Assembly: GCA_034231615.1 (NCBI GenBank)
Contig: CM067306.1
Location: 63,598,813-63,662,812, forward strand
DNA: 64,000 nucleotides
Direction: 5' to 3'
From: Meghimatium bilineatum
Lineage: Eukaryota; Mollusca; Gastropoda; Stylommatophora; Philomycidae
Position numbers and translations under genes: made by a program. Numbering within the stretch: the first letter of the stretch is position 1; each line of letters starts with the position of its first letter. Under the pieces are notes generated by a model. It ran no database searches. It was given only the letters and a program-made list of their open reading frames with translations, and was not told the origin of the DNA. Positions 1-64,000 of the stretch are shown here, piece by piece.

Positions 1-35
1 TGCAGAATGAACAGATGTATGTCAAGTTGAAGGAA
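1..35 (+). CDS. PPP1R9A-like: Neurabin-like exon 1 of window (partial or 30-nt exon)
   Basis: The reading is NEQMYVKLKE, ending in phase 0 at the donor GTAAGT at 36. The bases tgcag at 1-5 could be an intron acceptor, giving a short exon at 6-35, or could be coding sequence continuing from upstream. It is charged and coiled-coil-like and runs in frame into exon 2. Because the window starts here, the true start is unknown. Confidence 0.6.
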
Positions 36-69
36 GTAAGTGAGATATATGTGTGTGTGACAGTGAACT

Positions 70-330
70 AACTGTGGGATGTGGGTAGGTTGTGTGGTTG
101 GTAGGCCATTTTTGTGGGATGTAGTTAGGTTGTGTGGCAGTGTGGTTAGCCATTTTTGTGGGATGTGGTTAAATTGTGTGGCAGTCTGGTTGGCCATTTT
201 TTGGTGGAGGTAGGTATGTTGTGTGGCAGTGTAGTGGGCTAGCTAATTATGTGGGTGATGGGCATGTCGTGTGACCATGTAGACTGCTAGCTATTTGTAT
301 GTTGCAAGACAGTGTAGTCGACATCAACAC
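70..330. repeat. Degenerate ~50-bp tandem repeat
   Basis: Four to five imperfect copies built around tgtgggatgtggttaggt and tggttagccattttt. Copies decay toward the right. Intronic. Confidence 0.65.
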
Positions 331-537
331 GTGGGAGAGGAGTATATTGCGCTATAGTGGAGCTCGCTAATTATATGGTATATTTTGCATGGCAGTATAG
401 TTAGACTACCTATGAGTAATACTTTCAGCAGGCCTGCTGCTAGGTTGAGAGAGATGGAGCACACAGGATAACCTAAGTACAATAAAGTCAATCCTCTATG
501 CCATTTCACCTACTTTTTTTTTACTTTTTTTCCTCAG

Positions 538-591
538 AATCAATATAAATTGGCAGTAGCTGAAGCAGAGGTTGCTAAACTGAAGGCTAAG
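538..591 (+). CDS. PPP1R9A-like: Neurabin-like exon 2 (coiled coil)
   Basis: A 54-nt phase 0-0 exon between a polypyrimidine tract with cctcag (531-537) and gtaaga (592). It reads NQYKLAVAEAEVAKLKAK, whose alternating Ala/Leu/Val positions suit a coiled coil. Confidence 0.8.
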
Positions 592-705
592 GTAAGATCT
601 CTCACTTGACATGAATGAACTTCGCATATCCAAAAAATGTCTTGATGTCTAACATTTGGAGTCTAACATTTCAGTCTAGATATTAGAGTTTTCATATTTA
701 CTACG

Positions 706-825
706 AGTAAATACTAGAGTTTTAATATCTGATGTTGTGATGTCCTATGTGTGGAGTCATTAAGTGCTGATCAGAGTTTTAATATCTGATGTTGTGATGT
801 CGTATGTGTGGAGTCAGTAAAGAGA
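706..825. repeat. Tandem duplication, ~60 bp x 2
   Basis: The segment agagttttaatatctgatg through tgtgtggagtca occurs twice in a row with few changes. Confidence 0.7.
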
Positions 826-954
826 GAGACAGCTCTGTTATTGAGAGAGAGGGCATAACATTATAGATCCAGGACAGCCTAGATACCCAGATTTCATCTG
901 CTGGCAGTTGGACATCTGGACCATTAAAAACAGTAACAATCTATATATCTGGTT

Positions 955-1090
955 AGAATGGAGTTGTGAATACAGACTTGCTGTCTGGTTATGAATACAG
1001 ACTGTCTGTTTGATTGTGAATATAATCTTTCTGTTTGGTTGTGAATACAGACTTTCTGTTTGGTTGTGAATACAGACTGTTTAGTTATGT
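955..1090. repeat. ~26-bp tandem repeat, about 5 copies
   Basis: Imperfect copies of ctgtttggttgtgaatacag. Confidence 0.7.
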
Positions 1091-1149
1091 ATATCCCCTA
1101 TATTGATTATAGTGGGATTAGTATATAATTTTTATTATATGTTATGCAA

Positions 1150-1990
1150 GCATTGATGGAGAGGTCAATATAATTACACAATGACCTGTACTTGTGTTTC
1201 ATAGATTATAGTAAAGCATTTGACAATGTGAAGCATTCAGAAATGATAAAAATGTTAGAAAAACTCAATATCGATGGAAAAATTCTAAAGATAGTAAGAA
1301 ATATGTATTAGTAACAAACAGCTGCAATGAAGATTGACAGTAGTGTAGGAGAATTGCAAAAGATAGAGATGGGCATCAGATAAGGATGTGTAATGTCACC
1401 AGTGTTTTTTGCTCCCTGTATGCAGAGGATATTATGTTAAACATAGAAAGCATGCCAGGAATAGCAGTTTAAGATTACAATGTGAGTAATCTAATGTATG
1501 CTGATGATACAGTTCTGATTGAAGGGAGAGAATAAGAACTTTAAGCCCTGTTAAACACGGTAGTACAAGAAATGTGAAAACAAAGGCTGGAAGTAACCCA
1601 GATGTGGTTTTTCAGAAGAATGAGGAAAATTCCATGGACAGCCAAGAAAACGAATGTAGAAGTTCTCAGAGATGCTGGAGTAAAATAACAAATTATAGCG
1701 AAAATTAGAATCAGATAATCAAGGATTTTAGGGCATATGATGAGAAAAGCAAAACTTGAACATTTAGTAACCACCGAAAAGATCAAGGGGAGAAGAGACA
1801 TAGGAAGACAAAGAGAGAAATTTCTGGATGGGTTGCCACTGTGGCACAAAAAACATGTCACCAACTGAACTTATTAACACAAGAGACAGAGAGTTGTGGA
1901 GAAACATGATCTCCTATGACACTTGGCATGGAACTTGATTGATTGATTGCTTATATGGCTTGTATCATGGTTTAATACAAGGGTCACCCA
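1150..1990 (+). mobile_element. Decayed non-LTR retrotransposon, RT domain to 3' end
   Basis: Reading + with stops and small indels, the stretch shows reverse-transcriptase motifs: FIDYSKAFDNVKHSEM near 1198-1250, then a GIR-GC-MSP region near 1374-1400, then NLMYADDTVLIEGRE near 1491-1530, the catalytic YADD box. It continues to RRMRKIPWTAKKTNVEVLRD, which typifies the C-terminal part of such ORF2 proteins, and ends near 1940 in a (TTGA)n tail. Many in-frame stops show it is dead. Family is not resolved. Confidence 0.85.
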
Positions 1991-2172
1991 GAAAGAAATT
2001 CAACAAATCAATGTTCTCAGAAATATTGATTTAAAAAAACATGATATGAATACACAATACACATAGATATACATAGATATACAGAGATAGACATAGATAT
2101 ACAGAGATATGTGATATAAATATCCTTGTATATCATGATTAATGTGTAATTGATAGCAAATTATTTCCTCAG

Positions 2173-2301
2173 CTTCTGGTGCTGGAGAATGCAGATGGAC
2201 AGAAGAAAATGCTTGAGAAGAAGGTTGAGGACTTGATGAGGAAATCCCAGGAGAGAGATAAACACTTTGATTCACTTAAGAAGGAATTGTCTCAGTACAA
2301 G
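2173..2301 (+). CDS. PPP1R9A-like: Neurabin-like exon 3 (coiled coil)
   Basis: A 129-nt phase 0-0 exon (43 codons) between tttcctcag and gtatat. It starts LLVLENADGQKKMLEKKVED and continues with charged heptads ending in KKELSQYK. It lies right after a decayed LINE in the preceding intron. Confidence 0.85.
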
Positions 2302-2559
2302 GTATATTTTGTAACGAGTACACGATGTGTAACACAATCCTCATTACTCTTATCACAAAACACTCATTACTTTACTGTCACATAGTGCTCATTACTCCAT
2401 TGTCACACCACATTCATTACTCTGCTGACACAATGAATGGTCATGTAACTGTCAGGTGTGACATTTGACATATTTATTTCTACCTGAACTGTCATTTGTA
2501 GCATTTGATATATCAAGTGGTCACATCGCTGAACTATTTTGTGGCAGTTGACATTGAGT

Positions 2560-2700
2560 GGCCACAAAGTGTCATTAATTCATTGTGTTCAGTTAAATGT
2601 CATTAAGACATAATGTGTTCATTTAAGTGTCATTAAGACATTGAGTGGCCACAAAGTGTCATTAATTCATTGTGTTCATTTAAGTGTCATTAAGACAATG
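2560..2700. repeat. Irregular short repeats around gtgtcattaa
   Basis: Several imperfect copies of gtgtcattaagaca and ggccacaaagtgtcattaat. Confidence 0.6.
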
Positions 2701-2711
2701 AGGAGTCAGTT

Positions 2712-2880
2712 AAGTGTCGTATGTGATATGTTGTTCTGTTCTGATTTGTGAAGTGTCGTATGTGATATGTTGTTCTGTTCTGATTTGTGAAGTGTCGTAT
2801 GTGATATGTTGTTCTGTTCTGATTTGTGATGTGTTGTATGTGATATGTTGTTGTGTTCTGATGTGTGATGTGTTGATGTG
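2712..2880. repeat. 39-bp tandem repeat, about 4 copies
   Basis: aagtgtcgtatgtgatatg recurs at 2712, 2751 and 2790, then decays. It ends 30 nt before exon 4. Confidence 0.9.
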
Positions 2881-2910
2881 ATGTTATATGATTGCCGTCT
2901 CTTCCATCAG

Positions 2911-3029
2911 GATATGATGGTAGCGTCACAGAGCCAGCACATTGAGCTAGAAAAGAAAGGCAAGGAACTGGGAGCTTTAGAGAAGAAATACCACAAGGCC
3001 AAGAAACTTATCAAGGACTATCAGACAAG
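2911..3029 (+). CDS. PPP1R9A-like: Neurabin-like exon 4 (coiled coil)
   Basis: A 119-nt exon, phase 0 in and 2 out, between cttccatcag and gtgagt. It contains LEKKYHKAKKLIKDYQ, which I recognise as the most conserved coiled-coil stretch of the neurabin/spinophilin family; this is the main anchor for the identification. A 39-bp tandem array ends about 30 nt before its acceptor. Confidence 0.88.
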
Positions 3030-3039
3030 GTGAGTCGTT

Positions 3040-3690
3040 GTTTATGTTTCTTGGTTGGTGCTAAGAGTATCATTGCATAGTCAATTCTAGAGATCTTCTC
3101 GTTGACACTTAACATGGTACCATGGTTGCTGGTGTGCCTCTTGGCCTGATATCTCTGACCAGCACTTTTGTTTGCATGGGCCGTGATCCCTCTTAATGAA
3201 AAGCATGGCATGACCAGTCTTAGCTTCTAGTCTCTGTTGGCTGGACTAAGTCCCCCATCTCCATGTCAAGGTACTGGCCATGATAGATGGGGCAGTTGTA
3301 GAGTTGTCAAGGTGTGGAAAAAGGTATACAGGCTAGATCTCAGTGGTTCGTGTTTGACCTGCGGATCTCCTTTGGGATACATTTTCTTCCATGGTCCTAG
3401 TGGTGCCCACTAAAACAGAGGCAATTCACACTCCTTACAGGTCATCAAAGCATTTTATGTTTAATCGCAATAATTATTGCTGCTTATTGTTCAAGTAGTG
3501 AGCTTTCTGTGAACCCCACACCCTTGATGAGTCTGTGGTGCTCCAATTAAATTTTTCTCTCTGGCACCCCTGCAAGTCTTTGGGTAGGAGGATTCATGAT
3601 ATGGTATATACTGAGAACCATTGTTCTAGAGTTACGGAGCAATAAATAATTGAATATTTTATGTCATTTAGTCTTCTTCTGCATGTATAA
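3040..3690. other. Intron segment, no recognisable gene
   Basis: I see no exon or clear repeat here. ORFs are short and shapeless. Confidence 0.4.
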
Positions 3691-3695
3691 ATAAC

Positions 3696-3810
3696 CAAAC
3701 TGTCAGAGGATATCTGACAAGGTGAAGAGTGCTCCAGTAACAAACTGTCAGAGGATATCTGACAAGGTGAAGAGTGCTCCAGTAACAAAACCAAGAAGCG
3801 ATAAGATTAA
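3696..3810. repeat. Dispersed repeat segment, partly duplicated (45 bp x 2)
   Basis: ctgtcagaggatatctgaca to gctccagtaacaa occurs twice with a 45-bp period. A related sequence with agtaacaaaacaaagaagcg is at about 31383-31442, and weaker relatives occur near 33615-33665 and, inverted, near 56745-56790. Confidence 0.75.
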
Positions 3811-3821
3811 TACAATGTTAA

Positions 3822-4929
3822 CCTTTACGACTCTGCGGGCGAGGTCACGCACCCGTAGGACACGCCCCCTTGTGCCTGCGGGCGAGGTCACTCACCATAC
3901 GATTACGCCTGATTCCCGAGTACGGAACTTCACGAAGTAATGAACAGATGCCGTATAAAGCACGCCAAACGAAGCTAGGATTACGTCACAGTTTAAAGGT
4001 CAAATTCCTTTACTCATTACGATTGTAAGAGAGAGAAAGCCGGTTGAATTTGTCAACGCATTTCTAGAGCGACTTTAGCCATTTTCGGCCGTATTTTACT
4101 ATCAAATTGAGTACGGCGTGGCATGGGTAAGTGATCGTGACTACATGTTCTAATTGTTGTTCTTTGTGTTTAATATGTTGTTATTTGATAAGAATGTTTG
4201 TGTAGTCGTTCAAAAACACAAAAATAATATGTATCAGGGGTGCCACGTGTGTGCTTAGACAATAATTACGCTGCGTGTCGGGATAGACCTAGTGTTTACT
4301 GGACGGACGTTATATGCGATTTCTTATAAACTACATGTTCTAATTGTTGTTCTTTGTGTTTAATATGTTGTTATTTGATAAGAATGTTTGTGTAGTCGTT
4401 CAAAAACACAAAAATAATATGTATCAGGGGTGCCACGTGTGTGCTTAGACAATAATTACGTTGCGTGTCGGCATAGACCTAGTGTTGACCGGACGGACAT
4501 TATATGCGATTTCTTCACGTTTTATTAGTTTTTTTAGTTCATATTATATTAGTTTGGATATAAAACAATACATATACAATAAGTATAGGTATTTATGAGG
4601 ATTTTACCAATGTTGCCACACATTGCTCATGTATTAGGGGCGTCAAGAAGATATATTTGCGATTTTGAAAATGACGTTTTCCGCTTTTCCCCCGAATTTT
4701 CAACTTCACAACTTGCTCACAACTGTCATATCACACATACAACAACAACAAAAACACGATTATATTCACTATTCATTCCTTTATTTACATGTGCAAAAAT
4801 TATTTAAATATCTTCTAAAAAAAAAAAGTTATTGCGTTTTCAAAACACTCACCATCAACAACGAAAATTTTCCAAAAAGAATCCAGGCCCTGGGGAGAAA
4901 TTTCTCAATTTAATTCAGGGCCCTAAAGG
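3822..4929. mobile_element. Non-autonomous piggyBac-like element with TTAA duplication
   Basis: TTAA at 3818-3821 and 4930-4933 flank ends that start CCTTTA inward on both sides (CCTTTACGACTC at left; CCTTTAGGGCCC as reverse complement at right). TTAA target duplication and CCYTTT-type termini are piggyBac hallmarks. The interior has no recognisable transposase; it carries a GC-richer left part with repeated gcgggcgaggtcac and a 190-bp tandem duplication. A related empty site with a single TTAA is visible near 31440-31460. Confidence 0.6.
4141..4516. repeat. 190-bp tandem duplication inside the piggyBac-like element
   Basis: ctacatgttctaattgttg starts at 4141 and again at 4331; the copies match closely through tatatgcgatttctt with a few substitutions. 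Confidence 0.92.
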
Positions 4930-5089
4930 TTAATGTAATATTACTAGATAATCTAACTACCAAATAGTACATCTAATGTAAAAGAGAAATAAGAAACAAC
5001 AACGGAATAGACACCTTTTATACATTACAATCCAAAAGGGGGATCTTTATCACGAACAAATAGGAACAAAATTAACACAAATTATTATA

Positions 5090-5320
5090 TTAGTGGTAAA
5101 GCTTCGTGGTTAAGCCATTTGCTTTGTGCTCAAAAGTTCATGAATTTGAATTCAGCTAGTATCATTGTGTCACCTTGTTCAGAGATTCCTGGAGATTACA
5201 GCTTGAATCTACAGAGTATGTGTCATAAGTGGTACTTGGGAAACTGTGTCCTGCATCGTTGAGAGGAACACAGTGCGTACGGAGTAACCCGAGTACAATG
5301 AAGTAGTACTTGGACATCTG
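5090..5320 (+). mobile_element. tRNA-derived SINE-like element
   Basis: The head has an A-box-like region (agcttcgtggttaagcc) and, 35-45 bp further on, a B-box-like region (agttcatgaatttgaattc). This spacing suits a degraded tRNA-type polymerase III promoter. The body runs to about cccgagtacaatgaagta. No tail or duplication was clear. Confidence 0.55.
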
Positions 5321-5329
5321 GGATTTGCG

Positions 5330-6240
5330 TGTCGGAAAAGTTTTCTTAGGTTATAAATTTCTTGTGATCAGGGTTTATGTTTAGTGGTTTTCTAAAAAAA
5401 ATTATTCAAGTCTTTAGCCATTTAAAAAAAAATATATATATAACGTGTAAGAGTGCAGGACAATGAAGAAAATAGCAGTTAATGTTTTTAAAATATCCAC
5501 ATTTGTTTTGATTATGCAAATTAGGTTGCCATTTTGAATATTAATTAGTGGTACATGCATCTGACATTTACAGCAATGTGATCAACAGATGTGTCTTGTC
5601 TGTGTGAATACAAATATATATATAGTTTCTGTGGTATTTTATTATGTTTAATAGTATATAATTTGTTTTCATTATAATTATGTTAATAAATCTGCCATTT
5701 TGAATATCAGTTAGTTCTGTGTCCATCTGAAAATTCTAGAAATGTGATCAACATAAGCCTCTTGTCTCCGCAAACACAAAAATGTATAGTTTATGTATTG
5801 TATTATTGAAAATAACTAAGATAATTGAAAAATTATCAGCTTGGCTACATTTTGTGGTCACAAGTTTAATTTATATTTTTCCATTTTTCATGTAAATTAT
5901 TTTGATGCCAAATTCATTAGGAAAAAATTCATAACTGTTTTTTTTTTGATTGATGTACAGACTAGGTTGAGGTATCGTTGAATTGCAATTTTCAAGGGCC
6001 TATCCAACTATAATATTTGAAATGATGTAAAACTGTTTTAAAAATTTTGTCACAGTATCTAAATGAAGTCAATCCTTTACATCATCATTTGAGGCAATTT
6101 GAGATAGGTACCATTACTTTCTGAATGATTTAGGTGCACAATTGTCCGTGGTGAAAATTGGATTTTGCATCTTGACTTTACAAGATCCACTCTGTGCCTC
6201 TCCCTCACATAGCTGGAACCTTATACTAGTGTTATTATTT
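5330..6240. other. AT-rich intron segment
   Basis: About 900 bp with no gene seen. It holds an imperfect repeat of a block containing gccattttgaatat (near 5527 and 5694), followed each time by a similar gtgatcaaca stretch. Confidence 0.45.
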
Positions 6241-6253
6241 CTTGTGTGTCCAG

Positions 6254-6350
6254 GGAGAAGGACTTCATTCAAGAGAGGGAGTCATTGCTTGAACAGCAGA
6301 CAGAGAAGGACCAGCAGTATAACTCATTGGTGAAGTCTCTCAAAGACAGG
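6254..6350 (+). CDS. PPP1R9A-like: Neurabin-like exon 5 (coiled coil)
   Basis: A 97-nt exon between tgtgtccag and gtaaga. The split AG|G Arg codon joins exon 4, then EKDFIQERESLLEQQTEKDQ and a further dozen charged residues ending KSLKDR. Typical coiled-coil composition. Confidence 0.85.
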
Positions 6351-6352
6351 GT

Positions 6353-6515
6353 AAGATCAGATATTTCATGAATAATTTCTGACTTGAATTAGGCTATGTA
6401 TAGTTCTTCTAGATCAGATATTTCATGAATAATTTCTGACTTGGCTATGGATAGTTCTTCTAGATCAGATATTTCATGAATGGTGTCAGACTTGAATTAG
6501 GCTATGGGTAGTTTA
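6353..6515. repeat. ~55-bp tandem repeat, 3 copies
   Basis: gatcagatatttcatgaat recurs three times, starting a few nt after the donor of exon 5. Confidence 0.88.
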
Positions 6516-6664
6516 TCTAGCTCATAGATGGGCAACCTTTTTTTGGATAAGTGGGTTCGATTGAGCTATTTCTATGTGCTCTGGGCTAAAAAAAATTTTT
6601 TGTAATCCTTTAGAGCTCAAATGTTATAGTATCATCTGATTTTGTGCTGTTTCTCACTTGTTTA

Positions 6665-7860
6665 TGGTTGGTTGGTTGGTTGGTTGCTGATCGCTGATCC
6701 AGCAGTCTATTGGCTTATGCCCTTTGACCCAATACCATTGTGTGATATATGCATGTGTTTGTGAGCTGTTGTTTTGTTTCAACATAAGTTGTTCCATTTA
6801 TGTGACCTTGCAGGGAGAATTGTCCTGATGTCATCCATCGCTGGGCATTCAAAAAGGTGGTGGTCAACTGTTTCATGTGCCCTTGTGTCGCAGGGGCTGA
6901 GATGGGAACAAAGATTAGCAGCACTCTTTATGCTCGATTCATGTCGTAAGAGGCGACTTAGGAGTTTGTAGAATGGAATAGGCTGCACATGCCATATAGG
7001 GTCAGTGACCCAAAGTCATGAAGTCAGATGTATCAGGCCGAATGTCGCAGATGCTGAATGTCGCAGATATTGCAGCAATGCTGTAAATCATGACACAGTG
7101 CATTCCATTCTCCGGACTACATCCTGATAATCTGTAGGAGTTTGAGAATGAATGCAGAAGATGAAAATTTTCATAGGGATTGAGTGCACAGCTGGCACCC
7201 TGGAGTGTGTTGTGGTTATATTCTGTTCAGGTGATTGTTAAGCTGTACATGTTGTGTGCGCAGTCAGAAGATGATACTCTGGTCTTTCCTTCCCAGGAGG
7301 TTGATGTCTTTAGGATTTAGGCTGGTCATATATTTATAGATTTCCCTCCCAGTGTTTCCCATGGCCCATCTGTTCATCCATTTTTTCTTTGTTCAAAGAT
7401 ACAACATCATTTTAACTGTGCGCATGGTTGTTTGTTTTTATGGCTGTTCTTGTTGTACTCCCTTCTTAGTCTGTCTACATTGCCAGGTGTGTTTGAGTGG
7501 CCAGGAATCCACTGCATAACAATGCTGACTTCATAAGATGTAAGCAGCTGGTTGGTATGGTGATATATTTCAACTAGCTCAGGCTTAAAATGTCCATCAC
7601 ATTCTAGTCCTTATGGGCGGACATGAATCTGTAAAAATCACAATGTTTTGGACTTTTGATGGAAAGTCATCAAATATGGTCTTCAGGTGATACAAGGCAA
7701 CTTCTAGTGCTGTTATTTCAGCTTCATAGTTAGAACATATCTCCCCACAGGCATCAAACAACTCATCAGATGTTTTATCTGAATATTCTATATAGACACC
7801 ATAACCTGCTTTGATGGTTGCTTTGAAATCAGACCCTTCAGTTTATACATGAATCCATTG
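6665..7860 (-). mobile_element. Decayed LINE with RNase H remnant, (AACC)n tail
   Basis: Read on the - strand from about 7845 it gives a ribonuclease H domain: TEGSDFKATIKAGYGVYI, then ICSNYEAEITALEVAL, then VIFTDS. The family has D at the TEG position, so this copy looks dead there; E in NYEAE and D in FTDS remain. Further 3' (6830-6970) it reads SPCDTRAHETVDHHLFECPA, the Cys/His segment that follows RNase H in such LINEs. The 3' end is a run of ggttggttggtt on + (about 6666-6684), a short simple tail. Confidence 0.8.
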
Positions 7861-7863
7861 TTG

Positions 7864-7980
7864 ACTTGTTCATGTATCGCCTGATTGTATGTTGTTTCTA
7901 ACTTGTTCATGTATCGCCTGATTGTATGTTGTTTCTAACTTGTTCATGTATCGCCTGATTGTATGTTGTTTCTAACTTGT
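7864..7980. repeat. 37-bp tandem repeat, 3 copies
   Basis: acttgttcatgtatcgcctg recurs at 7864, 7901 and 7938. Confidence 0.92.
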
Positions 7981-8159
7981 TAACATATTTCTGATGTAAA
8001 GCTATTTTTCATTTGTTCATGTATTTTATGATTTTGCTACATTTCTCGTTTGTTAAAGTATCTTCTCTTGATTTTAAGCTGTTTCTCACTTGTTTATGCA
8101 CAAATCCCTTTGCTAAATGATGTCATCTTGATAATGTTGATGTCTCTCACGATGCTCAG

Positions 8160-8301
8160 ATATTCATGCTAGAGAAAGATTTGACAGAGGCTCAGAAAGC
8201 TGCTGGATTGCCTCCCATCTTGGCAACTACAGAAGACATCGAAATGCCTATGTCGCCAAGTAAACCTACACCTCTTGTCAGAACTACTCGCAGTGTTGTA
8301 G
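8160..8301 (+). CDS. PPP1R9A-like: Neurabin-like exon 6 (end of coiled coil)
   Basis: A 142-nt exon between gatgctcag and gtaagt, phase 0 in and 1 out. It opens IFMLEKDLTEAQKAAGLPPI, finishing the coiled coil, then turns into a Pro/Ser/Thr-rich linker with MSPSKPTP. A 36-bp minisatellite starts about 17 nt after its donor. Confidence 0.87.
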
Positions 8302-8318
8302 GTAAGTCATATCATTCA

Positions 8319-9326
8319 TAACTTTCATGTGACAGAGACTAGAGTATATTTATATAACTTTCATGTGACAGAGACTAGAGTATATTTATATAACTTTCAT
8401 GTGACAGAGACTGGGGTATATTTATATAACTTTCATGTGACAGAGACTGGAGTATATTTATATAACTTTCATGTGACAGAGACTAGAGTATATTTATATA
8501 ACTTTCATGTGACAGAGACTAGAGTATATTTATATAACTTTCATGTGACAGAGACTGGGGTATATTTATATAACTTTCATGTGACAGAGACTGGAGTATA
8601 TTTATATAACTTTCATGTGACAGAGACTGGAGTATATTTATATAACTTTCATGTGACAGAGACTGGGGTATATTTATATAACTTTCATGTGACAGAGACT
8701 GGAGTATATTTATATAACTTTCATGTGACAGAGACTAGAGTATATTTATATAACTTTCATGTGACAGAGACTGGAGTATATTTATATAACTTTCATGTGA
8801 CAGAGACTGGGGTATATTTATATAACTTTCATGTGACAGAGACTGGAGTATATTTATATAACTTTCATGTGACAGAGACTAGAGTATATTTATATAACTT
8901 TCATGTGACAGAGACTGGAGTATATTTATATAACTTTCATGTGACAGAGACTGGGGTATATTTATATAACTTTCATGTGACAGAGACTGGAGTATATTTA
9001 TATAACTTTCATGTGACAGAGACTAGAGTATATTTATATAACTTTCATGTGACAGAGACTGGAGTATATTTATATAACTTTCATATGACAGAGACTGGGG
9101 TATATTTATATAACTTTCATGTGACAGAGACTGGAGTATATTTATATAACTTTCATGTGACAGAGACTAGAGTATATTTATATAACTTTCATGTGACAGA
9201 GACTGGAGTATATTTATATAACTTTCATGTGACAGAGACTAGAGTATATTTATATAACTTTCATGTGACAGAGACTGGGGTATATTTATATAACTTTCAT
9301 GTGACAGAGACTGGAGTATATTTATG
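8319..9326. repeat. 36-bp minisatellite, 28 copies
   Basis: Unit contains catgtgacagagact and tatatttatataactt. Variant bases after gact (aga, gga or ggg) define a higher-order pattern. The unit is a multiple of 3 without stops, so it leaves a 356-codon open frame that is not a gene. Confidence 0.97.
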
Positions 9327-9429
9327 CATTGTTCTCACGTGTAGAATTATTTTATCTAAAAATACTTATATAAAGAATCATGATTACTTTGTGTGTTAAA
9401 GTCTGGTCAGCAAATATAGAACACAATAT

Positions 9430-9600
9430 GTCATGTCATGTGACGTATTCCTTCCAGAACGTTGTCTTCCCAATGAACTCTCTGAACCTCTCTCTGTTTT
9501 GGGCGATGTGGCTTGCATTTTCTAGCGATGTATTTGTGTTATCTTTGATGTCGTCAGTCCATCGTCTTCTTGGTCTGCCCTTTCTCCTCAATATACACAA
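9430..9600 (-). mobile_element. LINE 3' ORF fragment
   Basis: The - strand reads RPRRRWTDDIKDNTNTSLEN followed by an R-ERFREF and FWKEYVT ending. This is the C-terminal end of a LINE ORF2, and matches the + strand fragment at 32290-32560. Confidence 0.75.
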
Positions 9601-9643
9601 TATACAAAGACCTATATAACAGTTTTATGTTGAACAATATACT

Positions 9644-9678
9644 GGATCAATGTTTTGACCAAATTATCTTTATCAAGA
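9644..9678 (-). ncRNA. Degenerate hammerhead-like motif (Penelope type?)
   Basis: Reverse complement reads cttgataaagataa, a short spacer, then ggtcaaaacattgat. This resembles the CTGATGA...stem II...CGAAAC core of compact hammerhead ribozymes in Penelope-like elements, but core bases are changed. Confidence 0.35.
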
Positions 9679-9699
9679 AAGGGGCAAATAAACACAGAA

Positions 9700-10095
9700 T
9701 TCATTCATTTCATTCATTTTCCTTTTTTTTGCTGAAGTTAGCGCATGGGGCAGAGGTCAGATCTCTCCAATTCTGTCTTTTCAAAGCTATTCTATGCAGT
9801 TCTTGAATAGTATGAATATTGGTTGTTTTACTTTCTCTAAGTATTGTTCTTCTGTGTGTTTCTTTTGGTCTACCCCTTGCTCTTTTGCCTGTAGGTATCT
9901 ATTCAAGAGATTGGTGGCGTATTCTGTTGGTGTCTGCACGTAGGACATGCCTGATGTAGGACCAACAGCGTTTTCTGATAACATCTGTGATGAAATTTTG
10001 ATGTCTCTTCTCTGATTTTATCATTCGATTTGAATTCACTCCAATGGGTGTTAGTTATCCTACAAAGACATTTCTTCTCGAAACTCATTAATTTC
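9700..10095 (-). mobile_element. Decayed LINE C-terminal fragment
   Basis: The - strand gives CRITNTHWSEFKSNDKIREE, frameshifts, and a GRxKGxxxRNTxxxQ-like stretch. It shares W-EFKSN--RE with the better copy at 21390-21780. Confidence 0.6.
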
Positions 10096-10099
10096 TTTT

Positions 10100-11085
10100 C
10101 TGAAGGTAAAGAGCTTTTTCAGCTCTCACATCCATGTGATAGCACCGGAATAACGCAGGAATTAAACAAATTAAATTTCCCCACATCTCACAACCATATT
10201 TTACCACTGAAAAAATATAATAGTTGTAACTCTGGTTTTCTGTTTACCCCTTGCCATAGATTTGTCATCTGTAATGTTTTTTATAACACCATTGCTAATC
10301 TCTTTCTGATCTCTGATGAAATAGTGTGCAGACATAGTTAACAGAATAGTAACAACACAAAACAACTCACATATCAACTTGAAGATGTTGGATAGCCATT
10401 TTTTGTATAGTTCATTCCTTTTGGGCCAAAGATGGCACATGCAGTAGTAGTGATTTCTTTCCATGTTGAATGCTTTGTTGCAAGTTGCTGTAGTTCTTAT
10501 GTATTGCTTATGCCCAATATTGATCTTTCTCTGTTGATTGTTCTGTATTTCTTTTTGGCAACCAACTTTTCTTGTGTCCTCTTCCTTCCACATGAATGTT
10601 TGTTTAGGGAATCTTGTTTTTATCCATTCTAAGTATGTGCCTGATGGCATCGTCTTATTCAACTTCTCACACATTTTTTAGTTTCTACCTTCAGTGAATC
10701 ACTTGTTTTAAAATATGTCTATTTTATGTACAATAAATATTCTTTGAAGGCACCTGTTTTCAAAGGTGATTTAGTGCCCATTGCTTGTGGAGTTTCAGTT
10801 TTCACACCGATATGTCAATATAGGTAGTATGCTGCATTAAGCAATTTAAGTTTGTTCAATTCTTGTGAGTTTTAAAAACTTGTTAAATGCACCTGCTGTC
10901 CGAGATATGCAAGCTGGTATCTTTTTTGTTTGTATCACCATCTTATGATAACACTCCCCAAATAGTCAAGTTTTCACCTTCTCTAGCACATGTTCTTTGA
11001 GTTACTGATTTATCCTATCCCTGTGGTTGCTAGTTTTCACTCTTTCTACCCCGTTTAAGGTGGTGATAGGAACAATGACACTATG
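10100..11085. other. Intron segment, possibly old repeat DNA
   Basis: A 157-codon frame on the - strand (10201-10674) shows no family I recognise; a WPKRNELYKKW stretch may be a LINE remnant. Nothing else stands out. Confidence 0.35.
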
Positions 11086-11087
11086 TT

Positions 11088-11242
11088 AATGATTCACTAA
11101 AATATTAATGATTCACTAATATGTCAACAATTCACTAATATGTCAACAATTCACTAATATGTCAACAATTCACTAATATGTTAACGATTCACTAATATGT
11201 TAACAACTCACTAATATGTTAACGACTCACAAATATGTTAAC
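11088..11242. repeat. 19-bp tandem repeat, about 8 copies
   Basis: attcactaatatgtcaaca and close variants, ending about 40 nt before exon 7. Confidence 0.92.
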
Positions 11243-11280
11243 ACTCCTACAAATTACTAAATGTACATTTTTATCTACAG

Positions 11281-11376
11281 TCACAGATGAGCCACTGTCT
11301 CCAATCAACCAATTCCCAGATGATGTTCTGGATACCTCCACCTGCTCAGAGATATCCGATCCTCCCATATCTCCAG
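11281..11376 (+). CDS. PPP1R9A-like: Neurabin-like exon 7 (linker)
   Basis: A 96-nt phase 1-1 exon between ttatctacag and gtgaga. It reads VTDEPLSPINQFPDDVLD followed by a Ser/Pro-rich end, PPISP. An acidic, Ser-Pro-rich low-complexity linker. A 19-bp array ends about 40 nt before the acceptor. Confidence 0.82.
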
Positions 11377-11529
11377 GTGAGATATCCATAGTTTGTATAG
11401 CATGCCTGTCTATTCTCTGAATGAACTATCTCTCTCCCCTCATTCACTCGCTCACTCCTTATGTCACTACCTCTATTCACCCCTTTAGTCAGAATATCAT
11501 CCTCACTACATCGAACCATCAGTCCATAA

Positions 11530-11665
11530 GTAATCAGATATCCTCAGCAGGTAATGACATCGAACCAACGGTTCATAAGTACTCAGATATCCTCAAGATA
11601 TCCTCAGCATGTAATGACATCAAACCATCGGTCCATAAGTACTCAGATATCCTCAGCATGTAATG
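11530..11665. repeat. ~50-60-bp irregular tandem repeat, 3 copies
   Basis: gtaatgacatc...ccataagtactcagatatcc recurs at about 11550, 11610 and 11659. Confidence 0.8.
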
Positions 11666-11749
11666 ACTAACCATACCTACTCTGTATTGGCTTATAGTCT
11701 CCTTTGGTTACCTGCATAACGTTCTTGTTTATCCACGTCTTTCTTGACA

Positions 11750-12230
11750 TGGTGTTACTGTAGTCTGCTCAAGGTTGTAGAGTCACAAGCATTTACATCT
11801 GTTGCTTGTCCTTTCTCCCTAAGAAGACTGTGAGACTCATTAACATCAGCTCGATCCATTGCTTGTCCAGTCTCTATGATTGTCATACCAGCAAGCCTGT
11901 CTGCACGTTTATATCCTCGGATACCTGCATATCCAGTCACAAATATGAAGTTGTTAGAATAAACTACTTCACTGACTCCAACTGTCTATATGTTATTTCC
12001 TCGGACACCGGGACAGTGGACACTTCCTGCGTGCCGAGCATTCTCAATCTTTCTTAGCATGCTCATTGAGTCGCTGAGAAAGCATGCACGAGTGTAGGTT
12101 TGAGACTCTAACCAAGCGATTGATCTGGTTACTGCCATGATCAAACTACTCGTAGTCATAGCAAATGCACCGCAGTCTTCACTAAAAATTCTTCTAACGT
12201 TGTGCTGTTAATGCGCATGATCTGCGCACA
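11750..12230 (-). mobile_element. Decayed LINE, RNase H C-terminal part
   Basis: The - strand reads VTGYAGIRGYKRADRLAGM at about 11885-11942, matching the PGHxGIxGNExADRLA end of LINE RNase H domains, then a GQAMDRAD stretch also found in the 58165-58479 insertion. Upstream parts are broken by stops. Confidence 0.75.
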
Positions 12231-12464
12231 TTCCAATTACCTCCCATACTCTTCCTCTCATTGTCATTCATCTTATTTAGTTCTTCCTAACCCTTCTTCT
12301 CTCACTCTTTTCCTTTTATGTCGTTCTCTCATAACATTTCCCCTTCACATAGTCCAGTCCTTATTTTCTCTACCTGTCCCATACTGCTGTTGAGTTGATG
12401 AATGTCTCATGGTATTCCATTATGAACCTGGCTGTGAAGCTGAAAGGTAGATACTTGTCAGGCG

Positions 12465-12765
12465 TGTGGTACATTAATGAGACCTGAGTGATGTGAGGTC
12501 TGTTGCACATTTGTGAGGCTGAGTGTTAGAGGGTAAATATTTATGAGGCTGAGTGTTGAAGGGCAGACACTTGTCAGGCTTGTGGTACATTTATGAGACC
12601 TTTGTGTTGTGAGGCTGAGTGTTATAGGGTAGCTATTTGTGAGGCTGAGTGTCAAGGGATAGATACTTGTTTGACCTGTGGTACATTTATGAGACCTGAG
12701 TACTGTGAGGTTTTTGGCACATTTGTGAGTGTTAAATGGCAGACACTTGTAAGGCTTGAGATAAT
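12465..12765. repeat. Degenerate ~60-bp tandem repeat
   Basis: Imperfect copies of gaggctgagtgtt and ggtacatttatgagacct. Confidence 0.7.
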
Positions 12766-12847
12766 GTGTGTGGATGTAGATAAAAGGCATATAGTCTAAT
12801 GTGTTGCCTGGACCTGAAACAGGAACATAGAATAGAAACGCTGCTAC

Positions 12848-13030
12848 TTGATATGTATGTTATAAGAGGTGATTAAGGAGGTTTTGAGGATGAGGTTGGC
12901 TGTCCCATCCTTTAGAGGGCCGAGGTGACCTAGAAGCCATGCAGGGATATAGTAGTCAATCTGTAAACCATAACGCAATACATTCCATTCTCTGGACTAC
13001 ATCCTGCTAATCTGGTGGAGTTTGAGATCG
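12848..13030. repeat. Dispersed repeat copy (rctcttacgac-type core)
   Basis: Contains ataagaggtgattaaggagg at the left and tctggactacatcctgctaa at the right. Similar copies lie at 6936-7150 and 31880-32095. Confidence 0.7.
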
Positions 13031-13122
13031 AAAAAGAAAAGATTGTTATTACGACAATAGAAACTAGCCGTAAAGACATTGACTCCCTTGATGAGATTGA
13101 GAAAAATTACTAAAACCATAGA

Positions 13123-13641
13123 TGTATGGTTTATTACACTATAAGCTCTTATAATGTCTAACAACATTACAAAGCAGAGATGTATGGTGATATAATATAC
13201 ACTATAAGCTCTTATAATGTCTAACAACATTACAAAGCAGAGATGTATGGTGATATAATATACACTATAAGCTCTTATAATGTCTAACAACATTACAAAG
13301 CAGAGATGTATGGTGATATAATATACACTATAAGCTCTTATAATGTCTAACAACATTACAAAGCAGAGATGTATGGTGATATAATATACACTATAAGCTC
13401 TTATAATGTCTAACAACATTACAAAGCAGAGATGTATGGTGATATAATATACACTATAAGCTCTTATAATGTCTAACAACATTACAAAGCAGAGATGTAT
13501 GGTGATATAATATACACTATAAGCTCTTATAATGTCTAACAACATTACAAAGCAGAGATGTATGGTGATATAATATACACTATAAGCTCTTATAATGTCT
13601 AACAACATTACAAAACAGAGATGTATGGTGAGAGGCACTAT
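13123..13641. repeat. 63-bp minisatellite, about 8 copies
   Basis: ataagctcttataatgtcta recurs every 63 bp. Ends about 95 nt before exon 8. Its open - strand frame is an artefact of unit length. Confidence 0.97.
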
Positions 13642-13734
13642 GAGCTCTATGTGATGTGTAATGAACATGCAGAATTTCATGATGATTGTAATTGTTGACT
13701 TGTTAAGTTTGTTTATTGCTTTGTCTTCTTGCAG

Positions 13735-13846
13735 TTCCAGAGGAGTTCATCTCCATAGATAAATCATCAGCAGTGTCTTCATCTCCTCTCACTTTAGACC
13801 TATCACACAACACATCTACCTTCTCAGGCGTGGATGAACCTTTTAG
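13735..13846 (+). CDS. PPP1R9A-like: Neurabin-like exon 8 (linker)
   Basis: A 112-nt exon, phase 1 in and 2 out, between cttcttgcag and gtaggt. It starts VPEEFISIDKSSAVSSSP and ends GVDEPF plus the first two bases of an Arg codon. Ser/Thr-rich linker; no recognised domain. Confidence 0.82.
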
Positions 13847-14017
13847 GTAGGTTTAAGAATCCTTGATATGTGAACAGGTTATCAATCAGAAGTTGGTAGA
13901 CAAGATGTTATACTGATCCCTCCAGTAGACAGGGTAATGTTAATGCTAGGAAAAAATCTAACAATGGTATGTGGGCTGCAAACTGAAGATTTCTTGCATT
14001 GGTGGTACTGACATATC

Positions 14018-14352
14018 ACAGAGTGAAGTAACCAGTCAGTAATGTACCAACAAACAGAGTGAAGTAACCAGTCAGTAATGTACCAACAAACAGAGTGAAG
14101 TAACTGGTCGTTAATGTACCAACAAACAGAGTGAAGTAACCAGTCAGTAATGTACCAACGAACAGAGTGAAGTAACCAGTCAGTAATGTACCAACGAACA
14201 GAGTGAAGTAACCGGTCAGTAATGTACCAATGAACAATGAACAGAGTGAAGTAACCAGTCAGTAATGTACCAACGAACAGAGTGAAGTAACCAGTCAGTA
14301 ATGTACCAACGAACAGAGTGAAGTAACCAGTCAGTAATGTACCAACGAACTG
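14018..14352. repeat. 36-bp minisatellite, about 9 copies
   Basis: acagagtgaagtaaccagtc recurs; one unit carries a short insertion near 14230. Confidence 0.96.
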
Positions 14353-14649
14353 ACAATGTAATGATTGCTTAATCCATCATGAATACAAGTATAAACAGAA
14401 ATATTAGCAGTGATTCTCAAACCTTTTTTTGGGCCCATGGCTCCCATTTTGGATTAAATTTTCTTCCTTGGCCAACCTTGATCTTTAAAAAGGTCAATGA
14501 CTCACTTAAAAGTCTACCAAGACTTGTTAAGTTTTATCGATAGAAAAAAGTTTATCATTTAAGTAGTAACCATCCTATTTATTTGTTCATTGTACTTATT
14601 CTATACAATGTACCGTATACATATTCTAATTATGAATTGATCTTACCAG

Positions 14650-14770
14650 GCTAGAGTTTGAAGCCTTGCTAAACTCATCAAACTTGCCAGAGACCTCATT
14701 CAGAGATAAGAATAACCTACCCATATCAGGTAACATTGGAAACAGACATCATGCAGCCAGGAAGATTAAG
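14650..14770 (+). CDS. PPP1R9A-like: Neurabin-like exon 9 (linker)
   Basis: A 121-nt exon, phase 2 in and 0 out, between cttaccag and gtacta. It starts RLEFEALLNSSNLPETSFRD and ends HHAARKIK. The donor GTACTA is weaker than the others; an in-frame GTAACA at about 14730 is a possible alternative donor, but would break the phase with exon 10. Confidence 0.78.
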
Positions 14771-15002
14771 GTACTATCACTTGTTGACATTATGACTCAG
14801 TTAGTCTGTCAAAATTATTCACATCTATGCCATTTCCATTTTTTTTTTCTTCAACATGGTTTCCTCATCACTTTAACAATCATGACTTAAATTCACATTG
14901 TCTATTGACCTTTGAATTCATCGTATGTTTACCTATATTTCATGCATGATTTCACCATTTATTTACCTTTTTTTTACCATTGGTTTCACCATTTACAGAC
15001 CT

Positions 15003-16062
15003 CGTCATTCATAACTGGACCTCTACATACCGTTATTTCATTCATAACTGGACCTCTACATACCGTTATTTCATTCATAACTGGACCTCTACATACCGTT
15101 ATTTCATTCATAACTGGACCTCTACATACCGTTATTTCATTCATAACTGGACCTCTACATACCGTTATTTCATTCATAACTGGACCTCTACATACCGTTA
15201 TTTCATTCATGACTGGACCTCTACATACCGTTATTTCATTCATGACTGGACCTCTACATACCGTTATTTCATTCATAACTGGACCTCTACATACCGTTAT
15301 TTCATTCATAACTGGACCTCTACATACCGTTATTTCATTCATGACTGGACCTCTACATACCGTTATTTCATTCATAACTGGACCTCTACATACCGTTATT
15401 TCTTTCATGACTGGACCTCTGCATACCATAATTTCATTCATGACTGGACCTCTACATATCGTTATTTCATTCATAACTGGACCTCTACATACCGTTATTT
15501 CATTCATAACTGGACCTCTACATACCGTTATTTCATTCATAACTGGACCTCTACATACCGTTATTTCATTCATAACTGGACCTCTACATACCGTTATTTC
15601 ATTCATGACTGGACCTCTACATACCGTTATTTCATTCATAACTGGACCTCTACATACCGTTATTTCTTTCATGACTGGACCTCTGCATACCATAATTTCA
15701 TTCATGACTGGACCTCTACATATCGTTATTTCATTCATAACTGGACCTCTACATACCGTTATTTCATTCATAACTGGACCTCTACATACCGTTATTTCAT
15801 TCATAACTGGACCTCTACATACCGTTATTTCATTCATGACTGGACCTCTACATACCGTTATTTCATTCATAACTGGACCTCTACATACCGTTATTTTATT
15901 CATAACTGGACCTCTACATACCGTTATTTCATTCATAACTGGACCTCTACATACCGTTATTTCATTCATAACTGGACCTCTACATACCGTTATTTCATTC
16001 ATAACTGGACCTCTACATACCGTTATTTCATTCATAACTGGACCTCTACATACCGTAATTTT
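15003..16062. repeat. 33-bp minisatellite, about 32 copies
   Basis: cattcataactggacctcta recurs every 33 bp. A marked variant (ctctgcataccataa) occurs at 15417 and again 264 bp later. Three frames stay open over more than 1 kb for arithmetic reasons. Confidence 0.97.
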
Positions 16063-16152
16063 ATTGATAATATTTATCTACCTTCATTTCATTTATAGCA
16101 TCATTGATTTCAGCAATCAAATCACTTCCATTGTTTTCATTTTTCTGATTAG

Positions 16153-16268
16153 ACTCAAGACTCTTTAGAAGAACTGGACTCTAACAGCGAGCTAGCCGAG
16201 AGTGGAAGCATACACAGCAGTCAGACTGAGACAGAGAGTGGACTAGATATGTGGAACAAACACGACAG
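16153..16268 (+). CDS. PPP1R9A-like: Neurabin-like exon 10 (acidic linker)
   Basis: A 116-nt exon, phase 0 in and 2 out, between tttctgattag and gtaact. It starts TQDSLEELDSNSELAESGSI and ends MWNKHD plus AG of a split codon. Strongly acidic and Ser-rich. A 33-bp array ends about 90 nt upstream; the 23-kb intron begins at 16269. Confidence 0.82.
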
Positions 16269-16437
16269 GTAACTAACTTGGTCATCACTGTCTGTGTTCT
16301 ATGTTGTTGTTATAATTGTGTACAAACTTTCAGAAGATTGTACTCTGCCATTGATGTGATGATTATCAACATGAAGGAAACAAATGGACTGAAGCTACTA
16401 TAAGTATACATATTTGTTGAAAACTATAGCATATTAA

Positions 16438-16450
16438 TGGGGGGGGGGGG
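16438..16450. repeat. Poly-G run
   Basis: Homopolymer G of about 12-13. Confidence 0.9.
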
Positions 16451-16499
16451 AGAATGGGGCTTCTGATATGGGCTTTTATTACAGGCTGTAAATATCATG

Positions 16500-17045
16500 T
16501 AAGGCTTTGGTTAAGGTATGCCAATATCAAGAATGACTTCAGTTATGGGATGCAGTTATGGGATGCAAATACCATGGATGGTTTTTGTTAAGAGTTGCCA
16601 AATTTATGAAAGGCTTTGGTTAAAGGTCGCCAATTTCATGATGAATTTTTGCTTAAGAGTTTTAAAATGTCATCAAGGGCTTTGGTTGAGGGTTGCCAAT
16701 TTCATGAAGAGCTTTGGTTAAGGGTTGCCAATTTCATGAAGGGCTTTGGTTATGGGTTGCCAATTTCATGAAGGGCTTTGGTTAAGGTTTCCCATTTCAT
16801 GAAGGGCTTTGGTTAACGGTTGCCAATTTCATGAAGGGTTTTGGTTAGGGGTTTTAAATATTAAGAGTTTTAGTTAAAGGTTATAATTTAATGAAGGGCT
16901 TTGGTTAAGGGCGTACCATTTATGATGGGCTTTAGTTGAGAATTGAATATTTCACAAAGAACTTTGGTTACAGGTTGAACATTTCAAGGGCTTTGGTTAA
17001 GGGGTGAACATTTTATGAAGGACTTTGGTTAAGGGTTGCAAATAT
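16500..17045. repeat. Degenerate ~32-bp tandem repeat
   Basis: About 15 imperfect copies of gggctttggttaagggttgc. More decayed than its neighbours, so probably older. Confidence 0.88.
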
Positions 17046-17249
17046 AATGTAATTTGGTCTTTATGTGTGCAGTTTTTGGTTGTTTGTTCATTTGATCTTT
17101 CCACAGAGAGAGTACATTTCCTCCTCTGTTACCTGGCCACTCTTGCTTCTGTAATTCTCTGTACATACACACTATTTCTGTCAGCAGCCACTTCATCATT
17201 TTTCTATCAATTATTGCCCTAATTACCTCAACCCGGACTCTGTTGAGGT

Positions 17250-17402
17250 AATTATAGCTTTAATAATAAGACCCATAGCCCGTGAGGGTCACCACTATAG
17301 CTTTAATAATAAGACCCATAGCCCGTGAGGGTCACCACTATAGCTTTAATAATAAGACCCATAGCCCGTGAGGGTCACCACTATAGCTTTAATAATAAGA
17401 CT
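17250..17402. repeat. 43-bp tandem repeat, about 3.5 copies
   Basis: tagctttaataataagaccc recurs at 17255, 17298 and 17341. Confidence 0.93.
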
Positions 17403-17779
17403 CGTCGGGGTGGAGGGGTGCCACACTGGAGACATCAGCCCAAAAATCCCTCCAGACATCTCTATCCTCAGTCATCCGGAGGAATGTAGAAAAATCATGC
17501 CCAGAATATTCCTTGATATTACACTCCAGGATTTTCTTTGTCTGCCTCTTCTTCCATCCTCGCCTGTTCCTTGCAAAATAACTTTAGAAAGTGAGTCATG
17601 TCTCATTAAATTTGCATATCAAACAAGTTTACAATAGCTTTACTCCCAATGAATCAGCTCATTTGTTCCCTGACTCTTGCATGAGCTGGACAGTAGATCC
17701 ATAAACTCATTTTTGGCAAGTTGCCGATACAGGCACTAGATACAGGCACATACATTCACTGTGCCTGTAAGCCAATAAA

Positions 17780-18600
17780 ACCTCCACTTTTATAGCAAAT
17801 TCTAAATGATCATCGTCAAGTGTCATCTCCAAAGATTGGCTGCAACAGACCTTCAACATCTTCTGTCTCTTGCTTTCATGGTACACTCTGCTGGACTGTA
17901 TAGTAACCATCTTGTCATGTTTCCCTCGCACTTGTATTTCTGCCCACCTCTTGCTTTCATGGTACACTCTGCTGGACTGTATAGTAACCATCTTGTCATG
18001 TTTCCCTCGCACTTGTATTTCTGCCCACCTCTTGCTTTCATGGTACACTCTGCTGGACTGTATAGTAACCATCTTGTCATGTTTCCCTCGCACTTGTATT
18101 TCTGCCCACCTCTTGCTTTCATGGTACACTCTGCTGGACTGTATAGTAACCATCTTGTCATGTTTCCCTCGCACTTGTATTTCTGCCCACCTCTTGCTCG
18201 TCTCCCCGTAACTCTGCCTTCAAGTAAGGACTTCAGTAAGATGTTTTGTCTTTTGGTATGTCCAATATATTTCATGTGTTTGATTTTTATTTACTTTAAT
18301 AGGTTCTGTTTTCTCATTTGCAGTGTTTCCAGAACTCTTTGTTTTCTTCTTCCACGAAGCTCGCCATATTATTCTATGTTCCACATCTCAAAAGCATCAA
18401 TTCTGTCTTAAAATTGTTTGTTTTTGTCCATGTTTCTGAGCCATACATTAATATAGAATAGATGTAGCATTTTATAATTCTCATTTTTAACTTGTTTGTA
18501 GTTTGTTTAGATGTTACTATTTTCCACATATCATTGAAAGTACTTTTAGCCATTCCTGTTCCCCATTTTAACTTCTGTTTCACATCTGCCATCATTTGTG
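17780..18600 (-). mobile_element. LINE C-terminal fragment containing a minisatellite
   Basis: On the - strand, 18595-18375 reads an ORF2 end with KCYIYSILMYGSETWT, then EGRVTGRRARGGQKYK at about 18220-18165, then TMKARDRRCW at the 3' end. These blocks are in the order expected for a LINE ORF2 C-terminus. Between the last two lies a fourfold 81-bp tandem expansion. Confidence 0.8.
17867..18195. repeat. 81-bp tandem repeat x 4 within a LINE ORF
   Basis: ctcttgctttcatggtacac recurs every 81 bp; the unit is coding-phase neutral. See the LINE entry. Confidence 0.96.
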
Positions 18601-18875
18601 ACTATGTGTCCGAGATATTGATAGTGTTCTACTTGTTGTAGTCTCTATCTCTCCATGTATTTTTATCAGTATTGAATACAATACGGCTGGGCAATAAAAT
18701 CCTATATGAAGATACAGAGTTAATTATGCAGGTTCAGAGGTAGTTATGTTGGTACAGAGCTAAAGTAAGCAGCCTTTGTGGGACCAGGAGCACAAGGTGA
18801 ATCTATTTAATCTTCATTTTTTTAATAGTTGCGATTAAAACAGTTAAAAGAATACTAGAAATTGAAAACTGGAAT

Positions 18876-19154
18876 CTAGATTCCAGTTTTAAAAAAAGGT
18901 AAAGTTTCCCGTATTCATGCCTGAGGCATATGGAGAAATACAGTGTTGGGCTCATATTTTTCATTGACGCAGGCATGCAATTGATGATAGGCGTCACCAT
19001 CATGCCTGCCGCTTTTATTTTCCCCAGAAGATCTAATAGTTATGTCGGTTATAAAAAAATATGTAACGTTGAACTGGAAATAAACCTCTTAGTTCATCGA
19101 ACTATGAAAACAGTGCAGTAATCATTGAGCTGCTGGGGCTTCTAGATTCCAGTT
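18876..19154. mobile_element. Unidentified insertion between 14-bp direct repeats
   Basis: TCTAGATTCCAGTT occurs at 18876-18889 and 19141-19154. The ~250 bp between is not repeated elsewhere in the window. The left repeat is also half of a perfect 26-bp palindrome centred at 18877-18878. I cannot name the insert. Confidence 0.4.
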
Positions 19155-19749
19155 AGAATGAATTTATTTGTAAAACTTGACAAATATGGCATCTAATGTG
19201 TCGCTATTTATCTGGCCAGGGTTAGAGAGTCAGTGTAAGTATGAAGTAGAGTGTCTCCAGGTGTACACATGCAGTTCATGTGTTACTGTGAACAGCTTTT
19301 TTGTTTTTCATTTCTTTACTGATTGTCATATTTCTGATTTTTAGAATGTTGTTGTCAGCATGGGCCTCTCTGAACATTTTCTGACCATGTCTGAGTGAGC
19401 AGGGATTGTTTGAACATGTGAATATGACAGCAAAATAAATTACTGTATGAATATGAGAATATTGACTGCCATAAAAATTACTGTATGAACATGTGAATAT
19501 TGAGTAAAAAAAAAATTTTGCCATGCCTATATACTACAGCAAAAACTAGCAGATAATGTCTCACAATGAGTGGCATCCACCTCTCTTGGGAAGGCCAGGA
19601 TTCTATTTGGTTCCTCTACTCCTGCCTAGCGCTCACATATGGCTCCATGTGTCTACTTGTGTACAGTAGCGCCTATGAGTTATTATTGACTGTATCAGCA
19701 CTGACCAGATGTTATATGACGCCAGACTGTGTGACAGTACTGTCTGCAT

Positions 19750-19880
19750 GACAAGAGACTGTCACATTTTTCATTGTACAGACAAGAGACTGTCACATTT
19801 TTCATTGTACAGACAAGAGACTGTCACATTTTTCATTGTACAGACAAGAAACTGTCACATTTTTCATTTTACAGACAATC
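19750..19880. repeat. 31-bp tandem repeat, 4 copies
   Basis: gacaagagactgtcacattt with ttcattgtaca. Confidence 0.93.
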
Positions 19881-19964
19881 ACTGACAAACAGCCTATACT
19901 GTTAGATAACTGGAAACAAAAATTTAAAAAAATTATGATATTAAAAGTGATAACATAAGACATA

Positions 19965-20535
19965 GGTTTGATCTATTCTTCAGGCATATGTTGGGTCTGT
20001 TCTTCAGACATTGATTTGGTCTATTCTTCCTGCGTAGGTTGGGTCTATTCTTCAGGCGTAGGCTGTCTGTTCTTCAGGCGTAAGCTGTCTGTTCTTCAGA
20101 CATAGGTTGGGTCTGTTCTTCAGACATAGGTTGGGTCTGTTCTTCAGGCATAGGCTGTCTGTTCTTCAGACATAGGTTGGGTCTGTTCTTCAGACATAGG
20201 TTGGGTCTGTTCTTCAGACATAGGTTGGGTCTGTTCTTCAGGCGTAGGCTGTCTGTTCTTCAGACATAGGTTGGGTCTGTTCTTCAGGCGTAGGCTGTCT
20301 GTTCTTCAGACATAGGTTGGGTCTGTTCTTCAGACATAGGTTGGGTCTGTTCTTCAGGCGTAGGCTGTCTGTTCTTCAGACATAGGTTGGGTCTGTTCTT
20401 CAGACATAGGTTGGGTCTGTTCTTCAGGTGTAGGCTATCTGTTCTTCAGACATAGGTTGGGTCTGTTCTTCAGGCGTAGGCTGGGTCTTTTCTTCAGACA
20501 TATGCAGGGTCTGTTTTTCAGGCACAGGTTGGGTT
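19965..20535. repeat. 22-24-bp minisatellite, about 24 copies
   Basis: Two unit types alternate: tctgttcttcagacatagg and tctgttcttcaggcgtagg. Confidence 0.94.
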
Positions 20536-20559
20536 TCTTCTTTAGAAGCAGGTTGGGTC

Positions 20560-21340
20560 TGTTATTCAGGGGGTGTTAGCTTTGATGTGCTGAAAAGAAA
20601 ATCTAAATAATCAATAGAAACTGATGTTGGTACAAGCGAGATGTATGTATGAACTAGGGCACTAGATAGAAAGCATAAAGATAAGAGACCCCACAGAGGA
20701 ACATAAAGCCCCCTGATGTCACCTAAAGTACTCTCTTACTTGCACATGATTAAGATAATCTTCTTATAAGGATAGTTCATCCATCAGTTAAATAAATGTG
20801 ATACAAGCGGATGTGATACACATTGATGTGATATAAGTGGAGTTTGTTTGCCTGAATGCACAGTAATTACAACAGAGCTTATTTAATACACAACAGTCGA
20901 CATTGGGCAAGAGCAGCAGACTAGATAGAAAGTCATGTTGTATCAGTGTTCATCGCTGTCTATTGTCTGCATTTTACTTCTGTATAGGTGAATGGTCACA
21001 TTTACTGTAAGATTTACTGATTGCACCGATTTTGAAGATAAAATTGTTGAAAAATTGAAAATAGTTTAGATGGTTTAAAAGAGTTATACATATCACTAAA
21101 AACAACACAAATTTTATTTTTCGACCAAAGGGATATTTTCAAGAACAAAAAAATTAGATGGAAATATAACGGAATGATGCATAACGGAAATAATAAATGG
21201 TTTTATTAAAAAATATTGAAGGGAAAGAGACAGAAGAAAAACTAACTACATGGTAAAAGTAGCTACTACTATCCCAATCCACAGTTCTCTCCAGGTTATT
21301 AATGTCATACAAGTGATCATGTCAGTTATCTGTTCTTTGA
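20560..21340. other. AT-rich intron segment
   Basis: No gene seen. Around 21109-21144 the - strand has cttgaaaatatccctttgg followed by tcgaaaaata, a weak relative of the hammerhead-like motif. Confidence 0.4.
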
Positions 21341-21389
21341 TTTGATCCAGGGTTTTTTATTGGCAGGTGAGACAAAAGTATATGCAAAG

Positions 21390-21780
21390 TCTATCTATGA
21401 TCCGTCAGCGCGAATACGGTACATTGGGCAGAAACTAGACCTCTCCATTTCGAGCGATGTGATGCTACTCTGTAATTCTTGCATGTTGTTGAGACCCATA
21501 GTCATACCCTCTTTGACGGTTCTGTGAAGAGTCTCTTGTGGTCGTCCTCTTTTTCTTTCGCCACTTGGTACCCATTTTAAAGTTTGTAGTGGCAGTCTGC
21601 TGTCATTCATTCTTAGTACATGTCCGATATAAGCCCATCGTTTTCTTCTTATTGTTGTAGAAACATATCGCTGTTTGGTGTCTTCTCTTACTTGCTTGTT
21701 TGACTTGAATTCCTCCCAACCAATATTTAAGAGTGACCAAATATGCAAAGTGACCAATGAAAGAATTGAATCAGTCAAAT
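21390..21780 (-). mobile_element. LINE ORF2 C-terminal fragment
   Basis: Open on the - strand: WEEFKSNKQVREDTKQ, then RRKRWAYIGHVLRMNDSRLP, then GERKRGRPQETLHRTVKE. The RRRRWxxIGHVLR...KRGRPxxT pattern is the standard C-terminal end of many LINE ORF2 proteins. No RT domain is attached, so it is 5'-truncated. Confidence 0.85.
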
Positions 21781-21906
21781 CAACAAAGATGAATGATTAT
21801 ATTTTGTTTTTTGCTTTCAGTTCACACATATATATTTCAACTAATTTTTACTGATGTAGAAATTTAGAATCAAAAGTGCATGTTACACACAGGTATTTAA
21901 TAATGC

Positions 21907-24900
21907 GTGTTACGGGAGGTCTATATGGAAGTTTTGTTATGGGAGGTCTATATGGAAGTTTTGTTATGGGAGGTCTGTATGAAAGTTTTGTTATGGGAGG
22001 TCTGTATGGAAACTTTGTCATGGGAGGTCTGTATGGAAACTTTGTTATGGGAGGTCTGTATGGAAACTTTGTTATGGGAGGTCTGTAGGGAAGTTTTGTT
22101 ATGGGAGGTCTGTATGGAAACTTTGTTATGGGAGGTCTGTATGGAAACTTTGTTATGGGAGGTCTGTATGGAAACTTTGTTATGGGAGGTCTGTATGGAA
22201 GTTTTGTTATGGGAGGTCTGTATGGAAACTTTGTTATGGGAGGTCTGTATGGAAACTTTGTTATGGGAGGTCTGTATGGAAACTTTGTTATGGGAGGTCT
22301 GTATGGAAACTTTGTTATGGGAGGTCTGTATGGAAACTTTGTTATGGGAGGTCTGTATGGAAACTTTGTTATGGGAGGTCTGTATGGAAACTTTGTTATG
22401 GGAGGTCTGTATGGAAACTTTGTTATGGGAGGTCTGTATGGAAACTTTGTTATGGGAGGTCTGTATGAAAGTTTTGTTATGGGAGGTCTGTATGAAAGTT
22501 TTGTTATGGGAGGTCTGTATGAAAGTTTTGTTATGGGAGGTCTGTATGAAAGTTTTGTTATGGGAGGTCTGTATGAAAGTTTTGTTATGGGAGGTCTGTA
22601 TGAAAGTTTTGTTATGGGAGGTCTGTATGAAAGTTTTGTTATGGGAGGTCTGTATGGAAACTTTGTTATGGGAGGTCTGTATGAAAGTTTTGTTATGGGA
22701 GGTCTGTATGAAAGTTTTGTTATGGGAGGTCTGTATGAAAGTTTTGTTATGGGAGGTCTGTATGGAAACTTTGTTATGGGAGGTCTGTATGGAAACTTTG
22801 TTATGGGAGGTCTGTATGGAAACTTTGTTATGGGAGGTCTGTATGAAAGTTTTGTTATGGGAGGTCTGTATGAAAGTTTTGTTATGGGAGGTCTGTATGG
22901 AAACTTTGTTATGGGAGGTCTGTATGGAAACTTTGTTATGGGAGGTCTGTATGGAAACTTTGTTATGGGAGGTCTGTATGGAAACTTTGTTATGGGAGGT
23001 CTGTATGGAAACTTTGTTATGGGAGGTCTGTATGGAAACTTTGTTATGGGAGGTCTGTATGGAAACTTTGTTATGGGAGGTCTGTATGGAAACTTTGTTA
23101 TGGGAGGTCTGTATGGAAACTTTGTTATGGGAGGTCTGTATGGAAACTTTGTTATGGGAGGTCTGTATGGAAATTTTGTTATGGGAGGTCTGTATGGAAA
23201 CTTTGTTATGGGAGGTCTGTATGGAAACTTTGTTATGGGAGGTCTGTATGGAAACTTTGTTATGGGAGGTCTGTATGGAAACTTTGTTATGGGAGGTCTG
23301 TATGGAAACTTTGTTATGGGAGGTCTGTATGGAAACTTTGTTATGGGAGGTCTGTATGGAAACTTTGTTATGGGAGGTCTGTATGGAAACTTTGTTATGG
23401 GAGGTCTGTATGGAAACTTTGTTATGGGAGGTCTGTATGAAAGTTTTGTTATGGGAGGTCTGTATGAAAGTTTTGTTATGGGAGGTCTGTATGAAAGTTT
23501 TGTTATGGGAGGTCTGTATGAAAGTTTTGTTATGGGAGGTCTGTATGAAAGTTTTGTTATGGGAGGTCTGTATGAAAGTTTTGTTATGGGAGGTCTGTAT
23601 GGAAACTTTGTTATGGGAGGTCTGTATGAAAGTTTTGTTATGGGAGGTCTGTATGAAAGTTTTGTTATGGGAGGTCTGTATGAAAGTTTTGTTATGGGAG
23701 GTCTGTATGGAAACTTTGTTATGGGAGGTCTGTATGGAAACTTTGTTATGGGAGGTCTGTATGGAAACTTTGTTATGGGAGGTCTGTATGGAAACTTTGT
23801 TATGGGAGGTCTGTATGAAAGTTTTGTTATGGGAGGTCTGTATGAAAGTTTTGTTATGGGAGGTCTGTATGGAAACTTTGTTATGGGAGGTCTGTATGGA
23901 AACTTTGTTATGGGAGGTCTGTATGGAAACTTTGTTATGGGAGGTCTGTATGGAAACTTTGTTATGGGAGGTCTGTATGGAAACTTTGTTATGGGAGGTC
24001 TGTATGGAAACTTTGTTATGGGAGGTCTGTATGGAAACTTTGTTATGGGAGGTCTGTATGGAAACTTTGTTATGGGAGGTCTGTATGGAAACTTTGTTAT
24101 GGGAGGTCTGTATGAAAGTTTTGTTATGGGAGGTCTGTATGAAAGTTTTGTTATGGGAGGTCTGTATGGAAACTTTGTTATGGGAGGTCTGTATGGAAAC
24201 TTTGTTATGGGAGGTCTGTATGGAAACTTTGTTATGGGAGGTCTGTATGGAAACTTTGTTATGGGAGGTCTGTATGGAAACTTTGTTATGGGAGGTCTGT
24301 ATGGAAACTTTGTTATGGGAGGTCTGTATGGAAACTTTGTTATGGGAGGTCTGTATGGAAGTTTTGTTATGGGAGGTCTGTATGGAAACTTTGTTATGGG
24401 AGGTCTGTATGGAAACTTTGTTATGGGAGGTCTGTATGGAAACTTTGTTATGGGAGGTCTGTATGGAAACTTTGTTATGGGAGGTCTGTATGGAAACTTT
24501 GTTATGGGAGGTCTGTATGGAAACTTTGTTATGGGAGGTCTGTATGGAAACTTTGTTATGGGAGGTCTGTATGAAAGTTTTGTTATGGGAGGTCTGTATG
24601 AAAGTTTTGTTATGGGAGGTCTGTATGAAAGTTTTGTTATGGGAGGTCTGTATGAAAGTTTTGTTATGGGAGGTCTGTATGAAAGTTTTGTTATGGGAGG
24701 TCTGTATGAAAGTTTTGTTATGGGAGGTCTGTATGAAAGTTTTGTTATGGGAGGTCTGTATGAAAGTTTTGTTATGGGAGGTCTGTATGGAAACTTTGTT
24801 ATGGGAGGTCTGTATGAAAGTTTTGTTATGGGAGGTCTGTATGAAAGTTTTGTTATGGGAGGTCTGTATGAAAGTTTTGTTATGGGAGGTCTGTATGGAA

Positions 24901-27900
24901 ACTTTGTTATGGGAGGTCTGTATGGAAACTTTGTTATGGGAGGTCTGTATGGAAACTTTGTTATGGGAGGTCTGTATGAAAGTTTTGTTATGGGAGGTCT
25001 GTATGAAAGTTTTGTTATGGGAGGTCTGTATGGAAACTTTGTTATGGGAGGTCTGTATGGAAACTTTGTTATGGGAGGTCTGTATGGAAACTTTGTTATG
25101 GGAGGTCTGTATGGAAACTTTGTTATGGGAGGTCTGTATGGAAACTTTGTTATGGGAGGTCTGTATGGAAACTTTGTTATGGGAGGTCTGTATGGAAACT
25201 TTGTTATGGGAGGTCTGTATGGAAACTTTGTTATGGGAGGTCTGTATGGAAACTTTGTTATGGGAGGTCTGTATGGAAACTTTGTTATGGGAGGTCTGTA
25301 TGGAAACTTTGTTATGGGAGGTCTGTATGGAAACTTTGTTATGGGAGGTCTGTATGAAAGTTTTGTTATGGGAGGTCTGTATGAAAGTTTTGTTATGGGA
25401 GGTCTGTATGAAAGTTTTGTTATGGGAGGTCTGTATGAAAGTTTTGTTATGGGAGGTCTGTATGAAAGTTTTGTTATGGGAGGTCTGTATGGAAACTTTG
25501 TTATGGGAGGTCTGTATGAAAGTTTTGTTATGGGAGGTCTGTATGAAAGTTTTGTTATGGGAGGTCTGTATGAAAGTTTTGTTATGGGAGGTCTGTATGG
25601 AAACTTTGTTATGGGAGGTCTGTATGGAAACTTTGTTATGGGAGGTCTGTATGGAAACTTTGTTATGGGCGGTCTGTATGGAAACTTTGTTATGGGAGGT
25701 CTGTATGAAAGTTTTGTTATGGGAGGTCTGTATGAAAGTTTTGTTATGGGAGGTCTGTATGGAAACTTTGTTATGGGAGGTCTGTATGGAAACTTTGTTA
25801 TGGGAGGTCTGTATGGAAACTTTGTTATGGGAGGTCTGTATGGAAACTTTGTTATGGGAGGTCTGTATGGAAACTTTGTTATGGGAGGTCTGTATGGAAA
25901 CTTTGTTATGGGAGGTCTGTATGGAAACTTTGTTATGGGAGGTCTGTATGGAAACTTTGTTATGGGAGGTCTGTATGGAAACTTTGTTATGGGAGGTCTG
26001 TATGAAAGTTTTGTTATGGGAGGTCTGTATGAAAGTTTTGTTATGGGAGGTCTGTATGAAAGTTTTGTTATGGGAGGTCTGTATGAAAGTTTTGTTATGG
26101 GAGGTCTGTATGAAAGTTTTGTTATGGGAGGTCTGTATGAAAGTTTTGTTATGGGAGGTCTGTATGGAAACTTTGTTATGGGAGGTCTGTATGAAAGTTT
26201 TGTTATGGGAGGTCTGTATGAAAGTTTTGTTATGGGAGGTCTGTATGGAAACTTTGTTATGGGAGGTCTGTATGGAAACTTTGTTATGGGAGGTCTGTAT
26301 GGAAACTTTGTTATGGGAGGTCTGTATGGAAACTTTGTTATGGGAGGTCTGTAGGAAAGTTTTGTTATGGGAGGTCTGTATGAAAGTTTTGTTATGGGAG
26401 GTCTGTATGGAAACTTTGTTATGGGAGGTCTGTATGGAAACTTTGTTATGGGAGGTCTGTATGGAAACTTTGTTATGGGAGGTCTGTATGGAAACTTTGT
26501 TATGGGAGGTCTGTATGGAAACTTTGTTATGGGAGGTCTGTATGGAAACTTTGTTATGGGAGGTCTGTATGGAAACTTTGTTATGGGAGGTCTGTATGGA
26601 AACTTTGTTATGGGAGGTCTGTATGGAAACTTTGTTATGGGAGGTCTGTATGAAAGTTTTGTTATGGGAGGTCTGTATGAAAGTTTTGTTATGGGAGGTC
26701 TGTATGGAAACTTTGTTATGGGAGGTCTGTATGGAAACTTTGTTATGGGAGGTCTGTATGGAAACTTTGTTATGGGAGGTCTGTATGGAAACTTTGTTAT
26801 GGGAGGTCTGTATGGAAACTTTGTTATGGGAGGTCTGTATGGAAACTTTGTTATGGGAGGTCTGTATGGAAACTTTGTTATGGGAGGTCTGTATGGAAGT
26901 TTTGTTATGGGAGGTCTGTATGGAAACTTTGTTATGGGAGGTCTGTATGGAAACTTTGTTATGGGAGGTCTGTATGGAAACTTTGTTATGGGAGGTCTGT
27001 ATGGAAACTTTGTTATGGGAGGTCTGTATGGAAACTTTGTTATGGGAGGTCTGTATGGAAACTTTGTTATGGGAGGTCTGTATGGAAACTTTGTTATGGG
27101 AGGTCTGTATGGAAACTTTGTTATGGGAGGTCTGTATGAAAGTTTTGTTATGGGAGGTCTGTATGAAAGTTTTGTTATGGGAGGTCTGTATGAAAGTTTT
27201 GTTATGGGAGGTCTGTATGAAAGTTTTGTTATGGGAGGTCTGTATGAAAGTTTTGTTATGGGAGGTCTGTATGAAAGTTTTGTTATGGGAGGTCTGTATG
27301 AAAGTTTTGTTATGGGAGGTCTGTATGGAAACTTTGTTATGGGAGGTCTGTATGAAAGTTTTGTTATGGGAGGTCTGTATGAAAGTTTTGTTATGGGAGG
27401 TCTATATGAAAGTTTTGTTATGGGAGGTCTGTATGGAAACTTTGTTATGGGAGGTCTGTATGGAAACTTTGTTATGGGAGGTCTGTATGGAAACTTTGTT
27501 ATGGGAGGTCTGTATGAAAGTTTTGTTATGGGAGGTCTGTATGAAAGTTTTGTTATGGGAGGTCTGTATGGAAACTTTGTTATGGGAGGTCTGTATGGAA
27601 ACTTTGTTATGGGAGGTCTGTATGGAAACTTTGTTATGGGAGGTCTGTATGGAAACTTTGTTATGGGAGGTCTGTATGGAAACTTTGTTATGGGAGGTCT
27701 GTATGGAAACTTTGTTATGGGAGGTCTGTATGGAAACTTTGTTATGGGAGGTCTGTATGGAAACTTTGTTATGGGAGGTCTGTATGGAAACTTTGTTATG
27801 GGAGGTCTGTATGGAAACTTTGTTATGGGAGGTCTGTATGGAAACTTTGTTATGGGAGGTCTGTATGGAAACTTTGTTATGGGAGGTCTGTATGAAAGTT

Positions 27901-30092
27901 TTGTTATGGGAGGTCTGTATGAAAGTTTTGTTATGGGAGGTCTGTATGAAAGTTTTGTTATGGGAGGTCTGTATGAAAGTTTTGTTATGGGAGGTCTGTA
28001 TGAAAGTTTTGTTATGGGAGGTCTGTATGGAAACTTTGTTATGGGAGGTCTGTATGAAAGTTTTGTTATGGGAGGTCTGTATGAAAGTTTTGTTATGGGA
28101 GGTCTGTATGAAAGTTTTGTTATGGGAGGTCTGTATGGAAACTTTGTTATGGGAGGTCTGTATGGAAACTTTGTTATGGGAGGTCTGTATGGAAACTTTG
28201 TTATGGGAGGTCTGTATGGAAACTTTGTTATGGGAGGTCTGTATGAAAGTTTTGTTATGGGAGGTCTGTATGAAAGTTTTGTTATGGGAGGTCTGTATGG
28301 AAACTTTGTTATGGGAGGTCTGTATGGAAACTTTGTTATGGGAGGTCTGTATGGAAACTTTGTTATGGGAGGTCTGTATGGAAACTTTGTTATGGGAGGT
28401 CTGTATGGAAACTTTGTTATGGGAGGTCTGTATGGAAACTTTGTTATGGGAGGTCTGTATGGAAACTTTGTTATGGGAGGTCTGTATGGAAACTTTGTTA
28501 TGGGAGGTCTGTATGGAAACTTTGTTATGGGAGGTCTGTATGGAAACTTTGTTATGGGAGGTCTGTATGAAAGTTTTGTTATGGGAGGTCTGTATGAAAG
28601 TTTTGTTATGGGAGGTCTGTATGAAAGTTTTGTTATGGGAGGTCTGTATGAAAGTTTTGTTATGGGAGGTCTGTATGAAAGTTTTGTTATGGGAGGTCTG
28701 TATGAAAGTTTTGTTATGGGAGGTCTGTATGGAAACTTTGTTATGGGAGGTCTGTATGAAAGTTTTGTTATGGGAGGTCTGTATGAAAGTTTTGTTATGG
28801 GAGGTCTGTATGAAAGTTTTGTTATGGGAGGTCTGTATGGAAACTTTGTTATGGGAGGTCTGTATGGAAACTTTGTTATGGGAGGTCTGTATGGAAACTT
28901 TGTTATGGGAGGTCTGTATGGAAACTTTGTTATGGGAGGTCTGTATGAAAGTTTTGTTATGGGAGGTCTGTATGAAAGTTTTGTTATGGGAGGTCTGTAT
29001 GGAAACTTTGTTATGGGAGGTCTGTATGGAAACTTTGTTATGGGAGGTCTGTATGGAAACTTTGTTATGGGAGGTCTGTATGGAAACTTTGTTATGGGAG
29101 GTCTGTATGGAAACTTTGTTATGGGAGGTCTGTATGGAAACTTTGTTATGGGAGGTCTGTATGGAAACTTTGTTATGGGAGGTCTGTATGGAAACTTTGT
29201 TATGGGAGGTCTGTATGAAAGTTTTGTTATGGGAGGTCTGTATGAAAGTTTTGTTATGGGAGGTCTGTATGGAAACTTTGTTATGGGAGGTCTGTATGGA
29301 AACTTTGTTATGGGAGGTCTGTATGGAAACTTTGTTATGGGAGGTCTGTATGGAAACTTTGTTATGGGAGGTCTGTATGGAAACTTTGTTATGGGAGGTC
29401 TGTATGGAAACTTTGTTATGGGAGGTCTGTATGGAAACTTTGTTATGGGAGGTCTGTATGGAAACTTTGTTATGGGAGGTCTGTATGGAAGTTTTGTTAT
29501 GGGAGGTCTGTATGGAAACTTTGTTATGGGAGGTCTGTATGGAAACTTTGTTATGGGAGGTCTGTATGGAAACTTTGTTATGGGAGGTCTGTATGGAAAC
29601 TTTGTTATGGGAGGTCTGTATGGAAACTTTGTTATGGGAGGTCTGTATGGAAACTTTGTTATGGGAGGTCTGTATGGAAACTTTGTTATGGGAGGTCTGT
29701 ATGGAAACTTTGTTATGGGAGGTCTGTATGGAAACTTTGTTATGGGAGGTCTGTATGGAAACTTTGTTATGGGAGGTCTGTATGGAAACTTTGTTATGGG
29801 AGGTCTGTATGGAAACTTTGTTATGGGAGGTCTGTATGGAAACTTTGTTATGGGAGGTCTGTATGGAAACTTTGTTATGGGAGGTCTGTATGGAAACTTT
29901 GTTATGGGAGGTCTGTATGGAAACTTTGTTATGGGAGGTCTGTATGGAAACTTTGTTATGGGAGGTCTGTATGGAAACTTTGTTATGGTAGGTCTGTATG
30001 GAAACTTTGTTATGGGAGGTCTGTCTGTATGGAAACTTTGTTATGGGAGGTCTGTATGGAAGTTTTGTTATGGGAGGTCTGTATGGAAACTT
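21907..30092. repeat. 8.2-kb minisatellite of 27-bp units (~303 copies) with nested order
   Basis: Unit begins tatgggaggtctgtatg and ends in one of three variants: gaaactttgt (N), aaagttttgt (E) or gaagttttgt (S). Runs of N and E follow a repeated grammar and S marks a level of about 2.2-2.6 kb. Because 27 is divisible by 3 and the unit lacks stops in several frames, frames of up to 2,694 codons result. They have no start context or family signature and lie inside an intron of the neurabin-like gene, so they are not genes. Confidence 0.98.
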
Positions 30093-30099
30093 TGTTACT

Positions 30100-31380
30100 A
30101 AAGTGAGATCTGATATGGCAAACAATAAGAAGAGAAATTTGTCTGCTAGAAAACAGCACAGGATAATAGTTGGGACAATAATTTAACAGAAAATTTAATA
30201 ACCAGATAGAGAAAAGTAAGATGTATAATTTGATTATGTACAAAACTTGGAGATACCCTCATTGTTTCCATGTCTAGAGACAGTTCAAACTCTCAAAATA
30301 ACATTAGAAGTAAAATTAAGTTAGCAATAACAAATGTGTCATTGTAAAATGAATGAATGTTGACAGTTGGAGAGATTGTAATTGCAAGTTATAGAAAGTT
30401 ACAATTTTTGAAAATTCAGCATGTTTTTAGTATATTACACAATTTTGATATTTAGCTATTTCTTTCAAATAACAATTTGATCATAAACAGTTCCAACCAT
30501 CTGGCAACACTGTGAAGTACAGTCTTGTTGTATCTGAGTTAATGGTTATGCTGCCCCTTCCCTTATCTGGTTCATCTCCTTCAAAGTTTTTTAAATTTAA
30601 TATTCTTCCTGCTTTCCATCGTTGACATTATTTATTTATTGTTGTGTTCTTAGATTGTGCTGTTTTCTGTATGTGGTACCTTCTTTCTTGTTTTTAGTTT
30701 TACAAGAACATTTAATTTAAACATCATATTTGTATCATTAGTTATTTAATATATTTTTAAATTATTAAAAATTATGTTTAAAAAAATGTTACCCCATATT
30801 TTCCATTTCCAATGACGGGATCATAGTTTTACAACATTCCTACATTATAACAATTTAGCCACTATTTTTAAAAAAATGACTGTTTTAAAGTTGAACCATG
30901 ACACTTATCCCAGCTTATTCATTCTGTTGTGGTCTAGAATGCCTGCATTTGTAAACATGTGAGTACTTGTATTGTCTCCCTTCCAAGACAGCAGACTTGA
31001 GTTGATGCACTTTTACGTAGTTTTGCTAAATAAAACCCACCCGTAAATGTGTATTTCCAGGTTCTCACGTTTTTAAAATTGTATCTGCTTTGGTCTGTCT
31101 TTTCTTTGAATTTTTAATTGAATTTATATTTTTCTTTCATATCAGTCATCATTGGTGCATTTTTGTGATTTTCTTTGTGGGTGTGGTTGCAGTGTATGCC
31201 TTTTTATAGACTCATGTGGATACTAGCTCTGGTAGAAGGGGGAAAGACAGTACAGTTGATGCTTTCAGATTGGGGATGGAGGGATGGTGAGGGAAACATA
31301 ACCTTAAATGTGAGTTGATGAGGAAACAGCTGAGGCATTAAGATCTGAGAGTCGTGACACCTCTCACGATTTAGATAACC
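30100..31380. other. AT-rich intron segment
   Basis: No gene or clear element recognised. Confidence 0.4.
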
Positions 31381-31465
31381 ATACTGTCAGGATGCCCGAC
31401 AAAGTGGACAGTGCTGCAGTAACAAAACAAAGAAGCGATAAATACTATATTAAAGTAATAATGTT
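31380..31465 (+). repeat. Dispersed repeat copy, related empty site for the piggyBac-like element
   Basis: Matches 3696-3821 (cagtaacaaaac, aagaagcgata) but has a single TTAA (31450) followed by sequence like that at 4934 onward. Confidence 0.6.
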
Positions 31466-31859
31466 ACAGGATATTCTATAAATAGTGAAATTAATGTAAA
31501 AAAAATAAATAACATGAAACAAAGGAACAAGGACTTTTTCTTTGTTGTCATCTGACAGGGACCTTTTTCAAGAAACGAACACAAACTTATTTAATTATTT
31601 TAAAAATGCACAGAGATGTCTCGCTACCATCTCTGTGCATTGGAAATAATGAAAATGTGAAAGAAGCGCAATCATGTAAGTTTAGCACCAAAAAAATCCT
31701 ACACATTATTGATAAATAGAAATTCAAGGCAAGAGAAATGGCAAAGTTCAATAAATCATGAGTGTCAAATTAGACCATAATTTCATAATTTAGTTCAGAT
31801 TAACAAATAAGTTTATGGGGCCGCAGCCAAGTGTTGTCAAGGCATGAAGGGGACGCATA

Positions 31860-32095
31860 GTATAGTGATACTGTGACTTGCCATCCATGTCATAAGAAAC
31901 AATCAAGAGGACTATGGCGATGGGGTTGGTTGTCTAATCCCATAGATGATTAATGTGACCCAGAAGCTATGCTGAAATCAGATGTGTGGGGTTGAAATGT
32001 ACATATATTGCAGTTAAGCTGTAAACCATGATACGAAGTATTCTGTTCTCTAGATTACATCCTGCTAATCTTGTAGGAGATTGAGAATAAAATAT
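31860..32095. repeat. Dispersed repeat copy
   Basis: Contains catgtcataagaaacaatc, a gtaaaccatgatac stretch, and ctagattacatcctgctaat. Third copy of the family seen at 6936 and 12848. Confidence 0.7.
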
Positions 32096-32289
32096 AAGAG
32101 GAAAGGGGACAAAAATTGAGTCATTGGTTAAGATAGGGTTACAGGAAGGCAATAATGCCATTTAACACAGTGGTAACTTAATGCAACCATGACAATACAT
32201 CTGGCCTTGGAATGACAACTAATGCACCTACCCTAACGCTTAGCGGCAAATGTGAATACAGTCAACCATCATTCACCCAAGTTTTGAAT

Positions 32290-32560
32290 TTACTAAATGG
32301 TGGCTTCTAAATACCATCATAAGAAGAAAGCTACAGTATTTTGGACACTTAAAGCGACATAATGTTTTCGAAAGGCTGATTCTAGAACGCAGAGTGCCAG
32401 ACAAGAGAAGAAGAGGAATACCAAGAAGACGATGGACCAGCAACATCGAAGAATGTATGCACATGTCTCTGGCCAATGTAGACCTGCTTACCTGGAATAG
32501 AGACACATTCAGGGTATCCACGACGAAGGCAAACGTTCTGGAAAGAATATGTCACTTTAT
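32290..32560 (+). mobile_element. LINE ORF2 C-terminal fragment with (TA)n tail
   Basis: Reads RRKLQYFGHLKRHNVFERLI, then KRRRGIPRRRWTSNIEE, ending near atatatatat at about 32560. Same family as 9430-9600, opposite strand. Confidence 0.82.
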
Positions 32561-32639
32561 ATATATATATCATTCACTTGGGGGCAGACAATATGTGACA
32601 TGTTCTTCTGCGTTTGATCTCAAATAATCAGCATGATTA

Positions 32640-33110
32640 TTCCTATGATATGAGCTGGAGAGCGTGAAGTACATTGTGCTGCTAGTTTTACAGCAGGGCT
32701 GCATTATTTGTGCCTTTTGACCCAGCCCACCCGTTTTTGGCATGTAGTGAAATGTGATATGAGGGGAATGAGGAAACAGGATAGTTTATTCAAGGAACCA
32801 TCACAGTACATTTGTTTTTGACATGAAATACATGTAAATGTATTTTACAAAGAAAGTAAGTCAGAAATCACTTGTCTATGACTGATTGCTAATATGTTAC
32901 ATTTCTTTTGTATATGAGAGAATTTGAGGATCTTCTTCTCATAGTAGTTAAGGATTTTGTCTTGCGTTTAAAAGGTCACAATTTGAATCCTGCTCTCCAT
33001 CTCTTGTTTATAATGTGCATTTTTCGGAGATATTTTGGGACTGAGTTGGAAATATTTTTAAATTATGAACACATCCTATGTCGAGCTAGCCAAAGTAAAT
33101 GGTTATTGGA
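32640..33110. other. Intron segment, nothing recognised
   Basis: No exon or repeat seen. Confidence 0.4.
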
Positions 33111-33490
33111 TCTTCTGGGTTGCTTGGTTGCTGATTTAGCAGTCAATATGCTAATGCCTTTTGACCCAATACCATTGTGTGATATACGCATGTGTTTGTT
33201 TTTTTTGCTCCTTATAAGGCATTCCATTTTTCTGACTTTGGTGGGAGAAGCATTTTCCTATTGTCATCCAGTGATGAATATTCAAAAAAGATGGTGGTTG
33301 ACAGCTTTCTGGGGATCAGTCTGCAGCCGGCATCCTGGAACTTGTAGAACTTTGAGATTGATTGTAATCTGTGCTAGTGATTGTGAAGCTGTACTATGTA
33401 TGTATAGTCAGGAAATGATACTCTGGTCTTTCCTTCCTGGGAAGTTGATGTTGCCTTTGGGATATCTTCTGGGCAAGCAGAAGTAGTGAG
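33110..33490 (-). mobile_element. Second copy of the RNase H LINE, internally shorter
   Basis: On + it matches 6680-6880 (ccttttgacccaataccatt, tgtgatatacgcatgtgttt) and then 7170-7320 (gatactctggtctttccttc), lacking the middle ~280 bp. A 192-codon + strand frame across it is spurious. Confidence 0.8.
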
Positions 33491-33927
33491 AGTGATACCG
33501 GTCACATCATCCATTAGTATTGCTATTGGTCGATGAAAAATATGGGCATAACACCATATTCACCCAATATGTCTGATTTGTTGAATAAGGGACATTTGTT
33601 CTGACATCTAACGAGCAAGATGTCCGAGAGTATCCAACAAATGGGCAAGGGCTACAGTAACACAAATAGAATGTTATAATAGAAAAGATAAATAGTCATA
33701 CTTATCTTTTTCATTGTTATTTTCATAAATGTTATATGGAACTGACATGCTATTTCTGGATGCTGTTTAATTCATCATAATTATTTTAAAAAATGTCCCT
33801 GCTGAAAAGGTTCTTTCACCTATGGTTAAAACGGAACAATAACTAATAAATGCATTTGTTTTGGAGTTTCTTGTGAGTTATCCCAAAAGTAATATGCTCG
33901 GGAAGCTGTGATATTGTAATTTTAAGT

Positions 33928-34082
33928 CATTCACACATCGGCCAGCAGGCTTGGGTTTCGAGTCTACATTCACTCGTTGGTCCGCAGGCTCTGGCTTCGA
34001 GTCTACATTCACATATTGGCCAGCAGGCTCAGGCTTCGAGTCTACATTCACACATCAGCTAGCAGGTTCTGACTTTTGAGTC
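33928..34082. repeat. ~41-bp tandem repeat, 4 copies
   Basis: cgagtctacattcac with gccagcaggct recurs. Confidence 0.88.
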
Positions 34083-34314
34083 TATTTGTATTTCATGGTT
34101 TGAAATAGAAATTTCATGGTTCACCTAGCCACCAGGATGTAGGTTACCAGGTGTAATGTTCTTGGATAGGTTGAAGAATGGGACTTTTGCTACTAAGTTT
34201 GTAGGTGATGCTAGCCAGGTGACTTCTGGTTAACCACTGACTAGGCAGCTGAGCACTTATGGAGAACCATGTGCCATGACGCCGTTTGAATTTTAACTTT
34301 TATATGTTTTGAGT

Positions 34315-35648
34315 TTGTTTGTTTGTTTTTCGTTCGCTCCATTGTAACCATCACGGATATCTGTGCGATTTCCGCCGGGAGCGTGATTACGTTGTGCCAC
34401 CGTTATGCGCCTTGTAGGCCTAGCACATCCGATTTCGGCATGCCTTGACAATTCGGGTGGGCTACCCTTAGCCTGTGACAGCCTCTATATCTGTCTCCAG
34501 GCACGCGTAGTGAAGACTCTTCGCTCAGACGATTTTCTAGCTCTCGTCTCACTCGAACGAGGTGTTCCACTGTCTATGAACTTGCCTCGTGTAATTGGAC
34601 GTGCTGTGCCTGTGCCCATTGGGTACTGAACCGTTTCTCATCCATGAGCCTGGTTCCTTAAGGGGAAGAACTCAACAGAGGAGTTGGACCCTGGCTCTTT
34701 CGCCCTCTTAGCCGTGGTGTCATTCACCGACATCGTGTACCCCTTGTCCAAGTTCGAGTCTCACACCACGCGTTTGAGAGCAAGGCGTTCTCGAGCTGAG
34801 CGTCCTTGTCCCAATAGCGCCTGAGCCCATCAGGTACTGAACCCTTTCTCTCTTCAAGTGTATTTCCGGTGTAGGAAAACCTGACAGTAGAGTTGGGCCA
34901 GGGCTAAATCGTTGTCCCTTTTGTGCCTGAGCAAATCGAGTACAGAACCCTTTCTCTCTGCAAGTTACTTCCGGTATAGGAAACCTTGACAGTAGAGTTG
35001 GGCCAGGACTGCCATCGTTGTCCCTTTCTTGCCTACACCCATCGGGTACAGAACCCTTTCTCTTTGCAAGCATATTTCCGGTTTAGGAAGGCTCGACATT
35101 AGAGTTGGGTTAGGTCTTTTGCTTTACCAAACGCCGATGGATGGGTCTGGGTCTCTGCCTGTTAGGAACTCTGGTAACTAGAAGCCCGTCTCGAGCTGAC
35201 GGAGCTTGTAGTTCCCTTTCCTAGGGACTTTTCACTTTCTATTTGCAGTTCGCGCTGCCCTCTAGCGCTGTTCTGCCCTTTCATTGTTTCATTGTACTCT
35301 GTGTGAAACATATTTGTCTCTCGCCATGCATTTACCTTTACGTGCATTTTACATTGGCCGCCCCTCCAATGTTCGGACTGGACTGACTAGCTTCACTGTA
35401 TGTCGACAGTGTTGCTATATGTGGTGATGCTGGTGGTGTCGGAGATATTGTCTGTCTCTTGTGCAGTCAAATCTCTTTCCATCTGCTACCTCCACATTCT
35501 CGGACACGATCCCCAAATGATTTGGCCAGAATCAGCACGAGCTGCTGTATTTCTGTTTCCAGGGTGCACCACGTGGAGGTACATTTGGGATCTTGGTTAT
35601 CTGCTAACCCTGGGTCCGCCTAGAGCAATGCGTTCCCTTTGCACCCCA
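34315..35648 (-). mobile_element. GC-rich retroposon, 14-bp target duplication and (CAAA)n tail
   Basis: TATATGTTTTGAGT is at 34301-34314 and exactly at 35649-35662. Inside, the left end is ttgtttgtttgttttt, which as reverse complement is an A-rich (CAAA)n 3' tail, so the element is on the - strand. The body is distinctly richer in G and C and in CpG than its surroundings. It contains about four imperfect ~120-bp tandem units (34600-35110) with acagaaccctttctctctg and gtagagttgggccagg. I see no RT; it may be a SINE-like or 5'-truncated LINE 3' UTR. Confidence 0.7.
34600..35110. repeat. ~120-bp tandem units inside the GC-rich retroposon
   Basis: Four imperfect units share gtactgaaccctttctc or similar, atttccggt-taggaa and gagttgggccagg. 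Confidence 0.8.
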
Positions 35649-35686
35649 TATATGTTTTGAGTGATACACCTGGCATATGACAAACT

Positions 35687-35691
<5 letters not shown>

Positions 35692-35748
<57 letters not shown>
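35692..35748. repeat. (CT)n microsatellite
   Basis: About 28 CT dinucleotides with one TATC interruption, just right of the retroposon's duplication. Confidence 0.97.
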
Positions 35749-35753
<5 letters not shown>

Positions 35754-35759
35754 GTAGTA

Positions 35760-36400
35760 AATATAGTGATTCTCGAGAACAGCAAAGTCAATATTCGACC
35801 TATTTTCAGCCATTATTTGCTAAAGTGTGCTTGACTTTGTTTCTGTGTTGATCCGCTTAAATATGATTTGTTGCCTCAACTGATTGATATTTTATCTTGA
35901 AACAAGTCCTTCACAAGATATAGTCCATGCTCGCTAGCTACACAATGCATCACTCATCTTTGCTGATCATTGCTCCACGATGTAAATTTTGTATCGCAGT
36001 CAATGATAAATAACGCTTGGCCAGCATGCAGAACATACCTGAAGAAGGACTTCAAATTTTGATGCGTTTGAAACATCCAGTCATCATCAGAAAAAATTGT
36101 TTTTTTCTCTATGTTTATTGTTATATAATGTATTCTATCTGTTTTTCTTTACTGCACACAATTTTGTTGTTTGCAGTGAACATTTGCAGATGTTTCTCTT
36201 ACGTATATTTATTGCTTCATGTTCCCCTCCATATTTTATGTCATTTGTGAGATACTGGAACCATTAGCATGCAAATAACTTCACTATTCTCTGAAAGAAA
36301 CTACACATGTATTTGTTAACCCTGTAATTGTGAATGTCAACAGAGTGCAGGTTGTACAGTTAGCCATTTATTGTCATTCACTGTGACTTTTTCAATTCAC
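35760..36400. other. Intron segment
   Basis: No gene seen. Near 36028 ctgaagaaggacttcaaatt followed by gtttgaaacatc weakly resembles the hammerhead-like motif. Confidence 0.4.
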
Positions 36401-36404
36401 TTAA

Positions 36405-37043
36405 CTCTTTAGCTGCTACAGACAATTCGATTGATTTGTGGCAGGTGAGGGCAGAGATACATAGGGGGTGTTGCCGCAAAATACACTAATGACATCAGCA
36501 GAAATAACCGGCGTTTCGACTAAAAAAAATCTGCATCGGACAAAAACAAACAAGAAGAAATAAATATTACCAACAGAGAATAATAAATGAAGAGAAGAGC
36601 AAAAGAAGATAAGGGAGATAAGAGAAAGACAAATATGGCAAGAATAGAAGAGTAAAAGTAAAATCAGCAGAGTAAGTATGATAAAAGAAGAAAAATCTAG
36701 TTAATATAATATACAATAAAAAAACAACTTATATTTGAAATCTGGTGAAATATAACATAATGGTTTAAGTAAATGTCGTTAAATGTCATTGTTTTGTTAT
36801 CTTCCCTTTATTTCTAAAAATCAATTAACTTTGAAATCACCAAGCGCCATTATGTCCCAAAACCCAGTATGTGCCAAGCCCCAGTATGCCAAAACCAGTA
36901 TGTATCAACCATTCCATCCAAGCGGAATAAATTTCTAGTGTCAATATAAAAGCAGTACCATAAAAAATCTCATTTTTGTAGGACTAGAGAAGAATTCAGC
37001 ACAGGGGGAAAGTCATTGGGGAAAGATTTCAGCAGCTAAAGGG
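36405..37043. mobile_element. piggyBac-like MITE with TTAA duplication
   Basis: TTAA at 36401-36404 and 37044-37047. Inverted ends: CTCTTTAGCTGCTACAG at left and CCCTTTAGCTGCTGAAA as reverse complement at right. The 639-bp interior is A-rich with no transposase. Ends and target fit the piggyBac superfamily. Confidence 0.68.
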
Positions 37044-37049
37044 TTAATG

Positions 37050-37430
37050 ATGTTGACAAATGTCAGATTTGAATTAATTTATACTAAAAATAATGTTAGA
37101 GCATAGAAATAAAATGTCAGATATAATGAATTCACTCAATAAAATAGAGCACTTTCTGAATGTATTCACTCCATAAAATTTAATTTATCATTACAAAAAT
37201 AGTGTATGATCCGTGTGGTGGTAGGTGCTTGTAACATTTATCCACTTATTCATTATTATCACTTTGGTATTTGTGTCAAGTCCTATACCAGAATGTCCTA
37301 TCTTTTCTTGTTTGGTAATTATATTTTGATATCAGACTCTTTAGAAATGTGTGGGCCTCTCAGCATTCTTCTGTCAAACTACATCTGTATGGCAGCTAGA
37401 GATTTTGAATTTTATGGGTTTATTTACTTA
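37050..37430. other. Intron segment
   Basis: Nothing recognised. Confidence 0.4.
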
Positions 37431-37431
37431 C

Positions 37432-37724
37432 TCATTCTGCATACATCAGTATTGTGTCACATTCTGCATACATCAGTATTGTGTCACATTCTGCATACAT
37501 CAGTATTGTGTCACATTCTGCATACATCAGTATTTTGTCACATTCTGCATACATCAGTATTTTGTCACATTCTGCATACATCAGTATTGTGTCACATTCT
37601 GCATACATCAGTATTTTGTCACATTCTGCATACATGAGTATTGTGTCACATTCTGCATACATCAGTATTTTGTCACATTCTGCATACATCAGTATTGTGT
37701 CACATTCTGCATACATCAGTATTG
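37432..37724. repeat. 27-bp minisatellite, 11 copies
   Basis: cattctgcatacatcagtat, then tgtgtca or tttgtca. Open in three + frames and one - frame because of its length. Confidence 0.97.
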
Positions 37725-37954
37725 CTACTGTAATACAAAAGAATTCTTTCCTATTTCCATGTCAGTGCAGGTTCTATGTAACATTAAAGAGTTCTATTTC
37801 TTACTTCCATGTCAGTGCAGGTTCTATATGTGCCCTGAAGAACTGTTCTGATTTCGTGGATGTATATGATCCGACAATTTTCTGAAATTTCGTGGTCAAT
37901 TCTATTAGTGTCTCAGCTCCGTTTAAACAATCTGATATGGGCCTATCACTGCAC

Positions 37955-38280
37955 CATCGTCATCTTGGACAACCCATTCCCCTGTTGTCGTTAACTCTGC
38001 CTTCAGCTATTAATCTTTCCTTGCTGTTATATACACTTGTTTTTATATGACCATAAAAAAAACACAGCTTTCTTGTTAGGATGTTGTTAATGAGCCCTTT
38101 GACGTTTATTGACCGTAACACTTCTAAATTTGTCTTCTTAGTTGTCCATGGTATACATAAAATTCTTCTGTAGCATCTCATTTCGAAAGCAGCGATTCTC
38201 TTTGCTATTGTTTTATTAATGTCCATGCCTCGCAACTGTTTATTGCTACTGGATTTATGCATGTTCTGATCATACATAGT
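37955..38280 (-). mobile_element. LINE ORF2 C-terminal fragment
   Basis: Open on the - strand with RIAAFEMRCYRRILCIPWTT, then KTNLEVLR. Same kind of ORF2 end as the + strand LINE at 1150-1990. Confidence 0.85.
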
Positions 38281-38289
38281 TTGTCTACG

Positions 38290-38625
38290 CTGTTAGTAAC
38301 TTGCCAAAGATTTTGCATTTGGGATTGAAGCTATTTATTACTTAGTTCAAGCTAATAATACAATTATATCAAAGATTCAACTTAGCCATATTGATGGCCA
38401 TATCATAGAAATATTCTATGAACAGTGCCAAGTTCATCAACAGACAGTCTAGTAGCTCAAGTATAAGCAGAAAATTTAGATGAGATTGTTGAATTCTTGG
38501 AGTCGAAATCTAACCAGATTGGCTTGTCTTAAAATGTAACCTCTGTACCTTAGTGTATAATAAACTTCACATAGAACTTTATAATTAATATGACATACCT
38601 GGTATTTCTATTTTATTGCGGTAGG
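38290..38625. other. Intron segment
   Basis: Nothing recognised. Confidence 0.4.
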
Positions 38626-39235
38626 TTTAGTATTAGCTTTAGGTTTTAGATTAGGATTATGTTTGAGATTAGCGTTAGGTTTGAGATTAGGGTTAGGTTT
38701 GAGATTAGCGTTAGGTTTGAGATTAGGGTTAGGTTTGAGATTAGGGTTAGGTTTGAGATTAGTGTTAGGTTTGAGATTAGGGTTAGGTTTGAGATTAAGG
38801 TTAGGTTTGAGATTAGTGTTAGATTTGAGATTAGGGTTAGGTTTGAGATTAGGGTTAGGTTTGAGATTAAGGTTACGTTAGGTTTGAGATTAGGGTTATG
38901 TTTGAGAATAGGGTTAGGTTTAGCATTGGGTTAAGGGTTAGGTATATGGTTAGGGTTAGGTTTAGAGTTGGGGTTAGGTTTTAAGAGTTGGGTTTTAGGA
39001 ATAGGTTTGAGGTTAGGTTTAGTGTTAGGGTTAGATTTAGGTTTAATTTTATGGTTAGCTTTAGGGTCCAGTATTATGGTTGGGGTTAGGTTTTAAGTTA
39101 GGTTTAGGGTTAGATTTAGGTTTATGGTTAGGTTTAGGGTGCAGTATTAGGGTTGGGGTTAGGTTTTAAGTTAGGTTTAGGGTTAGATTTTGGGTTAGGG
39201 TTAGGTTTGAGTTTAGGATTAGGGTAGAGTATCAA
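38625..39235. repeat. Telomere-like degenerate tract (18-bp units and TTAGGG-like hexamers)
   Basis: The left half is about 14 copies of gattagggttaggtttga; the right half is a looser mix of ttaggg, ttaggt and tttaggg. Each 18-bp unit equals three hexamers derived from TTAGGG, the common metazoan telomere repeat. Confidence 0.85.
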
Positions 39236-39364
39236 GGTATGTTCTTTATAATTTCTATTTGCTTTTTCTGTAAGCGGATAAATAAATACATTTTGCTAAT
39301 GCTTGAATCTGTGTATGTACATATTTATTGTAAGTGTATTTGCATAAATGTATGTGTACATGTT

Positions 39365-39392
39365 TATATATATATATATATATATATATTTA
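39365..39392. repeat. (TA)n microsatellite
   Basis: About 13 TA units, about 40 nt before the acceptor of exon 11. Confidence 0.95.
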
Positions 39393-39433
39393 TTTATTGA
39401 TATGTCTGGTCCCAATTGCGTTCATAATTTCAG

Positions 39434-39631
39434 TGATGGCACAGTCAGGAAAAGTGAGTTCAAAAAGAGAAAACAGTCCCAGCAGACTACAGATGTCAAT
39501 GCCCCTCCCATATCCCCTATCACCACCCAAATTATATCCCCAGTCAATCATAGCCAAGCAACTGTTGCTAAACCTCCTGTTGCTCCTAAACCATTCAGAT
39601 CAGTCAGCCACATCAGCCCGCAGTTGTCTAG
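39434..39631 (+). CDS. PPP1R9A-like: Neurabin-like exon 11 (basic, Pro-rich linker)
   Basis: A 198-nt exon between aatttcag and gtaaca, phase 2-2. The split AG|T Ser codon joins exon 10. It starts SDGTVRKSEFKKRKQSQQ, then a Pro-rich part with PPISPITTQIISP and KPPVAPKPFR. The PxAPKPFR segment resembles an SH3-ligand-like proline motif (inference). Confidence 0.8.
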
Positions 39632-39639
39632 GTAACAAA

Positions 39640-40165
39640 ACATAGCCAATCCGGTCTTTGCTGTTATTTTGATGTTGTGGGAATGCAAACACTATTTCTT
39701 CTGTTGCATTCTGTAATTGATTTTGCTTTACCCCCATGGTGTTGCCTGATTCAATGTCACCACTAACTCACTTGAATGTTAAGCTTATAAGCAAATACCT
39801 TATTTGTACCTTTCTTAACAGAATGACCACTCTCCATTGTTGGACTTTGTTTTACAGAGTTAGAAGGTATGGGCGGTGGATCTAGCTTTGTCACGCAGAT
39901 TGATATTTTGATCATAAATGTGTAATATTTTTCTTAACTTCTCATATTATTCCCATATTAACTTTTAATATTATTCCCATATTAACTTTTAATATTATTC
40001 CAATATTAACTGACAATATCATTTTTCATATTGTATTAACAATTACTAACATACCCCCCCCCTTCCGATATCTACAATAAACAAATATTTAATTTACTTT
40101 GTTTTATGCTTTCTTAATTTCTGCACGCAAACATTTTGTTTCCAGTTTTCAGATTGTGCATCATC
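39640..40165. other. Intron segment with short AT repeats
   Basis: ttattcccatattaactttt occurs two to three times near 39950-40010. Otherwise nothing seen. Confidence 0.45.
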
Positions 40166-40169
40166 TGTG

Positions 40170-40298
40170 CATTATTTTATGTATAGTTTATTTTTGTTAA
40201 ATAATTGCGACATTATTTTATGTATAGTTTATTTTTGTTAAATAATTGCAACATTATTTTATCTGTAGTTTATTTGTGTTAAATAATTGCAACGTTAT
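40170..40298. repeat. 41-bp tandem repeat, about 3 copies
   Basis: attattttatgtatagttta and ttaaataattgcaac recur. Confidence 0.9.
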
Positions 40299-40774
40299 TT
40301 TTATTTGTATCATTTGTGTACATTTTTGTGTGTGAATCTCTTTATGTGATTTCTGCTCGTTAAATACAGTGTACTGCTATTTTTGTTTTTGATAAAATGT
40401 AAGGGCACCATTTTGGAAGCTGCGGCAATAGAATCTTCTTTATATTCTGAGTTCATTCTCATTCTGAAATTATTACCAATCTCACAAATATGTGAGAATA
40501 TCAAGCGTTGCAGCATGGTTTACAGCTTAGCTGATGTACCTGTGTATTGATCCAACACAACCAACTTCAGCACATCGCTTTTGCATGACTGATATCTTAC
40601 AGCATGGACATGGAACACTACTGCCAACACCACAGCCAGCACTCTCATCTTATGACATGTCACAGGTCACAATGTTATGTCTTTGACTCCTCTTTTCCTT
40701 CTAGCAATGTGCGTTTACTTTCTAGCTATTGGTTTATTCATTTATATATGAGTGAAATTTTATATGACAAATTG

Positions 40775-41430
40775 CAGTTGACCATGTCTCAAGTTGTTGG
40801 TACTAGAACATACTTCTAATTCCCAGTTGACCATGTCTCAAGTTGTTGGTACTAGAACATACTTCTAATTCCCAGTTGAACATGTCCCAGGTTGTTGGTA
40901 CTAGAACATACTTCTAATTCCCAGTTGACCATGTCTCAAGTTGTTGGTACTAGAACATACTTCTAATTCCCAGTTGAACATGTCTCAGGTTGTTGGTACT
41001 AGAACATACTTCTAATTCCCAGTTGAACATGTCCCAGGTTGTTGGTACTAGAACATACTTCTAATTCCCAGTTGAACATGTCTCAGGTTGTTGGTACTAG
41101 AACATACTTCTAATTCCGAGTTGAACATGTCTCAGGTTGTTGGTACTACAACATACTTCTAATTCCCAGTTGACCATGTCTCAGGTTGTTGGTACTAGAA
41201 CATACTTCTAATTCCAAGTTGACCATGTCTCAGGTTGTTGGTACTAGAACATACTTCTAATTCCTAGTTGAACATGTCTCAGGTTGTTGGTACTACAACA
41301 TACTTCTAATTCCCAGTTGACCATGTCTCAGGTTGTTGGTACTAGAACATACTTCTAATTCCAAGTTGACCATGTCTCAGGTTGTTGGTACTAGAACATA
41401 CTTCTAATTCCTAGTTGAACATGTCTGCAC
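40775..41430. repeat. 49-bp minisatellite, about 13 copies
   Basis: ccatgtctcaggttgttggt and actagaacatacttctaatt recur every 49 bp. Point variants recur in a block about 196 bp long at the right end (41150-41350 against 41345-41430), a sign of multi-unit duplication. Confidence 0.96.
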
Positions 41431-41469
41431 AGCAAGTCTGGTTTACACAGTAAATGATGCTGTATTTGT

Positions 41470-41760
41470 AATCTATTCAGTGCTCCCCATACAGCTTTCT
41501 GTGGTTATCTGTCTCTGGAAACCAGTGTTCCTACTTAATTGGTTTAATGTAATGCGGTCTTGTGGGATATTTTCTATGGTCTGTGCTGCCTGCCCACATG
41601 GACACATAGGTGATGGAACCAGTCTTAGTCTATTTAAGTGGTTGTTCAGTCTGTTGTGTCTTGTCCTGATGCGGAAGATCATTACCTGCACAGCTCTGTT
41701 TAAAATAGTGGTAGTTGTCTTTTGAGTACTAGAACGAATAAGGAAATATAAAAGCAACGT
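41470..41760 (-). mobile_element. LINE fragment, Cys/His segment after RNase H
   Basis: The - strand reads RTRHNRLNNHLNRL, then MCPCGQAAQTIENI, the LRTGHxRLNxHL...CxCGxxxQTxEHIL pattern of LINE ORF2 tails. Confidence 0.82.
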
Positions 41761-42039
41761 TATCCTGATTGAATCACACGCACTAACCCCCCCCCCCCAT
41801 TTTTTTTTTCTCCCGCAGACTTATGTACTATTTTCAAACTCTAAGGAAATCAGTTCTTGACTGTCCTACCACAGTGAGATCAGTGCAGGTATTAAAAGTC
41901 TTCAAGAGAGTAGACTACTGCAGGCAATTAGAGAGATACAGAAGAAAGAAGTCATGCTGTTTTCCTCTCATTTCAAGACCTTCATTCATGCTCATGTTGC
42001 AATAGGTCTTTCAGAGCCTGCTGGATTGACTCTTCTGCT

Positions 42040-42385
42040 GAGACCTCACACTTCAACAGGTTTTTCAGAACCTGAATAGACGCATCGACTATCTGAGACC
42101 TCACACTTCAACAGGGTTTCAGAACCTGGATAGACGCATCGACTATCTGAGGCCTCACACTGAAATGGTTTTTCAGAGCCTGAATTGATACATTGGCTAT
42201 CTGAGACCTCACACTGAAATGGTTTTTCAGAGCCTGAATTGATACATTGACTATCTGAGACCTCACACTGAAATGGTTTTTCAGAGCCTGAATTGATACA
42301 TTGGCTATCTGAGACCTCACACTGAAATGGTTTTTCAGAGCCTGAATTGATACATTGGCTATCTGAGGCCTCACAAACACTGAAC
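42040..42385. repeat. 54-bp tandem repeat, about 6 copies
   Basis: ggtttttcagagcctgaatt and ctatctgagacctcacac recur. The left copies are diverged (ttcaacagg in place of ctgaaatgg). Confidence 0.95.
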
Positions 42386-42494
42386 AATTTATTTTCCTTT
42401 TCCCCTGCTGGTTCCATGTCATTGATCTGCTAGCGATATTTTTTGTTGGGTTTTCTGAGTAGAGTCCAATACCTCTTCATTCTTGATTCTTAAC

Positions 42495-42640
42495 CAGGAA
42501 CCAGCATCACTGCACAAGGAACACATATCACTGCACAATGAGCATCATTGCACAAGGAACCAGCATCATTGCACAAGGATCCAGGCACAAGGAACTAGCA
42601 TCACTGCACAAGGAACCAGCATCATTGCACAAGGGGCATT
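42495..42640. repeat. ~21-24-bp tandem repeat
   Basis: aaggaaccagcatcattgca with variants, about six copies. Confidence 0.85.
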
Positions 42641-42936
42641 CCCATATATGCTCTGCTTGCCATTCTGTCAGCCATCTAATAGTATATAAGTTCAGTGTCC
42701 CCAGCCAGTTGTTGATTGTAGGTTCTCCTGGTCTTTACAATGAGGACACACTTTTCCCCCTCTCTTCTGGTCACTCCCATGTCTATCATTATCTGAACAT
42801 GTACATTGTCTTTTTTTAGCATTCTCTTCATCATTTTGTAGTGTATCCATGACTGTTATAGTAGGACAATGTCGAAGTCGAATGTGTCGATCCATTGGTG
42901 CATATAAAACGGCAACATAACACATTTTAATTCTCT

Positions 42937-43232
42937 GGACTACCAATACATCTTGCTGGAAATCTTGTGGGATCATTGTCCTGCTATAAGAGAGATCTCT
43001 GGACTACATCTTGCTGGAAATCTTGTGGGATCGTTGTCCTGCTATAAGAGAGATCTCTGAACTACATTTTGCTGGAAATCTTGTGGGATCATTGTCCGGC
43101 TATAAGAGAGATCTCTGGACTACATCTTGCTGGAAATCTTGTGGGATCATTGCCCTGCTATAAGAGAGATGTCTGGACTACATTTTGCTGGAAATCTTGT
43201 GGGATCATTGTCCTGCTATAAGAGAGATCTGG
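42937..43232. repeat. 58-bp tandem repeat, 5 copies
   Basis: ctctggactacatcttgctg recurs every 58 bp. The unit start matches the right end of the dispersed repeat at 12990-13015 and 32045-32070. Confidence 0.95.
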
Positions 43233-43239
43233 TGGTAGT

Positions 43240-43650
43240 TTTAGAATGCAAAAAAAATAAATCATTTAGGATTTTGCTGTTGAGTTGTGATAAGTCTGAT
43301 GGAACTCCAGTGGTTTCCTTTAGATCTTGTGCTTCTGCATGCTGTGTCAGAGGTCATGTTAAACTATCCAAATATATTTCTCATTTAACATAACATGATC
43401 CTGCCTGTGTTTGATTGCCGTGTTGCATGTTTGTTGATGTTGTATTTGTGTTGTATTTTTATACACATTATTCACACATCATCATCAGGTGCCGGTACCG
43501 ACTGGCATAGGAAATTGTTTATCTCCATAACTCTTTATTTCCAGTAACTTAATGATTGTTGGCTCTCTGCAATGGCATCATGTTAGACTGTCTAATATTT
43601 TCTCATGAGTAAGTGAATAATGTCATATAAAAGCATCGAGCAATTATTAA
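43240..43650. other. Intron segment
   Basis: Nothing recognised. Confidence 0.4.
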
Positions 43651-43653
43651 TAA

Positions 43654-43938
43654 AGAAAAATTATAATGCAGAAAATGGGATTTGAATCAGGTCTATTCAG
43701 ATGGCACCCACTCGCCTTGCAACTTGAGTCAACACACTTTCCATCTTCGACCACACTGCACCCCTTAAAAAATATAATTTTAAGAGACTTCCAATATGTA
43801 TGTTCTTAAGCTACATATTTTATTTTAGGGATGCGTCGTAGTCAATAACGGAAAACATGTTGATTCAAGTTATGAGGCAAGGAGCCATCTGAGCGGTTCT
43901 GACTCGAATCCCATTTGCTGTGTTATGATTTTTTTGTG
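43654..43938. mobile_element. Foldback (inverted-repeat) element, copy 1
   Basis: The left arm has gaaaatgggatttgaatcag, then gatggcacccactcgccttg; the right arm has their imperfect reverse complement (gaggcaaggagccatctgag, then tcgaatcccatttgctg). The arms are about 90 nt. Each carries a B-box-like ttcraatccc, so two SINE-like tRNA heads may face each other. Confidence 0.7.
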
Positions 43939-43944
43939 CTATAT

Positions 43945-44500
43945 TTTCTCACATTGTTGTCCTCGGTCTCACCAATAATCTTGCCAGTTGTAACATGCTC
44001 TCCAGACCTCTTTCTTATTGTTGATGTTGTATCTTAACAATATCTTAGTTAATCATAATTGACTGTCTCTAGTGCCGTTCTGGCTGGTCTTCATAAGTTT
44101 TCTGTCAGTTATTACATTATAACAGCAATAGCTTCAATGATCTATGTTCCTATCACGGGCAACTCCTTGAAGTGGAGATGGTGCTTAGTCCAGCAAACAG
44201 AGGCTAGAAACTAAGATTGGTTGTGCTTATGTCTTTATTCACCACAGGCAATTTTGCATCCGGACCGTTCAGAAAGCAATGGCAACCTACTAAACGTATT
44301 TATATTGCCTAGAAAATTACCACAGCCAACAAATGCTGGGTTGATAGCTACGTCGTGGATAGGATATGCTACCAATTTTATGTCTTTATGCTCTCCTATG
44401 TAGAGTAGGACCACAGAGATACCAAGAGAGGCCCACCAGCAACCATGGTATCATGCAATCAGCCTATTTGACATGTCTGTATGAAATATTAGTAATCATC
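43945..44500. other. Intron segment
   Basis: No gene recognised. Short open frames only. Confidence 0.4.
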
Positions 44501-44689
44501 ATATTGCTTGCCCTGTGAAGATCCAGAAGACAAAAACATTGCCAGATTCTGAACCTCAACAGAATCCATCCCCAGCTACTGGAAGTCCCTCTAGTCTTGT
44601 GGAGACACGGTAGTGGAGACGGAGGCAGAAGAGGAAAGTGAGAAAAAGACTGCCAGGGAGAAGAAAAATGATCTATGTATGAAATGGGA

Positions 44690-44770
44690 ATGCCAACTCC
44701 AACCCAAAACTTCCTTAGTCGCCTCTTATGACATATATGGTAAGTAACAGTGTTGCCGTTCTTTGCTTTC
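44690..44770. repeat. Copy of the ttagtcgcctcttacgac-type core
   Basis: ttccttagtcgcctcttatg at about 44711. The same core, more or less decayed, is at 6945 (reverse), 12855 (reverse), 31890 (reverse), 46665 and 61762. Confidence 0.65.
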
Positions 44771-44918
44771 CTTTCAGGCTCTGGCAGCACATGGGCACAG
44801 TTTGTAGAGACTATCTCAAACCCTTCTGTCACTGAAGCCTGCATATGGTTGAATGAGGACAACATACTTCTTATTCATGTCCCCATGACCTGAGTTGTAT
44901 TCGTTATGTTTCCTATAG

Positions 44919-45097
44919 GAAAGATGACAGCAACTCGGACACGTCATCTGTCTCACAAACATCCTACAATCCTAGCAGCTCCAGCTTCAAGGTCGGTAGC
45001 TCAGAAATCGCTGACACAGCAACAGATGATGCTTCCACTAACAGCGACGGTGGGGGAGTTACTCTGGTGTCAGCCAAAGCATCATCGTCTGCTCACG
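44919..45097 (+). CDS. PPP1R9A-like: Neurabin-like exon 12 (Ser-rich linker)
   Basis: A 179-nt exon between gtttcctatag and gtgagt, phase 2 in and 1 out. It starts RKDDSNSDTSSVSQTSYNPS and ends SAKASSSAH. Highly Ser/Thr/Asp-rich, probably disordered. Confidence 0.82.
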
Positions 45098-45280
45098 GTG
45101 AGTAGTGTCCCTTCACTTCATCCTCCGGTAGAGTTATCGATATCCCATTTATTTTCTGTTGTTGTCACTTGTCAGTTTTGGTTTTGCACATTTTAATCCA
45201 ATATATTTTTGTTTTATTTTGCCTGCGTTTTTTATCATTTCATTTACTGATCGTAGCCATTTATGGATTGGTTAGATAGA

Positions 45281-45565
45281 CATGAACTTGTCCATAGACC
45301 ATAGGTTGGTTGGTTACACATGAACTTGTCCATAGACCGTAGATTGGTTGGTTTGACATGAACTTGTCCATAGACCATAGATTGGTTGGTTACACATGAA
45401 CTTGTCCATAGACTGTAGGTTGGTTGGTTACACATGAACTTGTCCATAGACTGTAGGTTGGTTGGTTACATATGAACTTGTCCATAGACTGTAGGTTGGT
45501 TGGTTACACATGAACTTGTCCATAGACCGTAGATTGGTTGGTTTGATAAAAAACTTGTTTGTTGG
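45281..45565. repeat. 38-bp tandem repeat, about 7 copies
   Basis: catgaacttgtccatagacc recurs at 45281, 45319 and 45357, onward. Confidence 0.95.
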
Positions 45566-45679
45566 TCATAGATTGGTTAGATATGGACTTTTCTAAAATA
45601 TTGAAGGTCATTAATTACTTGGTCAGATATAGACCTGTCCACATATATAATGGGTTATTTTATTACAGTTAAAATTGTC

Positions 45680-45978
45680 TTTGATTAATTGATTAGACTT
45701 GTCCAGAGGTCATAGGTTAATTGATTAGACTTTTCCAGAGGTCATAGGTTAATTGATTAGACTTGTCCAGAGGTCATAGGTTAATTGATTAGACTTGTCC
45801 AGCGGTCATAGGTTAATTGATTAGACTTGTCCAGAGGCTATAGGTTAATTGATTAGACTTGTCCAGAGGTCATGGGTTAATTGATTAGACTTGTCCAGAG
45901 GTCATGGGTTAATTGATTAGACTTGTCCAGAGGTCATGGGTTAATTGATTAGATGTGTCCAGAGCTCTTGGGTTAATT
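45680..45978. repeat. 32-bp tandem repeat, about 9 copies
   Basis: ttaattgattagacttgtcc and agaggtcat recur. Confidence 0.95.
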
Positions 45979-45979
45979 T

Positions 45980-46425
45980 ATTAGACAATAGTTTTTCAGA
46001 GCCAATTTGTTGCTTATTTAGGCATGGACTTTCCCAGAGGTTATCAGTTGGTTGTTTAGACATTACTTAAACAGATTATAATAACATTTACCATAATTTC
46101 ATTGGTCTAGTAATAACATGAAATGTTCTCTATTCCACAATGCTTTGTAAGTCGTGTGGAACATATCTCATAATTTATCAGTGGGACAGTCGAGGAGAAG
46201 AGGGGAACAAAGAAAATTGATGAATTTAAAATATTACGGTTGAGAACAGATGTTCATGGCTATATTTTTCTGCTGTTACTAAAGTGGCATTCATACGGCC
46301 CTGAAGGGTTATGTTTTATGATGATGATGAATTTGTATAAATGAATGATGTTGACGAAGTGAGCTGACTGCATAATGACTGCTGTATGTGCATGTATAGT
46401 CTCGTAGCAAGCCCAGTTTTTTTCA
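45980..46425. other. Intron segment
   Basis: Nothing recognised apart from (ATG)n near 46319. Confidence 0.4.
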
Positions 46426-46429
46426 TTAA

Positions 46430-46590
46430 GTATTGATGGGACTCACGCACAGATTGAGATGTGTCCAGTATTGATGAGATTCACGTACAGATTGAGATGT
46501 GTCCAGTATTGATGAGATTCACGTACAGATTGAGATGTGTCCAGTATTGATGAGATTCACGTACAGATTGAGATGTGTCCAGTATTGAAG
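46430..46590. repeat. 38-bp tandem repeat, 4 copies
   Basis: tattgatgagattcacgtac with agattgagatgtgtcc. Confidence 0.94.
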
Positions 46591-46714
46591 TTCTTTGTGA
46601 GATAATCACAGGACACAATGATGATTGATAAGTTTTTGATTGATCAGCCTGTCCTGCAACTTTCCTTAGTCAACTCCCATGCCTGGAAAGAAAACAGTGA
46701 TCCTATTCTTTGCA

Positions 46715-46830
46715 CACTGAAGTAAGTGATCCTATGCATCCTAAAGTAAGTGATCCTATTCTTTGCACCCTAAAGTAAATGGCCTTATTCTTTGCACACT
46801 GAAGTAAGTGATCCTATTGTTTGCACCCTG
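46715..46830. repeat. Short irregular tandem repeat
   Basis: aagtaagtgatcctattctt and variants, about four copies. Confidence 0.8.
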
Positions 46831-46839
46831 AACTAGATG

Positions 46840-47265
46840 TCCAGGCTTCTGTCTGTTGTCACACTGGTGGTGCATACATAGCTATTGTTCTACCAACCTT
46901 CTGTATGAATCAGAGGTAGTGGGTGGATCCCAGCACAAGCAGCTGCTTCAGCAAGCAGTCAGGCCAGTCATTTAACAATATAGTCCTATGGTTTTTTAAA
47001 ATTTTTTTTATTGAGAATCATCTTTCCAAAGTGACACTATTTGATTTTTTCCCATGATTTTCATTGTCTGTCAACACACAGTAAAAAATGTTGACAAAAA
47101 AGTGCAAATAGAGTTGTCCACGCCATTTGATGGATACAGTGTTAGATTCTGTATGTTTCATTGGCCAATGACATACTACTGCCTTTACTGTCACAGAAGA
47201 TCTAGTACCCATTTTCTGAGACTGGGTTGACTTAGGAGCCATTGGTGATTTACAAATATTTTCAG
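46840..47265. other. Intron segment
   Basis: Nothing recognised. Confidence 0.35.
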
Positions 47266-47269
47266 TTGA

Positions 47270-47712
47270 ATTGGAAATTGAATCTTGGATCTCCGGAACA
47301 GGAAGTCAGTTTACCAACTAAAATCGAGCAAGACCAGAGTGACCTAGCAAGTGCATGTATTGAAGATGGAGGCAACGAGACAAAAGGTGCACCACAGCAA
47401 TCAGGATGACACACACGAACCCTCGCATTGAGAATATGATAATAACAAAACACAACAGATTCCATAGCCACATGTCTACAATGGTCAAGATTGACAACAC
47501 AGCATGTACATGTGGACAGGAAGCTCAGACAGCAGAGCATATTATTTAGGAATGTCAGGAATATGAAATGCTGAGACAAATACACTGGCCTAAAGAAACA
47601 ACAGTGGAAGAAAAACTCTATGGACCTATGCTCAAGTTACAAAACACAATCAAGTTTATAGAAGAGACAAAACTTCAGATATAGGCATGAACAAAAGAAG
47701 AAGAAGAAGAAA
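47270..47712 (+). mobile_element. LINE 3' end with (GAA)n tail
   Basis: Reads KHNRFHSHMSTMVK, then CTCGQEAQTAEHII at about 47497-47550, then a Glu/Lys-rich stretch to a (AAG)n tail at 47692-47712. Related to the - strand copy at 41470-41760. Confidence 0.82.
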
Positions 47713-47714
47713 CT

Positions 47715-47840
47715 AATAGCTGAACTACTGTGACCCATACACAAAGTGACAAATGAAATCAGAACTACTGTGACCCATACACAAAGTGACAAATGAAATC
47801 AGAACTACTGTGACCCATACACAATGTGACCAATGAGATC
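47715..47840. repeat. 40-bp tandem repeat, 3 copies
   Basis: gaactactgtgacccataca recurs directly after the LINE tail. Confidence 0.93.
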
Positions 47841-47844
47841 ATGT

Positions 47845-48590
47845 GAAAAGTCAAATAGCATCACTTTATGATGATGATTCCTATGAGTCCGCAGGATGTA
47901 TATTTGACAAGAGACTCCAGTTGGGTATGCATATATTCAAAAGACAACCTACTAAATGTAAATATTGAAAATCTCTTCTGCCAAAAAGTGCTGGATTGAT
48001 CAATAGATTGTGACTAGAATTTTCTGTCAATTTTACTTTATAATTCCACCACACACAGACCGAAATTTATAGTTTTATATGTTATATATATTATATTAAT
48101 ATATTATATTTATATATAATAACTCACATATTTATAAATAATATATTTATAACATATTTATAGCTTGTGCACTTTGTATATTGACTTACTGCACTCTATG
48201 AACTAATGTATGTGCACATGCAGTAACATAAAATATATGTATAGCTGTCATCATTACATGCATGCTCCTAGTGTGTTCTTTGTCTAGTAATAACCTGTCT
48301 TGAGAGTACTGTTTCCTTTGAGGTTGTTGTTCGTCCATCACATGATGATGATGATCACTTGTTACATACACATTCAGTTAATAGTTATGTGCTTGACCGT
48401 GAGTTCATAGATGGCTAATAAACCCTAATCTGGCCGGAAATGTCCTTGGAAATTCAGGAATGGGATGACCACTACAGATGGTTCTTAGTCTATGCATGAC
48501 TTTCTAGCTACTCTCCGTGTTTGAATTGCTGCGTTTCTTCTATTTTCACAAGATGCTACACCCTTTTTTTAACTGTAGAGAGAGCCATGT
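47845..48590. other. AT-rich intron segment
   Basis: Holds a strongly AT-rich run of tatatta and ataat near 48075-48165. No gene seen. Confidence 0.45.
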
Positions 48591-49375
48591 AGCTCTGTTG
48601 TGTGCAAGTTTTTCCTATGAATCTTGATCTATTTCAAAAGCTTTTAGATACAGAAAATGGGAAGAATGCAAATACTTGGGGAACGCAGATACACAAAGGT
48701 GATAATACAAGCAGAAAAGTTTCAGTGTATGCCAAGTCATCCAATAAAGGAAAGATTACAAAATCTAGCAATGGGAAGACTGAACAGAAGCAGCTTTATC
48801 CACCAATGACTCCGTAAACAACTTACAGACCTACCTGAAGTTGACAGCCCCTTAAGGTCTGTACCAGAACAAACCCTATGGAGTGAAAGGCATGGAATAC
48901 CAATAAATATTCAGATCCACATGAAAGGAATACTAAGTGAGGACGAACAGAACAGTGTGCAGCGAAAAACAGTTACCCTCAGTTTCCTGGACAAGGAATA
49001 TCTATAAAACATATGGGTCATGGGTCAGAGTATACACAGATGGGACAGAACAGAATGCAGTGAGGAATGGAGGTGCAGGTGTATATATAGAATATCCACA
49101 CGTCTAGAGATATGATCAGAATACCAGCAGGGAAATTCTGCAATAATTATGATGCAGAAATCCAAGCAATTATGGTGGTAACTGAAAAACTGCTGAACTC
49201 CAATCCTGGTCCACAGCCATGGTATTCAGATGCAATATCAGTGCTTCAAGTATTCCAGTCTGAAAAACTAACAGACTTACAAAAACTACTTAATGAACTG
49301 TCTTACCAGTATAGGGTAACCATGCAAACCTTTTTGAAAGACCTGGGTTAAGACCTGGGACCTTTGGGGTTATTT
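48590..49375 (+). mobile_element. Decayed LINE with RNase H domain
   Basis: At about 49027-49080 it reads VYTDGTEQNAVRNGGAGVYI, the first RNase H strand with the catalytic D kept. After a frameshift, 49135-49165 reads NNYDAEIQAI (catalytic E), and about 49220 reads YSDAIS (catalytic D). Upstream (48830-48960) reads like the linker before RNase H (SPLRSVPEQTLWSERHGIP). Confidence 0.8.
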
Positions 49376-49379
49376 AAAA

Positions 49380-49750
49380 AAATTATTCATTTTTTTTATA
49401 GATTTTTGCTTTATACCCCTTTACCACTTTATGTCTTGTAGTGCCAGGGGTAGAAGAGTTTTTTTTTGGAGACAGCCTTTTGTGTTTTCGTTAACTCTTT
49501 TATTTCTGTAATCCATGTTGTGCATCGTCTTCACCTGACTGTGTATCCATCATGTCTGTGTACTAATCATAGATTGCAGCTCTTAAATAAAGTTATTCAA
49601 ATACCACACTTAGATATTTTTGCTCAGGTTTTATCTACCGCTAATCTGCATGTCAGAACAATTTTGGGGGAATGTAACTTCTGTGTCATTTGATTATTAA
49701 TGTGTTATGTCAATGATCTCTACCTGTGCCTCTTGTTGTCAATGTGTCAG
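49380..49750. other. Intron segment
   Basis: T-rich runs; nothing recognised. Confidence 0.4.
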
Positions 49751-49751
49751 T

Positions 49752-49830
49752 TTGTATTCATCACACCCTCTTCATATTCATTACACCCTCTTCATATTCA
49801 TCACACCCTCTTCATATTCATCACACGACT
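49752..49830. repeat. ~18-bp tandem repeat
   Basis: attcatcacaccctcttcat, about four copies, 55 nt before exon 13. Confidence 0.9.
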
Positions 49831-49885
49831 GACAGTACAGAAACCACACCTACTTTCTGCATAATCTAATGCATGCATGCTACAG

Positions 49886-50077
49886 GCTTTGGCATCCCAA
49901 AATTCAATTGGATACCTTCATCAAAAGGGCGGGATAATGTCAGTTCTGGAGGTGTGGTTTTACTGTCTAACCGTCCGCTTGTACATCAGCATTCAGCCTC
50001 TGATCCAGGGCTAGACTCCACTGGAATCAGCCTGACTTCTAGAAGACATTTTGAAACTAATTTTATGGATTCTGATG
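49886..50077 (+). CDS. PPP1R9A-like: Neurabin-like exon 13 (linker)
   Basis: A 192-nt phase 1-1 exon between gctacag and gtaagt. It begins GFGIPKFNWIPSSKGRDN and ends HFETNFMDSD. No recognised domain; a linker before the SAM domain. Confidence 0.82.
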
Positions 50078-50164
50078 GTAAGTTGTTGGCTGTGAAGGAT
50101 ATGGTTAGAGTAGGATGGTTGGGTCGTATGAGGATGTATAGTTATCAGACTAAGGGTTGACCAT

Positions 50165-50310
50165 GAAACTAACTGACCTCTTCTTCCTGTAGTCACTGAC
50201 TGACTTCTTCTTGTAGTGACTGACTGACCCCTTCTTGTAGCAACTGAATGACCTCTTATAGCTGACCTCATATAGCAATTGACTGACCACTTGTAGCAAT
50301 TGATTGAGGA
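50165..50310. repeat. Short gactgacc-type repeats
   Basis: Loose copies of actgactgaccncttcttg and tagcaattgactgacc, starting about 90 nt after exon 13. Confidence 0.75.
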
Positions 50311-50474
50311 AGTACGAATCAAGCATATCATGGATGGCGGAGGCTGAAGACACACTGCGAAGTGTATGTGAATTAGAAATAGGAAAGGACAGTGAATGGG
50401 GGGCAGAAGACACTGAGAAAAAAAATCACCAATGTAATTAAGGCATTAATTCATTGCAAAATGAAGATGAGGTT

Positions 50475-50740
50475 AAAGAGGCTTGTAGCAATTGACTGAA
50501 CACTTGTAGCAATTGACTGACCACTTGTAGCAATTGACTGACCACTTGTAGCAATTGACTGACCACTTGTAGCAATTGACTGACTCTTGTAGCAATTTAC
50601 TGGCTCTTGTAGCAATTTACTGGCTCTTGTAACAATTGACTGACTCTTGTAGCAATTTACTGGCTCTTGTAACAATTGACTGACGTCTTCTTGATGTCAC
50701 TGAATGATCTCTACTTGTAACCACTGACTGATCTCTTTCT
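50475..50740. repeat. 21-bp tandem repeat, about 10 copies
   Basis: cttgtagcaattgactgacc and a tactggct variant. Confidence 0.93.
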
Positions 50741-50744
50741 GTAA

Positions 50745-51170
50745 CTCTTCATTTAATTACACACATTTCTCTTCCCACTAGCTACCCCTAATCTCTTTTT
50801 ACATCACCAACCTTTTTTTTTTACAAGCACTGATGGAATTTTTCTAGCCATTGAATGATGTCTTGTCTGAGATGAGCACATTCAGTTTTGGTTCTGGTCT
50901 AATGTCTACATTAATGTTGTACCAGATTATGTGGTCATCAGATATTGATGTATCAAGGAACTTAAACCTTTCATGTGACTCAGCTGTTGGTGAACATATG
51001 ACTTAATCTGTATGATTTGTGAACCATTAGGTGGTAGAGATTGACCGCTGGCCCAGTCTTGGTAAAAACGATTAGACTTGACCACATATATAACAATCAA
51101 CTTACATAAGGAACTATCCTTACACAGTGCTAGCTTACTAAATTTTAGTCTGTGTATAAATACATACGCA
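50745..51170. other. Intron segment
   Basis: Nothing recognised. Confidence 0.4.
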
Positions 51171-51172
51171 TG

Positions 51173-51451
51173 TGAGGGTCGGCTGAAAAGTAATGCACAG
51201 GTAAATAAAACGGAAAAAAACATTAACATCATACACAGCCATAATTTAGCTATATTTCCCCTGTACATACATTCCAGTTCTCACTGAATCTTGTCTACTC
51301 ATTACTTGTCTATAGCAATTGCCATAAAATATTTATATTTATAAGTTATTAATAACTGTGTATTACTTTTTAAAATTTCATTTTCATTTTATTTTAAATC
51401 TCCTAATATATTACATTTCCAGGAAGACCCTTACTTTTCAGCCGATCTTCA
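51173..51451. mobile_element. mariner-type MITE
   Basis: Inverted ends: TGAGGGTCGGCTGAAAAGTA at left and TGAAGATCGGCTGAAAAGTA as reverse complement at right. GTCGGCTGAAAAGTAA is typical of mariner-type termini. The right flank is TA; the left flank is TG, consistent with one mutation in a TA duplication. No coding interior (279 bp). Confidence 0.75.
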
Positions 51452-51687
51452 TATTTATATATACTTACATAATCCTGCATGATTGACACTAACACTGGAT
51501 CACCTTATTTTTTTAAATAAATCCTTAATTTTGCTTGTGGTGAATTTGAATTTGTATTACTTTTCAATAAATCAGTTTTTTTATTTTGTGTAGTGGTGTT
51601 AATTGTAGCTTGTGATAATATTGCATTGTTTCATATCTCAATATAATTCAATACTATTCTACTAATTTTTGCTTAAGTTTTTTCTGG

Positions 51688-52060
51688 TGTTTGTTGTACA
51701 AACTGTGAATGAATGTGTTTGTTGTACACACTGTGAATGAATGTGTTTGTTGTACAAACTGTGAATGAATGTGTTTGTTGTACAAACTGTGAATGAATGT
51801 GTTTGTTGTACAAACTGTGAATGAATGTGTTTGTTGTACAAACTGTGAATGAATGTGTTTGTTGTACAAACTGTGAATGAATGTGTTTGTTGTACAAACT
51901 GTGAATGAATGTGTTTGTTGTACAAACTGTGAATGAATGTGTTTGTTGTACAAACTGTGAATGAATGTGTTTGTTGTACAAACTGTGAATGAATGTGTTT
52001 GTTGTACAAACTGTGAATGAATGTGTTTGTTGTACAAACTGTGAATGAATGTGTTTGCTT
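51688..52060. repeat. 28-bp minisatellite, 13 copies
   Basis: gtgtttgttgtacaaactgt and gaatgaat recur, almost identical, implying recent growth. Confidence 0.97.
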
Positions 52061-52589
52061 TTACCAGTCACAAATTTGTTCTTACATATATGCCTATGTA
52101 TATATGGATGGCACAACAGGCAACTGTACAACTGTGCAACTGTGCAACTCAGGAGGAAATAACAACATACTGAACATGTTTATAGTGTCAAAAACAATGG
52201 TTCTTAACCTGTAGTCTCTGTGTGGGACATTTCCTTCTTGAACCATCCCCTGCCTCCCCCCAAGGTCATTGACTGTCTTTACTGATCGCCAAGGGCTTTT
52301 TAAATCTTTATCACTAAAATTTGTGTTCCTATTCTTTCATGTGGTTACCCCTCTTTGGACTGGTCTGTGTTCCCCTACCAGTTTCCAAATTTTTATATGT
52401 GGCCACATGGACTTTTGTATCCAAGTAATAATATCACTCATTAGACAATACAAAGAGTTGGGCCCCATCTCTGGAGAGTCTGATGTGCTGGCATTGATCA
52501 GTGAGAGTTCTGGGTAAGCTGGCTTGATTATACATACAGATGTTAGATTGTTATGCATGTGCGTAGTGCTTGGGCCTTCACAGGACAAT

Positions 52590-53200
52590 GTGTAGAGAGG
52601 ACTATCAAAAACAATAGTGGTGCTATGTCTGTGATCACCAGCTGCAGGACTGGATATTAAAACAGTGACCAAGGCTTTGGACTGGATCAGTGCACAGTGC
52701 AAAACAACTCATCTTTGCATCCTCAGCGACTTGATGAGTGAGCATGTTCTGAAGCATGCTAATGGATTGTGAATAGTAGCTTGAGGCAGCCGAGAGGGCC
52801 AAAGTTGGAATGTGTCATGTTAACAGTGGCTTGAGGCAGTCGAGAGGGCCAAAGTTGGAATGTGTCACATTAACAGTAGCTTGAGGCAGCCGAGAGGGCC
52901 AAAGTTGGAATGTGTCACATTAACAGTGGCTTGAGGCAGTCACGGACTTGGGGGTCACGTTAATTTTCATGCCTGGTCATGTGTGGGGTAAAGGAATAAA
53001 AGAGCAGATCAGCTAGCTTGCAATGCTGCTGTGACAAAGGTAGATCAGGCTGAAATTTTGAATTTCTTATTAGGTAAAGCAAGGACAAATGAAATAAATG
53101 AGGGGGATGATTCATTTTCCATGTTTAGAAAATAAGAAAACACAAGACCATCATGGATTTTATCCTATCAATTTTCTGCTCACACCAACCTAGTTTGATT
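52590..53200 (+). mobile_element. Decayed LINE, RNase H end and downstream tail
   Basis: Around 52668-52750 reads THLCILSDLMSEHVLKHA (RNase H catalytic D region). After a tandem array, about 52995-53050 reads KRADQLACNAAVTK, the ADxLA end of RNase H, and then AEILNFLLGKARTNE, as in the 58165-58479 element. Confidence 0.72.
52781..52945. repeat. 50-bp tandem repeat x 3.3 inside the LINE remnant
   Basis: ttgaggcagccgagagggcc at 52781, 52831 and 52881. It sits between two parts of one RNase H domain. Confidence 0.95.
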
Positions 53201-53229
53201 ACATATAGTGATTATATGTAGTATATGAG

Positions 53230-53830
53230 GACTTGCATCTGGCAGACTGCACAATGTGTGGAAATAGAAGGGCATCAGCTTCGCCATAAAATTAAAAGTC
53301 TATCGCACTATTGTGCTCACTGCCTTGGTATACTCTTGTGTGGCCTGATGGACAGTGTACATCAGATACACCAGAGAGTTAAATCAATTTCATACATGCT
53401 GTACCTACAAACTTCTCAGGATAAGGTGGCAAGATACAGTACCCGATACTGAAGTTCTCACTAGAGCCAACATCCCAAGAATTTAATGCTGAAGAAGACC
53501 CACCTCAGATGCGCTGAACATGTGCGTATACCTGATAAATGCATCCCAAAACAGCTGATGTTTGGTGAGCTCAAGGGAAATGTCTGCCCTGTGGACAAAA
53601 ATGATTCAAAAACTTTCTCAAAGCGCCCAAAAAGAGCTTCAACATTGATGCTACATCGCTCAGAATCACCCAATGTGGTGAAAAGTCAGAACAACAAACA
53701 CACCGACGCTCATACGTGTCCCAAATGTGACATGGGATTCTATGCCAGGATTGGACTTTTCAGTCGTCTCACACATCAGAGAGATGCAACAACACAAGTC
53801 TACAACTGTTGTCATCATCACATGTGGTGA
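53230..53830 (+). mobile_element. LINE ORF2 C-terminus with zinc-finger-like end
   Basis: With frameshifts it reads LKVYRTIVLTALVYSC, then QDTVPDTEVLTRANIP, then LRCAEHVRIPDKCIPKQL, and ends TCPKCDMGFYARIGLFSRLT. The CPxCxxxFxARIGLxSHxxTH end is characteristic of one LINE group; here a few residues are changed. Confidence 0.85.
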
Positions 53831-54195
53831 CATTTGTAGTGATTACATGTGGTGACATTTGTGGTGATTACATGGGATGACATTTGTAGTGATTACATGT
53901 GGTAACATTTGTAGTGATTACATATAGTGACACCTGTAGTGATTTCATGTGGTGACATTTGTAGTGATTACATTTAGTGACACCTGTAGTGATTACATTT
54001 AGTGACACCTGTAGTGATTACATTTAGTGACACCTGTAGTGATTACATTTAGTGACACCTGTAGTGATTACATTTAGTGACACCTGTAGTGATTACATTT
54101 AGGGACACCTGTAGTGATTACATTTAGTGACACCTGTAGTGATTACATTTAGTGACACCTGTAGTGATTACATGTAATGACACCTGTAGTGATGT
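53822..54195. repeat. 25-bp minisatellite, about 15 copies
   Basis: tagtgattacatttagtgac and acctg recur. The left copies (gtggtgacattt) differ from the right copies. Ends about 55 nt before exon 14. Confidence 0.96.
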
Positions 54196-54250
54196 AAGTC
54201 TCTATGTAAATGCTTCTCTGATTTGTTCATCTTTCATGTACCTCCTCTAG

Positions 54251-54357
54251 CTGCTAGCATCAGCAGTGACATCATGTCTTCCCTGATGGTGAATGAACCA
54301 GATGGAGATGTCTCTGGCAAGTATGTCCTCAACATATCAGGTCCTCCTTCAAATGAG
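54251..54357 (+). CDS. PPP1R9A-like: Neurabin-like exon 14 (linker)
   Basis: A 107-nt exon, phase 1 in and 0 out, between cctcctctag and gtaagc. It starts AASISSDIMSSLMVNEPDGD and ends ISGPPSNE. A 25-bp array ends about 55 nt before the acceptor and a mariner remnant starts about 190 nt after the donor. Confidence 0.82.
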
Positions 54358-54544
54358 GTAAGCCAATAGGGCATTCACAGTGCTGTATATCACACACCAT
54401 CGTATCTTACACCAGTATCATTTGTAGAACATAACTATAGCTTCAAGCAATAATACCCAGGGATTTCTGAGGCGCTTGTAAACCAGATGTTGCTGTCCAG
54501 TATCAAACCAGTGACTTCTTAATACATGGCAAATGGCCTAACTA

Positions 54545-55257
54545 CGAGGCGTGTTCAAATGAAAACGGGACTTGTGGATTTATTTAAAAAGTATCATACG
54601 CAATTTAATATTTTCAACGGAATTGAACAAAGCAACCACTTGTGAATAAGAATGCACCTAGGTTCATCAGAAAAAATCTCCGTATGCATTTAGGCAAGCA
54701 TCCCACTGTTTAGGTAGACGTTGAATGCCGTCCGAGAAAAAGTTGCGTGGCTGTTCTTACACGCAATTGGGCTGTCCCAATTGACATATGGAATTCTTCT
54801 GCAAGCGAACGAATGCTCCGACGACGGTCAGTCAGTACTGCTTTATCAAGCACGGCTATGGCTTCTTCTGTTGCAACAATATGCGCCTGACCTGGCCGTG
54901 CAAGATCTGCCGTTAACTCACGTCCGTCTTTAAACATACGCACCCACTCCATCACTCTGGTCCTCGACAAACATTTGTCACCATATGCTGCCTTCATTCT
55001 CCGATGAATGTCTACTGCTTGACATCCTTCAAATGAAAGAAACTGGATCACAGCACGCTGATTCACTTTGGACGGGTTCGGAATCACACCCGCCATATTG
55101 TTAACAGTCTTCTGCAGCACATATGCATGCTGGGAAGATGAACACGTGACCGTATGTAAATTATTGGATACTCATTACTAGTGCAAAATGTCATCAATAT
55201 CAGTGCGCTCTATCACGCGTGGTGTAACAAGTCCCGTTTTCATTTGAACACGCCTTG
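54545..55257 (-). mobile_element. Internally deleted mariner element, TA duplication
   Basis: TA at 54543-54544 and 55258-55259. Inverted ends of about 30 bp: CGAGGCGTGTTCAAATGAAA at left and CAAGGCGTGTTCAAATGAAA as reverse complement at right. At 713 bp it is about half the usual ~1.3 kb of mariners. Confidence 0.88.
54664..55120 (-). pseudogene. mariner transposase, N- and C-terminus only
   Basis: From 55102 on the - strand (MAGVIPNPSKVNQRAVIQF) it reads the N-terminal helix-turn-helix region, with EGCQAVDIHRRMKAAYGDKC and WVRMFKDGRELTADLARPGQ, and a second HTH ending EEFHMSIGTAQ. It then jumps, out of frame, to the extreme C-terminus, readable in another frame as DGIQRLPKQWDACLNAYGDF. The whole DDD catalytic core is missing, so it cannot encode an active enzyme. 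It could be mobilised only by a related source. Confidence 0.88.
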
Positions 55258-55341
55258 TACTACGCCATGGAGATTCCCTAAATATATCTATGAAAGGATA
55301 TGGAAGTCATGACTTGGACATGTTTTCTCACCAAAAAACAA

Positions 55342-55642
55342 GAGAAACATGATAAGATGTACTTACTGTGCACAGAGAAACATGATAAGATGTACTTACT
55401 GCGCACAGAGAAACATGATAAGATGTACTTACTGCACACAGAGAAACATGATAAGATGTACTTACTGCACACAGAGAAACATGATAAGATGTACTTACTG
55501 CGCACAGAGAAACATGATAAGATGTACTTACTGCGCACAGAGAAACATGATAAGATGTACTTACTGTGCACAGAGAAACATGATAAGATGTACTTACTGC
55601 GCACAGAGAAACATGATAAGATGTACTTACTGCGCACAACTG
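55342..55642. repeat. 33-bp minisatellite, 9 copies
   Basis: agaaacatgataagatgtac and ttactgcgcaca recur. Open in four frames by arithmetic. Confidence 0.97.
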
Positions 55643-55689
55643 AAATCCAACAGGAAGATCCAGGAATAGGGTAATAAAGTTTTCTAATA

Positions 55690-56440
55690 ACTAGAGACAC
55701 ACATAATAACACACACAAATCGATGTTTTGACTAAAAGGTCTTTATCAAGACAACAATTGAAACAAAATTAAAATATATAACAGAAAACAAACAGTAATG
55801 ACATCGATGGTCACTTTGGTATGTGTAGTATAGATTGACCGGAAGAGGTGAAACGATACCAGACAAGGAAAATATAAAAATGACCACAAACATGTGACAC
55901 GAAACAAACAGAAACTATGGATCGACTAGAGTCATACATAAGACAGGCGCACATTAATGCCGTCGGATTTAAGAATGCCATATTAGTAAATGTAGCAGTT
56001 TCAAGTATCAGACGGGTCTGGTCGTCAGAGAAGCACGACTTAATGGCCGTAACCTGAATGTCCTGGGCACCCCGATGGCCCGTGCCATTGAAGTAAATGT
56101 CTACAGGAAAACCTGAATGTTTTTTTTATGCTGTACAGATGTTAGCAGAAGTGGTCTGCAAACCTACTTAGAAAAACATGTCCAAGTCATCCTAGTGTTG
56201 AATATTTTTTTATTTTTTAAATTGTTACCTATGTGTTTCTTGAGATATGTCCCTGTTGGACTGTAGTCTGGAAAGTTGTCCTTGTTCTTTGTTTTATTGT
56301 TAGTTGTTTATTTTTAACATGGATAGTTAGGATTTTATAGTAACCTTTTTATTTTATTTACTATTTACCAATTTTTTTTTTGGTTACTGCGGCACAAGAG
56401 TGACCATATGACGGTGAATTAGAAGCGAGGTCATAAGAGA
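55690..56440. other. Intron segment, possible old Penelope-type repeat
   Basis: Begins with the hammerhead-like motif at 55721-55750. The rest holds no coding signal I recognise. Confidence 0.35.
55718..55752 (-). ncRNA. Degenerate hammerhead-like motif
   Basis: Reverse complement cttgataaagaccttttagt, then caaaacatcga. Same layout as 9644-9678 and 63476-63508. Confidence 0.35.
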
Positions 56441-56444
56441 AAGA

Positions 56445-56720
56445 GTGGGTGTCATATCAATTCTACAATACATACAAAATCAACAAATGCAATGGTGTGG
56501 TCATCTGGAAAGAATGCCGTGTGATTCATTCGTTTATAAAGTATATTATAAATCATATATGAAGAGAGGAGAAGCAGAAAGAAGAGCCAGGGGTAGACCT
56601 AGAGTACGCTGGATCGACAACATCAAAGAGACATTACACGAACACCAAATGAGATTATCTGAAGCTGCCAGAAAAGCGAGAACAAGAACATTGTCTCTCC
56701 CTCGACACCCGTAAAGGGTA
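56445..56720 (+). mobile_element. LINE ORF2 C-terminal fragment
   Basis: Reads IQNQQMQWCGHLERMP, then RRARGRPRVRWIDNIKETLH, the WxGHLxRM...GRPxxRWxDxIKE pattern of LINE ORF2 ends, to a stop at 56712-56714. Confidence 0.85.
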
Positions 56721-56904
56721 AAAAAGGAAGAAAAGATAGGTAGATACTATGGCACTGTCCATTTTGTCGGACATCCTCTGATATTTAGTTAATATATTGC
56801 AATATTTCAGTCGGAGAAGTTTTAGCTGTTGGTGCCTGTCTTGGTTATCCTATTTTCCTCACTTGTCCACATCATTGACGATAGAAACCGCTGGAGCACT
56901 CTTT

Positions 56905-57782
56905 GTGTTGATGCATCCAATGTGGTACCCCTACAACCATGACTCTGTGTATTGATGCATCCAATGTGGTACCCCTACAATCATGACTCTGTGTATTGAT
57001 GCATCCAATGTGGTACCCCTACAACCCTGACTCTGTGTATTGATGCATCCAATGTGGTACCCCTACAACCCTGACTCTTTGTGTTGATGCATCCAATGTG
57101 GTACCCCTACAACCCTGACTCTGTGTATTGATGCATCCAATGTGGTACCCCTACAACCCTGACTCTGTGTATTGATGCATCCAATGTGGTACCCCTACAA
57201 CCCTGACTCTTTGTGTTGATGCATCCAATGTGGTACCCCTACAACCCTGACTCTTTGTGTTGATGCATCCAATGTGGTACCCCTACAACCCTGACTCTGT
57301 GTATTGATGCATCCAATGTGGTACCCCTACAACCCTGACTCTGTGTATTGATGCATCCAATGTGGTACCCCTACAACCCTGACTGTGTATTGATGCATCC
57401 AATGTGGTACCCCTACAACCCTGACTCTGTGTATTGATGCATCCAATGTGGTACCCCTACAACCCTGACTCTGTGTATTGAAGCATCCAATGTGGTACCC
57501 CTACAACCCTGACTCTGTGTATTGAAGCATCCAATGTGGTACCCCTACAACCCTGACTCTGTGTATTGATGCATCCAATGTGGTACCCCTACAACCCTGA
57601 CTCTTTGTGTTTATGCATCCAATGTGGTACCCCTACAACCCTGAATCTTTGTGTTTATGCATCCAATGTGGTACCCCTACAACCCTGACTGTGTATTGAT
57701 GCATCCAATGTGGTACCCCTACAACTCTGACTCTTTGTGTTTATGCATCCAATGTGGTACCTCTACAACCGTGACGTGTTAC
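56905..57782. repeat. 44-bp minisatellite, about 20 copies
   Basis: tgatgcatccaatgtggtac and ccctacaaccctgact recur, with shorter units at 57383 and 57689 that lack part of ctctg. Ends about 88 nt before exon 15. Confidence 0.97.
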
Positions 57783-57867
57783 AGGTTTATATTTAAAATA
57801 ATATAATTTATTTAATTGAACTTGAGTGCTTTGATTTCAATGTTGCTTGTTATTCTAATTCAAACAG

Positions 57868-58041
57868 GGCCATTCAGCTTCCAATAAACATCAACTTCAG
57901 TCAGGTTCAATAACTGAGTGGAGTACTGAGAATGTGTGTCAGTGGCTTGCTTCCCTTGAGTTGGAGAGGTATGCAGCCTCGTTCAGGGACAAGAGTATCA
58001 CAGGAAGTCAGTTGTTGAATCTGGACAGCTCCAAGTTGAAG
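57868..58041 (+). CDS. PPP1R9A-like: Neurabin-like exon 15 (SAM domain, first part)
   Basis: A 174-nt phase 0-0 exon between tcaaacag and gtcagt. After a short linker it reads EWSTENVCQWLASLELERYA and then a segment ending in LLNLDSSKLK, which is helix 1 to helix 4 of a SAM domain (the conserved W..E.V..WL..L.L..Y..F and LL.L). SAM domains mediate self-association; in neurabin-1 this is the C-terminal domain that spinophilin lacks (established knowledge). A 44-bp array of about 20 copies ends some 88 nt upstream. Confidence 0.92.
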
Positions 58042-58087
58042 GTCAGTAAGTGTGTGGTTGCGCGTGTGTGTGAGAATGAGAGAGACA

Positions 58088-58160
58088 AAGATGTATGTAC
58101 CTACCTGTCTACCTACATATGTATGTACCTACCTGTCTACCTACATATGTATGTACCCAC
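58088..58160. repeat. ACCT/ATGT-type microsatellite
   Basis: ctacctgtctacctacatat repeated; it resumes at about 58480-58535 after the LINE insertion. Confidence 0.9.
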
Positions 58161-58164
58161 CTAT

Positions 58165-58479
58165 AGTTAGTTAGTTAGTCGTTGGATCATCGTCATTGCA
58201 CTCCGGACAAGTCCATAGGTGCTCAGATCTTTCCTTGAGTGTATCCGCCATTACACGTTGACTGACAGTCCCAGTACGTTGTTGATTGACCATCATTCTT
58301 TTTCGCCCACGAAAACTCTCCTTTCTAGCGACACCACATTTCAAACCAAGTTCCTTTATTCTAATCATGGAACAAGAGTCATCGTCACTTGTACAGTCAT
58401 TTGTTCGTGCGTTTTCACGTAGGGCATTCAAAATATCTGCCCGATCCATCGCTCCTCCAACAGCCGTAGTAGCAGCGTA
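58165..58479 (-). mobile_element. 5'-truncated LINE with 12-bp target duplication and (CTAA)n tail
   Basis: GTACCCACCTAT occurs at 58153-58164 and 58480-58491. The 315-bp insert has agttagttagttagt at its left, which as reverse complement is a 3' (CTAA)n tail. On the - strand it encodes AMDRADILNALRENART and ends SEHLWTCPECNDDDPTTN, a Cys-containing ORF2 tail. The frame is open throughout, so it is probably a young insertion. Confidence 0.88.
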
Positions 58480-58859
58480 GTACCCACCTATGTAACTACC
58501 TACATATATACTTACTTACCTACCTACCTATGTACCTAACATTGGTAACTATGCACATAATGTTTTCCTTGTATTAATGTGCTTTTTCTGCTCATACATT
58601 ACTCATACATAGGAGATACATTATTATCTGGCATAGAGGTGTGACAGCGACACATTCTCACATTTCCAATCTTCTCTACCATTCTGTCACATCGTCATGT
58701 CTACTGTTCTCTCTCTCATCTCCTTTTTCTACAATTCCCTCACTTCTCCAGTCATGTCTACCACGAATGTCAAATCACCATTGTCTACAATTCTGTTACA
58801 TCTTCCCCAGTGTGCACCGTCTAAAGGTCTGTGACATTTCCCTGATTGCCTATAATTCT

Positions 58860-59187
58860 GTCACATCTCCCTCACTCTCTACAATTATGTCACATCTCCC
58901 TCATTCTCTACAATTCTGTCACATCTCCCTCACTCTCTACAATTCTGTCACATCTCCCTCACTCTCTACAATTATGTCACATCTCCTTCACTCTCTACAA
59001 TTATGTCACATCTCCCTCCACTCTCTACAATTCTGTCACATCTCCCTCACTCTCTACAATTATGTCACATCTCCCTCACTCTCTACAATTATGTGACATC
59101 TCCCTCACTCTCTACAATTCTATCACATCTCCCTCACTTTTTACAATTCTGTTACATATTCCCCCACTCTCTACAATTCTATGAGAA
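58860..59187. repeat. 29-bp minisatellite, about 11 copies
   Basis: cacatctccctcactctcta and caattctgt recur. Pyrimidine-rich on +, ending about 95 nt before the last exon. Confidence 0.95.
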
Positions 59188-59280
59188 CTCCCTCGCTGTG
59201 TAAAATTCTATCATCCATGATTGCAGCTTGTGCTTGCCCTCATTTCTAGTTATTATTTGTGATACTTTGTTTCTCCACAG

Positions 59281-59427
59281 TCTGTTGGAGTTACAAGCAG
59301 CAAAGATCGTGAGCTGTTGAAAAAGAAGATCAAAGAAATGCGGGTGAATGCTGAACGAGAGAAGAAGATTCTGGAGAAGGAAAGAAAGCAGAAAGAAAAA
59401 GAACAAAAGAAATCAAAGAAAAAATGA
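59281..59427 (+). CDS. PPP1R9A-like: Neurabin-like exon 16 (SAM end, basic tail, stop)
   Basis: A 147-nt terminal exon after ttctccacag. It starts SVGVTSSKDRELLKKKIKEM, which is the final SAM helix, followed by a Lys/Glu-rich tail ending KKSKKK and TGA at 59425-59427. A basic tail of this kind after the SAM domain is what I recall for neurabin-1. The 3' UTR follows; I see no AATAAA until 61955. Confidence 0.9.
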   Translation, partial: SVGVTSSKDRELLKKKIKEMRVNAEREKKILEKERKQKEKEQKKSKKK

Positions 59428-60295
59428 GTCCTTGACATTTGCCTCTTTATTGTGTCATGGTCATATTTCAGCATATGGACGAGTGGTTGTTCATGTTGGT
59501 CTGTTACTCAAGATGTCAAACTATGTTCAAAAAATGCTTCCCATCCATCCAGTTTGTTTAATATTCTTCATAAATGACAAAAGTATGGATAGATTATCAT
59601 TGTGTGTAGTTTTAATGTTGACAGGTCAATACAATCTTCATATATCAGCGCAGCATTTCCTAATTGTGACACCATGCGGAATTCAAATACATTATCACAT
59701 AACATTTATTAATACATCACGGAAGAATTTTAATACATCAGTACATCATCACATAACATCATACATCACGGAAGAATTTTAATACTTCAGTACGTCATAA
59801 TAATTCAAATACACCATAGACAATGTTTATACATCAGCACATCTTCAAATAACCTAAATACATCAGAGACAATTTTTAATACATCATTTTAAAATCCAGT
59901 TGGTTCGCTTAGTGGCCCTTTCAAGAACACAGTTTGTTCTAACTTGCACGTGGTTCAAAGCCAAAGTCAAATGCTGTACTGGCAATAATATTGGATGTAA
60001 AAGTGGATTTTATAAATCCAATAATAGTTGAATGGGTGTGTCCTATACAGGAATAGAATTCTGTTATTAGTGATTGTGTATTTCTAATACATCGTTACAG
60101 AATCTTAACTCATCATTACAGAATATTGACACATTACATAATCATTTTGGCCTATCAGTACGTGCGCAGCAGATAAAAACAGCATTAGTAATAATTACGG
60201 AAAATTAACACCAAAGTCCTAGTTTAAAAAAAAAATTTTATGTGGGCCGAATTCCATGTCAGTATGGAAAATCTGCACTAGTTGACACTTATGCA
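59428..60295 (+). other. Start of 3' UTR / downstream DNA of the neurabin-like gene
   Basis: Follows the stop codon. No AATAAA is seen here. Contains loose repeats of aatacatcacggaagaattt near 59710-59790. Confidence 0.55.
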
Positions 60296-60297
60296 CA

Positions 60298-60530
60298 TCA
60301 TTACAGAATCTTGACACATTGCAAAATCTTGACACATCATTACAGAATATTGACACATTACACAGAATCTTGACACATCATTACAGAATATTGACACATT
60401 ACACAGAATCTTGACACATCATTACAGAATATTGACACATTACACAGAATCTTGACACATCATTACAGAATATTGACACATTACACAGAATCTTGACACA
60501 TCATTATACAGAATCTTGATGTACCATTTC
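60298..60530. repeat. 41-bp tandem repeat, about 5-6 copies
   Basis: acatcattacagaatattga and cacattacacagaatcttg recur; decayed copies continue to about 60640. Confidence 0.94.
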
Positions 60531-60539
60531 ACAGAATAT

Positions 60540-60935
60540 TGACTCATTACATAAATCTCGACACATCATTACGCAGAATCTTGCACATCATTACAAAGAA
60601 TCTTAACACATGATTACATAATATTGACACATTGCAGAAACATGGCGCACTATTGCTAAATTTTGAGAAATCGCAGAGTCTCGACTAATCATAGAATCCT
60701 ATTACATCCACACAGAATCTTGATACAACCACACAGCCTAATAATTTATTTGTTTGCTGGTAGACACTATACCCTGATAACTGGAGTAATCCCAGTGTAA
60801 CTAGAAAGTCTCGATGTGATCATGTAACTTGTGTAAATGAGATATTTATATTTATATATTTACTTGATTGAATTGTGCAGGTGATTTGTAAAGTTGTGTA
60901 TTTGAACTGAATGTTAGGTCTTTTGTAAAGAAATG
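60540..60935. other. Downstream AT-rich DNA
   Basis: Decayed continuation of the previous array, then nothing recognised. Confidence 0.4.
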
Positions 60936-60937
60936 TA

Positions 60938-61040
60938 TTTTACCTGAACTGTGCAGGTGATTTTAATGGAATTTATTTTACCTGAATGCGCAGGTGATTT
61001 TAAAGGAATTTATTTTACCTGAACTGTGCAGGTGATTTGC
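60938..61040. repeat. ~40-bp tandem repeat, about 3 copies
   Basis: cctgaactgtgcaggtgatt and ggaatttattttac recur. Confidence 0.88.
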
Positions 61041-61083
61041 AAATGAATAATATAATATAGAAGCATCAAGGATTTATTAATCA

Positions 61084-61260
61084 CGAAAAATCATACCGCA
61101 GAAAATTGGATTCGCACCAGGCCACTCAGAAGGTATCCACTCGCCTCGCAACTTGCGAAGTGGTTGAAGATGGAAGAAAATGTTGACTCAAGTTGCGAGG
61201 AAGGGTGTTTGCCATATGAGCAGACCTGGTTCAAATCCCATTTGCTGCATGATTTTTCTC
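61084..61260. mobile_element. Foldback element, copy 2
   Basis: Arms: gaaaaatcataccgcagaaa, then ccactcgcctcgcaacttg at left; their imperfect reverse complement (actcaagttgcgaggaaggg, then ggttcaaatcccatttgctg) at right. Same family as 43654-43938. Confidence 0.72.
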
Positions 61261-61524
61261 AGGTGAATTGTAAGGAAATGTCTTTTGCCTAAATTCTGCA
61301 GGTGATTTGTAAGAAAATGTAATATCAATGGAAATATTTATTTGGTACTTGTAGTTTTATTTATAAACCCAACTTGAGTGTTGCTAACTGTCCGTGAAAT
61401 TCAGTGAGAGATGCCATAGTTTGTGATAGTTAAATCTGAGATGGCTGGCTAATTGGAGAGTTGACCAATCAAAGATTTTCTCCATATTGATGTTATTACC
61501 TTAACGGGGGGGGGGAAGGGTGGC

Positions 61525-61700
61525 TAATTGGAGAGACCATCAATCAAACAGGTTATCCATAACAATTGGAGAGGCCATCAATCAAACAGGTTATCCATAA
61601 CAATTGGAGAGTTGACCAATCAAAGAGGTTATCCATATTGATGTTGTTAGCTGACCAAGAGAAGTGGCTAATTGGAGAGGCCATCAATCAAAGAGGTTAT
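61525..61700. repeat. ~35-bp irregular tandem repeat
   Basis: aattggagaggccatcaatc and aggttatccataac recur about four times; a run of Gs lies at 61505-61514. Confidence 0.88.
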
Positions 61701-62040
61701 GAAAAGGATGCAAGGATCCGTCCTACAGGATGTGATCGCTAACTCCTCCCTAGAATCTCCTTAGTCACCTCTTACAGCATGCATGGGAGATAAAAGTCGC
61801 TATTCTTTGCTCCTCTTTCGGGGGTAGCATACATGTATAGAATGACATCAATAGCTAATTTCAGCTTCATGGTCAGCAAAATGATCTACTCCCTTGGACA
61901 TGCAGCTGTTATCAAGAATGACAGAGCCAGCAGACGTGCATCCAATAATCTGTTAATAAAATTTTTTTGTAAGCGTTAATTCGTTAATTCTTAAATTCCC
62001 ACTGGATCTGTCTTGTGGCAGGTTATCGGTTATGAGTTGA
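61700..62040. other. Downstream DNA with a dispersed-repeat core
   Basis: ctccttagtcacctcttaca at about 61759 is the widespread core. AATAAA at 61955-61960 could serve as a polyadenylation signal, but is far from the stop codon. Confidence 0.4.
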
Positions 62041-62049
62041 TGTCATTGC

Positions 62050-62125
62050 ACTCTGGGAAAACCCGTAAATGGTCTTTTGAAAACCCGTAAATGGTCTTTT
62101 GAAAACCCATAAATGGTCCTACTAG
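62050..62125. repeat. 22-bp tandem repeat, 3 copies
   Basis: aaaacccgtaaatggtcttt recurs. Confidence 0.9.
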
Positions 62126-62471
62126 ATTTCTAGCAGGATGTATTCCAACAAAATGAAAGTGTGTTATGACACTGTTTTATCTGCACCAATAGTACAACAC
62201 ATCTGATTTTGAAGATAAATGAGATGTGCTAAAGTTGCTGAAGAACACCTTCTGAATATATACACTGATATTGATGACACTTTGCTGCAGTCAGAGTGTT
62301 TAATCAGTGAGCTACGGAAACCATCAGCATGCAAGTCCTATAACTGTAGGTTGCAGTGAAGAACCTATAATTAATAGCAACTCAGAGAAACCGTTAACTT
62401 GATTCTTGGTTAGGATCTAGCATCAATGCACAAATGATGACAGTGTGTGAAATGAGATGTTTTATACACAG

Positions 62472-62578
62472 TTCAACATATCTGTATGTCAGATCAACAT
62501 ATCTGTTTGTCAGCTCAACATATCTGTATGTCAGCTCAACATATCTGTATGTCAGATCAACATATCTGTTTGTCAGCA
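62472..62578. repeat. 21-bp tandem repeat, 5 copies
   Basis: tcaacatatctgtatgtcag with t/a variants. Confidence 0.94.
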
Positions 62579-62579
62579 G

Positions 62580-63470
62580 CGTTCACGTGTTGGTCCCACT
62601 TAAAATGTACCAAGAAGTTCTCTATTTTTAATGTGCCTCCTCCTAATTAAGACAATTTATTTCTATATTTTGTTTCCCCCCCCCCTGACCTAATTAAAAA
62701 AGGTCCTCGACTTTCTTTGAAGCTCAGCAAATTTTTTAATTTAAAAAAAAATATATTGTGAGGTTTACTGATATTGAAAATTGATAGCGTTTTATTCTAG
62801 CCATCAGATCAACATTTGGCTGGAGTAGGTATCAAGGCAATATAATATGTTTAGTAGTTTGCCATTGCTTTCTGAATGGTCTGTATGAACAATTGCCTAC
62901 GGCATGTTTTGAACCCGATACCTTGACCATCCCAGATGCGCCTATACCTCCCCGCCACAGAGTCTGACTTATTAATATAGCTCACTAAATTGTGTTACCA
63001 TCCCACGGACCACCTAAAGGATTCTGTGGCCCAACCATGTTTTCTCCATAACCCCCCACCCTTTTCAAGCCTGTGACAGACAGATCACCCACCTTGAGAA
63101 TCACTGAGCGAGATAACAGTGTTGACATTGATAATTACGGCTTCCAGTTTTTCACACATCAATCACTCTCACTCCTCACTGTTTCCACTCATGTTTTCTT
63201 ATCGCCCTTAATCTTGTAATATATTATCTATCATCATTCAGATCAGAGAAATGTGCCATGTTTTTGTTAGTTTGATGTCTCCTTAGTGGCACGTATGCGG
63301 TTATGGGGGTTAAGGTTTTTCACGATGTTGATGATTTTAATCAAAATATTAGTTATTGATTGAATTGTCAAAATGATAACATGTTTCTTTAACTGTTTAA
63401 TGTTTTATATTTAGCTCTGTCATGTGAACATAGGCAGTGCTGTTCTTAATCGTATTGTTATTTTGTGAAT
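62580..63470. other. Intergenic AT-rich DNA
   Basis: Poly-C at about 62677 and short repeats; no gene recognised. Confidence 0.4.
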
Positions 63471-63475
63471 GTGTT

Positions 63476-63508
63476 CTTGATAAAGGCCTTTTTTGGTCGA
63501 AACGTCAG
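63476..63508 (+). ncRNA. Hammerhead-like motif (Penelope type?), best copy
   Basis: cttgataaaggcc, loop tttttt, ggtcgaaacgtc. The ggcc/ggtc arms can pair as stem II, and CGAAAC matches the conserved hammerhead 3' core; the 5' core (CTGATGA) is changed to TTGATAA. Confidence 0.45.
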
Positions 63509-63617
63509 TTCCCTTATGCTATCATGTGTATTTCCATATATAGTCATGAAATTTTAATTATATCATTCTCAACAGCTTTTTATTTTATTCATATATTTCA
63601 ATACAGGAGTAATATGT

Positions 63618-64000
63618 GGGGGGGGGGGGCATTACCAAGGATGGCACAGATGATAAGGGGGGCACATCACTAAAGATGACACAGAAGATAAGGGGGGCAC
63701 ATTACCAAAGATGACACAGAAGATAAGGGGGGCACATCACCAAAGATGACACAGAAGATAACTGGCCACATTACTAAAGATGACACATGAGATAAGCGGC
63801 CACATTACCAAAGATGACACAGGAGATAAGCGGCCACATTACTAAAGATGACACAGAAGATAACTGGCCACATTACTAAAGATGACACAGAAGATAACTG
63901 GCCACATTACTAAAGATCACACAGAAGATAAGCGGCCACATTACTAAAGATAACACAGGAGATAAGCGGCCACATTACCAAAGATGACACAGAAGATAAC
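63618..64000. repeat. 34-36-bp minisatellite, 11 or more copies, running off the window
   Basis: aaagatgacacagaagataa followed by ggggggcacatcac, changing to gcggccacattac in later copies. Starts at a poly-G run (63617-63628). Confidence 0.95.

Follow-up and report, generated by a model that had tools for sequence, protein, structure and literature searches.

A 27-bp minisatellite at 21908..30092 on the + strand of the window, that is, of the whole 64-kb stretch of DNA analysed here, is ordered on three levels, its units forming runs, its runs forming blocks, and its blocks forming superblocks. This three-level order is real; it had been claimed in a preliminary description and is upheld both by the grammar of the runs and by shuffle tests. 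The array is very likely a non-coding and probably intronic minisatellite whose pattern records its own growth by events on two scales, and it is best explained as a clear instance of an already known type of array, produced via ordinary block copying and deletion. An array of two main unit types that has undergone very little point mutation shows the steps of its growth cleanly: the lengths of the runs record slippage, and the repeated blocks record large exchanges. All of the unit strings given below are based on a single assembly of one individual.

Unit types and the grammar of the runs

TRF reports one 27-bp array in the window, at 21908-30097, with 303.2 copies and 97% matches. Its division into units, each of which was named by its full sequence, gives 303 units over 21908-30092 (8.2 kb), and these head-to-tail 27-bp copies are what is understood by a minisatellite (VNTR). 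The units comprise 194 of class N, 94 of class E, five of class S, and ten variants that occur only once; 288 of the 303 have exactly the N or the E sequence. N and E, which end in TATGGAAACTT and TATGAAAGTTT, respectively, differ at 3 of their 27 bases and are the two main types, with S, which ends in TATGGAAGTTT, in addition to them. When up to three mismatches are allowed, the window contains 303 matches to the unit, a number equal to that of the units of the array, and at least 200 of these matches lie inside it. A pattern scan of viral contigs gave 0 matches to the unit.

One of the single-copy variants, unit b, is N up to position 24 and E-like at position 25. Both b and S are N on their left side and E on their right side, and, inside the array, each is flanked by N runs on both sides. 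Near the 3' end of the array is a 31-bp unit, h, with four extra bases. At the 5' edge, the units x, y, and a share an S-like ending, GGAAGTTT, and these three had been overlooked when S-type endings were first described.

The unit-by-unit variant string, all of it on the + strand, has the A, B, and C blocks as originally claimed. The 5' edge (21908..22177) has ten units, including the four single-copy variants x, y, z, and a, and reads x y E N z N a N3; then comes the first S unit (22178..22204), with which superblock 1 begins, and N9. In superblock 1, block A1 (22448..23419) reads E7 N E3 N3 E2 N10-b-N9, and block C1 (23420..24364) reads E6 N E3 N4 E2 N9 E2 N7 S, with the second S unit (24338-24364) at its end and N7 after it. 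Superblock 2 is made up of A2 (24554..25336; E8 N E3 N3 E2 N12), B2 (25337..25984; E5 N E3 N4 E2 N9, with variant c at 25661), and C2 (25985..26902; E6 N E2 N4 E2 N9 E2 N7 S, with variant d at 26336 and the third S unit at 26876), followed by N8. Superblock 3 is made up of A3 (27119..27874; E7 N E3 N3 E2 N12, with variant f at 27389), B3 (27875..28549; E5 N E3 N4 E2 N10), and C3 (28550..29494; E6 N E3 N4 E2 N8 E2 N8 S, with the fourth S unit at 29468). In the C blocks, S and a run of N7-8 thus come ahead of the next A. The 3' edge (29495..30092) consists of N18, the variants g and h, a fifth S unit at 30039, and a last N.

In this run string, variants c (in B2), d (in C2), and f (in A3) are counted within their own class; the classes used in the preliminary description hold, although these single-copy variants inside the runs had escaped it. 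Similarly, the four S units then listed do exist, with starts at 22178, 24338, 26876, and 29468 and with a spacing of 80, 94, and 96 units that the unit split reproduces, but the fifth, near the 3' edge, was missed. The N20 attributed to superblock 1 is indeed a long N run, but one that actually consists of N10, variant b, and N9.

The order of the runs is not random. In a run-order test, in which run lengths were shuffled within their class 20000 times, none of the shuffles equalled the longest repeated run order of the array, which extends over 27 consecutive runs that agree within one unit when shifted by 20 runs (the superblock), and the longest in the shuffles was 14; the score at the 20-run shift was likewise matched in 0 of 20000. 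At the 6-run shift, which corresponds to the block, 30 of 51 pairs match, and this was equalled in one of the 20000 shuffles. A fixed-lag test, which is a cruder measure and suffers from changes in run length, again distinguishes the superblock (0 of 2000 at lags 88-99; 10 of 2000 when the observed maximum may be reached at any lag between 15 and 149) and is weak at the level of the block (107 of 2000 at lags 22-31). Moreover, superblocks 2 and 3 are 5 units apart in class-only edit distance, compared to a minimum of 17 in 2000 shuffles, and, at a distance of 5 over 94-96 units, these superblocks form a higher-order repeat in the general sense of the term.

Probable copying of the superblock and probable loss of block B

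Superblocks 2 and 3 are nearly identical: they differ by six run-length changes, each of one unit, and by the three variants c, d, and f, each private and found only once, or around 0.12% of 2538 bp. Since there are six run changes for three point differences, units were gained or lost here no less often than point mutations occurred. The event that copied the superblock was probably recent. Two pairs among the six changes compensate each other, as switches of a boundary would, a result that 26% of random draws reach.

Superblock 1 has only 80 units and is without most of block B. An unequal crossover between A and B (the theory of unequal crossover is reportedly that of Smith, 1976, as cited in PMC10118999) had been proposed as the cause. 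The loss of B by unequal exchange or deletion is supported by what follows; however, an in-register exchange between A and B would leave N9-12, not N20, and the N20 therefore needs a different breakpoint, near the end of the N12 of A and at the end of the last E of B. In a scan of all possible one-deletion conversions of superblock 2 or 3 into superblock 1, each tried at five cut points within the unit (c, d, and f being folded into their classes), one 16-unit deletion from superblock 2 brought the distance to superblock 1 down from 20 edits to 3. This deletion extends from the 11th N of the N12 of A through the last E of B, with the cut after position 24, and its junction recreates the exact unit b, with N10 to the left and N9 to the right, as observed. 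Unit b (23150..23176) is a candidate for the junction left by the loss of block B. The next-best junctions from superblock 2, some of them without b, leave 4 edits, and the best distance from superblock 3 is also 4, with 30 tied solutions, with and without b. These results support the derivation of the short superblock 1 from a superblock 2-like form by one 16-unit deletion. Alternatively, unit b can have arisen by point mutation in an N unit or can be an old intermediate between S and N.

Another possibility is that the A-C form is the older one and that block B arose later by a duplication of the left part of C, which B resembles (E5-6 N E3 N4 E2 N9). This is rather unlikely: after one tandem duplication of 8-40 units, superblock 1 is still 11 edits away from superblock 2 and 11-12 away from superblock 3, a score in unit edits in which the contraction of eight N units counts as 8, so that deletion beats duplication by about one event when events are counted. 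Moreover, such a duplication leaves unit b unexplained.

It is also conceivable that the array is real but that its tandem superblocks are alleles, or overlaps between reads, that the assembly laid end to end. Superblocks 2 and 3 do differ about as two alleles would, with three point differences plus six changes of run length by one unit each, and the 8.2 kb of near-identical units speaks in the same sense. However, the superblocks differ from one another in their run lengths and in their private variants (b in superblock 1, c and d in superblock 2, and f in superblock 3), and superblock 1 differs in its make-up in a way that one deletion explains; a change of a whole 27-bp unit is, in addition, not a usual base-calling error. 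Such an artefact is improbable, even though alleles placed in tandem could carry these same differences. If the array were confirmed in reads, it would lend itself well, as a natural case, to testing how higher-order repeats arise outside centromeres.

A candidate host gene and the question of function

The window carries candidate exons and many other small arrays, and TRF arrays cover 37% of it. Six open stretches bounded by AG and GT on the + strand were picked by eye from the open frames, without a gene finder. Three of them precede the array (2173-2301, 8160-8301, and 14650..14770, the nearest found upstream), and three come after it (39434..39631, the nearest found downstream, 44919-45097, and 57901..58041). 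The last of these would encode the first part of a neurabin-1-like SAM domain: it matches Pfam SAM_2 with an E-value of 2e-11 (scanned as 57859-58167), and, in a comparison with solved structures, liprin-beta-1 came top by total score (E 1.1e-8) and neurabin-1 by best single stretch (E 2.2e-8). The other five candidate exons, scanned within longer stretches, gave no Pfam match above the curated cut-off, and NCBIfam gave 0 of 6 matches for a set of six stretches, five taken from the six candidate exons and the sixth a different open stretch. For a coiled-coil-like exon, the best E-value against solved structures was only 0.29 (GCN4).

Since the array lies between 14770 and 39434, with candidate exons on both sides, it is likely to be intronic, and we infer that it is probably in an intron of a + strand gene that has a neurabin-like SAM exon downstream. 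The array had been called intronic outright. The flanking splice-bounded stretches, one of them with a SAM domain, agree with this, but only two of the five neighbouring exon pairs join in phase (2173-2301 with 8160-8301, and 39434-39631 with 44919-45097), and the remaining three would need further exons.

A function in cis, for example one that is enhancer-like or based on R-loops, with the superblock as the unit of selection, is very improbable. It would be in keeping with the excess of G over C on the + strand (GC skew of 0.68-0.70 in the four 2-kb bins of 22001-30000) and with the + strand location of the inferred gene, a G-rich + strand together with a + strand gene being favourable to R-loops. 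However, neither strand folds into a hairpin (minimum energy of 0 in four of four pieces of four units), there is no Rfam match at the gathering threshold in the window, and neutral growth yields a similar order in toy runs (see below). The array presumably lacks a function. The idea of a hairpin-forming unit was rejected on these energies of 0, and that of an origin from a structured RNA or a tRNA on the lack of an Rfam match at the gathering threshold and on the finding of no tRNA.

Least probable of all is a coding array, in which a long protein of nine-residue repeats would have its pattern under selection: 27 bp is divisible by 3, one + frame is open for 2694 codons, a second + frame for 1417 and 1244 codons, and the - strand for 907, but several frames open simultaneously are expected from the unit length and composition, the 31-bp unit near the 3' end breaks the frame, the change from N to E swaps two residues (GN to ES) in the second + frame, and many nearby arrays have periods that are not divisible by 3; a coding repeat was rejected on the first two of these counts.

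Growth of the array and known tandem repeats

The growth of a non-coding array by events on two scales would combine the frequent gain or loss of one unit within runs of identical units, by slippage or unequal sister exchange, with the rare duplication or deletion of long blocks via misaligned recombination. Firstly, a block of about 25 units would have been duplicated to give A, B, and C; secondly, the A-B-C superblock would have been duplicated in tandem; thirdly, superblock 1 would have lost about 16 units, with the terminal N run of A becoming fused to the terminal N run of B.

Toy neutral simulations, with 200 arrays per setting, suggest that selection is unnecessary for such a hierarchy, as a matter of plausibility only, since their settings were arbitrary (arrays of more than 600 were cut to 300, and arrays that lost a unit type were restarted). 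The arrays with at least 20 runs were scored for the 27-run match. With slippage of 1-3 units alone, two of 200 arrays kept at least 20 runs, and the match occurred in neither. With block events at 2% and 5%, the match was found in 0 of 41 and 0 of 94 arrays with at least 20 runs; at 10, 20, and 50%, it was found in 10 of 131, 27 of 139, and 80 of 158. The longest exact unit string is a poor measure in these simulations, slippage alone having reached it in one of the two arrays that kept at least 20 runs.

It is possible, if somewhat doubtful, that b and S are both scars of recombination, left where an N run crossed over with the end of an E run, with b marking the loss of block B and S marking an older loss that preceded the copying of the superblock. 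S could be an older scar of the same kind as b, or it could be an ancestral unit. Old units tend to survive at the edges of arrays, and S may be ancestral because the edges of this array carry the S-like ending. If the reading as scars were true, the block lengths and the scars together would make one haplotype readable as an ordered history of exchange.

The array had also been described as centromere-like. This was rejected, given that there are too few unit types (288 of 303 units being exactly N or E) and that it is run length that marks position. In the higher-order repeats of alpha-satellite, the monomers within one repeat diverge by tens of percent, with a distinct sequence at each position; human alpha-satellite forms very long arrays at centromeres, from monomers of around 171 bp that fall into many sequence types. 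The likeness is in the tandem superunits of tandem monomers, with superunits that are far more alike than a random order would make them; the difference is that the present array consists of 8.2 kb of a 27-bp unit with two main types, apparently in an intron. Unlike in a centromeric higher-order repeat, the monomer positions do not differ much more than the superunits.

Human MSY1 (DYF155S1) is, according to an extract of its description, an array of a 25-bp unit, predicted to form a hairpin, with homogeneous blocks of variants and length mutants of one to three units; 145 of the 159 alleles in the sample described have the simple order 1-3-4, with around 73 units (PMC2599865). An extract of another paper mentions block duplications in some MSY1 and INS alleles (PMC2674676). 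As far as these extracts go, the present array resembles MSY1 in its homogeneous runs of variant units, its length changes in small steps, and its probable block duplications, the small steps here being the six one-unit changes between copies within one array, not between alleles. It differs in that its runs recur at two further levels and in that its 27-bp unit has no hairpin fold.

The hornerin array is located in coding sequence. An extract describes it as a gene-internal quartic higher-order repeat, with a 39-bp unit and nested levels up to 1.4 kb (PMC9584774). To judge from this extract, the two arrays are alike in lying inside a gene, apparently so in the present case, with a short unit and several nested levels; in hornerin, however, the levels are of nine, two, and two units, whereas those of the 27-bp array are patterns in the run lengths of two unit types. 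Among the titles and abstract openings listed in small searches of open papers, none was found to concern a three-level intronic minisatellite. The 27-bp array alone does not change the accepted picture of the evolution of tandem repeats.

Signs of block copying also appear elsewhere in the window. Five other arrays, drawn from 17 TRF rows (16 arrays, one of them at two periods), were tested for repeated unit strings. Three have no excess of block repeats (140, 379, and 755 of 2000 shuffles gave strings as long), 15005-16070 is marginal (25 of 2000), and 8318-9325 is clear (2 of 2000). In a lag test of the 17 TRF rows, 21 of 500 shuffles equalled 38622-39223 (period 36), and likewise 45685-45986, while each of the other 15 rows was equalled by at least 30 of 500. 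Repeated strings thus occur in other arrays, and block copying is therefore not special to the 27-bp array.

Tandem-repeat content of the window

Arrays detected by TRF occupy 37% of the window (1-64000), and in several of them, such as those at 13135-13631, 17253-17401 and 17867-18198, the units are near-perfect, so that the region is rich in minisatellites of young appearance.

Telomere-like hexamers and transposon-like open stretches

TRF also reports a degenerate array of telomere-like hexamers of the TAGGTT/TTAGGG type (38622-39223), with periods of 18, 36 and 73 bp.

Directly ahead of the 27-bp array, a minus-strand open stretch (21398-21796) could be taken by eye for the end portion of a reverse transcriptase from a LINE; a Pfam scan of this stretch gave no match. 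Another minus-strand open stretch (54713-55171) shows a resemblance to HTH_48, a domain found in mariner transposases of the Mos1 type, at a level (E-value 0.0015) that falls short of Pfam's cut-off.

Unit order in the 36-bp and 33-bp arrays

The 36-bp TRF array at 8318-9325 (28 copies) begins 17 bp past the final base of 8160-8301, a candidate exon picked by eye, and within it the four-unit order ACAB recurs (the letters here denote unit variants within each array). Inside the 33-bp TRF array at 15005-16070 (32 copies), an eight-unit block is tandemly duplicated, and both copies of this block carry the two rare variants of the array, C and D.
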